NCBI GenBank assembly: GCA_017546175.1
Contig: JAFYXM010000007.1
Span: 186,001 to 250,000, forward strand
DNA from: Elusimicrobiaceae bacterium
GTDB lineage: Bacteria; Elusimicrobiota; Elusimicrobia; Elusimicrobiales; Elusimicrobiaceae
Direction of reading: 5' to 3'
DNA length: 64,000 bases
The notes beneath the pieces are model-generated. The model did no database searches. It was not told the origin of the DNA and was given only the letters and a program-made list of their open reading frames with translations. This document shows positions 1-64,000 of this stretch, one piece after another. The position numbers were made by a program, and so were the translations under genes. Positions within the stretch are counted from its first letter, which is position 1. Each line of letters opens with the position of its first letter.

Positions 1-2
1 GT

Positions 3-761
3 ATGGACCCCTCCTCTGTCTATCCGATGAAGCCTTTGATTGATATTGTTTCTTCCGGTGAGTATGACGTAGCCGGCGCCAGCGACCCCGATGCAGACCG
101 CTTTGGTTGTGCTACCAAAGAGGGCGGGCTTATTTCTCCCAATCATGCTTTGTGTGTCATGGCAGAATATTTGATTGAAAAGAAAAACCCGAAAAAAGAA
201 ATGCAAATCGGCCGTACATTGGGCACCACTGCTTTGTTGGACCGCATTGCCGCAGCCAACGGGTATGGCCTTGATGAGCAAAATGTAGGTTTTAAGCATT
301 TTGTAGATGGCATTGTGGGCGGTCGTTATATCGTATCCGGCGAAGAAAGTGCCGGTATGAGCATGAGCGGTTGGACCCCTGAAAAAGACGGCATTTTGGC
401 AGTTTGTCTGCTCTTAGAAATTGCTTCCGTCAAAGGAGATATCGCCGCCCTGTATAAAGCCATAACCGAAAAATATGGCCTGCCTTATTATACCCGTGTA
501 GATGTGCCGACTGAAGAAGAAGCTAAAAAGCGTGTGCAATCTTTTAAGAAAGAAGATTTAAAAGATTTGACTGTAGTGGCAGGTGAAAAAGTGACGAACG
601 TGCGTGACACGGACGGCATTAAAGTATATTTAGAGAACTCTTGGTTCTTGGTGCGCCCCAGCGGCACGGAGAATATTTTGAAATTCTATGCCGAAACATT
701 TGTGAGTGAGGAGCACTTGCACCAAATTATTGAAGAAGGAAGAAAATACTTTGGTGTGTAA
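3..761 (+). CDS. pgm: phosphoglucomutase, C-terminal part (gene enters from left edge)
   Basis: Last 252 residues of an alpha-D-phosphohexomutase, which interconverts glucose 1-phosphate and glucose 6-phosphate. The metal-binding loop DPDADR is at residues 28-33 of the visible part, the sugar-binding GEES loop near residue 118, and the phosphate-binding RPSGTE loop near residue 222. The active-site serine loop expected in the N-terminal third lies outside the window, so the ATG at position 3 is internal, not the start. The GEES and RPSGTE contexts favour phosphoglucomutase over phosphomannomutase, but sugar specificity is an inference. It would link the galactose pathway at 41-46 kb to glycolysis. 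Confidence 0.9.
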   Translation: MDPSSVYPMKPLIDIVSSGEYDVAGASDPDADRFGCATKEGGLISPNHALCVMAEYLIEKKNPKKEMQIGRTLGTTALLDRIAAANGYGLDEQNVGFKHFVDGIVGGRYIVSGEESAGMSMSGWTPEKDGILAVCLLLEIASVKGDIAALYKAITEKYGLPYYTRVDVPTEEEAKKRVQSFKKEDLKDLTVVAGEKVTNVRDTDGIKVYLENSWFLVRPSGTENILKFYAETFVSEEHLHQIIEEGRKYFGV

Positions 762-785
762 TCAGACGCTATTTAGCAATTAATG

Positions 786-821
786 AAAAACGGAGCAAAG
801 CATTTGTTTGCTCCGTTTTTT
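786..821 (+). terminator. rho-independent terminator of phosphoglucomutase gene
   Basis: A 9-bp perfect stem, CGGAGCAAA (791-799) with TTTGCTCCG (807-815), is followed by six T. It closes the phosphoglucomutase transcript. Confidence 0.9.
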
Positions 822-855
822 GTTGGTTGCTTTTAGACGGAAAAAAAGAATAGTC

Positions 856-886
856 TTGACAAATCGTTTTTTTTTTTTGCTACAAT
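856..886 (+). promoter_or_regulatory. pilin 1 promoter with poly-T spacer
   Basis: TTGACA (856-861) and TACAAT (881-886) are separated by 19 nt, which include a run of 12 T. TGC precedes the -10, giving the extended form TGCTACAAT. The spacer is longer than the usual 17 nt. Pilin 2 has the same promoter with 14 T, so the tract length may set promoter strength. Confidence 0.75.
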
Positions 887-924
887 TTTTTCAGACGGAA
901 AAATAAATAAAAAGGAGAAAAGAA

Positions 925-1443
925 ATGAAAAGAGGTTTTACGTTGATAGAACTGTTAGTAGTCGTTTTAATTATCGGTATTTTGTCGGCCGTGGCCTTGC
1001 CGCAATATACCAAAGCGGTGGAAAAAAGCCGCGCTGCCGAAGCTCTGCAAATGCTGCGCTATATGCACCAGCAAAAAGAAATATATAAGTTGGAAAACGG
1101 AGAAGGAGGGGCGACAGCTCCCAATGAAGATATGGGAATAGAATTGGGAAACGGTTTTAATTGTGAGTTTTATGGAGACAGCGAAATCTGTTGTAATAAG
1201 CATTGGTGTTATGAAAATAGCGGTATTATAAAGGGATCTCATTGTGCCGGTTCTTGGGGAAATGTGGTTGCAATGAGAGTTGATAATGCTACGCCCTCTA
1301 GTTTGTTGGAGGAAAACACTTTCCTCTATTCTTTGGAATATGAAAGTTCCCCTTGTGTAGATACACCGAGAATTGTATGTTATAACGAAAATACAGATAA
1401 AGACTGGTGCAAGATGTTTAAAGGAACCGGAAACCCTATTTAA
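925..1443 (+). CDS. type IV pilin-like protein 1
   Basis: A 172-residue prepilin. The N-terminus [20 protein letters not shown] is a class III signal: cleavage after Gly4, mature Phe1 and Glu5, then one hydrophobic helix. The rest is a soluble head rich in cysteine (CC near 87, paired cysteines near the end, ending in a DKDWC motif). A strong AAAAGGAGA site precedes the ATG. The gene stands alone between its own promoter and terminator. No pilus assembly genes lie nearby, so whether it is a major pilin, minor pilin or secretion pseudopilin cannot be told. Three relatives are in this window at 23.5, 40.8 and 56.9 kb. Confidence 0.9.
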   Translation: MKRGFTLIELLVVVLIIGILSAVALPQYTKAVEKSRAAEALQMLRYMHQQKEIYKLENGEGGATAPNEDMGIELGNGFNCEFYGDSEICCNKHWCYENSGIIKGSHCAGSWGNVVAMRVDNATPSSLLEENTFLYSLEYESSPCVDTPRIVCYNENTDKDWCKMFKGTGNPI

Positions 1444-1445
1444 AT

Positions 1446-1476
1446 CAAAAACCCTCGCCAAAAGCGGGGGTTTTAG
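1446..1476. terminator. bidirectional terminator between pilin 1 and GGDEF gene
   Basis: Stem ACCCTCGC / GCGGGGGT (one G-T pair), with an A-run on the left and a T-run on the right, so it can serve both convergent genes. Confidence 0.8.
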
Positions 1477-1491
1477 TTTTATAAATATTGT

Positions 1492-2418
1492 TTAGCTTCT
1501 GCGGTCTATGGCGTAGTAGCTGCTTTCATGCTTTTTGGCTAGGCACTTTAGCTCACTGCCGATATTGCTTACTTGCGCAAAAGAAGTCAACTCTTTTAAG
1601 CTGTTATGCACAATGCCGATACCGATAGAGAGAAAATTAAATTTTTCTGTTTCTCCTCTGCGGTTGAGCGATACCATAAAGCCTTGGTTTTTATCGTCCT
1701 CATTGTAAAAAGTAGGGGCGATTTGCGTCATTTCTTCCACCACTTTTTTAGCGATATCTTCGGCATGTTCTAAGCCGCATACGATAATAAAATCATCTCC
1801 GCCTATGTTACCCACAAAAGAGGTGGGGTCCTGTTGGGCCGCCTGCACCAAGATTTTGGCGGTGGACAAGAGTACTTTATCCCCTTCGCCAAAGCCGTAT
1901 TTATCATTAAAGGCTTTGAAATTATTTAAATCACAATATAAAACGGCAAATTTGCGGCCCGAAGTAATTTCCTGCTCAATACGGGCTTGGATAGACGGGT
2001 TACCCGGCAGTTTGGTCAACGGGTTGGAGTCCATTTTTTGTTGATTTCTTTTGAGCAAAAGCTTTACACGCGCGACCACTTCGTCCGCGTCGGCGGGTTT
2101 GGTTAAGTAATCGTCAATATCCATCCCCAAGCCTTTCATTTTAGTTTCTTTGTCCGTGACGGCGGTAAAAATGATAATCGGTGTTTGCAGGTATCCCGTA
2201 TGACTGCGTACATCTTGCACCACTTCAAAGCCGTTTTTGCGCGGCATTTCATAGTCTAAGATCAGCAAATCGGGGTTTTCTTTGTAGATTTTGTCCAAAG
2301 CGTCTTGTCCGTCTTCTGCAGTGACTACGGTAAACCCGGCATCTGCCAAAATTTCAGATACCAAATTGCGAATGGCGGCATTATCGTCTGCCAATAAAAT
2401 TTTTGCTTTATGTTCCAT
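1492..2418 (-). CDS. response regulator with receiver and GGDEF domains
   Basis: 308 residues. Receiver domain at 1-122: acidic pair D11-D12, phospho-acceptor D55 in LLILDYEMP, and a Lys in the LTKP motif near 107. The GGDEF domain, about 132-300, has a metal-binding Asp in DLNNF (about 163), but the signature reads GGDDF (206-210) instead of GGDEF or GGEEF. Family knowledge says such proteins make cyclic di-GMP in response to a histidine kinase. Whether the E-to-D change keeps activity is unknown. No kinase is adjacent. Cytoplasmic, no membrane segment. Confidence 0.88.
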   Translation of the reverse strand: MEHKAKILLADDNAAIRNLVSEILADAGFTVVTAEDGQDALDKIYKENPDLLILDYEMPRKNGFEVVQDVRSHTGYLQTPIIIFTAVTDKETKMKGLGMDIDDYLTKPADADEVVARVKLLLKRNQQKMDSNPLTKLPGNPSIQARIEQEITSGRKFAVLYCDLNNFKAFNDKYGFGEGDKVLLSTAKILVQAAQQDPTSFVGNIGGDDFIIVCGLEHAEDIAKKVVEEMTQIAPTFYNEDDKNQGFMVSLNRRGETEKFNFLSIGIGIVHNSLKELTSFAQVSNIGSELKCLAKKHESSYYAIDRRS

Positions 2419-2499
2419 AATTAGTCATTAAATAAAATACGTAAGAGTAGCGCAAGTGAATTTGTGTAAATCATACATGCGGTAGGAGCCGCAGTTTCA

Positions 2500-2505
2500 T
2501 ATAAT
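2500..2505 (+). promoter_or_regulatory. -10 box of antiporter gene, leaderless layout
   Basis: TATAAT ends 6 nt before the ATG at 2512. The intervening AGGAAT is too close to be a normal ribosome-binding site. Transcription would start at or next to the ATG. No clear -35 seen. Confidence 0.55.
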
Positions 2506-2511
2506 AGGAAT

Positions 2512-3789
2512 ATGACTGCAGCTATTTTGTTTATCGGAATTGTGCTTTTTTTGGGGCAGGTGTTTTCTTCTTTATTTGAGAAAACGCGTCTGCCCGATGT
2601 GCTTCCTTTGATGATGTTGGGTATGATTATGGGTCCGCTGACGGGGCTTATTCGGCCGGAAGATTTTGGCCGCGCAGGGGAGATTTTTACCACACTGGCG
2701 TTGGTTGTGGTGCTGTTTCAAAGCGGTATTAATCTTAAAATTTTATCTTTGCGCGGGGCCATGGGGCAGGGGTTCCTGCTGACGACCGTTACTTTTACCC
2801 TTTTGACGGTGGTATTGGCATTTTTATCCCGTATTGTTTTAGAAGTGCCGAAACTGTATGCGTTTATTATAGGTGCCATCGTGGCCGATAATTCCACCGC
2901 TGTTATTATTCCTTTGCTGTCTAAACTAAAAATTTCCGCCAAATCACGTGCCATTTTGTTTTTGGAAACCAATTTGGTTGGGGTGTATTCCATTGTACTG
3001 ACTTTGGCTTTGATGGGCCTGGCGGTAAAAGGAGGCGCTTTTTCTGCTCAAGGGTTGGGGCTAGAAGTTTTAAAATCTTTCGGCATAGGCTTTTTCTTCA
3101 GTATTATTGCCGGACTTTTTTGGATGCGTATTTTAAACAAAGTTCGCAACTTGGAAAATGCGGTTTCTTTGACGTTTGCGTTTGTTTTACTGGTGTACGG
3201 ACTTAGCAATTTAGCCGGTGGGGACGGTGTGTTGGCTACCATGGTCTTTGGGGCTGTGGTGGGAAATATGCGCCTGATACGCCGTCTGTGGCTCAAAAAA
3301 GTAAGCTTTAATGCGTTGGCACTAAATGAAGGAGAAAAAAGTTTTTTTACGGAAGTGGAGTTTATTTTTAAAACGTTGTTTTTTGTTTATATGGGTATTT
3401 CCATGCATTTTGGAGAAGTACATTTACTGCTGCTGGGGTTATTCTTTGCATTAATTAAACTTTTTGTGCGTGCGCCTTGTGTGAATTGGTGCATCAGCAA
3501 AAAAATCAGCCGTAGCGATTGTTCGGTCCTTTTGGCTATGTGTCCCAATGGATTGGTCAGCGCTGTACTGGCGGCTATGATTGCCCAACAGCTGCCCGAA
3601 AACGGACACATTATACAAGACGTTATCTATTCTGTGATTTTCTTTAGTGTAATGCTTTCAAGCTTAATGTCTTTTAGAATAGAAAAAGGCGGACTTACGT
3701 GGATAGGAAAAAGCTTTTTCCATCGTCACGCTTGTTCAAAAGCCAACCGCGTTGCTATCGTAGCCGCTACGGACGATACACAAAAGTGA
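2512..3789 (+). CDS. cation:proton antiporter (CPA family)
   Basis: 425 residues with about 12 hydrophobic helices, resembling the Na+/H+ exchanger fold of the CPA1/CPA2 families. The core segment near residue 120 reads GAIVADNSTAVI, keeping the Asp of the ion-binding region although its neighbours differ from the classical GAILAPTDP. A second conserved stretch near 340 is CPNGLVSAVLAAMIAQ. No C-terminal TrkA-N domain, so it is not a complete KefB/KefC type. Substrate ion unknown. The 3' end overlaps the convergent pgeF gene by 23 nt. Confidence 0.8.
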   Translation: MTAAILFIGIVLFLGQVFSSLFEKTRLPDVLPLMMLGMIMGPLTGLIRPEDFGRAGEIFTTLALVVVLFQSGINLKILSLRGAMGQGFLLTTVTFTLLTVVLAFLSRIVLEVPKLYAFIIGAIVADNSTAVIIPLLSKLKISAKSRAILFLETNLVGVYSIVLTLALMGLAVKGGAFSAQGLGLEVLKSFGIGFFFSIIAGLFWMRILNKVRNLENAVSLTFAFVLLVYGLSNLAGGDGVLATMVFGAVVGNMRLIRRLWLKKVSFNALALNEGEKSFFTEVEFIFKTLFFVYMGISMHFGEVHLLLLGLFFALIKLFVRAPCVNWCISKKISRSDCSVLLAMCPNGLVSAVLAAMIAQQLPENGHIIQDVIYSVIFFSVMLSSLMSFRIEKGGLTWIGKSFFHRHACSKANRVAIVAATDDTQK

Positions 3790-4456
3790 GCAAAGCGTCT
3801 TTGGTGTGATCTCTGCGGTAAGAGAAAAATTTAAGCTTGTCTCCGCACGTACACAGATGAGGCAGCTGAATGTCTTGACTTGCAAGGCCTACAGCCAACA
3901 GTTGGCGGGTAATGGCTTTGCTTAAATCTACAAAAAGTTTTCCTTCTTTTTTAATGACACTTTCGGGAAATTGCTCCGCTACGTCTGCCTGCACTTCAAA
4001 ACAACAACTTTGAATATGCGGCCCCGCCCAAGCGGAGATTTTACCTTGGGCGCCTAATTTTTTCATTTCACTGACCGTTTTGGCAGGCAGATTGGCCGCC
4101 ACGCCGCGCCACCCACAATGGGAAAGCCCTACCACTTCGGCTTTTTCGTCCCATAAAACCAAAGGCACACAATCAGCCGTTAAAATAGCTGCCCCGAAGC
4201 CTTGGCCTTTAAGTACCCAACCGTCAGCTTCGGCAAGAGGGGAAGATTGTATTTTTTTCACTTCTTCCAAGGAGCAAGCGGCAATCAAAGTATCGCTGTG
4301 TACTTGTTTAAATCGCAAAATGTTTTCTTCGTTAATACCTAGACGGTCAAACAAAGTATGCGTACTCTCGGCCAGGCGCATGTTGCCCATGTCGCGGTCT
4401 GTGGTGCCGTGAATAACGCCCAAAGATAAAAGACGGGGATCGGAATAAAGTTTCAT
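3767..4456 (-). CDS. pgeF: peptidoglycan editing factor PgeF (laccase-domain, YfiH family)
   Basis: 229 residues, full length for the family once called multicopper polyphenol oxidase. Signature stretches LTADCVPLVLWD and GLSHCGWRGVAANL carry the Cys and His of the active site; a second Cys-rich stretch, QSCCFEV, follows. In E. coli PgeF removes wrongly attached L-Ser from peptidoglycan precursors. It starts 2 nt after murI (glutamate racemase, which supplies D-Glu for the same stem peptide), so the two form a wall-precursor operon. No separate promoter seen. Confidence 0.9.
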   Translation of the reverse strand: MKLYSDPRLLSLGVIHGTTDRDMGNMRLAESTHTLFDRLGINEENILRFKQVHSDTLIAACSLEEVKKIQSSPLAEADGWVLKGQGFGAAILTADCVPLVLWDEKAEVVGLSHCGWRGVAANLPAKTVSEMKKLGAQGKISAWAGPHIQSCCFEVQADVAEQFPESVIKKEGKLFVDLSKAITRQLLAVGLASQDIQLPHLCTCGDKLKFFSYRRDHTKDALLTFVYRP

Positions 4457-4458
4457 AA

Positions 4459-5256
4459 TCAGTTCAATTTTTTTAGGTAAACTTGTTTTAACTCCCGTCC
4501 CAAAATATGTTTGGCTAAACGTTTAAAGCGGGAGGGGGCATCACTGGCATAGATTTTCAGACTGCCGCGCCCTTTTTTGTTTAATTGATGGGTATTGGTA
4601 AGGCGTGTTTGTACTTCTTCTGCCAAAACTTCTGCCGCATCTACCAATCGTACAGATTTTCCTAATTTTTTAGAAATTTTACTTTTAATAACAGGATAAT
4701 GTGTGCAGCCTAAAATAACGGTATCAGCTCCGCTTTTAATAACAGGGGCCAAATAATCGGCTATAATCGCTTCTCCGCCCTCTTTATGAGTCCAACCTTC
4801 TTCAATCAACGGCACAAACAAAGGGCAAGCCTGTTGGGTAACTTTTAAACGTTTATCCAAGCGCAAGAGTTCTTTGGGGTAAGCCTTGCTTTGTACAGTG
4901 GCTTCGGTGGCGATGACGGCCACTTTACCGTTTTTGCTGCTTTGTACGGCTTTCAAAGATCCCGGTTTAATTACGCCGATAACAGGAACGGAAATTTGTT
5001 TTTGCAAATCAGCCAAAGCCAAAGCGGAGGCGGTATTGCATGCCACAACGATAAGCTTAACTTTTTGACTTTCCAAAAAGCGGGCAATGTCTAAAGAAAA
5101 ACGGGTAACGGTGGCTTGAGATTTAGATCCGTAGGGCGTGTTGGCCGTATCTCCAAAGTAAATATATTTTTCTTTGGGAAGCACTTGGCTGAGGGTTTTT
5201 AGAATGGTCAACCCTCCCAGTCCAGAATCAAAAATACCGATAGCTCTTGTATTCAT
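4459..5256 (-). CDS. murI: glutamate racemase
   Basis: 265 residues. Converts L-glutamate to D-glutamate for the peptidoglycan stem peptide. Both catalytic cysteine motifs are present: VACNTASA near residue 72 and ILGCTHYPV near 185. The N-terminus GIFDSGLGGLTILK is typical. Upstream on the minus strand is ACTATAAT followed by AAAGGTAATATG, so a promoter and weak ribosome-binding site lie within 20 nt of the start. First gene of the murI-pgeF operon. Confidence 0.95.
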   Translation of the reverse strand: MNTRAIGIFDSGLGGLTILKTLSQVLPKEKYIYFGDTANTPYGSKSQATVTRFSLDIARFLESQKVKLIVVACNTASALALADLQKQISVPVIGVIKPGSLKAVQSSKNGKVAVIATEATVQSKAYPKELLRLDKRLKVTQQACPLFVPLIEEGWTHKEGGEAIIADYLAPVIKSGADTVILGCTHYPVIKSKISKKLGKSVRLVDAAEVLAEEVQTRLTNTHQLNKKGRGSLKIYASDAPSRFKRLAKHILGRELKQVYLKKLN

Positions 5257-5301
5257 ATTACCTTTATTATAGTAAATCTTCCGCTAAACACGAACCAGAT
5301 G

Positions 5302-5332
5302 CTGACAAACGGGGGGTAGTTTGTGCTAGAAT
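5302..5332 (+). promoter_or_regulatory. promoter of Ser/Thr kinase gene, leaderless layout
   Basis: CTGACA (5302-5307), 19-nt spacer, TGC and TAGAAT (5327-5332). An ATG directly abuts the -10 at 5333, and a second in-frame ATG at 5339 sits 6 nt downstream, where transcription should begin. The second is therefore the better start. Confidence 0.6.
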
Positions 5333-5338
5333 ATGAAT

Positions 5339-6826
5339 ATGCTAAAGAAGCTACTGATTTCTATTTTATTTTCTGCGATGTCTTGGGTTGCTTTTGCCGC
5401 TCCTGCACAGGAGGCCGCCCCGTTGTTGGTGGGGGGGAATTTTTCCCAAAACACCAATGCCTCCCGTTCGGTCATTTTTGACCAAAACACGCGTGACGGA
5501 GAAATAGCCAAACTCAATGAACGTTTAAAGAATAAAGATTATGTAGGTGTTACCAAGCGTATTAATGAGTTGGTTTCCAAGAATTTTTTAGATAAACGTT
5601 TTTACCTGCTTTTAGCTATCGCTTACGATGGACTTAAGCAATATGAGGACGTTATTTATTCCGCCGGAGAAGCTATTGCGGTTGCTCCGCAAGATCCGCG
5701 GGCCTATATCCTGCGTGCGCAGGCCTACTTGCAACAAGGCGATTATGAGCGCTGCCGTATTGATGTGGAAAAGGCTTTGCGCTTAAATCCTAAATCTCAA
5801 ATGGCTTTAAAGGTAAAGCAGGAATTGGACGCAAAAACAAAAGCCAAATCTGCGTTGGGTGCCGCTTCGCAGAAGCGTTCTGCGCCGGCTCCGCATTGGT
5901 TGGTGGTCTACTTTATTGCCATTGCCATAGCGATTGTGATATTTGTGTATTTGCGCTATGAAGATTTGTTCCGCCATGGGCCCAAAACTGCTTACAGCCG
6001 CCGTGAAGTGGAAGTAAAAGAGCAATATGAATTTTTGCGCCAAATCGGCGAAGGCGGCATGGGAAAAGTATATGAAGCCTATGACAAAGTGCTCAAACGC
6101 AAAGTAGCCATTAAGCGCGTCCGCCCCGAACTGGTGCGCAGTGCTTATATCCGCGAACAGTTTTTGGCAGAAGCGCGCATGGTGGCCCTTTTGCGTCATC
6201 CGTGCATTGTTGAGATTTATACGGTTATTGAATCGGAAAGCAGCCTTTATTTGGTATTTGAATATGTAGACGGCCAAACGTTGGAAACGCGCCTAGATAT
6301 TGACGGACGTGTTCCTTTTTCTGAAGCCAAACGAATTTTTGATTATGTTTGTCGTGGGTTACACTATGCTCACTCTCAGGATATTATCCATTGTGATTTG
6401 AAACCGGGCAATATCATGATTCGCGAAGACGGTACAGCCAAGGTCATGGATTTTGGTGTAGCTAAAAAGTCTATGGAAGAAGATACGGGAGCTCGTACCG
6501 TGGCGGGTACGCCTGCGTATATGGCCCCGGAACAACAAAAAGGCTTTATGCGCAAACAGTCTGACGTGTATTCTTTGGCTTTGTGTCTTTACGAAGCACT
6601 GGTGGGACAAGTGCCTTGGAGTGTAAAAGGCTTTGATATCGCCACCAAAAGGGTGTATCCTCCTTCTCGCTTGGCGCCGGGGGTGCCAGTGGAGGTGGAC
6701 CGCCTCTTAGAAGATGCTTTGCGCGAAGACCCTAAAGAGCGCATACAAAGTATTGATGAGTTTTGGTCTCGCTTGAATGCCATCCAACCATTGCCGGAAG
6801 AAAATTTAGAAAAAACTCATTATTAA
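5339..6826 (+). CDS. membrane Ser/Thr protein kinase with periplasmic TPR domain
   Basis: 495 residues. Signal peptide (1-20), then a region with tetratricopeptide-like repeats (about 60-165), one membrane helix (about 187-205) and a C-terminal Hanks-type kinase domain (about 230-485). The glycine loop GEGGMGKVYEA, the VAIK lysine, the catalytic loop HCDLKPGN (HRD reads HCD) and DFG are all present, so it should be active. The order places the repeats outside and the kinase inside, opposite to PknB-type kinases whose sensor follows the kinase. Start chosen at the second ATG because of the promoter position. No phosphatase is adjacent. Confidence 0.9.
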   Translation: MLKKLLISILFSAMSWVAFAAPAQEAAPLLVGGNFSQNTNASRSVIFDQNTRDGEIAKLNERLKNKDYVGVTKRINELVSKNFLDKRFYLLLAIAYDGLKQYEDVIYSAGEAIAVAPQDPRAYILRAQAYLQQGDYERCRIDVEKALRLNPKSQMALKVKQELDAKTKAKSALGAASQKRSAPAPHWLVVYFIAIAIAIVIFVYLRYEDLFRHGPKTAYSRREVEVKEQYEFLRQIGEGGMGKVYEAYDKVLKRKVAIKRVRPELVRSAYIREQFLAEARMVALLRHPCIVEIYTVIESESSLYLVFEYVDGQTLETRLDIDGRVPFSEAKRIFDYVCRGLHYAHSQDIIHCDLKPGNIMIREDGTAKVMDFGVAKKSMEEDTGARTVAGTPAYMAPEQQKGFMRKQSDVYSLALCLYEALVGQVPWSVKGFDIATKRVYPPSRLAPGVPVEVDRLLEDALREDPKERIQSIDEFWSRLNAIQPLPEENLEKTHY

Positions 6827-6855
6827 AAAACCCCGCATTAAGCGGGGTTTATTTT
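6825..6855. terminator. bidirectional terminator
   Basis: AAACCCCGC / GCGGGGTTT stem with A-run before and T-rich run after, between the convergent kinase and CorA genes. Confidence 0.85.
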
Positions 6856-6862
6856 ATCTAAA

Positions 6863-7777
6863 TTACCAATTTTTATGCCGCCAGTATATCATGACCAACC
6901 ATACCGATACCAACCCAAGCCCCATTAGCATCCAAAAAGCATCGGGGTGATGTTCTAAAGGAAGAGCCACATTCATGCCGTAAATACTGGCAATCAGAGT
7001 GGGGACCATGAGTGAAATGGTGATGATGTTTAGTTTTTTAATCAGCAAGTTTAAGTTGTTGCTGACAATGCTGGCACGCGCGCCCAACATCTGAGCCAAA
7101 ATGTTGGAGTGAATGTCTGCTTGGGTTTTACATTGTAAGTTTTCTACGATAATATCGTCCAACATTTCTCCGTCATTTTCGTCAAATCCGAACCGAGAAG
7201 CCAAAGTGCGCATTTTTTCAAATACAAAACCGTTGGCGGTAATAGCTTCTGCGTAATACACCAAGCTTTTTTCTAAGCTAAATAAATTAAGCAAATAGGT
7301 GTTATCCATAGATTCATTCATCTTATCTTCAATCTCTTCCGAAATTAAGTGGATAATGCGCAAATGCTCAATGTAATGAGAAATGGAGTTATAAACTAAT
7401 TTTAGAAATACGTTTTTAATAGAATCTACTTTTTGAAAGCGTTTTCCAACGAACAAAGGAATGTCTTCTGCCAATACTACTACCAATTTGTCAGAAAACA
7501 AAAACGTACCCACGGAAGCTACTTTAAACTCCAGCTGATCCTTGCCGGAATAATTTTTGGGGCGTTTATAAATCATTACCGTGTGTTCCGGTTCAAACTC
7601 CAAACGCGGCAATTCGTCCGGGTCCAAAGAGGAGGCCAGCGTATGTTCGTCAATTTGAAAATCACTTACCAGAAAACGTTGTTCTTCAACTGTCGGATTG
7701 GTAAACACGTACACCTGTGCTTTTTCGTCGTCCGTTACGCACAGTTTGCGGTCCATAATATTATATTTTGTCAGCAT
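6863..7777 (-). CDS. CorA-family divalent metal transporter
   Basis: 304 residues. A large cytoplasmic N-terminal part, a long helix, then two C-terminal membrane helices. The family signature YGMN lies after the first membrane helix, followed by a short outer loop and the second helix, ending in a basic tail. This is the Mg2+/Co2+ (sometimes Zn2+ efflux) channel family; the ion is not decidable from sequence. Single gene on the minus strand. Confidence 0.9.
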   Translation of the reverse strand: MLTKYNIMDRKLCVTDDEKAQVYVFTNPTVEEQRFLVSDFQIDEHTLASSLDPDELPRLEFEPEHTVMIYKRPKNYSGKDQLEFKVASVGTFLFSDKLVVVLAEDIPLFVGKRFQKVDSIKNVFLKLVYNSISHYIEHLRIIHLISEEIEDKMNESMDNTYLLNLFSLEKSLVYYAEAITANGFVFEKMRTLASRFGFDENDGEMLDDIIVENLQCKTQADIHSNILAQMLGARASIVSNNLNLLIKKLNIITISLMVPTLIASIYGMNVALPLEHHPDAFWMLMGLGLVSVWLVMIYWRHKNW

Positions 7778-7865
7778 ATAACACCCGCTTAAAAAAGTTT
7801 CTTTTTATATGATAACACCTCGGGGGCCGATTGTAAAGTTTTTTCTTATTCGGTGGCGGCTGATT

Positions 7866-7874
7866 TGCTATAGT
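7866..7874 (+). promoter_or_regulatory. extended -10 promoter of nucleoside phosphorylase gene
   Basis: TGC plus TATAGT. A ribosome-binding site AGAGGA (7892-7897) follows, so this transcript has a short normal leader. Confidence 0.5.
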
Positions 7875-7903
7875 ATAAGTATATTTAAAACAGAGGACTG
7901 ATT

Positions 7904-8656
7904 ATGAGTATTCTTTTTCCTAAAAAAAATAAAGTGAAACTAAAAGAACTTTCCGGTGCCAAAACCTATTTGAAACACTTAAAATGTGATATTAAGCTTC
8001 CGAGCAAAGCCATCGTTTGTCCGCTTTCTTCTTTAACCAAATTTGCTTTGAGCCAAGCTAACTTTAAGCATTACAACTGTGAGGCAGATATTTATGTAGA
8101 TGAAAAGAAAGGGTACTGCTATGTAACGGGTTTCGGTGTGGGTGCCCCGGCCATGGCTATGGCATTGGAAGTGCTGATTGCACTAGGAGTAAAAGAACTG
8201 GTGTTGATGGGGATTGCCGGCTCTCTGCAGCCCGAAGCCGTAGCGGCTGATTTAGTGTTGTGTGATAGTGCTGTAGCTGATGAAGGAATTTCTAAACATT
8301 ACGTGCCTAAAGAAGTGCTTAAGCCCTCTGCAGTTTTGACCAAAAGACTGGGGACTGCTTTGAAAAAGGAGAAATTAGACTACCACGTCGGCCCTACTTG
8401 GACCACGGATGCGATCTTCCGCGAGACGGCAGAAGAAGTGGCGCATTATCAAAAGAAAAACGTTCTGACCGTGGAAATGGAAGCTTCTGCTTTCTTTGCC
8501 ATTTGTGAACAGAAAAAAGTGAAAGCCGCCGCTGCCTTTGTGGTAAGTGATGAGTTGTATCGTTTAAAATGGGAGCCTCATTTTGGGGAAAAGCCGATTT
8601 TCCAACACTTGCACGCGTTATATCATACCGCTGTGAAAATGCTGACTGGAAAATAA
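7904..8656 (+). CDS. nucleoside phosphorylase family protein (uridine/purine type)
   Basis: 250 residues of the PNP/UDP phosphorylase superfamily, which splits nucleosides with phosphate into base and ribose 1-phosphate. Visible motifs: GVGAPAMAMALEVL (phosphate and ribose site), LVLMGIAGSL, and VEMEASAFFAIC, where the Glu of VEME binds the ribose hydroxyls. Which nucleoside is used cannot be fixed. It fits with a cytidine deaminase (46.0 kb) and a nucleoside permease (57.4 kb) as a nucleoside salvage set. Monocistronic, with its own terminator. Confidence 0.88.
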   Translation: MSILFPKKNKVKLKELSGAKTYLKHLKCDIKLPSKAIVCPLSSLTKFALSQANFKHYNCEADIYVDEKKGYCYVTGFGVGAPAMAMALEVLIALGVKELVLMGIAGSLQPEAVAADLVLCDSAVADEGISKHYVPKEVLKPSAVLTKRLGTALKKEKLDYHVGPTWTTDAIFRETAEEVAHYQKKNVLTVEMEASAFFAICEQKKVKAAAAFVVSDELYRLKWEPHFGEKPIFQHLHALYHTAVKMLTGK

Positions 8657-8687
8657 TCAAACGATATTTTTAGCTGTTTGTTTTTGT

Positions 8688-8726
8688 GCGCCGCGTAAAA
8701 TTTTGTATTTTGCGCGGTGTTTTTTA
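8688..8726 (+). terminator. terminator of nucleoside phosphorylase gene
   Basis: CGCCGCG(T)AAAAT / ATTTTGCGCGGTG stem followed by T-run. The 8727-8879 stretch beyond is very AT-rich and holds only the presumed promoter of the next gene. Confidence 0.8.
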
Positions 8727-8879
8727 TATTTAATAATTTTCTATATTTAAATTTTTTCGTTTTCTTTTTCAACGAGATATAAAGATACTTTCTATATTGA
8801 TTTATAACTTTTTATATTTATTTTTTATTTTAAAATAGACTATATAAAAACATATCCTCTCTTTCATAAAATAAATCGT

Positions 8880-9548
8880 ATGAATAGAGGACTAAAAGGA
8901 ATAAAATACTTTTTAATATGCGCCGTTTTGATATCGGCGTATTTTTTATGTCCTTCTATGTTGCATGCTCAAAGTTATCGGGTTTATAGACCTTCGCCTG
9001 TAGTAGAGAAAGCAACCCCAACAACCTCTACAAAGCTTACTTTTCTATCTTCTCTTTCTTTGTCTGCATGGTCTTCGGCCTCTTTTGCAGATATTTCGGA
9101 TACCCAAGGAAATGTATTGAGCGAGTATATGACAGGGTTTTCCTTGGCTGGTATGTATAAAACCTCAGAAAACCTATATCTGGGACTAGAATGGGGAAAA
9201 TACGAAAGTAAAGATAGCTCCAATCTATTCATCCCTAAAATGAGCAAAGAGCAAATAGGGGGAATTATCAAATGGGTGTTTACGAGTGATACACAGCCAC
9301 GGATGTATGTGTTGGGCGGTTTTGGACGGATAAAAAATAAGGCACAATTTTCTTTTGAATCAAAAAAAGACGAAAAATATTCAAAATATCTACTTGGCGG
9401 AGTGGGACTGGAATATAAGATTAAGGAGTGGATAAAAGTAGGAGGCGAATATCGCTTAAAATATACTTTTTCTCCTTGGGAAAGCAAATTGCTAAAAGAA
9501 GATCCTTTCCGCCACGAATTTAGCCTTGGGCTTTGGATTGGCTTTTAA
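8880..9548 (+). CDS. small outer-membrane beta-barrel protein
   Basis: 222 residues, function unknown. Signal peptide with cleavage near MLHAQS (about 31), then alternating beta strands like an 8-stranded OmpA/OprF-type barrel, ending in the aromatic Trp-Ile-Gly-Phe typical of outer-membrane proteins recognised by BamA. No clear ribosome-binding site: the stretch before ATG reads AAATCGT. The last codons overlap the convergent TSCPD gene by 4 nt. Confidence 0.65.
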   Translation: MNRGLKGIKYFLICAVLISAYFLCPSMLHAQSYRVYRPSPVVEKATPTTSTKLTFLSSLSLSAWSSASFADISDTQGNVLSEYMTGFSLAGMYKTSENLYLGLEWGKYESKDSSNLFIPKMSKEQIGGIIKWVFTSDTQPRMYVLGGFGRIKNKAQFSFESKKDEKYSKYLLGGVGLEYKIKEWIKVGGEYRLKYTFSPWESKLLKEDPFRHEFSLGLWIGF

Positions 9549-9808
9549 TTTTGTTGTTGCAAAAGAGCTTGTTTGAGGGCCTGCGCGAATTGATCTGCAC
9601 AGGAAGTTCCTTTGCCCCCACAGTCATTGCCGGCTAAAAGGTCGGCTATTTCGGTGGCAGGTTTGCCTTTTACCAGTTTGCTGATAGCCAGCAGGTTGCC
9701 GGCGCAACCGCCTAAAAAGATAACTTGTCTGATTTTGTTTTCTTCGTCCAATTCAAAATAAATTTCTTGGCAACAAACACCGGCTGTCTTGTATTGATAT
9801 GATTTCAT
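9545..9808 (-). CDS. TSCPD-domain protein (TIGR03905-like)
   Basis: 87 residues with four conserved cysteines: the pair in GVCCQE, one in GGCAGN and one in TSCADQ near the C-terminus (the family hallmark TSCPD reads TSCAD). These small proteins resemble a domain of vitamin-B12-dependent ribonucleotide reductases and probably bind metal; their role is unknown. Its promoter is at 9844-9852. Confidence 0.8.
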   Translation of the reverse strand: MKSYQYKTAGVCCQEIYFELDEENKIRQVIFLGGCAGNLLAISKLVKGKPATEIADLLAGNDCGGKGTSCADQFAQALKQALLQQQN

Positions 9809-9843
9809 AAAATTCTTCTTTTTTTCTGTTTAGATCTTATACT

Positions 9844-9852
9844 ATTGTAGCA
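9844..9852 (-). promoter_or_regulatory. extended -10 promoter of TSCPD gene
   Basis: On the minus strand TGC then TACAAT, the same motif as many others here. Confidence 0.5.
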
Positions 9853-10052
9853 AATATGATTCAAAGAGAAAAAACAAGAGGGAAAGCCTGTTTGGGTTTT
9901 AGCTTTAATACATAATTAAAACTTCAGGGAGAGAAGTGTCTTAAAAAACAGGAGTGCTCTTGTAAAAAGGACATATTGAACAGAGAATATAAAAAAAGTA
10001 CCATACAAAGGTGGGGCACTTATTGTCCGCAAATCAAAAACAAGGAGAAACT

Positions 10053-11711
10053 ATGGCAGGTTCTCAAAATTCTAAGATATTGACGGTGATTCAAACAATA
10101 GGACGTTCGTTTTTTCTTCCGATTTCCATTTTGCCCGTAGCGGGATTATTGTTGGGGATCGGAGCATCTTTTTCTAATTTGACTACTGTTCAGCAATATG
10201 GATTAGAAGGAATTATGGGCAGCGGCACCTTGCTGCATCATGCGTTTTTATTGATGAGCGCAGTGGGAAGCGTGATCTTTGCCAATTTGCCTTTATTATT
10301 TGCGTTGGCGGTAGCTTTGGGCATGGCCAAAGAAGAAAAAGCAGTGGCTGTATTATCTGCCGCACTTTCGTTTATTGTATTGCATAAAACGATATCGGAA
10401 TTATTATTATTCTCCGGGCAAGTTTTACCTAACGGCGAAACCGCTCCGAACGTAATTGCCGGCACCATCGGTACTACGTTGGGTATGCCTTCTCTTGAAA
10501 TGGGCATTTTTGGCGGTATCTTGGTGGGCTTATTGGTGGCATTGTTGCACAACCGCTTTTATAAAGTAGAGCTTCCGACGGTATTTTCATTTTTCGGCGG
10601 TGTTCGTTTTGTGCCGATTATCTGCACCTTGGCTTCTATCCTGTTAGGGGTTGCCTGTTTCTTTGTATGGCCGCCGATACAAAAATTGATTTTAGCCAGC
10701 GGACAATTGGTGGTTAAATCGGGCCTGTATGGTACATTTATTTTTGGTTTTATGGAACGGGCTTTGATTCCGTTCGGATTGCATCATGTGTTCTATATGC
10801 CGTTTTGGCAGTCTGCCTTAGGTGGTGCGATGAGTATTGACGGCACTATGTATTATGGCGCGCAAAATATCTTCTTTGCGCAATTGGCTTCCCCCAATAC
10901 GCAGCACTTTGCCATTGAGGCGGCCCGCTTTATGACCGGCAAATACGCCATTATGATGGGTGGTTTGTTGGGGGCTGCATTAGCCATGTACACCACCGCT
11001 AAACCGGCCAAACAAAAAATAGTGGGCGGCTTATTGCTCTCAGCGGCATTAACCTCCTTCTTAACCGGTATTACCGAACCGATTGAATTTACCTTTTTGT
11101 TTGTGGCACCGTTACTTTACATTGTGCATTGTGCCTTTGCCGGCTTGTCCTTTGTGCTGATGCACGTGTTAAAAATTACAATCGGCACCACTTTCTCTTG
11201 CGGATTGATTGATTTTGTACTCTACGGTGTTTTGCAAGGTAATGCCAAAACGAATTGGATGCTCTTGCTGCCTATCTTTGTAATTTACTTTGTGGTGTAT
11301 TACTACTTATTCCGTTGGGTAATTTTGAAGTGGAATTTGCAAACTCCGGGCCGCGAGGATGATGCTCAAGAAACCAAACTTTACTCCAAAGCCGATTACC
11401 AAGCTAAGCAGGCTCAAGAGGAAAAGAAGGAGAAGACAACCTCTGCGGAAGTTTTTGAAGTAGATGAACAGATGGAAGCAATCATCGCTGGTTTGGGTGG
11501 TGTGGACAATATGGGAAGTCTTGAATGTTGTGCCACTCGCTTGCGTCTTAACGTGCAAGACACTACTAAAATTGATAAGGCCCTGCTTAAACAGGCCGGC
11601 GGACTGGGTACGATTGTGAACGGAAACGCCGTGCAAGTGGTGTTCGGGCCGACCGTCAGCACGATTAAACCCAAACTACAACGCTACGTGGACCTGAAAC
11701 GCCAGGCCTAA
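10053..11711 (+). CDS. PTS permease, glucose family, EIICB
   Basis: 552 residues. The N-terminal EIIC domain (about 1-400) has about ten membrane helices and motifs PFGLHHVFYMPFW and TGITEPIEF, which mark the glucose/maltose/N-acetylglucosamine family. A linker near 410-450 carries PGRED and is charged. The C-terminal EIIB domain holds the phospho-cysteine motif CCATRLRL, with Cys-Cys where most have Cys-Val or Cys-Ile. No EIIA domain is fused or nearby, so it must borrow EIIA-Glc, EI and HPr from elsewhere. The start is set by AAGGAGAAACTATG; an in-frame ATG 42 nt upstream lacks a site. Sugar not decidable. Confidence 0.9.
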   Translation: MAGSQNSKILTVIQTIGRSFFLPISILPVAGLLLGIGASFSNLTTVQQYGLEGIMGSGTLLHHAFLLMSAVGSVIFANLPLLFALAVALGMAKEEKAVAVLSAALSFIVLHKTISELLLFSGQVLPNGETAPNVIAGTIGTTLGMPSLEMGIFGGILVGLLVALLHNRFYKVELPTVFSFFGGVRFVPIICTLASILLGVACFFVWPPIQKLILASGQLVVKSGLYGTFIFGFMERALIPFGLHHVFYMPFWQSALGGAMSIDGTMYYGAQNIFFAQLASPNTQHFAIEAARFMTGKYAIMMGGLLGAALAMYTTAKPAKQKIVGGLLLSAALTSFLTGITEPIEFTFLFVAPLLYIVHCAFAGLSFVLMHVLKITIGTTFSCGLIDFVLYGVLQGNAKTNWMLLLPIFVIYFVVYYYLFRWVILKWNLQTPGREDDAQETKLYSKADYQAKQAQEEKKEKTTSAEVFEVDEQMEAIIAGLGGVDNMGSLECCATRLRLNVQDTTKIDKALLKQAGGLGTIVNGNAVQVVFGPTVSTIKPKLQRYVDLKRQA

Positions 11712-11727
11712 AACAGAAGAGACTTTG

Positions 11728-11766
11728 GTTTAAACCCCCTTCAAATGATTATTGAAGGGGGTTTAA
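11728..11766 (+). terminator. terminator of PTS gene
   Basis: AAACCCCCTTCAA / TTGAAGGGGGTTT, a 13-bp stem followed by TTTAAATTT-like sequence. Confidence 0.8.
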
Positions 11767-11776
11767 ATTTGAAAGA

Positions 11777-11815
11777 CATAAAAAAATCCCCAGAACTAAA
11801 AAGTTCTAAGGATTC
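11777..11815 (-). terminator. orphan minus-strand terminator
   Basis: On the minus strand AATCCTTAGAACT pairs with AGTTCTGGGGATT (13 bp, two G-T) and is followed by seven T. No intact minus-strand gene precedes it. Confidence 0.65.
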
Positions 11816-12146
11816 AATAAGGGGCACTTTGATAGATAAAATCTATAATTATTTTACTTCTAAGTTATATTCTCCTTTCGTTTTTATTGAAAAAGATACA
11901 AAGTTTAGAAGGATTTTACTGTTCAACCTTATAAATAATGACCGCAGTATTTAAAAAGTAAATATAATAATTAAGATGCTGCAAATGTTACAGTAAAAGA
12001 TACGGCCCTTTTTGATAGAGCATCTGTTGCTATATTTGAGATAAAATATATTTGTTTTATCCATATATTGGATTAATAAAGATTTGTATAACTTCTAAAA
12101 CTCCCACTCTGTATGAGAAGATAAATAGATAAAGAGGAAAATTTTG
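11816..12146. other. AT-rich stretch without a convincing gene
   Basis: I see no supported gene. On the minus strand an AAAGGAGAA ribosome-binding-like site (near 11880) is not followed by a start codon, and a terminator lies just beyond, which suggests a decayed minus-strand gene. The right end holds the leader of the next gene, with AGAGGA at 12133-12138. It marks the left margin of the accessory island. Confidence 0.4.
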
Positions 12147-12707
12147 ATGAAAGTTTTGTATATAAATGCGTGTGTCAGAAAAAATTCAAGAACAAATGAA
12201 TTAGCACAATATGCCTTGAGTAAATTTAAAGATGAAATAGAAGAAATTAACCTGAATGCGGAAAAAATACTTCCGTTGGATGACGAACGGTTGTTTCTAA
12301 GGGACAATTTAATTCAAAACAAAAATTACAACCATCCTATTTTTGATTATGCCAAGCAATTTTCTAAAGCGGATCTGATTCTAATAGCAGCTCCCTATTG
12401 GGATTTGTCTTTTCCGGCAATTTTGAAAACTTATTTTGAAAATATAGCGGTTTCCGGAATAACATTTTATTATTCAGAAAAAGGCTATCCTGTATCTTTA
12501 TGTAAAGCAAAAAAATTAATTTATATAACTACATCTGGCGGACCTATTGTTTCAGATGAATATGGTTTCGGATATGTGAAAGCTTTGGCTAAAAATTTTT
12601 ATGGAATAACAGATATTAGCTATGTTAAGGCAGAAGGACTTGATATTTGGGGAGCAAATATTCCAGAAATACTGGAAAAAACTAAACAGCAAATTAGCAA
12701 AATATAA
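12147..12707 (+). CDS. flavodoxin-fold NAD(P)H-dependent oxidoreductase
   Basis: 186 residues of the Flavodoxin_2 family (quinone reductase / FMN-dependent azoreductase group). The N-terminus MKVLYINACVRKNSRTNELA matches the FMN phosphate loop; APYWDLSFPAILKTYFE near residue 85 and TTSGGPI near 130 match flavin-contacting segments. It probably reduces quinones or azo compounds using NAD(P)H; the substrate is unknown. ATG at 12147 chosen because AGAGGA lies 8 nt before it. Codon use is AT-rich compared with genes left of 11.7 kb, consistent with acquisition. Confidence 0.85.
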   Translation: MKVLYINACVRKNSRTNELAQYALSKFKDEIEEINLNAEKILPLDDERLFLRDNLIQNKNYNHPIFDYAKQFSKADLILIAAPYWDLSFPAILKTYFENIAVSGITFYYSEKGYPVSLCKAKKLIYITTSGGPIVSDEYGFGYVKALAKNFYGITDISYVKAEGLDIWGANIPEILEKTKQQISKI

Positions 12708-12742
12708 CAAAAAAGCCTTTCTTTTAAGAAAGGCTTTTATTA
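12708..12742 (+). terminator. terminator of oxidoreductase gene
   Basis: AAAAGCCTTTCTT / AAGAAAGGCTTTT, 13-bp stem followed by ATTATT. Confidence 0.85.
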
Positions 12743-12744
12743 TC

Positions 12745-12777
12745 TAAAGAAAACCCTTCCAACTGATGTTGGAAGGG
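12745..12777 (-). terminator. minus-strand terminator-like hairpin
   Basis: Perfect 10-bp stem CCCTTCCAAC / GTTGGAAGGG with a 4-nt loop; on the minus strand TTTTCTTT follows. It could end read-through from the island genes. Confidence 0.5.
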
Positions 12778-12939
12778 CCTAATAGTTCAGTATGGGGTAG
12801 CTTAGTGGAGTATATTTATGATTATTTTTCCACTAATATTATTTATTGGGAAGCCCTGCTTGTACGACGTGAAAAAGTGATGAGAAATGGAACAAAAGGT
12901 CCATCTTATGATTTTTTGACAATGGCTCTTGAGCGCTAA
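12766..12939 (+). pseudogene. 57-codon open frame, probable 3' remnant of a lost gene
   Basis: An open frame of 57 codons ends with TAA at 12939. From about codon 9 (VWGSLVEYIYDYF) to the end (FLTMALER) it reads like real protein, mixed hydrophobic and charged. The only ATG lies inside the preceding hairpin and has no ribosome-binding site, so I take it as the tail of a truncated gene. No family recognised. A genuine small protein is the less likely alternative. Confidence 0.35.
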
Positions 12940-13032
12940 TTTTTGCCTTCCGCTAGAACTTTTAGCCAGTTTTGCTAGAACTAGCATCTAAGGCCCTATA
13001 TTATATGAGAATGAGTAAATATAACCTTCCTG
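12940..13032. repeat. two GCTAGAAC-containing short repeats
   Basis: GCTAGAACTTTTAGC (12952-12966) and TTTTGCTAGAACTAGC (12970-12985). The 13-mer TTTTGCTAGAACT recurs in inverted orientation at 20195-20207, beside tRNA-His, so the pair flanks the island. Part of the match resembles the common promoter motif TTGCTAGAAT, so chance is possible. Confidence 0.35.
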
Positions 13033-13083
13033 TATAATGTTTAATAAGAATATAGGTCAGAAATTACGAAAAAAGGAGTAATT

Positions 13084-13202
13084 ATGTAAAAAACGATAAA
13101 ATTCTAGCCGCCAATAGTGGTTATGTTCCGCTTGCCAAAAAGACGGAAAATAGGCGAAAGTACGCCGAAGGACATTATCAGATAAGAAAAATAAAAATCT
13201 AA
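13084..13202 (+). pseudogene. small gene with start codon followed at once by stop; frame broken
   Basis: TATAAT (13033-13038) and a strong site AAAAGGAG (13071-13078) lead, after 5 nt, to ATG (13084), but the next codon is TAA. In the frame one base away, a run of about 38 codons follows without a stop (KNDKILAANSGYVPLAKK, then a basic tail) to TAA at 13202. One missing base after ATG would restore a 39-residue protein. So this is either a recent frameshift in a small basic protein, or a deliberate start-stop element. Function unknown. Confidence 0.45.
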
Positions 13203-13210
13203 CTTTAAGA

Positions 13211-13285
13211 AAAAAGCCCTAGTTGGAAAAATTTTTCAGAAATTTTACCCAAAAAGCCCCTATTAAAAATTTTTTCAGATTTTTA
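13211..13285. repeat. two imperfect direct repeats of about 36 bp, each terminator-like on the minus strand
   Basis: Copies at 13211-13246 and 13251-13285 share AAAAAGCCC, then an A/T core with TTTTTCAGA. Period is 40 bp. On the minus strand each copy resembles a hairpin followed by GGGCTTTTT, so a tandem terminator is possible. Confidence 0.4.
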
Positions 13286-13326
13286 GGGACTTTTCTCTAT
13301 ATATGTATATGATTTGCTTTGCGAAT

Positions 13327-13362
13327 GGGGAAAATGCTTTCCCCGACACCTTTTTGTCGGGG
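13327..13362. other. two mutually exclusive hairpins
   Basis: GGGGAAA (13327-13333) pairs with TTTCCCC (13338-13344); CCCCGACA (13341-13348) pairs with TGTCGGGG (13355-13362). They share CCCC 13341-13344, so only one can form at a time. No gene follows on the plus strand, so a switch has nothing to control there. Confidence 0.4.
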
Positions 13363-13380
13363 AATTGAGCACTTTTTATT

Positions 13381-13526
13381 TTAAAACCTTTTGGGCAGGA
13401 AAGAATATAACCTCTTTACCTGTTCATCAGCCAAAAGCAAAGAATCCCGCCTTAATGCTTCAAATTTAGGGGTATGTCCACATTAGGCAGATATAGCCCT
13501 GTATGTAGTAGCCACGCTACGATATT
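13381..13526 (-). pseudogene. decayed gene end, minus strand
   Basis: A frame reading VAWLLHTGLYLPNVDIP joins, after a one-base shift near 13474, a second frame reading KFEALRRDSLLLADEQVKRL and ends in TAA at 13381. Together they look like the C-terminus of a lost protein. No start or ribosome-binding site. No family recognised. Confidence 0.45.
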
Positions 13527-13557
13527 TTAAATGGATTTATTATTGTGCTCCTAGTCA

Positions 13558-14349
13558 TTACTTCTTAAAACAACTCCAAATAGAATCCACGTAATCGCCT
13601 TTGCTTTCTTCTTTTTGAAACCATTTTTGATACCAGGTCTTTTGAAATGCTTGCGGGTTTTGTAAATAAATATCTAAACTAGCCCACCTATCTTGTTCCA
13701 TCCAAAAATCAAAAAATGAGGGGCAGATTTCTATTTTATATTTTTCCATTGTAAAACTGGGGCGCAATTTTATCGTACAACTACTGCGTTTTAATAATTC
13801 TGCCACAAAGGATAGTACGTGCTTATGGCTATAGTGTGCCCGTAAATAAATAACATCTTTACGTGCTTGGGCTGCCAGCACGTTAATTTTCCACGTAGCG
13901 TCTTGTGCGGGAACGAGCGGATAAGAGCCAAACTGCGTAGTAATACTTTTAATAGCACGGGTAGGCAAGGCATAGGGGCCGTCTTTTAAATCTTCCGTCT
14001 TAAATCCTTCCGTTATTTTGTAGCGTTTATCGCTTACGTGATTACTAAAAGGCGTGTGAATAGAATATTCAATTTCTTTATCCCGAAACGGCATATAACT
14101 TACCAGTTTATCTACTCGCTTAAACAAGTTGTTAAACCACGGATGCACGTTAATTTTACCAGGGACCCATACTGTATGTTGTGGCGGCACAGCAGTGCGG
14201 TGTTCTTTGAATTTCTTGCGTTGTACGAGTGGATCTTGTTCCGTAATATGATAGGGGCTCTCCACCGCGGTACGGTAGAGGAGAGTGTCTCCCTCATAAA
14301 AAGAGACATAACTTCTTTGTTCATCCACAGATACTTTTACTTGATACAT
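13558..14349 (-). CDS. uncharacterised island protein
   Basis: 263 residues, not recognised. Basic, rich in Tyr, Phe, Trp and His, without signal peptide or membrane helix, so probably cytoplasmic. The N-terminal 60 residues look beta-rich; the C-terminal part has several Trp residues (FFDFWMEQDRW near 220). Start set by AGGAGG 4 nt before the ATG at 14349; a GTG 30 nt upstream lacks a site. It has its own -10 (14369-14374), so it is not simply the last gene of the ClpX-like operon, although it lies on the same strand. Confidence 0.7.
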   Translation of the reverse strand: MYQVKVSVDEQRSYVSFYEGDTLLYRTAVESPYHITEQDPLVQRKKFKEHRTAVPPQHTVWVPGKINVHPWFNNLFKRVDKLVSYMPFRDKEIEYSIHTPFSNHVSDKRYKITEGFKTEDLKDGPYALPTRAIKSITTQFGSYPLVPAQDATWKINVLAAQARKDVIYLRAHYSHKHVLSFVAELLKRSSCTIKLRPSFTMEKYKIEICPSFFDFWMEQDRWASLDIYLQNPQAFQKTWYQKWFQKEESKGDYVDSIWSCFKK

Positions 14350-14353
14350 AGTT

Positions 14354-14374
14354 CCTCCTAAATCCTGTATTATA
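14354..14374 (-). promoter_or_regulatory. -10 box and ribosome-binding site of 263-residue protein
   Basis: TATAAT at 14369-14374 and AGGAGG at 14354-14359, minus strand. The 14380-14546 stretch upstream holds no gene I can support. Confidence 0.55.
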
Positions 14375-14546
14375 ATCACTAATATTCACTTGGCAACATT
14401 AAAATATTGTCTGTTAAGTAGAACTTCCAATCCCATTAGACAGATCTGTGAAGGGTCTTGTACGGGTTAAAAGTTGCTTTCCATTCCCATCTTCTACTAG
14501 TATATTTGTTATAGTTTTCTCACTTATTTGATAAATAATTCTCTCA

Positions 14547-15019
14547 TCATATTGCATCAAGAGTTTCATCTAGTATTTGCGTAAAGGCACGACCTGTCGT
14601 AACACCAACTTTATCAAGCAAGTAGAACATACCATCGGAATACTCCTTACATTCTTTTTGTAGCGTATCTTCAGGGGACTCGTAAGGTTTCCGCTTCTTG
14701 TACGGTTTCTTCAAGTCACCGACAGATGATGGGTTTTAATTTTTTCCATTCTTCCCACCAAAATAAAGTGGGAAGTATATCTGGTTCGGACATATGCAAA
14801 GTTAGGAATTTCTCTAATTGTGTGTCAGATAGATTGCCGGCTTGTTGCAACCGTTTTTTAAGATTCTCAAAGCAAACAGGCATTTCCAAGGATACCAAAG
14901 GAAACGGTCCATGGTGATAGTAAAAAGTGATAAAAGTTTTTTTAGGGCATACCCGAATATTCAACTGGTACCGTTTGTATTGGCGGGGGGGAAGCCTCTA
15001 AATGGAAAAGTCTTTTCAT
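14547..15019 (-). pseudogene. frameshifted gene, fourth full-size position of the island operon
   Basis: ATG at 15019 lies 3 nt after the stop of the preceding gene and uses its GAGAGG as ribosome-binding site. It reads 25 codons (MKRLFHLEASPPP...) to a TAA, passing a run of seven C. One base away, the frame then stays open from before the break to 14716 (KKTFITFYYHHGPFPLV... ending KLKPIICR). A third frame continues from 14735 to TGA at 14547 (SVGDLKKPYKKRK ... GRAFTQILDETLDAI). Joined by two one-base shifts this is a protein of about 155 residues. The C7 and A7 runs are likely slip sites. No family recognised. Phase variation or sequencing error are alternatives to decay. Confidence 0.55.
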
Positions 15020-15022
15020 ACA

Positions 15023-15916
15023 CTACCTCTCATAAGTTTCCAGTTCCAATTCGGCTTTTTCCAATTTCAGTTCTAAAATGCTGATTTGGTGCTTGTTCCT
15101 TTCTAACTGCAGTTCCTTTTCTTGCAGATCTTTAATAAGAGTGGCCTGCTCTATTGCAAAATCATGTTTTTGCTCTTCCAATGCGGCCTCTAAAATGGCT
15201 TTACTCTTTTTTGCTTCTTTTTGATACATATTTTGATAATCTTTTATCTCTGAATCCTGAAAAATTTGTGCAATTAACGCCAGCACTCCATATACGGCAA
15301 AACCTACAATAACCAAAGAAATAAGTATAGACATATTAGCCTCCCAGCTATCGTTAAAATTTATGTAATCAATAGAAAAATAATAGAACGGACTATCTTT
15401 TCCCTGAAAGAAGTAAATGTTACCCCACCACACTATGAGCATAGGGATATACAAAAACTTAAATCCTAGAAATCCAAGGACTCCTCCGAATATTCCTTTG
15501 ATAACTCTTTCCGATGTTTCAAGAGGAGTTCTGCCTGTTTCATAGAAGTTCTTTCTCTCTTTGGCAAAGGCAAACACTTCCTCTTTGGAAAATCCATTAT
15601 ACGAGCCGGACGATTGGGAGGACTGGATAGCGTAAGACGTGGAAATGGGAGTTGTGATTTCCTTCCCTCCATAATCTATTACTTTAACGCTTATATCTTG
15701 CCCATCACGGGTATGCCCCCAATGTACTTGTGCGCGCCAAATGTCATTTTCATCTTCCCATAGATGAAGGCCCGCCTCTTGCCCCCGATACTCAAAGGTA
15801 AGCCAATCGTCGTCAAACATATCGTAAAAGCCTTGGCTTTCATTATCGCAGAACAATTCAAACTGGTCCTTTTCCAAGAAACAGGTAATTCTTACGTTAG
15901 GCCTTATTTTTACCAT
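15023..15916 (-). CDS. two-pass membrane protein with C-terminal coiled coil
   Basis: 297 residues, not recognised. The first 110 residues look beta-rich and soluble (several Trp and acidic residues), then a Ser-rich linker, two hydrophobic segments (about 138-168 and 195-222), and a C-terminal coiled coil rich in Glu, Lys and Gln (about 228-297). Both ends should face the cytoplasm if the two segments are a hairpin. Good site AAGGAGAA 5 nt before ATG. Third full-size gene of the island operon, 13 nt after its neighbour. It could anchor the ClpX-like ATPase at the membrane, which is a guess from context. Confidence 0.75.
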   Translation of the reverse strand: MVKIRPNVRITCFLEKDQFELFCDNESQGFYDMFDDDWLTFEYRGQEAGLHLWEDENDIWRAQVHWGHTRDGQDISVKVIDYGGKEITTPISTSYAIQSSQSSGSYNGFSKEEVFAFAKERKNFYETGRTPLETSERVIKGIFGGVLGFLGFKFLYIPMLIVWWGNIYFFQGKDSPFYYFSIDYINFNDSWEANMSILISLVIVGFAVYGVLALIAQIFQDSEIKDYQNMYQKEAKKSKAILEAALEEQKHDFAIEQATLIKDLQEKELQLERNKHQISILELKLEKAELELETYER

Positions 15917-15929
15917 AGAATTCTCCTTT

Positions 15930-16448
15930 TTAATTTACTTTAGGCAGTACGCCTAAAAATTGTTTCACATATATAAAATGCCGATTCAGGAAAATACTGC
16001 GCTTATTGTATTGCAGCACGTCCCCTATCTGGTACACTTCTTGCGGCACCTTAAAGAGCGTGTCCAATTCTTCTTGCGAGAATATAGTCTTACCTCTGTC
16101 TAAATACGTTTCCATACGGTTATCCCACCAACTGCCATCTGTGGCTGTTTTGGCAAGTAGCCGTAGAAGTAAGAATAACTGCACCTCGCTACAAGCATTG
16201 GCCTTGATAAACACCGCCAGAGCCAAATGCTGGCTATTTTCGTGCTTGAGGTTTGTAACAATGTTCCAAAAGTACTCTTTATAGCCGTTAGCAGCCCAAG
16301 GACCGTGCTCTAGGTCTATCCACTCGGCACACGCCGAAAACAATTCCTGCGTGGTTTTGTAGCCATTTACGGGCAAATAGGAAAGAATTGCCTTGCGTTG
16401 TTCTTCCAACCCTTCTAGGAACTGCGATAATTGTATGTGTATGTTCAT
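15930..16448 (-). CDS. free-standing copy of the ATPase N-terminal domain
   Basis: 172 residues, soluble, unknown. Residues about 55-168 align with residues 36-142 of the next-upstream ATPase: YKEYFWNI with YRESFQKI, VFIKANACSEVQLFLLLRLL with GFIQKNKLSQAEVWLLLRVS, and IFLNRHFIYV with ELKRNLFIIP. It thus looks like a duplicate of that domain without the ATPase motor, perhaps an adaptor or competitor. The ribosome-binding site TAAGGAG overlaps the ATPase stop codon, 9 nt gap, so translation is coupled. Confidence 0.75.
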   Translation of the reverse strand: MNIHIQLSQFLEGLEEQRKAILSYLPVNGYKTTQELFSACAEWIDLEHGPWAANGYKEYFWNIVTNLKHENSQHLALAVFIKANACSEVQLFLLLRLLAKTATDGSWWDNRMETYLDRGKTIFSQEELDTLFKVPQEVYQIGDVLQYNKRSIFLNRHFIYVKQFLGVLPKVN

Positions 16449-16457
16449 TATTGCTCC

Positions 16458-17834
16458 TTATATTTCAATTTGAACCTTATTTTCCAAAAATGCTTCTTGA
16501 AAGAGTTGCCCCACTTGTTGGTGTAACCCGCGGGCCCCCAAGTGCCGCTCACAAGCATTATTGAGGAGGTGTTCAATAACCTCGCAGGGCACTTGGGTGG
16601 AGGTGTGCAACAACTCTTTGTATTGTTGCAAAGGCCCATTGTATGGGTTGAATAAAATTTTGCGTAATTCGTCTTTTTTAAGTCCCTTTAACTGCACAAA
16701 GTACGAGAAACGTCCCATCAACTCGGGCATCATTCCATAGCTGATATAGTCATCGGCGGTTAAGATGCGATTTGTGGCAACAGGTTCTGTTGTAAACCCG
16801 ACCGCTTTATCCGCGTGTTTTACTTGTAAGTTTTCAAACGCACCACCGACGATAAACAGCACTTGAGAAATATCTATTTTACAAACAGATTTCCCTATTG
16901 GTAGCCTGCTTTCTAAGCGGTAAAAAGTGCTTTCTATTAGCCGTAATAGTTCGGCCTGCACGTTGGTAGAAGCAGCTCCGCCTTTCTGCTCGCTTCCTTG
17001 GCGAATTTTATCAATCTCGTCAATAAATACAATAGAAATAGGTAATTTTCCATTTTTAGCCTCGTTTGCTAGGGGGCGTAATATGTCGCCCACATCCATT
17101 CCTACGTAGCCTGTTTGCGTATATTGGCTGGCATCCGCGTGTACAAAGGGGAGATTAAGAATTTTGGCTAAACACTCACACATATAGGACTTTCCTGTTC
17201 CCGTTGGCCCGCTAATAAAAATATTGTTCTTATTAAACCTTTGACCTTCTTTCGCCCGTGCGCACTTGGTTAAATGCTCAAAAACACCCGCCACAACCCG
17301 TTTTTTGGCTTCATCCTGCCCGATTACATACTTGTTTAATTGGGCCAGAACACGTTGCGGATTGAGTACACGCTTTTTAGTCTGCACCTTCTTCCTTTGT
17401 ATAGTAGGTATAATAAAAAGGTTCCTCTTGAGTTCTACTCTCCCGCCAACTAACGCAAATATCCCTTCAGTAAATAAGGCACTTTTACGGTCCAGTAAAA
17501 TAGATACTAATTCTCTATTAGATGCTATAACTTCGCCCGCTTTCATCAGAGCAGGTATTTCATACAAACTAGGGAGCATCCTTTTGAGGTGCAACAAGGA
17601 TACCCGTAAGAGCAACCATACTTCTGCCTGAGAGAGTTTATTCTTTTGAATGAAGCCCGCTATTGGTAATTTGTCTCCGTTAGAGCGTAATAACCGAGCG
17701 TAGATTTTCTGAAAGGATTCCCTGTATTGTTCCTCCTTAGTAGCAGGGCCAAATAAGTCGTTCCACGCAAATAAATCTTCCAAAAGTTGTGCGCGAGAAG
17801 TGTATTTTGTCTGTTTCTTAGTTGTTTTTCCCAT
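16458..17834 (-). CDS. ClpX-like AAA+ ATPase with novel N-terminal domain
   Basis: 458 residues from ATG 17834. The AAA+ module (about 155-450) resembles ClpX: YVIGQDEAKK near 168, Walker A GPTGTGKS near 209-216, pore loop GYVG near 242, Walker B IVFIDEIDKI near 268, and a C-terminal small domain with HLGARGLHQ near 435. The N-terminal zinc finger of ClpX is absent; instead there is an all-helical region (about 17-144) that recurs as the separate downstream protein. I see no IGF loop for docking to ClpP. It should therefore be an unfoldase or remodeller working alone or with its operon partners. A TTG 48 nt upstream is possible but overlaps the small gene ahead. Confidence 0.85.
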   Translation of the reverse strand: MGKTTKKQTKYTSRAQLLEDLFAWNDLFGPATKEEQYRESFQKIYARLLRSNGDKLPIAGFIQKNKLSQAEVWLLLRVSLLHLKRMLPSLYEIPALMKAGEVIASNRELVSILLDRKSALFTEGIFALVGGRVELKRNLFIIPTIQRKKVQTKKRVLNPQRVLAQLNKYVIGQDEAKKRVVAGVFEHLTKCARAKEGQRFNKNNIFISGPTGTGKSYMCECLAKILNLPFVHADASQYTQTGYVGMDVGDILRPLANEAKNGKLPISIVFIDEIDKIRQGSEQKGGAASTNVQAELLRLIESTFYRLESRLPIGKSVCKIDISQVLFIVGGAFENLQVKHADKAVGFTTEPVATNRILTADDYISYGMMPELMGRFSYFVQLKGLKKDELRKILFNPYNGPLQQYKELLHTSTQVPCEVIEHLLNNACERHLGARGLHQQVGQLFQEAFLENKVQIEI

Positions 17835-17847
17835 AGTTGATGCTCTT

Positions 17848-17973
17848 TTATCCGTGATAAATGTCCCAATCGTTATATCCAAAAGAATCTTCCTTCATCG
17901 GTTCTGTTTCTAACCGCGTATAAGGGACTACCCATACTGTCACATTACGATTTTGCTTATATTTTTTTGCCAT
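17848..17973 (-). CDS. 41-residue small protein, first gene of the island operon
   Basis: A complete small frame, MAKKYKQNRNVTVWVVPYTR at the start, an acidic aromatic tail (DSFGYNDWDIYHG) at the end. Its ribosome-binding site GAGAGGTG lies 6 nt before the ATG, better than that of the following ATPase, whose ATG is 13 nt after the small gene's stop. It is the first thing translated after the riboswitch terminator. No membrane helix, no family recognised. A substrate tag, adaptor or regulator of the ATPase is possible; a leader peptide is less likely because the attenuator lies upstream of it. Confidence 0.6.
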   Translation of the reverse strand: MAKKYKQNRNVTVWVVPYTRLETEPMKEDSFGYNDWDIYHG

Positions 17974-18007
17974 AAAAAACACCTCTCTTTTGGATTTCCC
18001 ATTGGGA

Positions 18008-18040
18008 TAAAAAAAGAACCCATTGTCTCCAATGGGTTCT
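18008..18040 (-). terminator. riboswitch expression platform: terminator
   Basis: Minus strand AGAACCCATT / AATGGGTTCT, 10-bp perfect stem with a 6-nt loop, then seven T. It lies in the leader, upstream of the first gene, so it is an attenuator. Its 5' arm CCCATTG (18036-18030) can instead pair with CAATGGG (18070-18064), the 3' end of the aptamer, forming an antiterminator. Confidence 0.85.
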
Positions 18041-18064
18041 AATACTACAAATCTGTTTTAGTTC

Positions 18065-18150
18065 CCATTGTGTTCAAGCTTTAGCACCTTGCCTTATATG
18101 GGTAGGTTGCTGTGTAGTCATCGGGCTTGTCCCTCGTACACTCTAAATGG
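18065..18150 (-). promoter_or_regulatory. SAM-I (S-box) type riboswitch aptamer
   Basis: Minus strand. P1: CCATT (18150-18146) with AATGG (18069-18065). P2: GTGTA with TACAC, enclosing the kink-turn core GAGGGACAAGCCCGATGA. Then GCAACC, a short P3 region and AAGGTGCTAAA. These match the most conserved S-box parts (consensus AGGGACUGGCCCGAUGA, GCAACC, AAGGUGCUAA). The P4 helix seems very short or missing. The P1 3' strand also belongs to the antiterminator, so SAM binding should free the terminator and turn the operon off. S-boxes normally control methionine and cysteine genes; here the regulated genes are unknown. Confidence 0.75.
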
Positions 18151-18322
18151 AATTTTCCGTTATTTTCGGAAGACCCCAATCCCTTCGCCTTTCTTGGCAT
18201 CCCTCAGCGGACCCTTGATATTGCTTTTTTCCTAGGAATTGGGAAGATTATACTTCCGCTAATAACGTTATAATTATAATTTTAATAAAAACGACATTTT
18301 AGTGTCTCTTTATCACTTTCTA
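18151..18322 (-). other. first half of the operon leader, with several hairpins
   Basis: Between the transcription start and the aptamer, the minus strand can form AGCGGA / TCCGCT, CTTCCCAAT / ATTGGGGT and TTCCG / CGGAA. Base composition is richer in G and C than the flanks. It might be a second RNA domain; I match it to no known class. Confidence 0.4.
18293..18306 (-). promoter_or_regulatory. WYL operator candidate 2 (GACACTAAAATGTC)
   Basis: Minus strand palindrome, just downstream of the operon's transcription start. One of three sites fitting GACACTAnnAYGTC. Confidence 0.65.
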
Positions 18323-18329
18323 TACATAT

Positions 18330-18358
18330 ATTATACCATATATTTAATATAAAGTCAA
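18330..18358 (-). promoter_or_regulatory. promoter of the island operon
   Basis: Minus strand TTGACT (18358-18353), 17-nt spacer, TATAAT (18335-18330). Near-consensus. Transcription should begin near 18323, giving a leader of about 350 nt. Confidence 0.8.
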
Positions 18359-18374
18359 TACCACAGTCATTTAC

Positions 18375-18388
18375 GACACTAATACGTC
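18375..18388 (+). promoter_or_regulatory. WYL operator candidate 1 (GACACTAATACGTC)
   Basis: Lies 16 bp upstream of the operon's -35 box. With site 2 it brackets the promoter. Confidence 0.65.
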
Positions 18389-18431
18389 TTTTAATTGTAT
18401 TTTAAGAATATTCTTTGAAAAACAACGACTT

Positions 18432-19208
18432 TTATAAGTCGTTTTTTTGTTTTTGGGGATTTATAAAATCCAAAGGTTGGGGAGTTGTGGCCTCAGTAGG
18501 CGCCCCAAGAGGTTGCATGGAGTCTTGTTTGGGTTGTTTTTTGGAAGGATCCAAATCTTCCACCCATTGATGGGCAAGATGCCAAATAGGCCATTTTCCA
18601 AACGGAATCGGGCAAAAAGTGTCTCGTAAAGAATAATTTCCTATATTGTCCAACGCTACTAAAGATATTTCCGGCCCGTAAGTATAGCAGGCTACATACC
18701 ATTTATCCCACAAACTAAGTACTTTATAAGGATAAAGGTTGCGATCTTTTTTGATATCCTTTAGAAAAGCGCGCATTGCCCAATGTTCTTGGGTGCATTT
18801 AAGCAAAGTCCGGGCCAATTGGTCTGTTTCTTCAAAGTCGTCATTAGAAGAGTCCCAATCGCAATGTTCAAAAGAGGTAGGCTCAAAGCGTTTGGAAATA
18901 GAAGGAATCGTGGCAGAAAAGTCTTCCCCGATTTGGCAGGCTATGTCGGCCGATATCACTAATAATGCCGCTTGCTCACAAGATAAACGCACGGCTGATA
19001 AAGAAAACCCTTTAACAAACTCATAAACGCTTTGTTTAGGGGAAATAATCGGGACTCTGGCCTTTGCAAACAGGAGCATATCGCGCTGAAGTGTGCGCAC
19101 GGAAACTTCCAACCGGGTTGCTAGTTCCGGTAATTTTACAGAGCCCTGTTCCAAAAAAGCCAAAATCTGCGCCAAACGTTTGGTTTTGCTGGTGATTTCT
19201 TTAGACAT
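18432..19208 (-). CDS. WYL-domain transcriptional regulator
   Basis: 258 residues. DeoR-type winged helix at about 8-58 (LAQILAFLEQGSVKLPELAT, then SVRTLQRDMLLF as recognition helix) and a WYL domain at about 155-205 (YPYKVLSLWDKWYVACYTYG). The C-terminal 40 residues are Pro/Gln-rich and seem unstructured. WYL regulators usually sense a ligand and are common next to defence and other accessory loci. It starts 6 nt after its own -10 box. A 14-bp palindrome overlaps its -35 and recurs twice at the neighbouring operon promoter, so I infer it represses itself and that operon. A stem (ACGACTT / AAGTCGT) followed by T lies over its stop codon. Confidence 0.85.
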   Translation of the reverse strand: MSKEITSKTKRLAQILAFLEQGSVKLPELATRLEVSVRTLQRDMLLFAKARVPIISPKQSVYEFVKGFSLSAVRLSCEQAALLVISADIACQIGEDFSATIPSISKRFEPTSFEHCDWDSSNDDFEETDQLARTLLKCTQEHWAMRAFLKDIKKDRNLYPYKVLSLWDKWYVACYTYGPEISLVALDNIGNYSLRDTFCPIPFGKWPIWHLAHQWVEDLDPSKKQPKQDSMQPLGAPTEATTPQPLDFINPQKQKNDL

Positions 19209-19214
19209 ACTGTT

Positions 19215-19243
19215 ATTCTAGCAAAATAAGACGTTATAGTGTC
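19215..19243 (-). promoter_or_regulatory. promoter of WYL gene with overlapping operator 3; leaderless layout
   Basis: Minus strand -35 GACACT (19243-19238), 17-nt spacer, TGC, TAGAAT (19220-19215), ATG 6 nt later. The palindrome GACACTATAACGTC (19243-19230) covers the -35. Confidence 0.65.
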
Positions 19244-19312
19244 GCGTTATAAATAGAAAAATTTATTTAATAAATATATTTACAATACAGTAATCATATT
19301 GGGAGAGAATAG

Positions 19313-19963
19313 ATGATATATGGATATATCCGAGTAAGTAGTGATAAGCAAACAGTTGAGAATCAACGGTTTGAAATTCACAAATTTTGTCTAAAGAACT
19401 CACTGCAAATAGATGGTTGGATAGAAGAAACGATTAGTGGAACTAAAAGTTACAGCAAGAGAGAATTGGGTAAATTGCTAAAAATTATACAACGAGATGA
19501 TTTAATTATTTGTGCAGAATTAAGTAGACTGGGGCGCAATTTATTTATGATTATGGAAATACTCAATATTTGTATGGATAAAGGCTGCAAAGTTTGGACC
19601 ATCAAAGATAATTATAGACTTGGAGAAGATATTCAAAGCAAGGTATTAGCATTTGCATTTGGATTATCTGCTGAAATAGAACGCAATCTAATTAGCCAGA
19701 GGACTAAGGAAGCATTGGCCCGATTAAAAAACGATGGAAAGCAACTTGGACGGCGAAAAGGGTGCCGTAATTATAATTTGAATCATAAATGCGTGAATCA
19801 TCACAATTATATTATGCAACAACTCAAACATCACGCAAGCATTCCTAATATTGCAAGGATAATTAATATATCCAAAGGCACCTTGTATCGATACCTTGCA
19901 TATACGAAAATACGTTTGCCGACCAACAAGCAAAATGATTCGTGGGAACGAGGAATTTATTAG
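19313..19963 (+). CDS. serine recombinase, Mpi-type DNA invertase
   Basis: 216 residues. Catalytic domain 1-140: YIRVSSDKQ with nucleophile Ser9, EELSRLGRN-like AELSRLGRNL near 73, and the E-helix region AFGLSAEIERNLISQRTKEAL near 120. A helix-turn-helix DNA-binding domain follows (about 165-205). Length and sequence fit the small invertase/resolvase class and most resemble the master invertase Mpi of Bacteroides, which flips promoter segments at many sites. A ribosome-binding site GGGAGAG precedes the ATG. It is too small for a large serine integrase, so it probably does not move the island itself. Confidence 0.88.
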   Translation: MIYGYIRVSSDKQTVENQRFEIHKFCLKNSLQIDGWIEETISGTKSYSKRELGKLLKIIQRDDLIICAELSRLGRNLFMIMEILNICMDKGCKVWTIKDNYRLGEDIQSKVLAFAFGLSAEIERNLISQRTKEALARLKNDGKQLGRRKGCRNYNLNHKCVNHHNYIMQQLKHHASIPNIARIINISKGTLYRYLAYTKIRLPTNKQNDSWERGIY

Positions 19964-20017
19964 TGCCGTTTAAACGTCCATTTTTTAAAGACAAACTCCG
20001 GAAAAAAAGGGGAGGGA

Positions 20018-20224
20018 ATGCCTGTCGTTAGAAACCCTCAGTTCTATTTTAAAGAGCCATTTAAGGCTATTTATGAAGCAAAACTAAAGAATGAGGGCGA
20101 AGAGCAATCTTCGCTTCCCAATAAAAAAACAGCCCAATTAAATCAGGGCTGTTTAGAAAATTATGCTGAACATTCAAGCAAAAACGCTTTGAAAAGTTCT
20201 AGCAAAAAAGATTGGGGTGGCTAA
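20018..20224 (+). CDS. possible small protein after the invertase (doubtful)
   Basis: 68 codons with a good site GGGGAGGGA directly before the ATG. The first 40 residues (MPVVRNPQFYFKEPF...) look plausible, but the second half runs through the tRNA-His terminator and into the tRNA gene. Probably a truncated or chance frame. A 10-bp palindrome CGTTTAAACG sits at 19967-19976, just before it. Confidence 0.25.
   Translation: MPVVRNPQFYFKEPFKAIYEAKLKNEGEEQSSLPNKKTAQLNQGCLENYAEHSSKNALKSSSKKDWGG
20122..20155 (-). terminator. terminator of tRNA-His transcript
   Basis: Minus strand ACAGCCC / GGGCTGT stem followed by seven T. Confidence 0.8.
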
Positions 20225-20290
20225 GGGGACTTGAACCCCCGACCTCCGGTTCCACAGACCGGCGCTCTAACCAACTGAGCTACAGCCACC
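20213..20290 (-). tRNA. tRNA-His (anticodon GTG)
   Basis: Cloverleaf read on the minus strand: acceptor GTGGCTG with TAGCCAC, D-arm GCTC..GAGC, anticodon stem CCGGT/ACCGG around loop CTGTGGA, T-arm with GGTTCAAGTCC. The extra G(-1) opposite discriminator C is the histidine identity element and is encoded (20290), as is the 3' CCA (20215-20213). Its 3' end faces the accessory island, as is usual for integration sites, but I found no copy of the tRNA 3' end at the island's far side. Confidence 0.95.
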
Positions 20291-20379
20291 AAAAATTTGT
20301 TGCGTAAATCTTACGCTTATTATTATTTTACTATTTTTGAGAAAGTTTGTGGAAAAATTTTATTTTTCTATTGGGAAAA

Positions 20380-21891
20380 TTATAATTCTAAGTCTTTTAA
20401 AAGACTATCGCTCTCTTGTAAGGAAACCTTCGGACCGTTAATAGGTCCCATCATAAAATCGGCTCCCAAATTTCTCAAAATATCCCACTGTTTTTTAGAG
20501 GAAACACCGCTGAAGATAATTTTTACCTTTAGCTGTTTGGCTGTATAAATTAAAGAATCTGCCAAACGGCGTACCCGTTCGTTTTGCTCTAAATCGGCAA
20601 TGGCTTCTTCTTCAATTTTTATCATTTGTAAAGGTAAAATTTTTAAAAGTTCCAAAGAGCTGTATCCCTTGCCCGCTTGATCCAAGCTTAAACTAAACCC
20701 TTCCTCATGTAAGCGATGGGCCATCGCTTGGATAATGGCCGGTTGTGATATTTTGTTTTGGGGATCGGCTTGCAAAATCAAGGCACTGCTGTCTAGTTGA
20801 TATTTTTTTACCAAGCGTGCCAAGATGGAGCCAAATTGCGGACTTTGCAAACTGTCGGAAGAAAGATTAATAAATACAGGGAATAAATCTTTTTTCTCTT
20901 GAATGCGGCTTCTTTGAAACTGGCATACCTTTTCCACAACGTATAAATCTAAACGGTAAATAAATCCATTTTTAGTAAATACTTTACGGAAAGTTTTTTC
21001 CGGTATCTCACCGTATGGAGGTAATACCCAACGCAGAGAGACCTCCGCTCCATACAAAGAACCATCTGCTCTGCGTATGGGAGAGAGGGTTAAATGAAAA
21101 TTTCCTTTAGAAATTGCTTCTTCCATGTGATTTTCAATTTCTTGTTCTAATTGCAGTTGTTTTTGCAGGTGTTCACTATAAAAACCTACGATATTATCAT
21201 ATTTTCCTTTGATCGTATCTCTGGCTAAGGCTGCTTTGACTAATAAATCATTGATAGAGGAAGGGTTTTGATTTATAAAATAAACTCCAAAAGATAAAAT
21301 CATCTGAAAAGAGTTCTTCTCAATGGGAGTAGTATTTATTATTTTTTCATTTAATATCTCCAGGCGATTCTTTAGTTGTTCGGGTGTTTGATAAACTAAA
21401 AGCATTTGGAAAATATCAGCCTGCACACGGCAGAACATTTCGGTGGGTTGTAAGCTCTCCCGTAAAATCAAACCAATTTGTCGCAAAACTTCATTGGCTT
21501 GCAAATATCCCAGCCGTTCATTTAATATCTTAAATTTATTGATATCAAAAATAACAAAAGCAAACTTTTTCTGAGGGTTTTGCTCCAGCAGCATAGAAAT
21601 ATCTTGTTTGGCTTTGCTCCAAGTGGGGCCATAGGTAATAGGGTCTGTATAAGCGGTTTGATATAAGGCTTGTTGGGAGCGTCTGCTTTGATGAAAAAGA
21701 TAATATAAAAAACATAAAAAGATAGCTGCTCCACCTCCGCACAAAAGAAGTAAAAGAAAAAAGAGATCTTTTACTTTTTCACTTTGTTGGGGCATTTGAT
21801 TTAAATAATAGATAACCGCCCCTACACTTAATACTAAAAGAGCAAACACAAAAAAGAAAATATTATTTGTAGAAAAAGATTTTGTTTTCAT
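20380..21891 (-). CDS. membrane protein with degenerate GGDEF and EAL domains
   Basis: 503 residues. Two membrane helices (about 10-30 and 42-66), then a GGDEF-like domain (about 85-235) whose signature position reads RVQADIF, and an EAL-like domain (about 245-495) in which EAL reads AEV (GAEVSLRW) and the DDFGTGYS motif reads DQAGKGYS. Catalytic residues of both domains are lost, so it should neither make nor break cyclic di-GMP. It may instead bind it or act by protein contact, as other degenerate dual-domain proteins do. Single gene, just outside the island beside tRNA-His. Confidence 0.85.
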   Translation of the reverse strand: MKTKSFSTNNIFFFVFALLVLSVGAVIYYLNQMPQQSEKVKDLFFLLLLLCGGGAAIFLCFLYYLFHQSRRSQQALYQTAYTDPITYGPTWSKAKQDISMLLEQNPQKKFAFVIFDINKFKILNERLGYLQANEVLRQIGLILRESLQPTEMFCRVQADIFQMLLVYQTPEQLKNRLEILNEKIINTTPIEKNSFQMILSFGVYFINQNPSSINDLLVKAALARDTIKGKYDNIVGFYSEHLQKQLQLEQEIENHMEEAISKGNFHLTLSPIRRADGSLYGAEVSLRWVLPPYGEIPEKTFRKVFTKNGFIYRLDLYVVEKVCQFQRSRIQEKKDLFPVFINLSSDSLQSPQFGSILARLVKKYQLDSSALILQADPQNKISQPAIIQAMAHRLHEEGFSLSLDQAGKGYSSLELLKILPLQMIKIEEEAIADLEQNERVRRLADSLIYTAKQLKVKIIFSGVSSKKQWDILRNLGADFMMGPINGPKVSLQESDSLLKDLEL

Positions 21892-22101
21892 ACATCCCCC
21901 TGTTTCTATAAAGCCTATTTATTGCTGCTTAAATGGTAAAGGGGGAAAAAAAGATTAGATTTTTCTTTGATTTTTCGTTCTGGGACAAATTAGATAGGTC
22001 CAAAGACCTAGGTTATTTTAGGGCTTTTGACCCTTGGGGCTGCTGAAAGTAAAATTATAAAATTAATATATCAAGATACAAAATCAGGAGAAAAAGAAAA
22101 C

Positions 22102-23307
22102 ATGCAAAAAATCAAAAATGCCGTTAGTTTGCTCTGCGCGGCTACATTATTGGTGCCGTCTTTTGCTATGGCAGATGAATTGCCCAAAGTCATTGATCGG
22201 GATACGCGCCATGAAATTACACAGGCGGCTCGTCAGGAATATATGGCCAATTACGATAAAATTGCCAAAGAAATGTTGCCTACCGTTAAAGTAGAGGAAG
22301 TAAAAACCCAAGGGATTGATGTGGGGCGTTTTCAACGTTTAGGTGCCGGAGAGCCTTATTACGTGGGGCATGGTGCTTTTGTTGTACCGGAAAATGAAGT
22401 AAGATATGTAACAGCCGACGGAAAAGCCGCTTTTAAACCTCGCACTATTGTTGAAGTGCCGATGGCTCCGGTGCATGGTGTAGTTTCCGGTGGAAGAATT
22501 ATAGAAAAAGGTATGGTATTCTGGAATAATCGCTGGGTGGCCTTGGAAGAATTCACCCGTTATTATGCCCATGAAAATGTACGCTTTGTAGTAGGGGAAA
22601 AACCCTTTATTTCTTCCCAAAACTTAGTCAGCACGATGGAAAAAACTTTTGGCCTTTCTTCCATGCGCAGACAATTAGAAATAAAATATAACAGCAACAT
22701 GTTTGACCCCGTATTAAACGAAGAAGCCCGCAAAATGTTGGTAGCCAATGATACCTACAGAATGAGAACGGCAGAAATCAGCATTGAACGTGCCGGCGGC
22801 ATGCGCCCTTCTCAGCACAAAATTCAACAGGCCCGCAGAGCCAGTATTGAGTGGAGAAACAGTGCTGAAAAAGTAATGGCCAAAAGCCAAAGAATGAAAA
22901 GTATTTTAAGATACCGCGGATTTTTTTATAAAGGCATCTTTTCTGTGGCTGTAGTGGCCGGTATTGGTGGACTTGAATTATTGGTTTCCCGCTTAGACAA
23001 TGCTTTGTGCGAAGATAACAAAGGCTCTGCCAATATGATTGCTCAATCTATGCAAGAACGCAAAGCCATGTTGGCTGCGGTGGCTCAAACGCCGGAGCTG
23101 GGTTTGTGGTTGCCCGTAAAAGACAAAGAATATGTCTTAAATCAGTATGAAGACGTAATGGCTAAAGAAAACTTGATGGGTGCTATGTTGGAATATGCCA
23201 GTTTTGCTTTAGAAAGCCAAAAGGAAGGAACTGCTGAAAGAAATGTTTTGTTGGAAGTAGAACAACAAGCTATTATGGAGAAAGAATTAGCCGCTTCTTT
23301 AAGCTAA
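22102..23307 (+). CDS. uncharacterised exported protein
   Basis: 401 residues, not recognised. Signal peptide with cleavage after SFAMA (about 22). Residues 25-210 are mixed; a segment near 230-275 is rich in Arg, Gln and Met; a hydrophobic helix (GIFSVAVVAGIGGLELLV) lies near 283-300, and the C-terminus is helical. Probably periplasmic with one membrane anchor. Start set by CAGGAGAAAAAG before ATG 22102; an in-frame ATG 75 nt upstream has no site. Monocistronic. In the 21892-22101 gap I see AGGTCCAAAGACCT, a small hairpin, and no gene. Confidence 0.75.
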   Translation: MQKIKNAVSLLCAATLLVPSFAMADELPKVIDRDTRHEITQAARQEYMANYDKIAKEMLPTVKVEEVKTQGIDVGRFQRLGAGEPYYVGHGAFVVPENEVRYVTADGKAAFKPRTIVEVPMAPVHGVVSGGRIIEKGMVFWNNRWVALEEFTRYYAHENVRFVVGEKPFISSQNLVSTMEKTFGLSSMRRQLEIKYNSNMFDPVLNEEARKMLVANDTYRMRTAEISIERAGGMRPSQHKIQQARRASIEWRNSAEKVMAKSQRMKSILRYRGFFYKGIFSVAVVAGIGGLELLVSRLDNALCEDNKGSANMIAQSMQERKAMLAAVAQTPELGLWLPVKDKEYVLNQYEDVMAKENLMGAMLEYASFALESQKEGTAERNVLLEVEQQAIMEKELAASLS

Positions 23308-23322
23308 AAATTATTTTCAACG

Positions 23323-23352
23323 AAAAACCCCCGCCAAACGCGGGGGTTTTTA
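23323..23352 (+). terminator. terminator of exported protein gene
   Basis: AACCCCCGC / GCGGGGGTT stem and T-run; same stem as after pilins 3 and 4. Confidence 0.85.
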
Positions 23353-23390
23353 TATGTTTATCTTTTTTCATTGTGAAAGTGTATCACCTC

Positions 23391-23423
23391 TTGACAAATT
23401 GTTTTTTTTTTTTTTGCTACAAT
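23391..23423 (+). promoter_or_regulatory. pilin 2 promoter with longer poly-T spacer
   Basis: TTGACA (23391-23396) and TACAAT (23418-23423) are 21 nt apart, with 14 T in a row. The flanks (AATTG before, GC after the T-run) match the pilin 1 promoter, which has 12 T. Confidence 0.75.
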
Positions 23424-23497
23424 TTCGGAAGAATGTCGGACAGTCAAATATTAAAGGCTGTTTGGTGAGGATTAAAGCCGTTTAAAAGGAGCGAAAA

Positions 23498-23974
23498 ATG
23501 AAAAGAGGTTTTACTTTGATAGAACTTTTGGTAGTGGTGTTAATTATTGCTATATTGTCTGCCGTAGCTTTGCCGCAATATAGGATAGCCATTGCGAAAA
23601 CCAAATATGTACGTCTCATTACCAGTGTAGATGCTATTTGGAAGGCACAACAAATTTATTATTTAGCTAACGGAGAATATGCCACTTCTTTTGATAATTT
23701 GGATATATCTCTGCAGGGAGAAAGCAGATCGTCTAATTGTTTTTCATCGGTTTTACATTCTTGTTGTATGGGGTTAAGCACAGAAGGAGTATTTAATAAT
23801 TTATACTGTACAAACCGAATTGAAGGAAAAGGAGGGAATTCCTATATGATTTTTCCCAGTGGGGTTCGAAAATGTTTTGCGTATGACGGAAATATTGTTT
23901 CAGAAAAAGTTTGTTTGTCTATGGGAGCAAAATATGAATCTTCCGAAAGTTATATAAAAATATATCGGTTTTAA
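23498..23974 (+). CDS. type IV pilin-like protein 2
   Basis: 158 residues. N-terminus identical to pilin 1 for the first 17 residues ([17 protein letters not shown]); cleavage after Gly4, Glu5 of the mature form present. The head contains six cysteines, with CC near 89. The C-terminal cysteine loop (CFAYDG...VCLSMG) is longer than in the other pilins and it lacks the DKDWC ending. AAAAGGAG ribosome-binding site. No typical terminator before the convergent lptG gene 19 nt on. Confidence 0.88.
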   Translation: MKRGFTLIELLVVVLIIAILSAVALPQYRIAIAKTKYVRLITSVDAIWKAQQIYYLANGEYATSFDNLDISLQGESRSSNCFSSVLHSCCMGLSTEGVFNNLYCTNRIEGKGGNSYMIFPSGVRKCFAYDGNIVSEKVCLSMGAKYESSESYIKIYRF

Positions 23975-23993
23975 AAAAGGGGCAGAAAATTTC

Positions 23994-25079
23994 TTACAGT
24001 TTCAGGCACTTATACTCAAAGAAAACAACCGTTCCAAAGATAAGCACCGGTCCCCAACCGGCTAAGAACGGGTTAATATAACCGTTTTCTCCAATAGAAG
24101 TAATCATGCTGATCAGCCACCAAAAGGCAAAAGCAATGACCATAGAAGCGATGATATTTAATATTTTGCTTTTTCGGCGCATGCTGATGGCAAAAGGCAT
24201 TCCCAAAAGACACATAATCAACGTGGCAAACGGAGCGGCCAATTTGGTTTGGCGTTCCGTTTCTGCAGAATAATATGCCAGTCCCATTCTTTGAAAGAAA
24301 TTAATGCGTTTGGTTAAATCTCGGATACTCAAAAGTTTGTTTTCCGTTTTGCTGACGGACATATCTTGCGGAGGAATTTGGAAAGAAGATACTTCTTGAG
24401 TAAAAGGTTCGTCTTGTGTGTCTACGGCATCTATAAAAGTACGTTTGGTGCCGTCTTCTAAAATCCAAGATTGTTTCGTTTCATTCCATACCATGCGTTT
24501 GGCGATAATTTGAGAGGCAATATTCCATTGGTCATCATAAGTGTCCAAAGAAACGTCTTTCATCTCTCCTTTGCTTAAATCTACTACTTTTGCATAGAGC
24601 ATTTGGTTTTGGGCTATTTTCATGGCCACGTCGCCTTCAACATTCAAATTAAAATTTTCGCGGTATTTAATTTTGGTGTAATAAATGGTTTCGGCTTTAA
24701 TATTAAATGGAGGAACAACAAATTCCTGCACGGCCATGGTGAAAGCAGAGACCAATAAGATACAGGTTAAAACCGGTTTAAAAAGCTGGCGCGGTGCAAA
24801 TCCGCTGGCTACACAGGCGGTCCATTCGCCGTTGGATACCATTTCCGAAACGACGGAAATAGCCCCCAATAAACAAGCCACCGGCATCACGGTGGTCAAC
24901 CAACTGGGGAAAGTAAGCATAGAATAGGTCAAAATAGCACTCAAAGTAGAATGCCCGTTTCCCAAGGTTTTGAGTTTTTCAAAAGTATCTCCCAAAACGA
25001 CCAAAGTGGCAAACACACCCAACGCAAAAAAGAAAGGGCCCCAAAACTTTTTAGAAATATATACAGACAATCGACTCAT
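23994..25079 (-). CDS. lptG: LPS export permease LptG (YjgP/YjgQ family)
   Basis: 361 residues from the ATG at 25079, which overlaps the lptF stop codon as TAATG. Three N-terminal membrane helices, a large periplasmic jellyroll domain (about 120-265) and three C-terminal helices. With LptF and the ATPase LptB it extracts lipopolysaccharide from the inner membrane. Assigned as LptG because it follows lptF; the two are close paralogues and the labels could be swapped. lptB is not in the window. Confidence 0.85.
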   Translation of the reverse strand: MSRLSVYISKKFWGPFFFALGVFATLVVLGDTFEKLKTLGNGHSTLSAILTYSMLTFPSWLTTVMPVACLLGAISVVSEMVSNGEWTACVASGFAPRQLFKPVLTCILLVSAFTMAVQEFVVPPFNIKAETIYYTKIKYRENFNLNVEGDVAMKIAQNQMLYAKVVDLSKGEMKDVSLDTYDDQWNIASQIIAKRMVWNETKQSWILEDGTKRTFIDAVDTQDEPFTQEVSSFQIPPQDMSVSKTENKLLSIRDLTKRINFFQRMGLAYYSAETERQTKLAAPFATLIMCLLGMPFAISMRRKSKILNIIASMVIAFAFWWLISMITSIGENGYINPFLAGWGPVLIFGTVVFFEYKCLKL

Positions 25080-26182
25080 TATATGTTTAACCTCTTTTTC
25101 CAAAGATACCACGCGGCTCCCGCTCCGACAAACATGGGCAACCACGGACTCACATAAGCCAAGAAAGTCACTTTTTTGCCTATGCTTAGTCCCAATGTCA
25201 TCAATAAGTAAAATACAAAAATGATAATCACGCTAAAAAGCATGCCCCAACCTTTATTGGTGCGTTTTCCCAAAGAAAAGCCCAGCGGACAGCTGACAAA
25301 CAGTAAAATAATGGGCGCAAAAGCCATTACGTTACGTGTACTTACTTCGGCTCTGTATTGAGATTTTTCTTCCGGCGTCATGCGGCCTTGCTTAATCATG
25401 CGGAAAATCTTAGTGGTAGTTCTTTCTGCTACGCGTTGATCACGTTTGTGGTCGCGCGTGAGGGAAATATTCATGGTGTAATTGTCAAAATTGGCGGCAA
25501 TGATAGCCGTGGGGTCTTTGGAATCAATACGTTGCATTTGTCCATTTTGCAGCTGAAGGCCGATAGATTTATCAGTTAAAATTACTTTGCCGGAGCTGGC
25601 ATTTACCTTGGTGCTCAGAGCGTCTTTATCGTTCTTGCGGATTAAGTGTATTTGCTTGGCCAACTTTGAAGATTCGTCCAAGTCTTCTAAATATAACTCC
25701 CATTCCCCTAAATTTAAGAAAGTTTTGGGTTCTAAGGTAACTTTAGTTATTTTTTGTCTGGCTTCTTCACGCAAGTTAAGCATGCGTTGATAGCTGCGGG
25801 GGGTTAACCAATTGTCTAGAAAAAATAAGATAACCACTAGCCCTATGGCACAAAGAAGCATTGGTTTTACGATTTCTTTAAAAGAAAAACCGGCTGCACG
25901 CAGAGCAATTAGCTCTCCCTGTTCGCTCATACTGGTTAAAGTCAAAAGTACTGCAATTTGAAATGCCATGGGGGCCGCCATGGAAAAAACGTTTGGCATT
26001 ACGCTAAGCAAAGAAGAAGCTATCCACCACCAGCTGGTACCGTAGTTCATTGCCATTTCCATAATACGGATAAAATGGTTCATGAAAATAACAAACATCA
26101 AAATCCCTACTACCCCTATAAAAAAGGTCAGTAAGGTTTTTACGATATAACGCGTAAAAATACCGGGACGTGCAAATCTCAT
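25079..26182 (-). CDS. lptF: LPS export permease LptF (YjgP/YjgQ family)
   Basis: 367 residues with the same plan as LptG: helices at about 12-35, 50-75 and 100-125, a periplasmic domain, and helices near 280-355. The segment SEQGELIALRAAGFS is the cytoplasmic coupling helix that contacts LptB. The minus-strand promoter TGTTAGAAT is about 10 nt before the ATG, with no ribosome-binding site. Divergent from the SprA-like gene. Confidence 0.88.
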   Translation of the reverse strand: MRFARPGIFTRYIVKTLLTFFIGVVGILMFVIFMNHFIRIMEMAMNYGTSWWWIASSLLSVMPNVFSMAAPMAFQIAVLLTLTSMSEQGELIALRAAGFSFKEIVKPMLLCAIGLVVILFFLDNWLTPRSYQRMLNLREEARQKITKVTLEPKTFLNLGEWELYLEDLDESSKLAKQIHLIRKNDKDALSTKVNASSGKVILTDKSIGLQLQNGQMQRIDSKDPTAIIAANFDNYTMNISLTRDHKRDQRVAERTTTKIFRMIKQGRMTPEEKSQYRAEVSTRNVMAFAPIILLFVSCPLGFSLGKRTNKGWGMLFSVIIIFVFYLLMTLGLSIGKKVTFLAYVSPWLPMFVGAGAAWYLWKKRLNI

Positions 26183-26334
26183 AGATAATCTTATTCTAAC
26201 AAATATCGGCCTGAGGGCGGGGAAAAATATGAAGAAAAACTATTCTTTTTGGGTCAGGTAAAAAATAACCCCATATTACCGTGGACAAGCAGACAAATAT
26301 TATACAATGAAAGAATGAGGTTTTTTACCGTCTT

Positions 26335-29300
26335 ATGAAAACCGCACGGTTGCTTTTATGTCTTTTTTTAATCCCCCAGTTGGTTTTCGGCCCGTGTTTG
26401 CAGGCCGAAACGCTGCCGTATAGCTTGGTGGATCGGGACCGTTATGACATTTTTGAAGACGAGCGTAAAGCCAAAGCCGAAGAAGAACTGATTATCAAAG
26501 ACACCCCTGATGATGCACAGCTTTTAAAATATACCAATGAGTTTTGGCGTCAAGCCGTGACCGCGGTGGAGGGTGATTACAGCCTAGACAAAGAGCCGGA
26601 GCCGATTCCTGACCTGACCTTATTAAACCCCACGTTATCTTTGCCCATTTACGGCACCAATATCGCCTTAACGGGGCGTTACGTGGTGGGTTTTAAAATG
26701 GACGCCAAGCGCTACAGCGAAGATGCCAATAATGACATTGAAGAAAGAAATGTCCGTAATTTTGAAATGCAACAAGAAATGCAAATCAAAATGCAGGGTA
26801 AAATTTTGGACCGTATTTTTGTAGATATTGATTATGACGATAAACGCGAAGATGAAAAAACCTTGTCCGTAGCCTACCGCGGAAAAACGGGGGAATTTGT
26901 CCAGTCTGCCGAGTTCGGCGATATCAATTTATCTTTACCTCAAACGGAATTTATTGCCTATCAAAAACAACTTTTCGGTGCCAAAGTCCATTTGCAACAT
27001 AAAGATTTGGACTTGCGCATCATCGGCAGTCAGACCAAAGGTTCCAGTAAGCAAAAGCAATTTATCGGCAGCAGCGTATTTGAAATTGTATCTATTGCCG
27101 ATGTGGACTATATCCGCCGTACTTATTATGACTTGACCTTCGGCAGCAATGTGGGGTTGGACTCGGGCTGGTCTGTGGATATGGGTAATATTGCCCCCGG
27201 TACGGAAGAAGTGTATTTATACACCAATAGTACAGATGGGGACTATGTGCCTATTTCTTTGACCGCGCGCGACTATAAAGATTCTTCTGTTTCTTATCAG
27301 GCCAAGTTTAAGCTTTTACAGCGCGGTGTAGATTATACCGTAGATTATAGCCGCGGTATCATTCGTTTTGCTTCTGCACAATCTGCGGCCAGTGTGATCG
27401 CAGTGAACTATCAAAACGCAGCCGGAAAATGGCTTAGCCCCAATCAAAACGAACCTTATTTGATTAAAACAGAAAACGAAAAACCCATTTCTTCCAATGA
27501 TGAAATTGGATATCAATTGGAAATGAAAACCTTTTACTCCATCGGGGCACAACAGATTACCCGCGATAACGGAAAAGGTAATTTTATTTTAACGCTGTTA
27601 GATGCCAACGGACAAGAAATAGGCAGTAAGGCCAGTCCCAAACAGGTGTACCCTGCTACAATAGATATGGATTTTGACCGAGGTGTTTTTGAGCTTCAAA
27701 GCCGCATGCTTGATGACCGCGGTTTATACAATGCTACCCCTGTTTCTTCTAAAAACCGTACTTTCAAAGTGGAGTACACCTCCACCGTGAAAACCTATTT
27801 TGTAGAAGCTGACATGGTCGTGGAGTCTGAATCGGTCAAGTTGAACGGCCGTCAACTGCAGCGCAACAATGACTATTATATAGACTATACCTCCGGCTTT
27901 ATTACCTTCTACAAAGGGGACCAAATTACCGAAAATTCCGTCATTGATATTACTTACGATACTACCAACGGATCCGATTCCAATAACTCTTTAATCGGCG
28001 GTCGTTTGGACTACAAACTTTTTGACAAAATCAAATTGGGCAGTACGGTACTTAAAGAAGGATGGGATAAACCGCAAAGCGTTCCTCAAGTGGGCAACTA
28101 TGCCAAAGATTTGCTCATCTACGGAGCAGACATCAATGCCAAAGATTTACAAGTAACCGATAAGGTAGCCGTAGATTTTGGAGCCGAAGTGGCTAAAAGT
28201 GAAAAGAATGAAAACGTGTACGGCTACGCCATGATTGACAGCATGAACGATGCCAATATTCAGGTGGGAGGCAGTAGAATTTTTTATGATTGGACGATTT
28301 CTTCCAACCCCAACGCCAAACCTGCTTTCTTGGACTCTGTTTCTTGGGACACCCAAGAACTGCCTATGCTGGAGATTAACCCCAACGCCATCGGTACTTA
28401 CAATGAAAAACAACAAGTCTTGGTGATTAATTACGATTTTACAAAGCCCCAAACGGTCAATATGGGCAGTTTCTCAGAACATGACGAAATTTCTATTGTT
28501 TATCCGTTGAGTGACAGCGGGGTAGATTTATCTGACAAGACCTCATTTGAGCTGACAATGCTCGGCGAAGGAAGTGCTATAGCTGCGCCGGAGCTGAATG
28601 TTACTTTCGGTAATATCAGCGAATATTCAGACTCTATTAACCCGTTAAACGTACCTGGCGGTTTAGCAGCCGGAGAATATGGTATGTACACCGCTTGTAG
28701 CGGAGGCGACAGCGCCCCTAAAACCGAAGATGTAAATTGTTTGGAAACCTTGGCCCCCAATGAAGACCGCGGTTGGTGGTTTGCTAACCCTGACGGAACA
28801 GTGCAGCGTTTTGATCCTTTTACCAAAAACCTCTATAACCCCGAACGCCAACCCAACGGCCGCATTGATAGCCAAGATTTAAACCATAACGGTAAATATG
28901 ACCCCGAGGATAATAATGTGGGTGGCAGTTTCGGTTATGCCGGGGTGGATATTAACGGTATGACGAATAACAGCCTCTCTTTTGACGGGTGGAAAACCTT
29001 TAGTACCCCCTTAACCGTAGATGATAAAAACCGTTGGAATGCGGTGCGCCATTTGCGCGTAACCTTAAAATTGACCGATGAAATGAAAGCGGCAGGGAAA
29101 TTAAAAGGTACGGTGAAAATTGCCAATGTGGCTTTGGCCGGTACGGCTTGGAATCCGCAAGAAGATACAGACCCTAACAAATTTGCGGTTTCCGGTATTA
29201 ATAACGTAGATAATACCAACTATGTGCCTATATTTAGCCCCAATACAGGTGATGGTCTGCAGGTGTTTAATGAGCTGTATGGCTCTGTGGCTAATTACAA

Positions 29301-31740
29301 AGCTCAAAGCGATAGCGCCAACATCATGGACCAAGCTTTAAATATCACTTACAAAGATATTATTTCAAATGAAGGAGACTCTTTCTTTGCCAATCGCAAC
29401 TTCAAAACGATGGACTTTACCCAACATAAAGAGTTTCGCTTTTTATTGCATAATAATAACCAAAACCCCGATGCGGAATTTTTCTTGAAAGTGGGTACAG
29501 ATGAAAACTATGACAAAATTATCGTTCCTCTGGGAGAAGGCAAAGACCAGTGGCGTCTAATCAGTTTAAAAATGGTGGATACAAACGGAGACGGTATTAC
29601 CGATACTTTTGAAAATATTTCTCCGGCCGACTACGGCGTAGAAGTGCGCAATGTGCGCCAAAACGGCGGTATGATGAATTTCAAAAAAGTCAGTATGATT
29701 ATGGCCGGTATTTCTGCAACCTCTACGGTAGATCCTGCCACCGGAAAAGAAAATTATGCCAGTAACAGCGGCGGCGGCTCTGTGTGGCTGAACGTTATTC
29801 ACTTGGCAGATGCCATTACTACCAGAGGCACAGCTTATAAGGTGGATGGTGCCGTGCGTATGGACGGTTGGGGCAGTGCCGGGGCCAAGTATAAATATAT
29901 GGACGGTGATTTTGAAACACCTCTTACAGTGTCTAAAGATCAAGAAATAACGGAAGAAGAGTATTTCTTAAAGGTGGACCGTGTAAAACATTTCCCGATG
30001 GAGGCTACGTTTAACCGCAGCACCACCGTGACCCCTAATATCGCCGACACGACTGACTACAACACCATCAGCACCTTGGATAAAGGTTCGGTGGAGCGTC
30101 AGCGGGCTGTGGTGCGCGGAGATTTTATCAAAGATAATTTGCCTAAAGTCGGTTTGCAGTACACCATGGATCAAGTAGATTATGATTTGATGAAACGTAA
30201 GGATAAAGCTCAAACCTATGCCGTTACCATGAGTCATGAGGGAAAGGGGTCTTTTAAAAACATTAATGCAGGGTACTCTTTTACCGATACTCAGATTCAC
30301 TATGCGCAAGAAGTGCACTCTGATACTAATTATAATACCCAAGAGCAGACTCAACGTCTGAATATGAAGCTAAAATATGAGCCTCATAAAAATTTCAATC
30401 TTACTCCTTCTTACAGCTTAACACAAAGCAAAGAGGAACGCACACAACACAGTGCTTTAAATCCGACCTATCATCGCCGATATCCCAAAGCAATGAACCA
30501 AAATGCCGGTTTTAACAGCACTTGGCGCATTACCAAGTGGTTGGCCCCGTCGCTGAGCTATAGTATTGCCACTACGGAAACGAATAATTTGACGGAAAAG
30601 ATTTTTAATAAAAACACGGCAGACGAAAAAACTTTTGAAGCGGGTGAGCTGAAAAGTTTGAACCGTAATGCAGACGGCGGTATTTCTTTGACTCTGAACG
30701 GTAATGAAATTATGCCAAAGAACAAACTTTTTAAAAGCTTTGTTATTTCGTCCAGTTACCGTTTACAAGATGCCGATTCTTGGAATTATATAGATGATGA
30801 TTTTGACGCCAAAAGAGAATTGTGGATTCGCTCTTCGCTTTCCGGCACCGGCAAATATGCCAGCCGTCAGAGCCTTATTTTGCGCGATACCATTACTTCT
30901 TCTCAGCGTTGGATGCCATTATCGGCTTATGATTTGGTCGGGCAATTGGCTCCCCTGAAAACGGTTTCTTTCTTAAATAACTTTACCCACAGTACCCAGC
31001 AAAACAATCAAACGGGCACGGTCTATGAGAGCAAGAGCATGACATTGCCTGATGCTGTACTGTCTATTTCTGATTTGGAAAAATTCTTTTATGGCGGACG
31101 CTGGGTCAACTCTACCAATTTAAAACTTCGTTTCAGCGAAGTGCAGAGCCGCACCGTTGGAAGCGACGAGAAAATGGAAAAGAAATACGGGGCTGATTTG
31201 CGCTTTTTGCTCTTTAACTTTTTTGATACGGTACTGATGTATGACAAACAAGACAGCTGGAAAGATGATTTAAAGGCGGGGGAAAGCTTGGAGCAGATAC
31301 ATGGGGAAAACTTCTCCGCGCAGACTTCTTTTTATGTGGGAAATTGGCGTTTTACACCCAAAATTCTCTACTCGGAATATGAAAAACAACTGGTGCGCGG
31401 ACAAATCAGCCAAAGCAGCAGCGAATTTACTCCCAGTTTAAATGTCCGCTTGGACTTTAATTTGCCGCGCGGTATTAAAATGCCTTTTGTAAACCGCATG
31501 TATAATGCCACTAACCGCGTTATTTGGAACACTACTTTGTCTTATACGCAAAAAGAATCTCCCGTGGAAGTAAAAGACAACTATGATAAGCTGGATATTC
31601 TTTCTTCCTTAGATTATGAGCTTTCTCAAAATCTGCGTCTGAACGTAGCTGCGGGAGTAACGTGGCTCAATCACGCTTATGTGGCTACGGAAGATTATAT
31701 GGCGTACAACTTGGCGGCCAATGTTACCATTCAATTCTAA
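26335..31740 (+). CDS. giant SprA-like outer-membrane protein
   Basis: 1801 residues. Signal peptide about 1-24. Early segments alternate barrel-like strands with soluble domains (YRGKTGEFVQSAEFGDINLS near 180). A middle calcium-type stretch reads NGRIDSQDLNHNGKYDPED near 845, as in SprA-family proteins, and the last 400 residues are mostly beta strands ending in Val-Thr-Ile-Gln-Phe. SprA is the very large translocon barrel of the type IX secretion system; this copy is shorter than the roughly 2400-residue Bacteroidota form. No other type IX genes are in the window. The call rests on remembered sequence pattern, so the exact role is inferred. Confidence 0.65.
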   Translation: MKTARLLLCLFLIPQLVFGPCLQAETLPYSLVDRDRYDIFEDERKAKAEEELIIKDTPDDAQLLKYTNEFWRQAVTAVEGDYSLDKEPEPIPDLTLLNPTLSLPIYGTNIALTGRYVVGFKMDAKRYSEDANNDIEERNVRNFEMQQEMQIKMQGKILDRIFVDIDYDDKREDEKTLSVAYRGKTGEFVQSAEFGDINLSLPQTEFIAYQKQLFGAKVHLQHKDLDLRIIGSQTKGSSKQKQFIGSSVFEIVSIADVDYIRRTYYDLTFGSNVGLDSGWSVDMGNIAPGTEEVYLYTNSTDGDYVPISLTARDYKDSSVSYQAKFKLLQRGVDYTVDYSRGIIRFASAQSAASVIAVNYQNAAGKWLSPNQNEPYLIKTENEKPISSNDEIGYQLEMKTFYSIGAQQITRDNGKGNFILTLLDANGQEIGSKASPKQVYPATIDMDFDRGVFELQSRMLDDRGLYNATPVSSKNRTFKVEYTSTVKTYFVEADMVVESESVKLNGRQLQRNNDYYIDYTSGFITFYKGDQITENSVIDITYDTTNGSDSNNSLIGGRLDYKLFDKIKLGSTVLKEGWDKPQSVPQVGNYAKDLLIYGADINAKDLQVTDKVAVDFGAEVAKSEKNENVYGYAMIDSMNDANIQVGGSRIFYDWTISSNPNAKPAFLDSVSWDTQELPMLEINPNAIGTYNEKQQVLVINYDFTKPQTVNMGSFSEHDEISIVYPLSDSGVDLSDKTSFELTMLGEGSAIAAPELNVTFGNISEYSDSINPLNVPGGLAAGEYGMYTACSGGDSAPKTEDVNCLETLAPNEDRGWWFANPDGTVQRFDPFTKNLYNPERQPNGRIDSQDLNHNGKYDPEDNNVGGSFGYAGVDINGMTNNSLSFDGWKTFSTPLTVDDKNRWNAVRHLRVTLKLTDEMKAAGKLKGTVKIANVALAGTAWNPQEDTDPNKFAVSGINNVDNTNYVPIFSPNTGDGLQVFNELYGSVANYKAQSDSANIMDQALNITYKDIISNEGDSFFANRNFKTMDFTQHKEFRFLLHNNNQNPDAEFFLKVGTDENYDKIIVPLGEGKDQWRLISLKMVDTNGDGITDTFENISPADYGVEVRNVRQNGGMMNFKKVSMIMAGISATSTVDPATGKENYASNSGGGSVWLNVIHLADAITTRGTAYKVDGAVRMDGWGSAGAKYKYMDGDFETPLTVSKDQEITEEEYFLKVDRVKHFPMEATFNRSTTVTPNIADTTDYNTISTLDKGSVERQRAVVRGDFIKDNLPKVGLQYTMDQVDYDLMKRKDKAQTYAVTMSHEGKGSFKNINAGYSFTDTQIHYAQEVHSDTNYNTQEQTQRLNMKLKYEPHKNFNLTPSYSLTQSKEERTQHSALNPTYHRRYPKAMNQNAGFNSTWRITKWLAPSLSYSIATTETNNLTEKIFNKNTADEKTFEAGELKSLNRNADGGISLTLNGNEIMPKNKLFKSFVISSSYRLQDADSWNYIDDDFDAKRELWIRSSLSGTGKYASRQSLILRDTITSSQRWMPLSAYDLVGQLAPLKTVSFLNNFTHSTQQNNQTGTVYESKSMTLPDAVLSISDLEKFFYGGRWVNSTNLKLRFSEVQSRTVGSDEKMEKKYGADLRFLLFNFFDTVLMYDKQDSWKDDLKAGESLEQIHGENFSAQTSFYVGNWRFTPKILYSEYEKQLVRGQISQSSSEFTPSLNVRLDFNLPRGIKMPFVNRMYNATNRVIWNTTLSYTQKESPVEVKDNYDKLDILSSLDYELSQNLRLNVAAGVTWLNHAYVATEDYMAYNLAANVTIQF

Positions 31741-32467
31741 TTTCTTTACCAGAGCCAAAGAGCTTCTTTTGCATATATTGTTTCCCAATACATGTTATGC
31801 TTGTCGTCGGGATTTGGCCTTGGGACAAAAAGAACCTTTGTGTGAGGAGTGTTTAAAACAAATTAAAACGGTAGGTTCTTTGTATTGTCAACGTTGCGGG
31901 AAGCCATTGCCGGACGGCGGGGCTCATTGTTATCAATGCCGCGGCACGAAAGCCCGTCAATTTAAATGTAAAATCATTCGTTCAGCCGTGGTGTTCTCTC
32001 CTCAAGTACGGGCACTGGTGCATGCTTTTAAATATGCCGATCAGGCATATTTATCAGATTTTTTGTCGGATATGATGTATCGTCATTTTTATGATTATAC
32101 AGATTTGTCTGAATCGGAATTGATTATACCGGTTCCCTTGCATGCTAAAAAAGCAAAAACGCGAGGTTATAATCAGGCGGAGCTTTTGGCAGAGTCATTG
32201 GCCCAAAAGCTATGTTTGCCGTTAGCCAAACAAGTTTTAAAGCGCGTGCGCAATACCCCCAGTCAAACCAAATTAGGCCGAGAAGACAGACTGAAAAATA
32301 TGAGTGATGCTTTTGAATGTGTGATCGGAGAAAAGATAAAAGGAAAAGTAGTTCTGCTTATTGATGATGTGGCTACTACGGGAGCCACTTTAGAGGGGTG
32401 TGCTGCTGCCTTAAAAAAGGCGGGTGCTAAAAAAGTAATGGCATATACACTGGCTCGCGAAACCTAG
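31721..32467 (+). CDS. comF: ComF-family phosphoribosyltransferase
   Basis: 248 residues from ATG 31721, which overlaps the end of the SprA-like gene by 20 nt. An N-terminal zinc-finger pair (CYACRRDL, CEECLK, CQRCGKPL, CYQC) is followed by a type I phosphoribosyltransferase domain with the PRPP loop LLIDDVATTGAT near 210. ComF proteins take part in DNA uptake for transformation and possibly primosome remodelling. An earlier in-frame ATG (31679) would lie deeper inside sprA and is less likely. No other competence gene is adjacent. Confidence 0.88.
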   Translation: MLPFNSNFFTRAKELLLHILFPNTCYACRRDLALGQKEPLCEECLKQIKTVGSLYCQRCGKPLPDGGAHCYQCRGTKARQFKCKIIRSAVVFSPQVRALVHAFKYADQAYLSDFLSDMMYRHFYDYTDLSESELIIPVPLHAKKAKTRGYNQAELLAESLAQKLCLPLAKQVLKRVRNTPSQTKLGREDRLKNMSDAFECVIGEKIKGKVVLLIDDVATTGATLEGCAAALKKAGAKKVMAYTLARET

Positions 32468-32497
32468 CAAAAGCCCCGCGCAAGCATGTAAAAATAA

Positions 32498-32503
32498 TAT
32501 AAT
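32498..32503 (+). promoter_or_regulatory. -10 box of waaA, leaderless layout
   Basis: TATAAT ends 7 nt before the ATG at 32511; no ribosome-binding site. Confidence 0.5.
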
Positions 32504-32510
32504 AAGATAT

Positions 32511-33791
32511 ATGGGCAAATTTCTATTGCTTTTAACAAACTTGGCTTTTCCGTTTGCCGCACTGGGTGTGCTGCTGGGGTTTGTGTTTTCGGCCCGTCGC
32601 CGCGTACTTAAAACGTTGTGGCAGGAACTTAAAGAGCGTTTTGCACTGCAACGGGAAGGCGATGTTCCCCAAGGGACACTGTGGATACACTGTGCCAGCG
32701 TGGGGGAAGTGAAATCTGTCCAAACGCTTATCAAACAATTAAAATCTCTTTATCAAAAAGAAGTGATTGTTACTACCAGCACCGTAGCCGGCCGCAGCGA
32801 AGCCGCCAAAAATCCCGATATTCAAAAAGCCTTGTTGGTACCGCTTGATTTTTATCCTTTCAGCAGTCGTTTTGTTCGCTTGGCTAAACCGTACCGTTTG
32901 TTTGTGGTGGAGCGGGAAATATGGCCCAATATGATTTATGCCGCCCAAAAAGCGGGAGTGCCTGTGATGCTTGTCAATGCCCGTATTTCCCAAAAAAGTA
33001 CCCGCGCTTACAGATTGATTAAACCGATGTTTGAAATGTTGTCTAGTCAAATTGCTTTGGGCGCTATGCAAGATCAAGACGCCGCCAAGCGCTACGGCAG
33101 TTTGGGCCTTCCGCAAGAAAAAATAATTGTATGCGGAAATGTAAAATATGATACGTTAAATGACCAACCGGCCAAATTAAAAGAAGTAAATGCTTTGATC
33201 AAAAAACTGGGTTGGCAGGAAAGTCCTATTTTGGTTTGCGGCAGTACGCACCCTGCGGAAGAGGACCTTATTTTAAAAGCGGCTGCGTCTTGGGCTGAAG
33301 CAGGAATTAAAATTATTTTTGCTCCGCGCCATCTGGAGAGAAAAGAAGAAATTAAAACCATTTGGCAGAAACAAAATCTTCCTTTTGCCTTCTTTAGTGA
33401 AAAGAAATTTCCTAAAAATACCGCTGTTTTGTGCGTAGATACGATGGGATTCTTGCAGTCTTTGTATGCGTGTGCCTCTTTGGCTTTTGTGGGAGGGAGT
33501 ATTGCTCCGCGCGGTGCGCATAACTTGCTGGAGCCTGCCATTTTAGAAAAGACGGTTTTATTCGGAAAAAGTTTTTATAATACGCCCGATACGGCCCATG
33601 CCCTGCTTTCCAGCGGCGGTGGGGTGTTGGTGGACGAAAACAATTTCAAATCTACGGTACTGCGCTTATGCAAAGACAGTGCCGGATTAGAAAATATGGC
33701 CGCTAAGGCGCGCCAGACGGCTCTTAGCTTTAAAGGAGCCACCCAAAAAATTATGGGAGCTGTAAAAGATTATGAACGAAAAACAACCTAA
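32511..33791 (+). CDS. waaA: Kdo transferase
   Basis: 426 residues. One N-terminal membrane helix, then a GT-B glycosyltransferase fold. Motifs HCASVGEVKS near 63, PLDFYPFSSRFV near 110, EREIWPNMI near 127 and NVKYD near 205 identify 3-deoxy-D-manno-octulosonate transferase, which adds Kdo to lipid A precursor at the inner membrane. In line with lptFG it shows a real LPS. It overlaps the following heptosyltransferase gene by 20 nt. Confidence 0.95.
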   Translation: MGKFLLLLTNLAFPFAALGVLLGFVFSARRRVLKTLWQELKERFALQREGDVPQGTLWIHCASVGEVKSVQTLIKQLKSLYQKEVIVTTSTVAGRSEAAKNPDIQKALLVPLDFYPFSSRFVRLAKPYRLFVVEREIWPNMIYAAQKAGVPVMLVNARISQKSTRAYRLIKPMFEMLSSQIALGAMQDQDAAKRYGSLGLPQEKIIVCGNVKYDTLNDQPAKLKEVNALIKKLGWQESPILVCGSTHPAEEDLILKAAASWAEAGIKIIFAPRHLERKEEIKTIWQKQNLPFAFFSEKKFPKNTAVLCVDTMGFLQSLYACASLAFVGGSIAPRGAHNLLEPAILEKTVLFGKSFYNTPDTAHALLSSGGGVLVDENNFKSTVLRLCKDSAGLENMAAKARQTALSFKGATQKIMGAVKDYERKTT

Positions 33792-35301
33792 AATATTAGT
33801 GGTTCGTTTGTCCTCCTTAGGAGATATTGTGTTGTCTTCTCCGGTGTACAAGAACCTGAAAGCCAAATGGCCTAATAGCCATATTACGCTGCTTGTCAAA
33901 CCGCAGTTTGCACAAGTATTAGCCGGTCACCCCGATATTGATGAAATCATGGTGGCTAAGAAAAATCTTTGGGGCAATATCCGCCAAGTACGCGCGGGAC
34001 ATTTTACGCACCTTTTAGATTTGCACTCTAATTTGAAAAGCATTTTAATCGGCTTGTTTAGCCGCATTCCCAACAGATTGCGCTATAGTAAAAATCCGGT
34101 AGCACGTCGTTTATATGTGCGCTTTAAAAAGAATTCTCCGGTGTTGGAAAAACATACGTTGGAACGTTATTTGGAAGTATTAAAATATTGGGATGTACCG
34201 GTAGTGTACAAAAAACCCGAACTGAGCGACTGGGCCTATAAAAACTCTAATTTAGACGGCAAAAAAATTAACAAAATCGCTATCTTCCAAACTTCTTTTA
34301 TCGGAGACAGTGTTTTGACTACTCCGCTCGTGCAGAAAACAGCCAAATTGTTCCCCGATGCCAAAATTTTGGTCATTACCCGTCCGCAAACCGACGATAT
34401 TTTCCGCCCGATGAAAGAAGTGGACGAAATTATCTTAAACGATAAAAAAGGCTGGAACAAAATTGCCGGTGTGTGGAAAACTGCCCAAGCTATCAAAAAA
34501 GCCGGAGTGGATATCCTGCTCGTGCCGCATCGCAGCTTCCGCAGTGCTTTGATTGCATGGCTAAGCGGTGTGCCTATACGTATCGGTTTTACCTCCAGCG
34601 AAGGTTGGTTCTTCTATACTAAAACGGTACCGTTTAACTGGATGGTGCATGATGTAGAACGTAACTTGTCTTTGTTGCATGGCATCGTGAAAGAAAACTT
34701 CAAAGCGGAAAAACTCAATATGCGCTATGCTCCTAGTGCCGAAGAAAATGTGGCCCGCTTGATGAAAGACTTTAACTTGGAAGGCAAAACCTTGGTGGGT
34801 ATTCACCCCGGATCTGCTTGGCCTACCAAATGTTGGCCGGCTGAAAACTATATTGAGCTAATCAGCCGTATTCAGACCGAGCTGAAATTGCAAGCGGTGA
34901 TCGTAGGCGGTGCCAGCGATGCCGACTTGGGTGAAAAAATCTGTCAGCTTTCCAATGGGCATGCCGCCAGCTTGTGCGGTAAAACCAGCTTGTCTGATTT
35001 GATGGCTTTGATGGGACATTTTAAATTGTTTATTACCAATGATTCCGGCCCGATGCACATCGCCACTGCCTTTGGTGTACCGACCTTGGGTATTTTTGGT
35101 CCCACCACCCGTGAATTAGGCTTCTTCCCTTATGGCTCTGACAGCCGCGTGATTGAAGTAAAAGGGTTGGACTGCCGCCCCTGTGCCTTGCACGGCGGTA
35201 AAAAATGTCCGAAAGGCCATTTCAAATGTATGCGCTTGATTACGGTAGATGATGTATTTAATACCGTAAAAGAGATGCTGCAAGAAAAGAAAGTAATTTA
35301 G
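33772..35301 (+). CDS. heptosyltransferase (GT9) with duplicated N-terminal domain
   Basis: 509 residues, against about 350 for the family. Residues 1-150 resemble the N-terminal domain of a GT9 enzyme (VVRLSSLGDIVLSSPVYKNL), and residues from about 165 form a complete enzyme that begins again with IFQTSFIGDSVLTTPLVQ and ends with the donor domain (GIHPGSAWPTKCWPAENY near 343, NDSGPMHIATAFGVPT near 420). So one and a half enzymes are fused. It should add heptose to LPS core. It is translated from inside waaA (20-nt overlap). Confidence 0.88.
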   Translation: MNEKQPKILVVRLSSLGDIVLSSPVYKNLKAKWPNSHITLLVKPQFAQVLAGHPDIDEIMVAKKNLWGNIRQVRAGHFTHLLDLHSNLKSILIGLFSRIPNRLRYSKNPVARRLYVRFKKNSPVLEKHTLERYLEVLKYWDVPVVYKKPELSDWAYKNSNLDGKKINKIAIFQTSFIGDSVLTTPLVQKTAKLFPDAKILVITRPQTDDIFRPMKEVDEIILNDKKGWNKIAGVWKTAQAIKKAGVDILLVPHRSFRSALIAWLSGVPIRIGFTSSEGWFFYTKTVPFNWMVHDVERNLSLLHGIVKENFKAEKLNMRYAPSAEENVARLMKDFNLEGKTLVGIHPGSAWPTKCWPAENYIELISRIQTELKLQAVIVGGASDADLGEKICQLSNGHAASLCGKTSLSDLMALMGHFKLFITNDSGPMHIATAFGVPTLGIFGPTTRELGFFPYGSDSRVIEVKGLDCRPCALHGGKKCPKGHFKCMRLITVDDVFNTVKEMLQEKKVI

Positions 35302-35314
35302 GTTGTTTAAAAAC

Positions 35315-35352
35315 ACAAAAAACCGCTCTCTAATCAGAGAGCGGTTTTTTAT
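35315..35352 (+). terminator. terminator of the waaA-heptosyltransferase operon
   Basis: AACCGCTCTC / GAGAGCGGTT stem with T-run. Confidence 0.9.
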
Positions 35353-35356
35353 AATG

Positions 35357-35690
35357 TCTGACGGTCCATACCCCAGATTCTGTCGGGCATTGCTGCTCGT
35401 GAGAACCATTACTCTAAGCGGCCTACTCTGTCTCTAATGCGGGACACATGTGGGCATATTTGGCCTTGCTCCGCGCGGGGTTTACCATGCCGCACGCATT
35501 ACTTTGTGCGCGGTGCGCTCTTACCGCACCTTTTCACCCTTACCCGAAGGCGGTTTGTTTTCTGTGGCACTTTCCGTCCGTATGGCTTTTGCCCCATACG
35601 GCCCAACCTTTCGGTTGGCGCGTTTCCCTATGGAGTCCGGAAGTTCCTCCTAAGATATAAATATCCTAAGCGGCTCTCTGGACCGTCAAA
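35357..35690 (-). ncRNA. rnpB: RNase P RNA, type A
   Basis: On the minus strand: P1 TTGACGGTCCA with TGGACCGTCAG at the two ends; GAGGAACTTCCGGACTCC (P4 5' region); GGGTGAAAAGGTGCGGTAAG followed by AGCGCACCG; and ACAGAATCTGGGGTAT (P4 3' strand). These are the universally conserved blocks in the right order, over about 334 nt. It is the catalytic RNA that trims tRNA 5' ends. Open frames through this stretch are not genes. Confidence 0.95.
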
Positions 35691-35692
35691 TT

Positions 35693-36265
35693 CTAAAATC
35701 CGTCAAATAAAGAAGGTTGCTCTTGGGCAGGCTTTTTCTTTTTGGCGGTACCTTTTTCATCGCGCACTACTACTTCCACCGCTACACCGTTGACCGTATT
35801 GTCCTGCGCTTTAGGTGCAGGAGCAGCCATAACGGGGTGTAAATTTTCAATCGGGTTAAATCCTACCGATTGTTTTAAATCCATGGCTTTATTGGCCAGT
35901 GCGTCCGGTTCTTTATTTAAATGGCGCAATACGTGCTGAATTTGAATTTGAAAAGGTTTTGCCAGTTGGCGTATTTCGGTCATTCGTTCAGCCAAATCCG
36001 GATTTTTGATTTTATATTCGCCCAAGTACTGCTTTACCAAGAGTAAAGAGTCTGAAATAATAGACAGCTGCGTAGCCCCCAACTCAGCAGCTTTGATAAG
36101 CGCCAAGCGCAGGGCGGTATATTCGGCCTGATTGTTAGTGCAATGCGCGATAAAGTGGCCTTCTTGAGCCAAAATTTTACCGCTTTCATCTTTAATTACA
36201 TAGGCCGAAGCACCGATACCGGGGTTTCCGCGGCTTCCGCCGTCTATATTAATAATTACCTTCAT
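35693..36265 (-). CDS. RNase HI family nuclease with C-terminal clamp-binding motif
   Basis: 190 residues. RNase H fold at 1-135 with the acidic catalytic set: Asp8 in NIDGGSRGNPG, Glu in NNQAEYTAL (about 48), Asp in ISDS (about 70) and Asp in KEPDALANK. It cuts RNA in RNA-DNA hybrids. A low-complexity tail (about 145-182) ends in QPSLF at 183-187, which fits the beta sliding-clamp binding pattern QxxLF. The gene directly precedes rnpB on the same strand. Confidence 0.85.
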   Translation of the reverse strand: MKVIINIDGGSRGNPGIGASAYVIKDESGKILAQEGHFIAHCTNNQAEYTALRLALIKAAELGATQLSIISDSLLLVKQYLGEYKIKNPDLAERMTEIRQLAKPFQIQIQHVLRHLNKEPDALANKAMDLKQSVGFNPIENLHPVMAAPAPKAQDNTVNGVAVEVVVRDEKGTAKKKKPAQEQPSLFDGF

Positions 36266-36297
36266 GTTTTTATTTTACCAAATATCAAACGTACACT

Positions 36298-36306
36298 TGC
36301 TATAAT
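36298..36306 (+). promoter_or_regulatory. extended -10 promoter of symporter gene
   Basis: TGC TATAAT, with a GGGAGG ribosome-binding site at 36317-36322. Confidence 0.6.
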
Positions 36307-36327
36307 AAAAGAGTCAGGGAGGAATGT

Positions 36328-37497
36328 ATGTTTAAAAAAATTGCAAAATTAGGGCTTTTGCCTTTAGTGATTACGGCTATCGGTTTGGGTATCGGGGCCG
36401 GATTTGTGTTTCCGGATTGGTTGACGCGTATCTTTTTGACGTTTAACGGGTTATTCGGTCAGTTCTTGGGTTTTGTGGTGCCTTTGCTTATTTTGGGGTT
36501 GATTGCGCCGGGAATTGCCGAACTGGGTAAAAATGCCGGTAAGCTTTTATTAATTACGGTACTGCTGGCCTATGGATTTACTGTATTTGCGGGGGTATTT
36601 ACCTATCTGACAGGTGTATTGGCTTACCCCGTACTGCTTGATAAAAATGCCTCTTTGGTCGCTTTTACTGCTCCGCATGAGTTGAGTGCCTATTTCACAT
36701 TGCCCATTCCTCCTATCATGGACGTTACGACATCTTTGGTATTGGCTTTTATGTTGGGGCTTACGATGGCTTTTTTAAATACCAATACATTAAAAGCTGT
36801 GATGTGTGAATTTAGAGACATCATCAATAAAGTCATTGTAAGTGTAATTATTCCGCTGTTACCGCTTTATATTTTTGGTATTTTCCTTAATATGACCGTA
36901 ACAGGGCAAGTGGCGGCGGTACTGGCGGTATTTGCCAAGATTATTATTTTCATTTTCCTGATTACGCTTACTATGCTTTTGATTCAATTTACTATTGCGG
37001 GAACAATCAGCCGTCAAAATCCCTTGAAGATGATAAAGACGATGCTCCCTGCCTATTTTACGGCTTTGGGCACCTCTTCTTCTGCAGCCACCATTCCTGT
37101 GACTTATAAGCAAGTACAAGAGCTGGGTGTGAAAGAAGAAATTGCCGGTTTTACCGTACCATTATGTGCCAATATTCACATGACGGGAAGCACCATTAAA
37201 ATTACAGCCTGTGCAATGGCTATTGTGCTTTTGACGGGAGGAAATTTAGAGTTTTGGCAATTTGTCGGTTTTGTTTGTATGTTGGGTGTTTCTATTGTCG
37301 CCGGACCCGGTGTGCCGGGGGGTGCGATTATGGCCTCTTTGGGCGTATTGCAAAAAATACTCGGATTTAATGAGCAGATGTTGGGGTTGATGATTGCGCT
37401 GTATATTGCGATGGACTCTTTCGGCACGGCCTGTAACGTAACCGGAGACGGGGCTATTTCCGTCATCGTTAATAAAATCGCAGAAAAAAAGAAGTAA
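36328..37497 (+). CDS. dicarboxylate/amino acid:cation symporter (DAACS family)
   Basis: 389 residues with eight predicted helices and two re-entrant loops. The Ser-rich hairpin GTSSSAATIPVTY (near 248) and the second hairpin region GVPGGAIMASLGVLQ (near 330), with NVTGDGAISVI near 370, are family signatures. Members import glutamate, aspartate, serine or C4-dicarboxylates with Na+ or H+. Substrate not decidable; amino-acid uptake would feed the glutamate dehydrogenase next door. Confidence 0.88.
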   Translation: MFKKIAKLGLLPLVITAIGLGIGAGFVFPDWLTRIFLTFNGLFGQFLGFVVPLLILGLIAPGIAELGKNAGKLLLITVLLAYGFTVFAGVFTYLTGVLAYPVLLDKNASLVAFTAPHELSAYFTLPIPPIMDVTTSLVLAFMLGLTMAFLNTNTLKAVMCEFRDIINKVIVSVIIPLLPLYIFGIFLNMTVTGQVAAVLAVFAKIIIFIFLITLTMLLIQFTIAGTISRQNPLKMIKTMLPAYFTALGTSSSAATIPVTYKQVQELGVKEEIAGFTVPLCANIHMTGSTIKITACAMAIVLLTGGNLEFWQFVGFVCMLGVSIVAGPGVPGGAIMASLGVLQKILGFNEQMLGLMIALYIAMDSFGTACNVTGDGAISVIVNKIAEKKK

Positions 37498-37556
37498 GTT
37501 TACGTATTGTTATGTAGAACAAAAAAAGGGAGTATTTTTAAAAAGTGAGGACTATA

Positions 37557-38009
37557 ATGAAAAAATTATTACTGGTAGGTTTTGCTCTTTTCTTAAGTCA
37601 AATTTCTATGGCGGGGGAAAGTATTGTCGGTTTTTGGACGACTATTGATGATGAAACAAAAAGTCCAAAAAGTATTGTTCAAATTTATGAATATCAAGGA
37701 AAGTATTTCGGAAGGGTTGTTGATTTATTTAAGAATAAAGAAGCTACTGCCAAAATTAAAGGAAGTCCGAAAATTAAAGGACTGGATATTATTTGGGACT
37801 TGAAAAAAAATAACCATAAATATACGGGAGGAGAAATTTTGGACCCCGTAAAAGGAAAGGTTTATGGCTGTGAAATTTACAGAGAGGGCGAGAAGTTAAT
37901 TGTTCGTGGGAAAATAGCTTTTTTGGGGCGAAATCAAATATGGCTGCGAAATACGGATTTTTCGTCAAAAAATTTAACGGAAAATCTTATTCCTGTCAAA
38001 CCGTTGTAA
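37557..38009 (+). CDS. DUF2147-family exported protein
   Basis: 150 residues. Signal peptide 1-19 (cut near SMAGES), then the DUF2147 domain: GFWTTIDDETKSPKSIVQIY, a YFGRVV strand and GGEILDPVKGKVYGC. Small beta-sheet protein of the cell envelope, role unknown. ATG at 37557 preferred over a GTG 12 nt upstream because GTGAGGAC is then correctly spaced. Confidence 0.8.
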   Translation: MKKLLLVGFALFLSQISMAGESIVGFWTTIDDETKSPKSIVQIYEYQGKYFGRVVDLFKNKEATAKIKGSPKIKGLDIIWDLKKNNHKYTGGEILDPVKGKVYGCEIYREGEKLIVRGKIAFLGRNQIWLRNTDFSSKNLTENLIPVKPL

Positions 38010-38029
38010 GAAGTTTTAAGAGTATTTTA

Positions 38030-38068
38030 AATAAAACTCCCCAGGCTCAAGCCCGGGGAGTTTTATTT
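38030..38068. terminator. bidirectional terminator
   Basis: AAAACTCCCC-GGC / GCC-GGGGAGTTTT stem between the convergent DUF2147 gene and gdhA. Confidence 0.85.
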
Positions 38069-38081
38069 TGATGGATAACTG

Positions 38082-39431
38082 CTATACCAAACCTTGGTCA
38101 ATCATGGCATCGGCTACTTTTAAGAAGCCTGCAATATTGGCCCCTGCCATATAGTCGCCTTTCATGCCAAACTGTTCAGCTGCGGCCAAGCAGTTGTCAT
38201 GAATGCTGTGCATGATGCGTTGGAGATATTGGTCCACTTCTTCGCGTGTCCAATACAGACGCATACTGTTTTGGGTCATTTCAAGGCCTGACACTGCCAC
38301 ACCGCCTGCGTTGGAAGCTTTGCCGGGGGAATATAAAAGACCTGCTTTTTGAATGATCTCAATGGCTTCGGGCGTGCAAGGCATATTGGAGCCTTCCGTC
38401 ACGCAGATACAGCCGTTTTTGACCAAAGTTTCGGCATCTTCTTTGTGTAGTTCATTTTCGCATGCAGTCGGGCAAGCCACCTGACACGGGATATCCCACG
38501 TTTTTTTGCCTGCTCTAAACTGTGCTGCAGGGAACTTGGCCGCATATTCTTTCAGGCTGCCACGGCGGACAAAGACCAAGTCTTTTAAGAAAGCCAATTT
38601 TTCCGCGTCTACGCCGTCTTTATCATAGATACTTCCGTCATAATCCATAAAGCCCACTACTTTGGCTCCCAGTTGCGTCAGCTTTTCAATGGCATAAATG
38701 CCCACATTTCCCGTACCGGAAATGATGGCAGTTTTTCCTTCCAAGCTATCTCCGCGCGTAGCTAACATATTTTGGGCAAAATAAGCTACCCCGTAACCGG
38801 TGGCTTCGGGTCTGAGCAAGCTGCCGCCCCATGCCGGTTTTTTGCCGGTGAAGGCACCTGTGAAATTATCCACCAATTTTTTGTACTGACCGTACATATA
38901 GCCGATTTCGCGCGCACCGCAGCCCAAGTCTCCGGCGGGAACGTCGGTATGATAGCCGATATGGCGGTAAAGCTCGTTCATAAAAGAATGGCAAAAGCGC
39001 ATCACTTCATCATCACTTTTTCCGCGGGCATCAAAATCACTGCCGCCTTTTCCGCCACCTAACGGCAATGTGGTTAAAGAGTTTTTGAATGTTTGTTCAA
39101 AGGCTAAAAATTTTAAAGAGTCTTGAGTTACCGTTTGATGGAAACGGATACCTCCTTTGTAAGGACCGAGGGCGCTATTGTATTGAATGCGGAAACCGCG
39201 GTTGACGTGAATTTCTCCTTTGTCGTCTTTCCACGGTACACGGAAGATAATCACACGTTCCGGCTCAGCCATGCGGTCTAAAATTTTTTCTTTAATGTAC
39301 TTCGGGTTTTGCTCCAATACGGGAGCTAAACTTCCTACCACTTCTTTCACAGCTTGTTGGAATACTTTTTGGCCGGGGTCGCGCTGGGCTAAACGGTCCA
39401 AAAAATCTGCAGTGTAGTTTTGGATATCCAT
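38082..39431 (-). CDS. gdhA: glutamate dehydrogenase
   Basis: 449 residues, the length of the hexameric NADP-type enzyme. Motifs: RVPWKDDKGEIHVNRGFRIQ near 60, GPYKGGIRFH near 90, LPLGGGKGGSDFD near 122 with catalytic Lys, and the nucleotide fold GTGNVGIYAIEKL near 238. It links 2-oxoglutarate and ammonia with glutamate. In an amino-acid fermenter it would regenerate 2-oxoglutarate for transaminases. AAGGAGAAT ribosome-binding site and promoter at 39462-39470. Confidence 0.95.
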   Translation of the reverse strand: MDIQNYTADFLDRLAQRDPGQKVFQQAVKEVVGSLAPVLEQNPKYIKEKILDRMAEPERVIIFRVPWKDDKGEIHVNRGFRIQYNSALGPYKGGIRFHQTVTQDSLKFLAFEQTFKNSLTTLPLGGGKGGSDFDARGKSDDEVMRFCHSFMNELYRHIGYHTDVPAGDLGCGAREIGYMYGQYKKLVDNFTGAFTGKKPAWGGSLLRPEATGYGVAYFAQNMLATRGDSLEGKTAIISGTGNVGIYAIEKLTQLGAKVVGFMDYDGSIYDKDGVDAEKLAFLKDLVFVRRGSLKEYAAKFPAAQFRAGKKTWDIPCQVACPTACENELHKEDAETLVKNGCICVTEGSNMPCTPEAIEIIQKAGLLYSPGKASNAGGVAVSGLEMTQNSMRLYWTREEVDQYLQRIMHSIHDNCLAAAEQFGMKGDYMAGANIAGFLKVADAMIDQGLV

Positions 39432-39461
39432 ATATTCTCCTTATGAAGTACTTCTTCCTTT

Positions 39462-39470
39462 ATTATAGCA
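39462..39470 (-). promoter_or_regulatory. extended -10 promoter of gdhA
   Basis: Minus strand TGC TATAAT. Confidence 0.6.
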
Positions 39471-39579
39471 ACAATTTTTATGAAATCAAGAAAAAGTTTT
39501 CCGACGAAAAATGTACTTGCAAAACGTGAAGAAAATGTTATGATATATATAAAAGTTAGTTTCTCTAAAAAGGAATTTT

Positions 39580-39975
39580 ATGACCAAGCGCCTAAGTGCC
39601 AATATGGAAGATTATTTGGAAGCAATAGCCCTTGCCGCTAATGAGCAGGGGGCTGCTCGTGTGACGGATATTCGTGATTTGATGGGGGTTAAAACACCCA
39701 GCGTAACGGGTGCTTTAAAAGTCTTGGCAGAGCAAGGCTATTTAAAACATGAGCCCTACAAAGGGGTGGTGCTCACGCCCAAAGGCCGCCGTGCGGCTGA
39801 AGATGTGCAGGAGCGACATGCTATTTTAAGCCAATTTTTGAAAAATGTTATTGGAGTAAGTTCCAAAACAGCCAATATAGATGCGTGCAAAATGGAACAT
39901 ACTATCAGCAAAGAAACCCTAAGCAAACTGCATCAGTTTTTAGAAAAACAGAAAATTGATAATTCTGCATCTTAA
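39580..39975 (+). CDS. MntR/DtxR-type metal-dependent regulator
   Basis: 131 residues. Winged helix (about 5-70: NMEDYLEAIALAANEQGAARVTD, SVTGALKVLAEQGYL), then a dimerisation helix region with metal-binding type residues (ERHAILSQFLKNVIG, CKMEHTISKETL: Glu, Cys, His, Glu). The short length without SH3 domain fits MntR, which represses Mn or Fe uptake genes when metal is plentiful. No transporter adjacent. Weak site AAGGA before ATG. Confidence 0.85.
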   Translation: MTKRLSANMEDYLEAIALAANEQGAARVTDIRDLMGVKTPSVTGALKVLAEQGYLKHEPYKGVVLTPKGRRAAEDVQERHAILSQFLKNVIGVSSKTANIDACKMEHTISKETLSKLHQFLEKQKIDNSAS

Positions 39976-40010
39976 AGAAACTATTTTCAAAAAAATTTTT
40001 GCCAAGAAAT

Positions 40011-40040
40011 AAAAAAGGGGCTTGTGTAAGCCCCTTTTTT
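40011..40040. terminator. bidirectional terminator
   Basis: AAGGGGCTT / AAGCCCCTT with A-run and T-run, between the convergent mntR-like and lexA genes. Confidence 0.85.
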
Positions 40041-40050
40041 CTAGCGATTA

Positions 40051-40653
40051 TTAAAAATTACGCTTAATGATACTGCGCACAATTCCCTCTACGTGAAAGC
40101 TGTGCTGATCAGCCACAATGGGGGAATATTTTTTGTTTTGAGATTCCAAAATTACATTACTGCCGTCTTGGCTAAAGCGCTTGACCATCACTTCTCCTTG
40201 GTTGACGCATACCACAATATCTCTATTTTGCGGTTGGTGGTTTCTTTCTACAATCAGCCAGTCGCGCGGGGCGATGATGTTTTCCATGGAGTCACCTTTG
40301 GCTTCTACCATAAAGCCTTTACAGGCAGGAAAATAAATCATAGATGGGTCCACCGGCACTACGCGCGTGGGCGTGCCACTGAGCAGGGTACCCTCGGGCC
40401 CGCACTTGGCACAGCCGTACATGGGCAGATAGACTACGTTTCTTTCGGGGTCTTTTAAGATAATATAATCACGCGGATTTTCTGGATTGCGTTTTAGGTA
40501 GCCCTTTTTTTCCAATTGTTTAATGTGGTGAAAGGCTACACTTTTTCCGCTCACGCCCAAACGTTGGGCCAACTCTTCCAAGGTAAGCGGGTCTGAAATA
40601 TTGTTTTTTAAGATTTCCAAAAGCTCTTGTTGTTTGGGATGAAGTTGTTTCAT
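40051..40653 (-). CDS. lexA: LexA-like SOS repressor with Cys-Gly cleavage site
   Basis: 200 residues. N-terminal winged helix (about 1-65) and C-terminal S24 peptidase domain. The catalytic dyad is Ser122 (KGDSMEN) and Lys158 (VMVKRF). The self-cleavage position, Ala-Gly in most LexA proteins, reads Cys84-Gly85 (CAKCGPEG); UmuD and some phage repressors also use Cys-Gly. Family knowledge: RecA filament on single-stranded DNA triggers cleavage and derepresses SOS genes. The HTH differs from classical LexA, so operator sequence must differ; see the repeat in its promoter region. Confidence 0.82.
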   Translation of the reverse strand: MKQLHPKQQELLEILKNNISDPLTLEELAQRLGVSGKSVAFHHIKQLEKKGYLKRNPENPRDYIILKDPERNVVYLPMYGCAKCGPEGTLLSGTPTRVVPVDPSMIYFPACKGFMVEAKGDSMENIIAPRDWLIVERNHQPQNRDIVVCVNQGEVMVKRFSQDGSNVILESQNKKYSPIVADQHSFHVEGIVRSIIKRNF

Positions 40654-40673
40654 AATTTATTACCTGCTAAAAA

Positions 40674-40692
40674 GTTCTATATTTTGTTCTAT
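40674..40692 (-). promoter_or_regulatory. candidate LexA operator: direct repeat ATAGAAC-N5-ATAGAAC
   Basis: Minus strand. Two identical 7-mers 12 bp apart (plus strand GTTCTAT at 40674-40680 and 40686-40692), 20 bp before the lexA start. A third related copy, ATTCTAT, lies at 40724-40730. Autoregulation is expected for LexA. Confidence 0.45.
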
Positions 40693-40757
40693 CATTTTTC
40701 AAGTGAACTTGTAAAGAAAAAAAATTCTATAAAAGTAGAAAAAATTTTCTTTTTTGT

Positions 40758-40763
40758 TATAAT
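40758..40763 (+). promoter_or_regulatory. -10 box of pilin 3
   Basis: TATAAT. Unlike pilins 1 and 2 there is no TTGACA and no long T-run between; only a T6 tract precedes. Confidence 0.55.
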
Positions 40764-40794
40764 GTAGGTGACGAGAAGTCAAAAGGAGGAAAAC

Positions 40795-41265
40795 ATGAAT
40801 AAAGGTTTTACATTAATTGAACTTTTAGTAGTTGTATTAATTATCGGTATTTTGTCTGCAGTGGCTCTGCCGCAGTATGAAAGATCCGTGGAGCGCGCAC
40901 GCGTGGCGGAAGCCAAAATTATGCTCAACGCTATATACAAAAACCGTGCCATATGTGAGCTGGAAACCCCTGGCGAATGCACTGATATTGATAAATTTAT
41001 AAATCCGGTTATTGATTATCCTACTCCGGCTACCACTGAAGAAGATGGTACTTGTATTGATCTGGCTTGTTTCCGCACGAAACATTGGGATTATGGTTTT
41101 TCTGGTGGCACTTATTATGCAAACCGTATTATGTCTTCCGATTCTACAGATTGGCCTTATTATGTAGGGTTTAATTTTGAAGATGGGGGCGGCGAAATGG
41201 AGCTTTTTTGTTCCAATAATGATGATAAAGACTGGTGTAAAATAATTGGAATGACTGAAATGTAA
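40795..41265 (+). CDS. type IV pilin-like protein 3
   Basis: 156 residues from the ATG after AAAAGGAGG. N-terminus [20 protein letters not shown], cleaved after Gly4. Four or more cysteines in the head; C-terminus [11 protein letters not shown], close to that of pilin 1 (CYNENTDKDWCK). Stands alone with its own promoter and terminator. An upstream in-frame ATG at 40768 lacks a ribosome-binding site. Confidence 0.9.
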
Positions 41266-41267
41266 AT

Positions 41268-41298
41268 TTAAAACCCCCGCCTAAGCGGGGGTTTTACT
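41268..41298. terminator. bidirectional terminator pilin 3 / galT
   Basis: AAACCCCCGC / GCGGGGGTTT stem with short A and T runs. Confidence 0.85.
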
Positions 41299-42804
41299 TT
41301 AAAGCTTCTTTATAAACCTGCCGAAGGCCTCTTGTCCTTCTGCGGTGCGCTTAAATACACCGGCATGTTCTAAGCCTTTGGCAAATACTTCACCCACTTC
41401 TTTTTGAAGAATTTTTGTGATATTTTTATCCGTGAATTTATATTTGCTCAGCAATTCTTCGGCCCACGGTGCATGCTTGGACAAAACCTCATCTTTGATA
41501 ATGGCTTTTATATTACCCTTTATCAAGTGCGGCTGCAAAGCTTTTAACTCCGTCGTCAGGCGGGCCGGCAGTACAGCAAGGCCCATCACTTCAATTAGGC
41601 CAATGTTTTCCCTTTTAATGTGATGCACTTCTTCGTGCGGGTGGAAAAGCCCTTTGGGAAATTTTTGGGTCGTGCGGTTATTACGAAGTACCAAATCTAG
41701 CTCAAAGGCCTTCCCTCTGCGCCGTGCAATAGGGGTAATAGTGTTGTGGGGTATATCTTGGGTATAAGCCAAGATATCAGCTTTGGTGTCGCTATAGTTG
41801 CGCCATTTTTTGAGGATATAGTCGGCGGCATTGATTAGGTCTTGTTTGCTGCCTGTTAAGCGTAGCACACTCATGGGCCAACGCACAATGCCTGCTTTAA
41901 GTTTGGGAAATTTTTTAAGTTTAAACTTTGTCTCAATAGGAGCCTTTTCCATGGCAAAGGTGTAGCGGCCGCCTTGGAAATGGTCATGCGTGAGGATAGA
42001 TCCTCCCACAATGGGCAGGTCTGCATTGGAGCCGACAAAATAATGCGGTAAAATTTCTACAAAGCCCAATAGACGCGCAAAGGTGTTTTTGGTGATTTTC
42101 ATGGGCTCGTGCTGCCCAGAGAGTAAAATACAATGCTCGTTATAATACACATACGGGGAATATTGCAGATACCATTTCTGTCCGTTTTTTAATAAGTCCA
42201 GCGGTATCAAGCGCAAATTCTGCCGCGCCGGATGAGCCGCATGGCCGGCATATCCTTCATTTTCTTTGCACAAAAGACATTGCGGATATCCGGAAGATTT
42301 TACCTCTAGGGCGGCGGCAATATCCTTGGGGTCTTTTTCAGGCTTGGACATATTAATCGTAATGTCCAGCTCGCCGTACGGGGTGTCTGTTTTCCATACT
42401 ACATTTTTGGCTACGCGGTCCGTGCGGATATAATTTAAAGCCTGTGCGTCATGATAAAATTTATCCGTAGCCGCTTGCGGGCTTTTCGTTTTGTATAAAA
42501 CGGAAAATTCGGAAATGACCTCGCTGGGGCGCCGGGCAAATACACTCATGAGTTTGGTGTCAAACAAGTCCCGTTGGGTAACCGTATTGGGGGAAATCAG
42601 GCCTTTTTCGGCAGCCCAATCACAAATAGGCTCCAATGCTTCCACCGCAGTTTTGGGTGTTTTGACTTTTCCGGTTGTTTGATAATCAGTAAGTCCCAAA
42701 ATAGAGAGCAGCGCATTAACGGCCCAACTTTTATCTTGCTCTTCAATGAGCCCCTGCGCCAAGGCATAAGCGATTAAACGGTCTATGTGTTGGTAAATAG
42801 TCAT
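41299..42804 (-). CDS. galT: galactose-1-phosphate uridylyltransferase, type 2
   Basis: 501 residues, the long form found mainly in Gram-positive bacteria, unlike the 350-residue E. coli type. Motifs GGSILTHDHFQGGRYTF near 235 (active-site His pair) and CLLCKENEGYAGH near 178. It exchanges UDP between glucose and galactose 1-phosphates. Last gene of the galM-galK-galE-galT operon, 1 nt after galE. Confidence 0.93.
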   Translation of the reverse strand: MTIYQHIDRLIAYALAQGLIEEQDKSWAVNALLSILGLTDYQTTGKVKTPKTAVEALEPICDWAAEKGLISPNTVTQRDLFDTKLMSVFARRPSEVISEFSVLYKTKSPQAATDKFYHDAQALNYIRTDRVAKNVVWKTDTPYGELDITINMSKPEKDPKDIAAALEVKSSGYPQCLLCKENEGYAGHAAHPARQNLRLIPLDLLKNGQKWYLQYSPYVYYNEHCILLSGQHEPMKITKNTFARLLGFVEILPHYFVGSNADLPIVGGSILTHDHFQGGRYTFAMEKAPIETKFKLKKFPKLKAGIVRWPMSVLRLTGSKQDLINAADYILKKWRNYSDTKADILAYTQDIPHNTITPIARRRGKAFELDLVLRNNRTTQKFPKGLFHPHEEVHHIKRENIGLIEVMGLAVLPARLTTELKALQPHLIKGNIKAIIKDEVLSKHAPWAEELLSKYKFTDKNITKILQKEVGEVFAKGLEHAGVFKRTAEGQEAFGRFIKKL

Positions 42805-42805
42805 C

Positions 42806-43780
42806 TTAAAATCTCCGATTTTTTTCCCAGTTCCAAGCGGTGGCGATGATTTGCTTGAGGTTGTATTGCGGGGTCCAGCCCAGCTCCGCTTGCGCTTTGG
42901 CAGGATCTGCTACCAAGACGGCGGGGTCTCCGGCGCGGCGCTCCTCGTACTCAACTTTAAAATCAATACCCGTAATTTCTTTGGCTTCTTTGATAAGCTC
43001 AGCTACGGAAAAACCGCTGCCGCTGCCCAAATTATAGCGCAAACTCTTATTTTCTTTTTCCATTTTTTCTAAGGCCAAAATGTGCGCACGGGCCAAATCA
43101 TTGACGTGTACATAATCACGCACACAGGTGCCGTCCGGGGTGGGGTAATCGCTGCCAAACACCTTGATGCTGGGGCGTTTGCCGGCTGCCGCCTGCAAGA
43201 CAAGCGGAATTAAGTGAGTTTCGGGGCTGTGCGATTCGCCAATAAGGCCGCTGTCATCGGCTCCGCTGGCATTGAAATAGCGCAATGCAACTGATTTTAA
43301 CCCGTAAGCTTGGTCAAAATCTTCCAGCATTTTTTCCACCATCAATTTGCTATTTCCGTACGGGTTGATGGGCTGTTGGGGGTGAGTTTCATTGATTTTA
43401 GGTTGTACCGGTTCGCCAAATGTAGCCGCTGTAGAAGAAAAGACGAAATATTTAATGCCGTTTTCTTTCATAGTATCTAATAAATTTAATACCTTGGCTA
43501 CATTGTTATGATAATATTTAGACGGCTCTTTTACGCTTTCGCCCACTTCAATAAAAGCAGCAAAGTGCATGACAGCCTCTATGTGATGCTTGGCAAATAC
43601 TTCGGCTAGGCGGGCTTTATCCCCAAGATCTCCCTCTTCAAAAGGCACTTCTTCCACCGCTTGGCGATGGCCTTTGGACAAATTGTCATATACAACAGGA
43701 CTATACCCCTGAGCGCGCAGCATTTTGACCGTGTGAGAGCCGATATATCCTGCTCCCCCTACCACTAAAATATTTTTCAT
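42806..43780 (-). CDS. galE: UDP-glucose 4-epimerase
   Basis: 324 residues, extended short-chain dehydrogenase. NAD loop VGGAGYIGSHT at 6-16, catalytic Ser in FSSTAATFG and the Tyr-x3-Lys in NPYGNSKLM near 145. Interconverts UDP-glucose and UDP-galactose. 16 nt after galK with site GGAGCAAAC. Confidence 0.96.
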   Translation of the reverse strand: MKNILVVGGAGYIGSHTVKMLRAQGYSPVVYDNLSKGHRQAVEEVPFEEGDLGDKARLAEVFAKHHIEAVMHFAAFIEVGESVKEPSKYYHNNVAKVLNLLDTMKENGIKYFVFSSTAATFGEPVQPKINETHPQQPINPYGNSKLMVEKMLEDFDQAYGLKSVALRYFNASGADDSGLIGESHSPETHLIPLVLQAAAGKRPSIKVFGSDYPTPDGTCVRDYVHVNDLARAHILALEKMEKENKSLRYNLGSGSGFSVAELIKEAKEITGIDFKVEYEERRAGDPAVLVADPAKAQAELGWTPQYNLKQIIATAWNWEKNRRF

Positions 43781-43796
43781 GTTTGCTCCTTTGGCC

Positions 43797-44966
43797 TTAT
43801 TTGATTTCTCTGGCTCCCGCTCCGGCGGAAGCTACGTAAAAGTCCGGCTTATAACCGGTCTTGGCTTGATAAATACGAGCAACGTTATTTTTAAACGTTT
43901 CCAAATGTTCGTTTTGCACCAACGCCACTACACAACCGCCGAAACCGCCGCCGGTCATGCGTGCGCCCAAGACGCCCTCTTGTTCCCAAGCGGCAGAGGC
44001 CATGGCATCCAGCTCCGCGCCCGTTACTTCATAATCATCACGCAAAGAAATATGAGAATCATTCATCAGCTTACCAAAGCCGGACAAGTCTCCTTCTTGC
44101 AGTTTTTGAGCTGCTTTTAAAGTACGTTGATTTTCATATACGGCGTGTTTGGCACGTTTTCTTTCCACGGGGTCGGTAATCAATTCTTTGTTGGCTTCAA
44201 ATTCTTCTTCGGTCAGTTCGCCCAAAGCTTTGATAGAAAGTTTACTTTGCAATTGCTGCAAGGCGTGTTCGCTCTGGCTGCGGCGCTCATTATATTTAGA
44301 TTCTATGAGGTTGTGCGGTTTGTTGGTATTGCACAAAAGAATGGAAACCCCGTTTAAATCTAACGGAGCGTATTTGTAATTTAATGTATTGCAGTCAAGC
44401 AAAATAGCATGGTTTGCCTTGCCCATGGCAGAGGCAAACTGGTCCATGATACCGCAGTTCATGCCTACAAATTTATTTTCGGCTTCTTGACCGATTTTGG
44501 ATAATTCAAATTTAGGAATGCGTAAATCAAAAACACTGCTTAACGCATAAGCGGTTGCCACTTCAATAGACGCGGAAGAGGAAAGTCCTGCCCCTTGCGG
44601 AATATCGCCCCAAAATAAAATATCAAAGCCGCTATCAATGGGATATTCGCGTTTGAGCAGTACCGCTAAAACGCCTAAAGGGTAGTTGGCCCAGTCTTGT
44701 TTTTTATCATAAACAATATGGCACAGGTCTGCTTCTATGACGGGTTTATCGGTAAAATTAGCCGAGAAAAGACGTATTTTGCGGTCGTTTCTTTTGGCTA
44801 TTAAGACGTATGTGTTAAAGGACAAAGCACAAGGGAAAACGTGACCGCCGTTATAATCGGTGTGCTCCCCGATTAAATTTACCCGCCCCGGTGAGGCAAA
44901 CACACGAAGAGTATTTTTACTTCCGAACACTTCAGAAAATTTTTGTTTCAATTCACTTATATTCAT
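43797..44966 (-). CDS. galK: galactokinase
   Basis: 389 residues from ATG 44966 (site CAGGAGC). GHMP kinase signature: SPGRVNLIGEHTDYNGG near 25, GAGLSSSASIEV near 118 (ATP loop), and GGGFGGCVVAL near 335. Phosphorylates galactose at C1. Start overlaps the galM stop by 4 nt (coupled translation). Confidence 0.95.
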   Translation of the reverse strand: MNISELKQKFSEVFGSKNTLRVFASPGRVNLIGEHTDYNGGHVFPCALSFNTYVLIAKRNDRKIRLFSANFTDKPVIEADLCHIVYDKKQDWANYPLGVLAVLLKREYPIDSGFDILFWGDIPQGAGLSSSASIEVATAYALSSVFDLRIPKFELSKIGQEAENKFVGMNCGIMDQFASAMGKANHAILLDCNTLNYKYAPLDLNGVSILLCNTNKPHNLIESKYNERRSQSEHALQQLQSKLSIKALGELTEEEFEANKELITDPVERKRAKHAVYENQRTLKAAQKLQEGDLSGFGKLMNDSHISLRDDYEVTGAELDAMASAAWEQEGVLGARMTGGGFGGCVVALVQNEHLETFKNNVARIYQAKTGYKPDFYVASAGAGAREIK

Positions 44967-45913
44967 AATAGCTCCTGTCCTGCTTTCATGATAAACTTCC
45001 ACTCAAATTTACTTTTAGGCGCACATACGGCACTGCGGCCAATTTTATGCGCCACGTACAAATCATCATAAATACCTGTGCAAGGCTCTAGGGCGATATT
45101 ATAATCACCGCGATAGCCGCCTTGCGTTTTCCAGACGCCCAAATAGGGCACTTTATCGGCGTCATAATGATAAGTCAAAGTGTCGCCGTTGTCTGCGTGA
45201 TAAATGCCGCACCAACCGCGCGTGTTGGGGGCGGTGAAATAAAATTTTTCACAAGATTTATCTTCCACCGGTTGAGTGGCAGAAAGGTCTATATTCTCTC
45301 CGTTGGTACTAATGGTTAAAGGGTAGCTGTGGCGTGTGCCCCACGGACCTAAATTTTTGGTGGAGTGTTCCACGGTTACCACTTCGCTTAAGTTTTCCGG
45401 TGTAAGTAAAACGGTATGGGGGGAACAGTTGAGCAGACAATGCGGCGTCCAAATAAACTCAAAAGGTTCTTCGGATAGGTTTTCTACCGTGTAATGTATA
45501 TGTACTTCTTTGCCTTGCAAGCTAAGTGTGCGGATAAATTTATACGGTAAATGTTCACTTTCTACCCAAGCGGTCAGACCACAGCCGTCGGGATGAATGA
45601 AATGTTGCCACTTCATGGCCCATACTTCGCCGTGATCGGGAATGGGGGTGCCTTGGTAGGAGCCGCACGGGTATGGGCAGGCATCTATAGAGGGAAAAAC
45701 TTCGTCAAAGCCGCTGCTGTCATAAGCGGAAAAGGCCGCCGCGTAGGGGGGCGGAGTTAAAGTTTCTTCTTTGGCTTGGAACAAAAATTCGCGGCCGGTA
45801 TCTTTTTTTAATAGGCTTACCATTTTGCAGGCATAATCTGGCAAAAAAGTAAGTGAAAGAAATTCATTTTCCAGTTCAATGGCATCTAAGCCTTTAAATT
45901 GTGTTTTTTTCAT
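44963..45913 (-). CDS. galM: aldose 1-epimerase (galactose mutarotase)
   Basis: 316 residues from ATG 45913, which has AGAGGG 4 nt upstream; an ATG 21 nt earlier lacks one. Beta-supersandwich fold with GFDEVFPSIDACPY near 75, an HGEVW motif near 100 (catalytic His) and HCLLNCSPHTV near 165. It equilibrates galactose anomers for galK. First gene of the operon. A hairpin ACTTTCTTA / TAAGAAAGT at 45938-45962 precedes it. Confidence 0.85.
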   Translation of the reverse strand: MKKTQFKGLDAIELENEFLSLTFLPDYACKMVSLLKKDTGREFLFQAKEETLTPPPYAAAFSAYDSSGFDEVFPSIDACPYPCGSYQGTPIPDHGEVWAMKWQHFIHPDGCGLTAWVESEHLPYKFIRTLSLQGKEVHIHYTVENLSEEPFEFIWTPHCLLNCSPHTVLLTPENLSEVVTVEHSTKNLGPWGTRHSYPLTISTNGENIDLSATQPVEDKSCEKFYFTAPNTRGWCGIYHADNGDTLTYHYDADKVPYLGVWKTQGGYRGDYNIALEPCTGIYDDLYVAHKIGRSAVCAPKSKFEWKFIMKAGQELL

Positions 45914-45965
45914 AGAACCCTCTACCAGTATCATAACACTTTCTTAGAGGATAAGAAAGTTTTTT

Positions 45966-45999
45966 TAAATAAAAACGCGGTCTTAAAAACCGCGTTTTA
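45966..45999 (-). terminator. terminator of cdd
   Basis: Minus strand AAAACGCGGT / ACCGCGTTTT then TTATTT. Confidence 0.8.
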
Positions 46000-46004
46000 A
46001 AAAG

Positions 46005-46436
46005 TTATTCACAAAGCTTCGGAAAAGGATAGGGCATAAAATCTTTTAACTTCTTTTTAAAGATTTTGCGTTCTCCTTTTTTAGGGGCGGAAATCATGAG
46101 CATGGGCATATCTTGCTCCATAAATTCCGTCATTACTTGGCGGCAGGCTCCGCAAGGAGTGCCAAAATCGGAGCTGACTTCATCGGTGCATAAGGCCAAC
46201 GCGGCAAAACGGCGGTGTCCGTCACAAACAGCTTTAAAAATGGCATTGCGCTCGGCGCAAATAGTCAGTCCGTAGGAAGAGTTTTCAATATTGGTACCGG
46301 TATAAATTTGTCCGTCTTCGGTCAGTACGGCAGCACCTACTTTAAAATGAGAGTAGGGAGAATAGGAATGTTTTTTCGCGCCAACGGCGGCATCGGCCAA
46401 GGCTTCAATCAGGTCTTTAGTTAATTTTATACTCAT
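46005..46436 (-). CDS. cdd: cytidine deaminase
   Basis: 143 residues, homotetrameric type. Zinc site CAERNAIF (Cys and catalytic Glu) and PCGACRQVM (two Cys). Turns cytidine to uridine in nucleoside salvage. The -10 box TAAAAT is 6 nt before ATG with no ribosome-binding site. Confidence 0.95.
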   Translation of the reverse strand: MSIKLTKDLIEALADAAVGAKKHSYSPYSHFKVGAAVLTEDGQIYTGTNIENSSYGLTICAERNAIFKAVCDGHRRFAALALCTDEVSSDFGTPCGACRQVMTEFMEQDMPMLMISAPKKGERKIFKKKLKDFMPYPFPKLCE

Positions 46437-46442
46437 ACTTTT

Positions 46443-46448
46443 ATTTTA
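46443..46448 (-). promoter_or_regulatory. -10 box of cdd, leaderless layout
   Basis: Minus strand TAAAAT, 6 nt from ATG. Confidence 0.5.
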
Positions 46449-46499
46449 ACTTTATAGACGAAAAAGTCAAGAAAAAAGAAGATTAAATTGTTTCCGTTT

Positions 46500-46508
46500 T
46501 GCTACAAT
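46500..46508 (+). promoter_or_regulatory. extended -10 of GDSL hydrolase gene, leaderless layout
   Basis: TGC TACAAT, 5 nt from ATG 46514. Confidence 0.55.
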
Positions 46509-46513
46509 GAGTC

Positions 46514-47116
46514 ATGAAAAAATTTATTTTAGCGGTCCTGCTTTTGGCAGTTATTTTTTATATGAGCAGCAAAAAGAAACCCGAAATTAAAAACGTGGGC
46601 AACACCGGTGCAAATGTGGTAGTGTTTGGCGATAGTCTTTCCTACGGATACGGCGCCCCCCGTGGGCAGAGCTACCCAGATTTAATAGCCCGAAAAATCA
46701 GCCGCTTAGTGATTAATTTGGGCCGAAACGGAGAAACGGCTGTGGGGGCCGCCCGTCGTGTAGAGGAGGTGTTGGAACAAAACCCGTATATGGTGCTGAT
46801 TGAGTTTGGCGGGAATGATTTTATGCGAGGGGTAGATTTTCAGCAAACCGTGCAGGCTGTTTCGGATATGGTGGACCAAGTGCAATCTGCCGGTGCTGTG
46901 GCGGTGGTGGTGGATACGGGGGGCTATTACGGTATGAAAAAATATAGCAAAGCTTATCAAAAGCTGGCTAAAGAAAAAGGGGCCGTTTTTGTAAAAGGAA
47001 TTTTGGACGGAGTGTTTGGAAAAACTGCCCTAATGAGTGACCAAATACATCCTAATGCCAAAGGGTATGAGATTGTAGCGGATAAAGTGTATCAGCAAAT
47101 TAAGGATTATTTGTAG
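46514..47116 (+). CDS. SGNH/GDSL hydrolase (TesA-like)
   Basis: 200 residues. N-terminal hydrophobic anchor or uncleaved signal (3-20). Block I FGDSLSYGYG with nucleophile Ser, block III FGGNDF, block V DQIHPNAKGY with the Asp-His pair. Resembles acyl-CoA thioesterase I / arylesterase. Probably a periplasmic esterase or lysophospholipase; substrate unknown. Confidence 0.88.
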   Translation: MKKFILAVLLLAVIFYMSSKKKPEIKNVGNTGANVVVFGDSLSYGYGAPRGQSYPDLIARKISRLVINLGRNGETAVGAARRVEEVLEQNPYMVLIEFGGNDFMRGVDFQQTVQAVSDMVDQVQSAGAVAVVVDTGGYYGMKKYSKAYQKLAKEKGAVFVKGILDGVFGKTALMSDQIHPNAKGYEIVADKVYQQIKDYL

Positions 47117-47131
47117 AAGATCTAAAAGAAA

Positions 47132-47506
47132 TTAAAATCGGCCGGATACAAGATAGCCCGCCCACGCACATAGCAGTCCTACTAAACAACTTGCTTGCAT
47201 ATATCCTATGCCGGCCAACAGTTTTGCTTCTTTTAAAAAGGTCAATGTTTCCCAACTAAAGGTAGAAAAGGTGGTCAGCCCTCCTAAAAAACCGACAGTT
47301 AAGCCTAATTTTAAATGATCAGATAGAAATTGGGATTTACTAAGCAGTATGCCATATATACAACCAATCAAAAAGCATCCTACAGTATTAGCGGTCAGCG
47401 TTCCCAACCACAAAGGTTTATGTTGATGAAGAAATAGAAGGGATATGGCGTATCGCAGGCTTGCCCCAACTCCCCCACCTATAAAGATAAATAATAGTTT
47501 GCTCAT
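47132..47506 (-). CDS. crcB: fluoride exporter CrcB/Fluc
   Basis: 124 residues, four membrane helices. Signatures GGGVGASLRY at 8-17, GTLTANTVGCFLIG near 34 and GFLGGLTTFSTFS near 69. Forms a dual-topology dimeric fluoride channel. ATG 47506 chosen; the longer TTG form starts within a terminator. I looked for a fluoride riboswitch ahead of it and saw none. Confidence 0.9.
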   Translation of the reverse strand: MSKLLFIFIGGGVGASLRYAISLLFLHQHKPLWLGTLTANTVGCFLIGCIYGILLSKSQFLSDHLKLGLTVGFLGGLTTFSTFSWETLTFLKEAKLLAGIGYMQASCLVGLLCAWAGYLVSGRF

Positions 47507-47532
47507 AGCGTGTTCTAGATAAGCAGGTATCA

Positions 47533-47562
47533 AATCCCCCTGCAAAATGCAGGGGGGTTTAG
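47533..47562 (-). terminator. hairpin between SEC-C gene and crcB
   Basis: CCCCCTGCA / TGCAGGGGG with weak T-run on either side. Confidence 0.6.
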
Positions 47563-47569
47563 TTTAAAC

Positions 47570-47968
47570 TTATTTGTCTGCACCGCAGCACTTTTTGTAT
47601 TTTTTGCCGCTGCCGCACGGGCAGGGGTCATTGCGGCCGATGCGGGGGCCTTCATGCACCACGGTTTCCACTTTTTGTACACCGGTGGCATTTTCGGCCT
47701 TGAGTTCGGCTTCGTGCTCTTTCATCCACTTTTTCATTTGGCGGATACTTTTAAAGTCCACTCCGTCTTTTTCCATGCGTTTGGCGATATCAATAAAACG
47801 CTGTTTAATTTGAGGGTCTTTGAGTTTGTTTTTAATCATCCCCGGCAAGGCTTCTATTTCTCGCTCAATGCGCTCTTCAATAGATTCCTTTTTGGCAGGC
47901 TTATCTGCTTTGGGGGCAGCTTTGGCCTCGGCCTCAGGGGTAGATTTTTTCTTAAATGGGTTCCACAT
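47570..47968 (-). CDS. SEC-C motif protein
   Basis: 132 residues. Charged Ala/Lys-rich N-terminus (1-28), helical middle (about 30-95), and C-terminal zinc motif [18 protein letters not shown] as at the end of SecA. Free-standing SEC-C proteins may bind ribosomes or SecB-like partners; role here unknown. Good confidence in the motif, little in function. Confidence 0.85.
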
Positions 47969-47994
47969 ACGTATTACAACTCCTTACATATAAA

Positions 47995-48558
47995 TTAGTG
48001 AAGTAAGCTCTCCACGAAATCTTTGATAATTTCCGCTTTTTCAAAGTAATGATCTTTACCCGGTACGACCAAGCGGTTGGGGTGTTTTTCCCACAAGTTC
48101 AAGATTTTTTGGTCCAATTCCATAGCCTGCTCCAAAGTTTCGGTGCGGACATTGCTAGATTGGTAAAAATCTTTTTTAAGCGGGGGGGACAAGTGAAGCA
48201 CCGCATCATAGCGGGATAATTCTTCTTCCAAAGTCGTTCCCATAGCTTTAAAAAAATCTTCCGGTCCGTTAGGCCAGTAACCTGCGCCGTCAATAGAGCC
48301 GCGGTCACACACGATGAGTTTGGCATCAGAAGTCACTTCTGCCAAATGCTCCAACTGATGCACGGTGTAAAAAATAATGTGTTGGGCATGCTCAATATGC
48401 TTAGGGCTATTGTCTTTGCGCGGGAATCCGCCGCTATAAATCAACGTGGCCGCTTCTTGCACAAGTTCAATTTGGTTGCCAAAAGTTTCTTTTAAAAGAG
48501 ATAAGGCTGTGGTTTTGCCGCCGCTGGGGCCGCCGGTGAGTACAATTTTCTTTTTCAT
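47995..48558 (-). CDS. P-loop nucleotide kinase-like ATPase, copy 2
   Basis: 187 residues, AAA_28 / NadR-kinase-like family. Walker A GGPSGGKTTA at 9-18, LIVCDRGSIDGAGYWP near 81 as Walker B-like site, and a LID-like HLSPPLKKDF near 125. About 60 percent identical by eye to the upstream neighbour and overlapping its stop by 4 nt, so a tandem duplication. Substrate unknown. Confidence 0.8.
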   Translation of the reverse strand: MKKKIVLTGGPSGGKTTALSLLKETFGNQIELVQEAATLIYSGGFPRKDNSPKHIEHAQHIIFYTVHQLEHLAEVTSDAKLIVCDRGSIDGAGYWPNGPEDFFKAMGTTLEEELSRYDAVLHLSPPLKKDFYQSSNVRTETLEQAMELDQKILNLWEKHPNRLVVPGKDHYFEKAEIIKDFVESLLH

Positions 48559-49130
48559 TTTGCATTCTCCTGAGGGAGCAACGTTTCAATAAAATCTTTG
48601 ATGATACCCGCTTTTTGGAAAAAGTGGTTCATGGAGGGGAGCACCATACGGTTGGGGTGTTTTTCCCAAATTTTCAAAATTTTACGGTCAATGCCGGATG
48701 CCTCTTCCAACGTTTCCGTGCGAACACGGGTAGATTGATAAAACTCTGCATTGAGCGGAGGGGAAAGGTGAATCACCGCATCATAACGGGCCAGCTCCGC
48801 CTCTAAAGAAGTACCCATGTGGGCAAAGAAGTCTTCCACCCCTTCGGGCCAATAAACAGCAGCATCTACGGTGCCGCGGTCACATACGATTAAATCAGCC
48901 GAAGAAGTTTCCACGGTTAAATCTTCCATTTGTTTGGTGGCATAATAAATAATACGTTGAGCGGTGCGTACATGCTCGGGGCTGCCGTCTTTGCGCGGAA
49001 AACCGCCGCTGAAAATCATGGTGGCCGCTTCCGGCACTACTTCAATGCGGCTGCCGAATGTTTCTCTCAGCACAGACAGAGCGGTGGTTTTTCCGCCGTT
49101 GGGTCCTCCGGTAAAAGCTATTCTTTTCAT
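48555..49130 (-). CDS. P-loop nucleotide kinase-like ATPase, copy 1
   Basis: 191 residues. Same family as copy 2: GGPNGGKTTA Walker A, EAATMIFSGGFPRKDGSPEH near 35, LIVCDRGTVDAAVYWP near 81. Both copies keep all motifs, so both may work, perhaps as a heterodimer or with different substrates. The ATG overlaps the M23 peptidase stop by 4 nt, so these three genes are one transcript. Confidence 0.8.
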   Translation of the reverse strand: MKRIAFTGGPNGGKTTALSVLRETFGSRIEVVPEAATMIFSGGFPRKDGSPEHVRTAQRIIYYATKQMEDLTVETSSADLIVCDRGTVDAAVYWPEGVEDFFAHMGTSLEAELARYDAVIHLSPPLNAEFYQSTRVRTETLEEASGIDRKILKIWEKHPNRMVLPSMNHFFQKAGIIKDFIETLLPQENAK

Positions 49131-50413
49131 TTTGGCTCCTGCGCTTTTTCTGTGGTAGAGGCGGCAGATTGATTTTCTGCGCGTGCCTCATTTAAAGCTT
49201 TTAAATAAAGTGTTTTTATTTCTTCAAAATCTTTGCGTTGTTCTTTAGGGATAGAACGCAATGCAGAGTTGCGATTCTTCATCTTTAAAAAGTCTACAAA
49301 TTTATTGCCCTCTTTGATGCGAAAATCTAAATGCGGCCCCGTGGAAAGCCCCGTACTGCCGACGTATGCAATCGTGTCTCCTTGTTTTACTTTGGCGCCT
49401 TTTTTGGTTTTACTGGCATAACTTTTGAGGTGGCCGTAGGTGGTTACATATCCGTTGGCGTGGCGAATTTCTACGTATTTTCCAAAGCCGCCTTTAGTCC
49501 CTACAAAAGTGACCGTTCCGTCTGCCACCGTTTGAATGGGGGTACCGCTGGGAGCGGCATAATCAATACCTAAATGCGGGCGGCGAATGCGCAAAATGGG
49601 GTGCATGCGGCGCGGATTGAAACGTGAGGTAATACGCGCTCCGCGGAAGCTGATCGGCGATTTTAAAAACATCTTTTTACTGATTTTGCCCGTTTCATCA
49701 AAAAATTCATCATTGTAATAAAAGGCATAATTTTCACCGGTTGCTTGACCTTTGTACACAGCTGCCACCAAGTCTTGCCGTGTAACCGTTCCGTCTGCGG
49801 TGTAATGCTCTTCCCAAACGGCGGCAAATTCGTCACCGTTGCGTGTTTCTGTGTTAAAGTCAATGGTCCAAGAGAACGCATCAGTCAAGTCCACCACCAA
49901 AGGCACGGTCACGCCGTCTTTGAGCATAGAGTTAAAAAGGGAACCTTCAATTTTGCCTGCAGTACTTTGAATGCGGGTCTTTATTTCTACTTCCGATACC
50001 CCCGCTACCAGCTTTCCACCCGCATCCGCTACAAAATAATGGGCTAGATCTTTATGTAAAATGAGTAAAGCAAATTTTCCGTCTGTGGTAGTGGAAATGG
50101 AATATTGATCTTGGTTTTGCAGTTTGCGCGTATCTACCACGGAGTTTAATTTGTCCACAATGGCAGATACTTCTCTGTTTTCCAGCCCCGCTTCCTGCAA
50201 AGCAACATAGATAGGCTTTTGTTTAATTGTAAAATCAGAAACATAAATCTCTTTTTCGCGAGAATTAATAAGCTCTTGCTCATTTTTGTCGCGTGTGATA
50301 TGTACGGCCAAAGTGGTAGCTACCGCAATCACGATAATCGTTAAAATGTAAAACATCCAATCGTGGTAGCGGCGGTAGTGTTGGTTTAAAAAAGAAAGAA
50401 GTTTCTGATACAT
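49127..50413 (-). CDS. M23 family metallopeptidase
   Basis: 428 residues. One membrane helix (about 20-42), a periplasmic part with two OB/PepSY-like stretches, and a LytM domain (about 275-385): HPILRIRRPHLGIDYAAPSG (zinc ligands His and Asp), HANGYVTTYGHL and GPHLDFRI, all complete, so catalytic. It would cut peptide cross-links in the wall. The start lies directly after a strong terminator and without a ribosome-binding site; an alternative start at Met20 is possible. Confidence 0.88.
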   Translation of the reverse strand: MYQKLLSFLNQHYRRYHDWMFYILTIIVIAVATTLAVHITRDKNEQELINSREKEIYVSDFTIKQKPIYVALQEAGLENREVSAIVDKLNSVVDTRKLQNQDQYSISTTTDGKFALLILHKDLAHYFVADAGGKLVAGVSEVEIKTRIQSTAGKIEGSLFNSMLKDGVTVPLVVDLTDAFSWTIDFNTETRNGDEFAAVWEEHYTADGTVTRQDLVAAVYKGQATGENYAFYYNDEFFDETGKISKKMFLKSPISFRGARITSRFNPRRMHPILRIRRPHLGIDYAAPSGTPIQTVADGTVTFVGTKGGFGKYVEIRHANGYVTTYGHLKSYASKTKKGAKVKQGDTIAYVGSTGLSTGPHLDFRIKEGNKFVDFLKMKNRNSALRSIPKEQRKDFEEIKTLYLKALNEARAENQSAASTTEKAQEPK

Positions 50414-50414
50414 G

Positions 50415-50452
50415 TGAAAAACGGCGGCCGGAGACGTGTCCGGCCGCCTTTA
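50415..50452 (-). terminator. strong terminator between ptb and M23 gene
   Basis: Minus strand GGCGGCCGGA / TCCGGCCGCC, 10 GC-rich pairs, then GTTTTT. Its T-run ends about 5 nt before the M23 start codon. Confidence 0.85.
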
Positions 50453-50459
50453 AGTTGAT

Positions 50460-51377
50460 TTATTTTTGATCTTTCAAGAAAGAACACAATGCAATAGCAT
50501 TGAGTTTTACTTTCGGGTCATCGGCACGAGAAGGCAAGATGACGGGGATTTTCGGCCCGACCAAGATGGCAGCCGCTTCAATTTGTTCACCAAAGAAAGC
50601 CAAGGCTTTGTAAAGCGGGTTAGCCGCATCCAAATCTGGCAACATTAAAATATCGGCATTGCCGGCCACTTGTTTGCCGGTGATGCCTTTTTCGGCGGCT
50701 TTTTGGGCAGACATGGAAATGTACAAATCGTACGGGCCTTCCACTACACAACCGGTGATTTTGCCTTCAGCGTTCATTTGGGCCAAAGCGGCGGCATCTA
50801 CGGTGGAGGGAATTTTTTCATTTACTTTCTCTACGGGGCAGACACAAGCCACTTTCGGGTTTTCCAAGCCCAATTTGTGCATGGTGTTGACGGCGTTTTG
50901 AATGATTTTGGCCTTTTGTTCCAAGGTTGGGGCGATGACGACGGCAGAGTCGGTAACGGCAAAAGGTTTGCTGTATTTGGGGGTGCTGTACAAAACAAAG
51001 TGAGAGAGCAAAGCTCCTTCCGGCACCAAGTGGGCATCTTTGTTCAAGATTGCTTTCATGTAATATTTAGTATCTACCAAACCTTTAATCAAGAAGTCGC
51101 CTTTACCGGCTAAAATTTGATCCACGGCCAGTTTACACATAGTGGGTACATCTTCACAGTCAATAAACTCAAATTTTTCTTCATTCAGTCCGGCAGCTTT
51201 GACCATTTCTTTGACTTGGGCCATAGGACCAATCAAAATACCGTGAGAAATAAGCCCATTGTCATCAGCCATTTTGATGGCTTGCAATGCTTCGGAGTTG
51301 TTGGCTCCCGGCACGACGACGCGGTTAGATTTTCCTTTGACCTGATTGATGAGGTCTTGAAAACTATTGAATTTCAT
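50460..51377 (-). CDS. ptb: phosphate butyryltransferase
   Basis: 305 residues of the phosphotransacylase family: VVVPGANNSEALQAI at 21-35, DILMLPDLDAANPLYKAL near 235, and GPKIPVILPSRAD near 280. It converts butyryl-CoA (or branched acyl-CoA) and phosphate to the acyl phosphate. It is paired with butyrate kinase 12 nt upstream, so the acyl group is conserved as ATP. AAGGAGC ribosome-binding site. Confidence 0.9.
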   Translation of the reverse strand: MKFNSFQDLINQVKGKSNRVVVPGANNSEALQAIKMADDNGLISHGILIGPMAQVKEMVKAAGLNEEKFEFIDCEDVPTMCKLAVDQILAGKGDFLIKGLVDTKYYMKAILNKDAHLVPEGALLSHFVLYSTPKYSKPFAVTDSAVVIAPTLEQKAKIIQNAVNTMHKLGLENPKVACVCPVEKVNEKIPSTVDAAALAQMNAEGKITGCVVEGPYDLYISMSAQKAAEKGITGKQVAGNADILMLPDLDAANPLYKALAFFGEQIEAAAILVGPKIPVILPSRADDPKVKLNAIALCSFLKDQK

Positions 51378-51389
51378 GTTTGTTGCTCC

Positions 51390-52502
51390 TTAAGAATAAT
51401 GTTTAACTATAGAGGGATTTGCCAGTGCGCGGTTGGCAGCTTCACGCAAACCGGCTTTTTCTTCGCTTCCGGCAAAGATATGAATTGGAGCGATCCAACC
51501 CACTTGCCGTTTGATTTCTTGCGGAATATATTTACTAAACATCAGTCCGCCTGTTAGAATAATAAAATCTACTTTGCCTTCCAACACCACTGCTTGTGCG
51601 CCTATTTCCTTGGAAATTTGGTAAATCATGGCGTCTAAAGCTTCTTTGGCTTTTTCCGGGGTGGTGTTGATTAGAGATCCGGGGCGTTTTACGCCGCTGC
51701 CAATAAATTCTTCCAAGTCTTTAACGTCAGACGTACCGGTGTAGGCTACCAAACCGCCTTTGCCGCGCATTTTAAAATGAATGTCTTTGCGGGTATATTT
51801 TCCGCTGTAGCACATATCAGCTAAACAGGCCCCCGGTACAGAGCCGCTGCGTTGTGGCGTCATAGGGCCGTCCCCTTCATAACCGTTGCTAACGTCTATC
51901 ACTTTGCCGTGTTTGTGAGCGCCGACGGACACTCCGCCCCCGCCATGACAAACAATACAATTGACTTCTTCATACTGTTTGCCCATTTTTTCGGAAATTA
52001 AGCGGGCTACGCGTTTTTGATTAAGGGCATGAAAAATAGACAGGCGCGGATTTTCCGGCATGCCGCTGTAACGTGCCAAAGGCTGCATTTCATCAATGAC
52101 CACCGGATTGGCGATAAAGCACGGGCAATCTGCATACTGGGCGATTTCTTTGGCCAAAATACCGCCTAAATTGCAGGGGTGAATGCCGCCATAACGGCCG
52201 GTTTCCAAATCTGATACCATCTGTTCGTTGACGGCATATACACCACCCTCTACGGAGCGGATAAACCCGCCGCGGCCGATAACGGCATCTATTTCTTTTA
52301 AAGGAACATCATGGTCTAATAAATAGTCTAAGATTAATTTTTTACGCAACGGCAATTGTTCTGTTACGTTTTTTCCTTCGTATGGCTCTAAATCTGTGAT
52401 GGAATAGCGTACCGTTACTTCAAACACGGCACTTTCGCCTCGGTAGTAACCGATATCATCGGAGGTGGAACCGGGATTGATAACTAGGATATTGTATGGC
52501 AT
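51390..52502 (-). CDS. buk: butyrate kinase
   Basis: 370 residues from ATG 52502 (site GCGGAGAA); an upstream in-frame ATG would add 26 odd residues. Acetate/butyrate kinase fold: ILVINPGSTSDDIG at 5-18, GRGGFIRSVEGGVY near 78, CHGGGGVSVGAH near 185, LTGGLMFSKYI near 318. Makes ATP from acyl phosphate. With gdhA and lpd it fits amino-acid fermentation to short or branched acids, though the acyl-CoA-forming enzymes are not in the window. Confidence 0.92.
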   Translation of the reverse strand: MPYNILVINPGSTSDDIGYYRGESAVFEVTVRYSITDLEPYEGKNVTEQLPLRKKLILDYLLDHDVPLKEIDAVIGRGGFIRSVEGGVYAVNEQMVSDLETGRYGGIHPCNLGGILAKEIAQYADCPCFIANPVVIDEMQPLARYSGMPENPRLSIFHALNQKRVARLISEKMGKQYEEVNCIVCHGGGGVSVGAHKHGKVIDVSNGYEGDGPMTPQRSGSVPGACLADMCYSGKYTRKDIHFKMRGKGGLVAYTGTSDVKDLEEFIGSGVKRPGSLINTTPEKAKEALDAMIYQISKEIGAQAVVLEGKVDFIILTGGLMFSKYIPQEIKRQVGWIAPIHIFAGSEEKAGLREAANRALANPSIVKHYS

Positions 52503-52599
52503 ATTTTCTCCGCTTAGACTACGCCTATATTCTAACATTTTACGAGCCTTTCTGTGGAAAAGACATAGCCTTTTTTTCATTCTAACAAAAAAACAAAAA

Positions 52600-53307
52600 T
52601 TAAGGCTTTTTTTCTAAAAGGCTTACCAATTGGTCCGATAATTTTTTGATAAAAAATAAATCATTGCCCGACAAACGGGTCTTGTGAAATAAAGTGCGTA
52701 CCAATATTTGGCGTTGTTCGCATGAGAAATCTTGCTTAAAGTGAGCTGCTGTCATCAAGTTTTCCAACGAATTAATTACCAGCTCTGTCTGCTCAAAAGT
52801 AGGCAGTTTGGGCCCTTTGGGAGTGGTGTCTGCTTGGGAGCGTGCCAACTCATAACACGTCAAAATAACGGCTTGCGCCAAGTTTACAGACGGCTGTTTG
52901 GCTGTGGTGGGGATATGCATGGCTGCGGTACACATCTCTATATCCTCATTAGAAAGCCCTGTTTTTTCATTGCCAAATACCAGCGCAATTTTTTCTGCAT
53001 TATAGTTTTGTAACCAAGCAGAAAGCTGCGGCAAGGCCACAATTTGCTCATTGAGTTGACGGTTTTTCAGTGCCGTGGTGGCAATACTTAAATGACAATC
53101 GGCCAAGGCCTGAGGTAAAGAAGAAAACAATTTTGCATTTTGCAAAATATCTTGCGCGCCTACCGCGCTGACGGCTATTTGCCAAGTGGGCAAATAAGGC
53201 TCCACTACACGCAATTCGCTTAGGCCAAAATTAGCCATGGCACGGGCAGCGGCGCCGATATTGTTGGGGTCTCTGGGGCGAACCAGTACAATGGTAAATT
53301 TGTTCAT
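52600..53307 (-). CDS. trmJ: tRNA 2'-O-methyltransferase, TrmJ type
   Basis: 235 residues, SPOUT fold. N-terminal VLVRPRDPNNIGAAARAMANFG at 8-29 and the SAM knot ALVFGNEKTGLSNEDIEMC near 125, then IPTTAKQPSVNLAQAVIL. Methylates position 32 of tRNAs. Translationally coupled to lpd (4-nt overlap). Confidence 0.92.
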   Translation of the reverse strand: MNKFTIVLVRPRDPNNIGAAARAMANFGLSELRVVEPYLPTWQIAVSAVGAQDILQNAKLFSSLPQALADCHLSIATTALKNRQLNEQIVALPQLSAWLQNYNAEKIALVFGNEKTGLSNEDIEMCTAAMHIPTTAKQPSVNLAQAVILTCYELARSQADTTPKGPKLPTFEQTELVINSLENLMTAAHFKQDFSCEQRQILVRTLFHKTRLSGNDLFFIKKLSDQLVSLLEKKP

Positions 53308-54677
53308 TTGGCCAAAGCATCTCCGATAGATTCACAAACTGTCGGATGCGGAAAGATGACATTTTTTAGCTGCTCTACGGTTAACCCCGCTTGAAGAGCA
53401 ACGGTAATACTGCTGATGATTTCCGATGCGTTAGGCGCGGCCATTACCGCTCCTAAAATTTTGTCGGAATTTTTGTCTGCAATGACTTCTACAAATCCTT
53501 CTGCTGCGTCCATGGTTAAAGATCTTCCGTTAGCCAGCATAAAATATTTATAGGTTTTAATTTCTAAACCTTTTTCTTGTGCCTGTTGTTTGCCTAGACC
53601 TACAGAGGCTAGCTCCGGAGAAGTATATACTGCATTGGGTACTAAATCATTATTGTAGGTGGTCGGTTTGCCACAAATATTGCCGGCGGCTACGGCAGCT
53701 TGGCGGGTGGCGGCATGAGCCAAAAGCGAAAGCCCCGTTACATCGCCTGCGGCATAAATATTTTCAGTAATTTGCATGGTTTGAGGGTTAACGTTTTTGA
53801 GTCCTTTTCTGTCCCATTGCAAACCGGCATTTTCGGCTTTAAGTTCGGTTAAGTCGCAGCTGCGGCCAATGGCGGCCAGTATTACTTCAGATTCAATATG
53901 GGTGCCGTCTTCTAAAGTCAAAATCTTTCTCTCGTTTTCCACACGCGCATCAATGGCCTTTTTACCTAAAAGCAAAGTGACTCCGCGTTTTCGCAAATTA
54001 GTTTCAATAACGCGGCTTAATCCTTCATCTAAGGTGGGTAAAAGGCGGTTTTGCATTTCAATAACGGATACTTTAACGCCTAAAGAAGACATCAATGTGG
54101 CAAACTCACAGCCGATTACACCGCCGCCCACAATGGTCAACGTTTGGGGCAGTTGCGGCAGGGTAAAAATATTGCTGTTATCGTAAATATGCTCTTTAAT
54201 CTTATCAAACGGCGGTGGCACAAAAGCCGTGCTTCCGGTGCAGATAATGGCATAATCAAAGCAGATTTCTTTTTCTTCTTGTTCGGTTTTGACGATTAAA
54301 GTGTTTGTGTCTTTAAAAGAGGCAATTGCTGTAATGAGATTTATCTTGGCTTGGCGAAACAGAGCGTTGATGCCTAATGTTAATTTATTGGTAACGGCCT
54401 GTTGGCGAGTTTGAATTTTTTTCCAAGACAAATGTTGTAAAACCGTTTGAGCCGCATCAGCAGAGCCTTCTTCACATAAAGAGGAAATGTTTTTAATTAC
54501 ATCAAAACGATGTGCCGCGTCTAACAAAGATTTAGACGGAATACATCCGCTATTAAGACAAACGCCTCCAAGGTGGGCTTTTTCCACCACGGTTACTTGC
54601 GCACCTAGTTTAGCTGCGGTTAAGGCAGCCGGATATCCGGCAGGGCCGGCACCGATGACTACTACTTTTATAGACAT
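53304..54677 (-). CDS. lpd: dihydrolipoyl dehydrogenase
   Basis: 457 residues. FAD loop VIGAGPAGYPAALTAAKLG at 7-25, redox disulfide GGVCLNSGCIPSK near 38-50, NAD loop GGGVIGCEFATLM near 182, and C-terminal HPTVCES with the active His and Glu. Reoxidises dihydrolipoamide in 2-oxoacid dehydrogenase or glycine cleavage complexes. No partner subunits are adjacent; instead it leads trmJ. Confidence 0.93.
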   Translation of the reverse strand: MSIKVVVIGAGPAGYPAALTAAKLGAQVTVVEKAHLGGVCLNSGCIPSKSLLDAAHRFDVIKNISSLCEEGSADAAQTVLQHLSWKKIQTRQQAVTNKLTLGINALFRQAKINLITAIASFKDTNTLIVKTEQEEKEICFDYAIICTGSTAFVPPPFDKIKEHIYDNSNIFTLPQLPQTLTIVGGGVIGCEFATLMSSLGVKVSVIEMQNRLLPTLDEGLSRVIETNLRKRGVTLLLGKKAIDARVENERKILTLEDGTHIESEVILAAIGRSCDLTELKAENAGLQWDRKGLKNVNPQTMQITENIYAAGDVTGLSLLAHAATRQAAVAAGNICGKPTTYNNDLVPNAVYTSPELASVGLGKQQAQEKGLEIKTYKYFMLANGRSLTMDAAEGFVEVIADKNSDKILGAVMAAPNASEIISSITVALQAGLTVEQLKNVIFPHPTVCESIGDALAK

Positions 54678-54706
54678 AGAAATCCCCTAAAAAGAAACTT
54701 TCTTGT

Positions 54707-54715
54707 ATTTTAGCA
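54707..54715 (-). promoter_or_regulatory. extended -10 promoter of lpd
   Basis: Minus strand TGC TAAAAT; a TAGGGGAT ribosome-binding site follows. Lies back to back with the radC promoter. Confidence 0.5.
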
Positions 54716-54737
54716 TTAAAAAATATCAGAAAAAACA

Positions 54738-54743
54738 TATAAT
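54738..54743 (+). promoter_or_regulatory. -10 box of radC, leaderless layout
   Basis: TATAAT, 6 nt before ATG 54750, no ribosome-binding site. Confidence 0.55.
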
Positions 54744-54749
54744 TAAATT

Positions 54750-55439
54750 ATGTCTGCTAAAATAAAACCCTCCTATCTAGGACATAGAGAGCGAATTCGG
54801 GAGAAATTTGCTGCCGGCGGTTTGGATCATTTTTTAGATCATGAAACGCTGGAGCTTTTGCTTACTTACGCTATTGCCCGAAAAGATACCAAGCCTTTGG
54901 CTTGGGCCTTGCTCAAACGTTTTGGCAGTTTGTCTGCAGTATTGGACGCATCGGTGGAGGAGCTTTGCTCCGTCAGAGGAATCGGGCGGCAAAGTGCTTT
55001 GTATCTAAAACTTATTCGCGGCGTATTTAAAAAATATTCTTTAGATGAAGTAAAAGAAAAAGTAACCATTCGTACACCGGAGCAAGTGATAAATTATTGT
55101 AAAGCTTCTTTGGCGGGTAATAGTGACGAGTGTTTGGAGTTGATCTATTTATCCATTCGCAATACGGTCATTAAGACTGAAATTATTGCCAGTGGAGATT
55201 TGGACCGCGTGAGCGTATCCCCGCGTAAAGTGGTAGAATGTGCTTTGGCAGCCAAAGCGGCGGCGGTAATTTTGGTACATAATCACCCATCGGGAGATCC
55301 GACCCCTTCCATGGAAGATATTTTGCTGACCAAAGAGATTGTTCGCTCGGCGGCACTTTTGGGAATAGCCGTGCATGACCATATTATTGTGGGAAAGGGC
55401 ACTCATTACAGTTTAAAAGCAAACGGGAAAATCGCATGA
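54750..55439 (+). CDS. radC: RadC family protein
   Basis: 229 residues. Helix-hairpin-helix region (ELCSVRGIGRQSALYLKLI near 75) and a JAB/MPN metalloprotease-like domain (about 105-229) with HNHPSGDPTPSMED carrying the two His, Ser and Asp ligands. Once linked to DNA repair; its true role is unsettled. Its stop overlaps the cyuA start by 4 nt. Confidence 0.93.
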   Translation: MSAKIKPSYLGHRERIREKFAAGGLDHFLDHETLELLLTYAIARKDTKPLAWALLKRFGSLSAVLDASVEELCSVRGIGRQSALYLKLIRGVFKKYSLDEVKEKVTIRTPEQVINYCKASLAGNSDECLELIYLSIRNTVIKTEIIASGDLDRVSVSPRKVVECALAAKAAAVILVHNHPSGDPTPSMEDILLTKEIVRSAALLGIAVHDHIIVGKGTHYSLKANGKIA

Positions 55440-56719
55440 ATATATTAAAGGAAGTTTTAAAACATCAAGTTTATCCGGCCATGGGTTGCACAGAGCCTGT
55501 GTCTGTGGCTTTATGTGCCGCTTATGCGGCGGCAGAGCTGACGGGGAAAGTGAGCCACGCTCATTTTCGGTTGGATGCGGGTACTTATAAAAACGGTTGC
55601 GGCGTGCGTATTCCCAATACGGACGGCGAGAAGGGAAATTTATTGGCTGCGGCCATGGGGCTTTTGATTGCGCGACCCGATTTACAAATGGAAATTTTGT
55701 CCGGTGCCGATAAAGAGCTTTTGCAAAAAGCGAAAGAATTGGTGGAAGAGAAAAAAGTAATTTTAGAGGTCGCTGCCCAAAAGCAAGGTTTTTATATAGA
55801 GGCTGATTTACAAGGGGAAAACGGCGATAAAGTGCTGTGTGTTATTTCCGGCAGTCACACCCATGTTACTTATCTGTCTAAAAACGGAAAAGTGCTTAGA
55901 GACAGCCAAGTGCAAGAAGATAAAGCAGACGCGCATACTTTTAAAGAAGAATTGAAAAAAGCTACGCTGGCAGATTTAATTGCGTGGGCCGATAATGCCG
56001 ATGGAGAAGATTTAACTTATATCAAAAAAGGCGTAGAAATGAACTTGAAAGCAGCCGAGCTGGGGCAAGCTTTGCAAAAGGTAGGCTTTTACATTAAAGA
56101 ATTGGTGCGTAAACGGCTTTTGCACATGGATTTGATTACTTCTACCAAAATTTTAACCGCCTGTGCGGCTGACGCGCGCATGGACGGACAAGCCGTGCCC
56201 GTGATGAGTAGCGGAGAGTCCGGTAACCAAGGGGTAGTAACCATTTTGGTACCGTGGAAAGTGGGCAAAGAAATGGAAGTGCCGGAAGAGAAAATTTTAA
56301 AAAGTATTGCACTTTCTCACCTGTTAAACGGATATGTAAAAGTGTTCACGGGGGAACTGGCCCCCATTTGCGGTTGTGCTATTGCTGCGGGGGTGGGAGC
56401 TACGGCGGCCATCGTGTACCAACAGCGCGACGGCAATATCCCTGCGATGACCTTGGCTATTAATAATATCATCAGCGATATCGGCGGTATGCTGTGTGAC
56501 GGGGCCAAAAGCGGTTGTGCGCTGAAAGTGGTCAGCTCTGCCGATGCGGCCATTCGCAGTGCGTTTATGGGTATTAACGATTACGGCATTACCGAAGTGG
56601 AAGGTTTTGTGGGGCGCAGTGCCGAGGAAACCATACAAAACTTGGGCAATATTTCTACCGTAGGTATGAGGGCGGTGGACCCGATGATTGTAGGCATCAT
56701 GCAAGAAAAAATGAAGTAA
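55436..56719 (+). CDS. cyuA: L-cysteine desulfidase (UPF0597, CyuA/YhaM family)
   Basis: 427 residues. Related to the iron-sulfur serine dehydratase alpha domain: PAMGCTEPVSVAL at 14-26, GVRIPNTDGEKGNLLAAAMG near 58, SSGESGNQGVVTILVPW near 263, CGCAIAAGVGATAAIV near 312 and GMLCDGAKSGCALK near 352. The conserved cysteines should hold a 4Fe-4S cluster. Cleaves cysteine to pyruvate, ammonia and sulfide in anaerobes. Coupled to radC for no obvious functional reason. Confidence 0.88.
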   Translation: MNILKEVLKHQVYPAMGCTEPVSVALCAAYAAAELTGKVSHAHFRLDAGTYKNGCGVRIPNTDGEKGNLLAAAMGLLIARPDLQMEILSGADKELLQKAKELVEEKKVILEVAAQKQGFYIEADLQGENGDKVLCVISGSHTHVTYLSKNGKVLRDSQVQEDKADAHTFKEELKKATLADLIAWADNADGEDLTYIKKGVEMNLKAAELGQALQKVGFYIKELVRKRLLHMDLITSTKILTACAADARMDGQAVPVMSSGESGNQGVVTILVPWKVGKEMEVPEEKILKSIALSHLLNGYVKVFTGELAPICGCAIAAGVGATAAIVYQQRDGNIPAMTLAINNIISDIGGMLCDGAKSGCALKVVSSADAAIRSAFMGINDYGITEVEGFVGRSAEETIQNLGNISTVGMRAVDPMIVGIMQEKMK

Positions 56720-56814
56720 AAAGTCCTTCGGTTATTTATATTTCATACACAGGGTAAAACATGAAGTTTTACCCTGTGTTGGTTAATTTTCTTGATGAAG
56801 AAGCAGTTTGAAAT

Positions 56815-56823
56815 TGCTATAAT
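56815..56823 (+). promoter_or_regulatory. extended -10 promoter of pilin 4
   Basis: TGC TATAAT. A possible -35 TTGATG (56792-56797) would leave a 20-nt spacer without a T-run. Confidence 0.55.
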
Positions 56824-56857
56824 TTTTTTGTTAATAAAACAAAAAGGAGTTTGATTT

Positions 56858-57322
56858 ATGAAAAAGGGTTTTACTTTAATTGAATTGTTGGTAGTAGTGC
56901 TTATTATAGGTATTTTGTCTGCGGTAGCTTTACCACAATATAGAAAAGCGGTGGAAAAATCTAAAACAGCAGAGGCCTTGGTAATACTTCGCAAAATTTA
57001 TGACAATTATAAAATGATAGAATTGGCAGATGCTATTCAAAATTGTGCGGTAGACGGACGTATGTTTGAAGACTTGGAGGGCCTCGCGGAAGGTCCTGCG
57101 GGTTTGTTATCCACTCAAAGACAAGGAAAACATTATTGTTATCTTACAGGATTAAGAACAACGGCATATCCGGGAACCTGTCAAAGCGGAGTTTCTCTTT
57201 ATCCCAGTAGCGGTATCGATTATCACTTAGAGCTTCGCCATACGGAAGGATTTGACAGCTTACAATGTGTCGGTCATACAGATTTTGGCACAAGTTTTTG
57301 TAAATCTTTTGTCGTGAAATAA
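56858..57322 (+). CDS. type IV pilin-like protein 4
   Basis: 154 residues. [20 protein letters not shown] start, cleavage after Gly4, site AAAAAGGAG. Head with five cysteines; C-terminus CVGHTDFGTSFCKSF keeps the spaced cysteine pair followed by Lys. Isolated, own promoter and terminator, like pilins 1 and 3. Confidence 0.9.
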   Translation: MKKGFTLIELLVVVLIIGILSAVALPQYRKAVEKSKTAEALVILRKIYDNYKMIELADAIQNCAVDGRMFEDLEGLAEGPAGLLSTQRQGKHYCYLTGLRTTAYPGTCQSGVSLYPSSGIDYHLELRHTEGFDSLQCVGHTDFGTSFCKSFVVK

Positions 57323-57332
57323 AAATTTAAAT

Positions 57333-57364
57333 AAAAAAACCCCCGCTTTTGGCGGGGGTTTTTT
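57333..57364. terminator. bidirectional terminator pilin 4 / permease
   Basis: AACCCCCGC / GCGGGGGTT stem, long A-run and T-run. Confidence 0.88.
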
Positions 57365-57378
57365 GATATTCAAAAAAC

Positions 57379-58701
57379 TTAGTTGGCTTGCGGGGTGTGT
57401 TTGTATTTAAAGATAAATGCAAACGCGATGGCTACCACCAAAGCATAAGCCGCAAAGATAAACCAAGAGTTGGCCCAACCGGAGGCAATAGCTTGGGATA
57501 CATCAGCCGGATACACTGCACCGGCGGCCAAAGGACCGTTGGCTTCTACGTAAGCATTGACGGTGTTGTTGACAAATTTGTCCACAATTTCTTGTGCGCC
57601 CAACATACCAATCGTAGCACCTACGCCGTTGGTCATTAAGATAAATAAACCTTGGGCACTGGAGCGGATAGACTCATCCGTTTCTTTTTCCACGAACAAA
57701 GAGCCTGACACGTTAAAGAAGTCAAACGCTACCCCGTACACAATCATGGAAAGCACGAGCAAGGTAATACCGCCAAACGTGACCGGATTACCAAGGCCGA
57801 ACAAACCAAAGCGCAAGACCCAAGCAAACATACTGATGAGCATTACTTTCTTGATGCCGAAGCGTTTTAAGAAGAACGGAATTAACAAAATACAGAACGT
57901 TTCGGAAATTTGAGACAAAGAAATCAAGGCATTGGCATTGCTGGCACCCCAGGAACCGGCTAAGCCGGCTAAGCTGTTGTAACTATGAATAAACGGGTTG
58001 GCATAGCCGTTGGTGATTTGCAAGCAGCTGCCGAGCAAAATGGAGAAGATAAAAAACACAGCCATTTTTTTGTCTTTAAACAAGGCAAATGCTTTCAGCC
58101 CCATTGCTTCAGCAAAAGATTTCTTTTCGCCGGCTTTGGCCACGGGACATTCGGGCAAGGTAAAGCTGTAGATAGCCAGAGCAACGCCTAAAGCGGCGGA
58201 CAAATACCATTGAGCAAAGGTGTTTTGAAAGCCCGTGAAATTGGAGACCAACATCGTACAAATAAAACCGATTGTACCCCAAATACGAATCGGGGGGAAA
58301 GCGGAAACGGGGTCCAAATTCACTTTGTGCAAGCTGGTGTAGGCTACAGAGTTGGAGATACCTAAGGTAGGCATATAGAAAGCTACACTAAACGTATAAC
58401 AGGTATAAATGGCTTTAAAGCTGACTTCAGCTTGAGATCCGAAGTAAGCCGCACCGGCCATAAATACAGCCCCTAAGAAGTGGCACAATCCCAACATTTT
58501 TTGGGCGGGCAACCAGCGGTCAGCCAAGATGCCGATAATAGCCGGCATGAAAATAGACACAAAGCCTTGCGTGGCATAGAACAGGCCAATATATTGTGCC
58601 AGCCCCACGTTTGCTAAAAAAGCACCCATGGAGGTCAAATAAGCACCCCAGACGGCAAACTGGAGGAAGTTCATGATGATGAGGCGAAGTTTCATGTTCA
58701 T
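57379..58701 (-). CDS. nucleoside:H+ symporter, NupG/XapB family
   Basis: 440 residues, 12 membrane helices, major facilitator superfamily. N-terminus MKLRLIIMNFLQFAVWGAYL, GILADRWLPAQKMLG near 60 (the loop 2-3 motif), GIMGTIGFI-like IRIWGTIGFICTM near 140, and MIVYGVAFDFFNVSGSLFVE near 318, all typical of the NupG group. Imports nucleosides with protons and supplies cdd and the nucleoside phosphorylase. Confidence 0.9.
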   Translation of the reverse strand: MNMKLRLIIMNFLQFAVWGAYLTSMGAFLANVGLAQYIGLFYATQGFVSIFMPAIIGILADRWLPAQKMLGLCHFLGAVFMAGAAYFGSQAEVSFKAIYTCYTFSVAFYMPTLGISNSVAYTSLHKVNLDPVSAFPPIRIWGTIGFICTMLVSNFTGFQNTFAQWYLSAALGVALAIYSFTLPECPVAKAGEKKSFAEAMGLKAFALFKDKKMAVFFIFSILLGSCLQITNGYANPFIHSYNSLAGLAGSWGASNANALISLSQISETFCILLIPFFLKRFGIKKVMLISMFAWVLRFGLFGLGNPVTFGGITLLVLSMIVYGVAFDFFNVSGSLFVEKETDESIRSSAQGLFILMTNGVGATIGMLGAQEIVDKFVNNTVNAYVEANGPLAAGAVYPADVSQAIASGWANSWFIFAAYALVVAIAFAFIFKYKHTPQAN

Positions 58702-58855
58702 AAGCGTGTTTTTGCAACTGTGAATCAGTACAATCTCCTAATTGTTTGTCAGATTTTAGGCAGGTACGGCAAACATCATCTTACAAAACCTATTGTACAA
58801 AAAATATATAATATGTGTAATACAGATATTCCCCACTCGGGAACAGGAGGAAAAC

Positions 58856-59350
58856 ATGGCTGATTACAGTTTTGATGTGGTAAGCAAAGTAGATTTAAAC
58901 GTAATTTCTGAAGCGGTAACCGCGGCAGACAAAGAAATTGCCAACCGCTATGATTTTAAAGGAACCAATTCCAGCATTGAGCTTAACGAAAAAGAAAATG
59001 AATTAAAGCTCCATTCCAGTGACGAATATAAGGTGGCTGCTTTGCGTGATGTGCTTTTTACGCGCCTTGCCAAACGCGGTGTGGCACTTAAAAACTTAAC
59101 CCAAGGCAAAGTAGAATCTGCCTTAGGCGGTAATGCCAAACAAAGCATCAAAATTCAACAGGGTATTCCGTCTGACAAAGCGAAAGAAATTTCTAAATAC
59201 ATTAAAGATGCCAAGCTTAAAGTAGCCGCTTCTATTCAGGGCGATCAGCTGCGTGTGTCTTCTAAATCTAAAGATGAATTGCAAGCCACTATGGCCAAAT
59301 TACGTGAAAAAGACTTTGGCTTAGATTTGCAATTTACCAACTACAGATAG
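58856..59350 (+). CDS. yajQ: YajQ family nucleotide-binding protein
   Basis: 164 residues from the ATG after AGGAGGAAA. MADYSFDVVSKVDLNVISEA at 1-20, NRYDFKGTNSSIELNEKEN near 32, IKIQQGIPSDKAKEISKYIK near 103. Two ferredoxin-like lobes; members bind cyclic di-GMP in Xanthomonas and also RNA or GTP. Given two c-di-GMP-type proteins in this window a receptor role is possible. 8 nt before the next gene. Confidence 0.92.
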   Translation: MADYSFDVVSKVDLNVISEAVTAADKEIANRYDFKGTNSSIELNEKENELKLHSSDEYKVAALRDVLFTRLAKRGVALKNLTQGKVESALGGNAKQSIKIQQGIPSDKAKEISKYIKDAKLKVAASIQGDQLRVSSKSKDELQATMAKLREKDFGLDLQFTNYR

Positions 59351-59358
59351 GAGCTGTC

Positions 59359-60606
59359 ATGAAAAAATTGATTTCTACGGCTTTGCTGTGTGCATTGAGT
59401 GCAAGCTTATTTGCTGCTAATGATGCTACGCTGAGCTTTTACCAAAAACAATCTTTAATGAAAGGAAATACTTCTAGAGAAGACCGTGCTTTTGCCGCAG
59501 CCTTGGCTAGAGATACTGCTTTGTGGATTGCCGCCCACCCGCAAGATCCCGAAGTGAAAACGGCTCTTTTGATGCAAGCAGATTATTATCTGCGCGCACG
59601 GGAAGAGGCCAAAGCCTTGGTAACTTTGTATCAAGTGCGTTTTTATTTTCCTGCTGCTCAAGATTTAACTTTGCTTTCTTCCAATGTTGAACTGGCTATG
59701 GAAAACTTGAACCGCTCTCAAAAAGCCCAAGCTTTGAAAATTTTAGCCACCGATACTTCTGCATTAACGGCAACACAAAAACAGACTGTGTTGTTGGAAA
59801 CCTTGGTAAAAGGAAAACTGGAAAAAATTTACGAGCCGGTAGCAGATTTATTTGAAGATTTTTTTACCAAAAATCGCGACTATGCCGATAATGATAAATT
59901 GACCCTGTTGTACGGAGATTGGCATCGCCAAAACGGTAATTACAATGCTGCCGTTTTAGAATATAAGAAAGTAAATGAACTTTTTGACGATACTCCGTAC
60001 AAAGCGGCCAGTCTTCGTATGGCAGCTGATGTATATGGCGGTGATTTAGACGACTATGAAACGGCGATTACGCTCTACAACCAAGTCTTAAAACAATATC
60101 CGGACTCTGCCGAAAAAGGCATTGTCTATAAACACATGGCTGTGATGGAAGAAAACCGCAAAGACTACAGTGCGGCTTTGGCCTATTATCAAAGAGCTAT
60201 TACCGAGTTAGGTGCCAAGCCCGCTGCTTACGAAGCTTGGACCGGTAAGGCTGATGTGCTGATTAAAAATAAAGACTTTCAAGCTGCTTATGATACGCAA
60301 GTTAAAACGGCTGAGCTTTTTGCCTCCAACGAGGAGAAATATGTAGGTGCTTTAACAGCAGCAGCAGAAACAGCCCATCGCCGCTTAAAAGACCCTGCCC
60401 AACAGGCGGCTGCCTTGGATAAAATTTTGTTAGTTTATCCGCAAACGCGTACCGCGCCCGAAGTGATGTATGATTTGGGTTATGCTTTGGAAAAACAAGG
60501 AAAAAATAGTCAAGCTGTAGCTACTTATAAAAGATTGATTATTAATTATCCGACGGATCATTATGCAGGTCGCGCACAGAGCCGCATGAGCAAGTTGGAA
60601 AAGTAA
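59359..60606 (+). CDS. exported tetratricopeptide-repeat protein
   Basis: 415 residues. Signal peptide 1-19 (cut near SLFAAN), then helical repeats over nearly the whole length; clear units near 200-300 (DDYETAITLYNQVLKQYPDS, KDYSAALAYYQRAI) and 360-410. Resembles BamD/YbgF-like periplasmic scaffolds. Probably binds envelope partners; identity unknown. Ribosome-binding site TAGGAGC; co-transcribed with yajQ. Confidence 0.8.
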   Translation: MKKLISTALLCALSASLFAANDATLSFYQKQSLMKGNTSREDRAFAAALARDTALWIAAHPQDPEVKTALLMQADYYLRAREEAKALVTLYQVRFYFPAAQDLTLLSSNVELAMENLNRSQKAQALKILATDTSALTATQKQTVLLETLVKGKLEKIYEPVADLFEDFFTKNRDYADNDKLTLLYGDWHRQNGNYNAAVLEYKKVNELFDDTPYKAASLRMAADVYGGDLDDYETAITLYNQVLKQYPDSAEKGIVYKHMAVMEENRKDYSAALAYYQRAITELGAKPAAYEAWTGKADVLIKNKDFQAAYDTQVKTAELFASNEEKYVGALTAAAETAHRRLKDPAQQAAALDKILLVYPQTRTAPEVMYDLGYALEKQGKNSQAVATYKRLIINYPTDHYAGRAQSRMSKLEK

Positions 60607-60629
60607 AAAAGTTTTTGATTGTTTGTTTA

Positions 60630-60668
60630 TACACCGCGTAAGACTTTATGTTTTACGCGGTGTTATTA
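60630..60668 (+). terminator. terminator of yajQ operon
   Basis: ACACCGCGTAA / TTACGCGGTGT stem, weak T-rich tail. Confidence 0.75.
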
Positions 60669-60740
60669 TTTTTATAATGAATCATTTTTGCCATGAATGA
60701 TAATTCTTCTTTATTTATTACGCGGAGAAAATTTCCATTT

Positions 60741-60749
60741 TGCTAAAAT
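60741..60749 (+). promoter_or_regulatory. extended -10 of dedA, leaderless layout
   Basis: TGC TAAAAT, 6 nt before ATG 60756. Confidence 0.55.
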
Positions 60750-60755
60750 ATATCT

Positions 60756-61412
60756 ATGGAACTTTTTTCTCAAGTAATAGATATCTTTTTGCATTTAGAT
60801 ACGCACCTCAATGCGTGGGCCGGTGTGATGGGACCGTGGCTGTATGTGGTGCTTTTTGCGGTGGTGTTTTGTGAAACGGGGCTGGTGGTAACGCCCTTTT
60901 TGCCGGGGGACTCATTGCTTTTTGCTGCAGGAGCTTTGGCCGCCATGCAGGGAAGTCCCATTAATTTGTGGGTGTTGATACCTGCTATATTTGCCGCGGC
61001 TGTATTGGGCGATACTGTGAATTATGAAATCGGCAAGTGGCTCGGCCCGAAAGTATTTAACCGCAAAGACAGTTGGCTCTTAAATCAAGACCACCTGCAC
61101 AAAGCACACGCTTTCTACGAAAAGTACGGCGGCAAAACCATTATTTTAGCGCGTTTTATCCCCATTATTCGCACGTTTGCGCCGTTTGTGGCCGGTATCG
61201 GTAAAATGACGTATTTGCATTTTATTTCTTACAATGTCATCGGCGGATTGATATGGGTGCTATTGTTTGTGTTTGGCGGATATTGGTTTGCCGATTTGCC
61301 TTTGGTACAAAACCATTTTCATTACGTTATCGTGGCAATTATCGTAATTTCGGTACTGCCTGCCGTGTATGAATTTTTTTCGGAAAGAAGAAAGCTAAAG
61401 AAAAACAAATAA
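60756..61412 (+). CDS. DedA family membrane protein
   Basis: 218 residues, VTT domain. PFLPGDSLLFAAGALAAMQG near 49 with acidic Asp, EIGKWLGPKVFNR near 92, and ARFIPIIRTFAPFVAGIGKM near 130 with the key arginines. DedA proteins flip polyprenyl phosphate or phospholipid carriers, needed for wall and LPS synthesis. Confidence 0.92.
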   Translation: MELFSQVIDIFLHLDTHLNAWAGVMGPWLYVVLFAVVFCETGLVVTPFLPGDSLLFAAGALAAMQGSPINLWVLIPAIFAAAVLGDTVNYEIGKWLGPKVFNRKDSWLLNQDHLHKAHAFYEKYGGKTIILARFIPIIRTFAPFVAGIGKMTYLHFISYNVIGGLIWVLLFVFGGYWFADLPLVQNHFHYVIVAIIVISVLPAVYEFFSERRKLKKNK

Positions 61413-61442
61413 AAAACCCCAGCCAAAAGGCTGGGGTTTTTT
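61411..61442. terminator. bidirectional terminator dedA / nagZ
   Basis: AAAACCCCAGCC / GGCTGGGGTTTT, 12-bp stem. Confidence 0.9.
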
Positions 61443-63090
61443 ATTGTGTAACGGGTAAAGAAACGGGCAGTTTTCCTTGCGGTTGTAAATTGCCTAAAAT
61501 AATATCGGCCGCCGCTTGCAACACATATCTGTTTAGTCCGTATGTGGCCAATACGGTATTGGCGGCGGGATAATTGGCAATATCATAAGGACTCATAGTA
61601 GAGATAAATACATTGCGCGGATTTTCTTTAAAAAGTGCTTGAATGGTATTTTTTTGATTGATATTGGTTTTGTCTGCCCATTGTAAGCTGGTAACTACCA
61701 ACAAATCAGCTCCTTCAGCACATTCTTTGGCGCGTTTGGCATCTACGGCTTTGGGGGTTAAAGCGGCATTGTACCCGCGCACATCCCAGCCCTTTTCCAT
61801 AAAAGGTTTGGTAAAGTTGGGCAGTTGATCTGCAAAGCGAGACGGTGAAAAGAAAATGGCACAAACCGTTGGTTTTTTGCCACGTAAAACTTCCGGATTG
61901 AACGGAAGCAACTTCACTCTGTCGCGCACTAAAGTAACGGCGCGATTGCTCATTTTTTCCAGTTCTTCCCGATAGGCTTTATCAATGGGAGGAGGCATAG
62001 CGGAAGATCCGTCCAAAAGCCCCAATTCTTTTTTCAGATTAAAAATTTTTTCTGCTGCCTCATTTACGCGTGCTATACTTTTTGCATTGGCGGATATATT
62101 TTTATAAATATTGGCAAAGGTGGTTTGCGGTTTAATGTAGCGGCCCAATAAAATCATGTCTGAGCCTGTGTTCAAAGCGCGCACGGCACAGTTAGCAATG
62201 GTGCAAAACTGGGTGGCGGCCTTCATGTCCAAACTGTCGGTCACCACCAGTCCTTTATAACCTAATTGCTCCTTCAATAAATCTTGCACAATGGGTTTGG
62301 AAAAGGTGGCGATGTTTTTGTTATCCAAAGCGGGATAAATGATGTGGCTGGTCATCACCCCTTGTACACCGTGTTTAACAGCTTGCGCAAAGGGGGCAAT
62401 ATGTGTTTTTTCCAAGTCTTGGTAAGAAGCCTTAACGATGGGCACTTGATAGTGAGAATCTACCGATGTATCTCCGTGTCCCGGAAAATGTTTAACCACG
62501 CTTACAATGCCGGCTGCCTTAAACCCGTTCATCAAAGAAATACCCATTTTGGTTACATTGGCAGGGTCAGAGCCAAAGGAGCGCACTCCGATGATGGGGT
62601 TGTGCGGGTTGCTGTTGACGTCTAATACAGGGGAAAAATTGATATGTACACCGGTTCTTTTCAGCTCCAGTCCCGCCAAATAGGCAATAGTGGCAGCGCC
62701 TTCTTCGTCTCCCGATGCGGAGAGCATCATATTTGTGGGTAAATAATCAAAACCGAGCGTAATGGGGGTATATACCGTTCCGCCCTCATAGTCAATGGAA
62801 ATAAGCAAAGGAATTTTGTGCGGACTTTTGGCTGCCCAACTTTGTAATTTGTCGATTAATTGTTTGGTTTGAGCTAAAGAATAGTTACCCCATTGAATCA
62901 GCACGCCGCCTACTTTTCCGCTTTCAATAACGGGGCGAAAAATTTCGGCACTGTCCACATCTACAAATACGGTCAGGGTTTGCCCCAGTTTTTCCTCTAG
63001 GGACAAATCTTCAAAGCGGAGTTCTTGGCTCCATGTGCCAACTCCACCGAAAGAAAGACAAAACAAAAGAGTAAATAATTTTTTAATCAT
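61441..63090 (-). CDS. nagZ: beta-N-acetylhexosaminidase, GH3
   Basis: 549 residues. Signal peptide about 1-21, catalytic barrel about 25-350 with KHFPGHGDTSVDSH near 200 (the Asp-His dyad loop of NagZ-type enzymes) and nucleophile Asp in VVTDSLDMKAA near 285, then a second GH3 C-terminal domain (about 390-545). Removes N-acetylglucosamine from muropeptides. The extra domain and signal peptide point to the two-domain exported form, not the 340-residue cytoplasmic NagZ of E. coli. Start overlaps the end of the next gene upstream by 8 nt. Confidence 0.88.
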   Translation of the reverse strand: MIKKLFTLLFCLSFGGVGTWSQELRFEDLSLEEKLGQTLTVFVDVDSAEIFRPVIESGKVGGVLIQWGNYSLAQTKQLIDKLQSWAAKSPHKIPLLISIDYEGGTVYTPITLGFDYLPTNMMLSASGDEEGAATIAYLAGLELKRTGVHINFSPVLDVNSNPHNPIIGVRSFGSDPANVTKMGISLMNGFKAAGIVSVVKHFPGHGDTSVDSHYQVPIVKASYQDLEKTHIAPFAQAVKHGVQGVMTSHIIYPALDNKNIATFSKPIVQDLLKEQLGYKGLVVTDSLDMKAATQFCTIANCAVRALNTGSDMILLGRYIKPQTTFANIYKNISANAKSIARVNEAAEKIFNLKKELGLLDGSSAMPPPIDKAYREELEKMSNRAVTLVRDRVKLLPFNPEVLRGKKPTVCAIFFSPSRFADQLPNFTKPFMEKGWDVRGYNAALTPKAVDAKRAKECAEGADLLVVTSLQWADKTNINQKNTIQALFKENPRNVFISTMSPYDIANYPAANTVLATYGLNRYVLQAAADIILGNLQPQGKLPVSLPVTQ

Positions 63091-64000
63091 GGCTCTTGAT
63101 GTGCAAAAGCGGAATTTCGGAAGATGTTAAAAAACGCAAAGGCATGCCCCAGTAAAACATTCCCGAAGTAACATATAGTTTTGAGTTTTCCGCCAAATCA
63201 TACCAACCGTATACATATTTATACTTTAATTTTACAAAGAAATTGAAAGGAAATATTTGTCCGTTGTGTGTATGCCCGCTGAGCATAAGCGGGACTTGAT
63301 ACTTAGCGGCCACTTCCGTCAGTAAAGGTTGATGACTCAGTAAAATACGCCCATGGGTAGAATTTGTATTTTTCAGCAGGTCTTCCAGCTGCTTGGGCAG
63401 CACGTGGGAAGTGCGTACATCATTGATGCCGATGATTTCCAAACCGTTGGGTAAAATATGGACTTTGTTGTCCAAAAGATAAATTTGGGCTTTTTGATAA
63501 AAATCAACCGATTTATCTAATCCCACATAATACTCGTGATTTCCAAGAACTCCAAAAGTGCCGTATTTTGTTTTAACATTCGCTAAAGCTTGGGCATATT
63601 GCTCGCGGTTGGGACCATATTCAAATAAATCTCCCAATACAAAAATAGCATCGGGTTTTTCTTGCTCAATTTTACGCAGGGCTTTTTGAAAGCGTTTTGC
63701 GGAGACTCCTACCCCTAAGTGAACGTCGGAAAGGACCGCTATTTTCATTTCGGAAACATGGGGTATCAGAACGTCTAAATGTTGAATCGCAGGTGTTTTG
63801 GCACCGCCAATAAGAGAAAGTAAAGTTGCCGTTGCCAAAGCAACCATGCTGACAGTCGTAATAATAGAACGGGCTTGAAAATGAAAGAGGGCACACAAAG
63901 CTGCTGCAAGCGCAAAGGCCAAAATGATGAAAAAGAAAATAAATACCAGTCCCGCCCATGTATAAGCTAAGTAATAAGCCGCGCTTTCCCACCAACCGTA
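63083..64000 (-). CDS. membrane metallophosphoesterase, 5' end cut by right edge
   Basis: The frame is open to the window end, so the start lies outside. Visible part: hydrophobic helices in the first 80 residues, then a calcineurin-like domain with all metal motifs: LSDVHLGVG, GDLFEYG, GNHEYYVG and SGHTHNGQIFP. Similar to YkuE/LpxH-like membrane phosphodiesterases. Substrate unknown. Operon with nagZ. Confidence 0.88.
   Translation of the reverse strand, partial: YGWWESAAYYLAYTWAGLVFIFFFIILAFALAAALCALFHFQARSIITTVSMVALATATLLSLIGGAKTPAIQHLDVLIPHVSEMKIAVLSDVHLGVGVSAKRFQKALRKIEQEKPDAIFVLGDLFEYGPNREQYAQALANVKTKYGTFGVLGNHEYYVGLDKSVDFYQKAQIYLLDNKVHILPNGLEIIGINDVRTSHVLPKQLEDLLKNTNSTHGRILLSHQPLLTEVAAKYQVPLMLSGHTHNGQIFPFNFFVKLKYKYVYGWYDLAENSKLYVTSGMFYWGMPLRFLTSSEIPLLHIKSHD

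Follow-up and report, generated by a model that had tools for sequence, protein, structure and literature searches.

The WYL gene and the neighbouring ClpX-like operon

The window, that is the whole 64,000-nucleotide stretch of DNA that was analysed, carries on its (-) strand a gene for a 258-aa WYL regulator. The next transcription unit on the same strand, which has a strong promoter of its own and a predicted transcription start at ~18323, is an operon that encodes a ClpX-like AAA+ unfoldase (Table 1). The start predicted for the WYL promoter is at the ATG itself, so the WYL mRNA is predicted to be leaderless; relatives have the same leaderless layout.

Table 1. Positions of the features at the locus, in window coordinates
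Feature	Position	Strand	Description
O1, putative operator at WYL promoter	19243-19230	(-)	GACACTATAACGTC; centre ~-28.5 relative to predicted start
O2, putative operator upstream of operon promoter	18375-18388	(-)	GACACTAATACGTC as read on (+); centre ~-58.5
O3, putative operator downstream of operon promoter	18306-18293	(-)	GACACTAAAATGTC; centre ~+24
WYL regulator, 258 aa	18432-19208	(-)	Winged HTH and WYL domain, without WCX domain
WYL promoter	19208-19220	(-)	Extended -10, TGC-TAGAAT (19220-19215)
Operon promoter	18330-18358	(-)	TTGACT-17-TATAAT, extended -10 (TGG); 11 of 12
Structured leader RNA domain	18159-18268	(-)	Conserved AUUCCUAGGAAAA; between O3 and aptamer
SAM-I riboswitch aptamer	18062-18153	(-)	RF00162, 65.3 bits (gathering 44.4), model positions 1-108
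Intrinsic terminator of riboswitch	18009-18040	(-)	5' arm CCCATTG
Small first ORF, 44 aa	17848-17982	(-)	Weak L39e resemblance (6e-4, below cut-off)
ClpX-like AAA+ unfoldase	16458-17834	(-)	Walker A/B, GYVG pore loop, VGF loop
172-aa protein	15930-16448	(-)	Homologous to N-terminal domain of ClpX-like protein (hhalign 95.9%, E 5e-9)
297-aa protein	15023-15916	(-)	Apparent membrane segments and coiled coil
273-aa protein, operon family F10	13558-14379	(-)	Also in L033, L035, L036
Mpi-family serine recombinase	19313-19963	(+)	
tRNA-His	20213-20289	(-)	

The N-terminal winged helix-turn-helix of the regulator was matched by HTH_11 at 1.7e-6, above the cut-off (model helices 26-33 and 37-49), and the WYL domain by the PADLOC WYL model at 3.1e-15; the Pfam WYL model stayed below threshold on this protein. 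Among solved structures, the best Foldseek matches of the protein were PafBC (9.8e-8), BrxR (2.5e-6) and CapW (3.5e-6), as well as DriD. A C-terminal WCX domain is absent from the AlphaFold model, in which the WYL barrel is followed by one helix and a disordered tail (225-258). Since the whole-molecule TM-scores of the model are low, the arrangement of the domains is uncertain. PDB profile searches with the WYL protein and with families F2 and F3 gave nothing convincing.

The VGF loop of the ClpX-like protein occupies the ClpP-contact position of ClpX. The zinc-binding N domain is absent and replaced, as judged against an E. coli ClpX reference, and the ClpX equivalog model scored 211 bits, below its cut-off of 359. 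A search of genome contigs with this protein returned relatives at 31-36% identity only, mostly ordinary ClpX by appearance. The 172-aa protein, which may be an adaptor or an antagonist, gave nothing in a fold search. Variants of the 44-aa first ORF are present in several relatives. In relatives the operon continues with F3, a small membrane protein, and F4, a membrane/TPR protein; both are missing from the window, where their place is taken by the 297-aa protein. The latter recurs behind a riboswitch in L039, whose operon has lost the ClpX-like gene.

Homologues of F3 and F4 (L020:10795-12875, L133, L134) are found in large phages, namely Lak phages, a 595-kb phage and Bacillus phage G. One Lak phage has its F3 homologue ~1 kb away from a ClpX gene, and in the 595-kb phage the F3 homologue has an F4-like gene nearby. 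Within the class, full-length similarity to F4 is confined to the bacterial family of the window, and a scan of viral contigs with F4 gave no match. A LemA-like assignment of F3, made by eye, was unsupported by Pfam and was dropped.

The operon occurs sporadically, with a match in 18 of 90 genomes; this distribution, together with the nearby tRNA-His and recombinase genes, suggests a mobile island. A 16-nt inverted repeat (19192-19207 / 19388-19403), possibly a chance occurrence, spans the divergent starts of the WYL and recombinase genes. Near some islands there is a DNA methyltransferase of the type III restriction-modification-like family F15 (L021:2310-4385 (-), L034, L043). PADLOC, run on the island proteins, returned no known defence system, the matches being to WYL, to a generic AAA and otherwise marginal. 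A defence role of the operon is possible.

Similar sites at the two promoters

The original prediction held that three copies of a 14-bp palindrome define a WYL regulon. The three 14-mers were indeed found and agree at 11 of 14 positions. As palindromes they are weak: GAC and GTC are mirrored in all three sites, which is the only symmetry they have in common, and the sites form 5, 5 and 3 of 7 pairs. Their placement was as described, the operon promoter lying between O2 and O3, and O1 covering the -35/spacer region of the WYL promoter.

With no more than one mismatch to GACACTANNAYGTC, a post hoc consensus derived from the three sites themselves, the window contained 3 matches versus 0.21 expected, and at least 3 were reached in 0 of 100 shuffles. 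In the 1,340,284-base genome, GACACTANNANGTC had 3 exact matches, which were O1-O3, and one further match with a single mismatch elsewhere; the symmetric form GACRYWWWWRYGTC had three matches, again O1-O3 and no others. The genome scan proposed with the original prediction confines exact matches to the three sites, and on this ground a wider regulon was rejected: the regulon would be local, comprising the WYL gene and one operon.

WYL proteins 48-64% identical to that of the window are encoded in 12 further genomes of the same bacterial family. The pattern GACRYWWWWRYGTC had been derived solely from the window, ahead of any reading of the relatives, and was scored in 10 of them (two near-identical ones were counted once), in the gaps upstream of the WYL gene and between the WYL gene and the operon. 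These gaps contained 26 sites with no more than one mismatch, 17 of them exact, versus 0.06 expected from dinucleotide shuffles. Because the first consensus came from the very sites it describes, a similarity arisen by chance could be suspected; given the excess in relatives, this explanation was rejected and has a negligible probability, in keeping with the earlier view that chance would hardly suffice. The 33 sites from 11 loci gave the consensus (A)GACRYWWWWRYGTCG, in which all sites have G1, C3, G12 and C14, and 32 of 33 have G15; it replaces the consensus GACACTAnnAYGTC proposed originally. The element of the relatives is accordingly GACRYWWWWRYGTC with a near-invariant 3' G, often perfectly symmetric, as in GACATTTAAATGTC.

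Each of the 10 further ClpX-type operons that have a window-type WYL gene retained the three-site layout, with centres at ~-28 for O1, at the WYL promoter, and at ~-58 for O2 and ~+24 for O3, relative to the operon promoter; this is the conservation in relatives that the original prediction demanded. The equivalent of O1 lies 33-35 bp upstream of the WYL start. In L025 and L026, where longer ORFs are annotated, the site is ~27 bp or less from the annotated start and becomes equivalent after start correction. O1 is weaker in several relatives, its right half being GAC or GGC, not GTC. The ClpX-type relatives have an O2-O3 distance of 81 bp, the window one of 82 bp and G087 one of 95 bp. In L021 and L025, one nucleotide is missing between O2 and the -35 element and one is gained between the -10 element and O3. 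That 81 bp was preserved in both species through 1-nt indels that offset each other suggests selection on the spacing as such; as the window and G087 show, it is not absolute. In G087 (locus L029), which belongs to another genus, the WYL gene and its three sites drive a different, 459-aa, RmuC-like-looking gene, and the riboswitch is found further downstream, beside tRNA-Glu.

The O2/O3 pair was present in 11 of 11 operons with a window-type WYL gene versus 0 of 6 without one, a concordance of 17/17. A tree built from the 17 ClpX-like proteins requires four or more changes of WYL type (4-5 independent transitions), and in all 4 supported independent pairs the site pair follows the WYL type; with four or five transitions a sign test falls short of significance (p 0.125). 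Loci L036, L038 and L039, whose WYL proteins have diverged, carry one shifted related site, GACAYATAARTGRC, just upstream of the -35 element. Sites that follow the WYL type, and a shifted site next to a diverged WYL protein, are what direct recognition by WYL predicts. Since the layout is kept with the window-type WYL and the O2/O3 pair is absent without it, the comparison of sequences indicates that O1-O3 are very probably operators of the adjacent WYL protein.

The sites might instead serve another factor, such as the neighbouring serine recombinase, as recombination sites. Recombinases of the Mpi-family type invert promoters, and the one in the window is divergent from the WYL gene, with O1 in between. 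The recombinase, however, fell into no cluster with genes from related islands, the sites and the orientation of the promoters are constant, and it is the WYL type that predicts whether the sites are present. We consider a role in recombination very improbable; an invertible promoter was rejected, since the related islands do not have the recombinase as a common neighbour.

The leader RNA of the operon

The leader of the operon contains a SAM-I riboswitch followed by an intrinsic terminator. The 3' strand of P1 (CAATGGG) is an alternative pairing partner of the 5' arm of the terminator, and across the leaders CRAUGGG occurs both in the 3' strand of P1 and in the 3' arm of the terminator, which compete for CCCAUYG. 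In several leaders the P1 and terminator segments covary. The RF00162 aptamer is thus joined to an expression platform with mutually exclusive terminator and antiterminator. Among the 90 genomes, a SAM-I riboswitch was found upstream of all 17 ClpX-like operons of the window's type. The other SAM-I copies examined in the bacterial family precede accessory genes or genes of unknown function, among them those for ankyrin-repeat proteins and an N-formylglutamate amidohydrolase-like gene, and no recognisable methionine genes were found behind them. At L029 and L039-L052, riboswitches precede the DnaA-like-looking F9, ankyrin proteins and the 172-aa family.

Upstream of the aptamer, the structured leader domain has no Rfam family. 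It resembles a three-way junction and includes a covarying helix, CCAAUUCCU/AGGGAUUGG. Its motif ATTCCTAGGAAAA occurs 11 times in the 90 genomes, 10 times at this locus, and all these genomes have a window-type WYL gene.

O3 also forms the inner portion of a hairpin in the 5' RNA, and this raises the question of whether it is a protein site at all, or just the loop-side part of a hairpin that stabilises the mRNA. A 5' hairpin forms at the position of O3 in all leaders, including those that lack a window-type WYL gene, as the RNA explanation would have it. In the latter, however, its sequence is unrelated, while in leaders accompanied by a window-type WYL gene the hairpin matches O1 and O2 in its inner portion, and O3 keeps its distance from O2. 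We therefore regard a purely RNA-level role as improbable. Because the hairpin persists without the window-type WYL, O3 appears to be an operator under two constraints, and part of its symmetry may be of RNA-level origin.

Proposed regulation and its relation to known systems

We propose that a WYL dimer bound at O1 would cover the -35/spacer region of its own leaderless promoter, causing autorepression, and that dimers at O2 (-58) and O3 (+24) would lie on either side of the strong promoter of the operon and act as repressors there, probably pairing across a DNA loop of 81-82 bp. The survival of the 81-bp spacing through indels argues for joint contact with O2 and O3, as a DNA loop would provide. 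The lac repressor forms loops of 6-8 turns in vivo (PMC5081198), and the in vivo helical repeat of lac repressor loops is ~11-11.6 bp (PMC1762422), which would make 81 bp close to seven turns.

A ligand would then release the WYL protein. Nucleic acid is the precedent ligand for WYL domains. After release, the transcript would still meet the SAM-I attenuator, and because it must still pass this attenuator, full expression of the ClpX-like operon would require both WYL release and low SAM.

Binding at the same sites could also result in activation of the operon from O2, with O3 as a modulator. Activators (PafBC and DriD) are among the close fold matches of the WYL protein, and O2 lies upstream of the -35 element, with its centre (~-58) near a class I activator position. 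An activator should, however, be superfluous at a promoter with a near-consensus -35 and an extended -10 element, and the positions of O3, at +24, and of O1, on the -35/spacer of the WYL promoter, are those of a repressor. Activation is thus unlikely, and repression is favoured because the promoters are near consensus and sites lie at -28 and +24.

The sites and their positions, the conserved spacing, the co-occurrence with WYL, the riboswitch and the terminator are read directly from the sequence, and from them we infer, with a probability of about 0.8, that O1-O3 are WYL operators acting in autorepression and in looped repression of the operon, to which SAM-I attenuation is added. A point against this reading is that the protein has no WCX domain, which gives the dimer its shape in BrxR and CapW. 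A broader proposal, that a looped WYL repressor and a low-SAM riboswitch are two sensors in series that gate a host-encoded mobile ClpX-like operon, is tentative and somewhat doubtful. If true, such a two-sensor gate could detect an invader that both releases the WYL ligand and depletes SAM. In this broader proposal, the leader RNA element that accompanies the window-type WYL may be a further WYL ligand.

For a short WYL regulator without a WCX domain, outside the proteobacterial and actinobacterial models, the analysis yields a consensus for the operator and a loop geometry that can be tested; it also identifies SAM-I riboswitches that are conserved ahead of an accessory operon of sporadic occurrence. 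Should the island prove defensive, defence control would have a novel kind of input in the SAM level. A literature search returned no relevant paper linking SAM riboswitches with WYL regulators, ClpX or phage defence.

The window's ClpX-like protein shares with ClpX the AAA+ module, the Walker motifs, the GYVG pore loop and the VGF loop, but has another domain in place of the zinc-binding domain. The riboswitch has features of RF00162 (a score well above the cut-off, the alternative P1/terminator pairing and P2 covariation); it differs in lying ahead of an accessory operon of the ClpX-like kind, stacked beneath a WYL promoter.

The closest parallels to the proposed regulation are BrxR and CapW. 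BrxR, from BREX islands of Acinetobacter and E. fergusonii, is likewise a WYL factor beside an accessory operon; it is a repressor, its own promoter carries inverted repeats, and in E. fergusonii there is another site deeper in the island (PMC9122589, PMC9122601). BrxR has a WCX domain, which the window protein lacks, and its repeats of 10-11 bp are separated by 5 bp (~25-27 bp); the passages on it describe neither a conserved loop spacing nor a riboswitch (PMC9122589, PMC9122601). CapW, from CBASS islands, is a WYL homodimer that binds a palindromic promoter operator, represses its operon and can be switched by a ligand; it has a WCX domain and one bound operator, its 19-24 bp sites lying over the -10 element (PMC9122588), while the window has three sites. 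The window island, unlike these settings, has neither BREX nor CBASS genes. An inverted-repeat operator at the regulator's own promoter, as in BrxR and CapW, is matched by the putative operator O1, whose position is conserved in 11 loci. The WYL protein of the window would thus act like BrxR and CapW, and is classed apart from them because theirs are longer palindromes and WCX-containing proteins.
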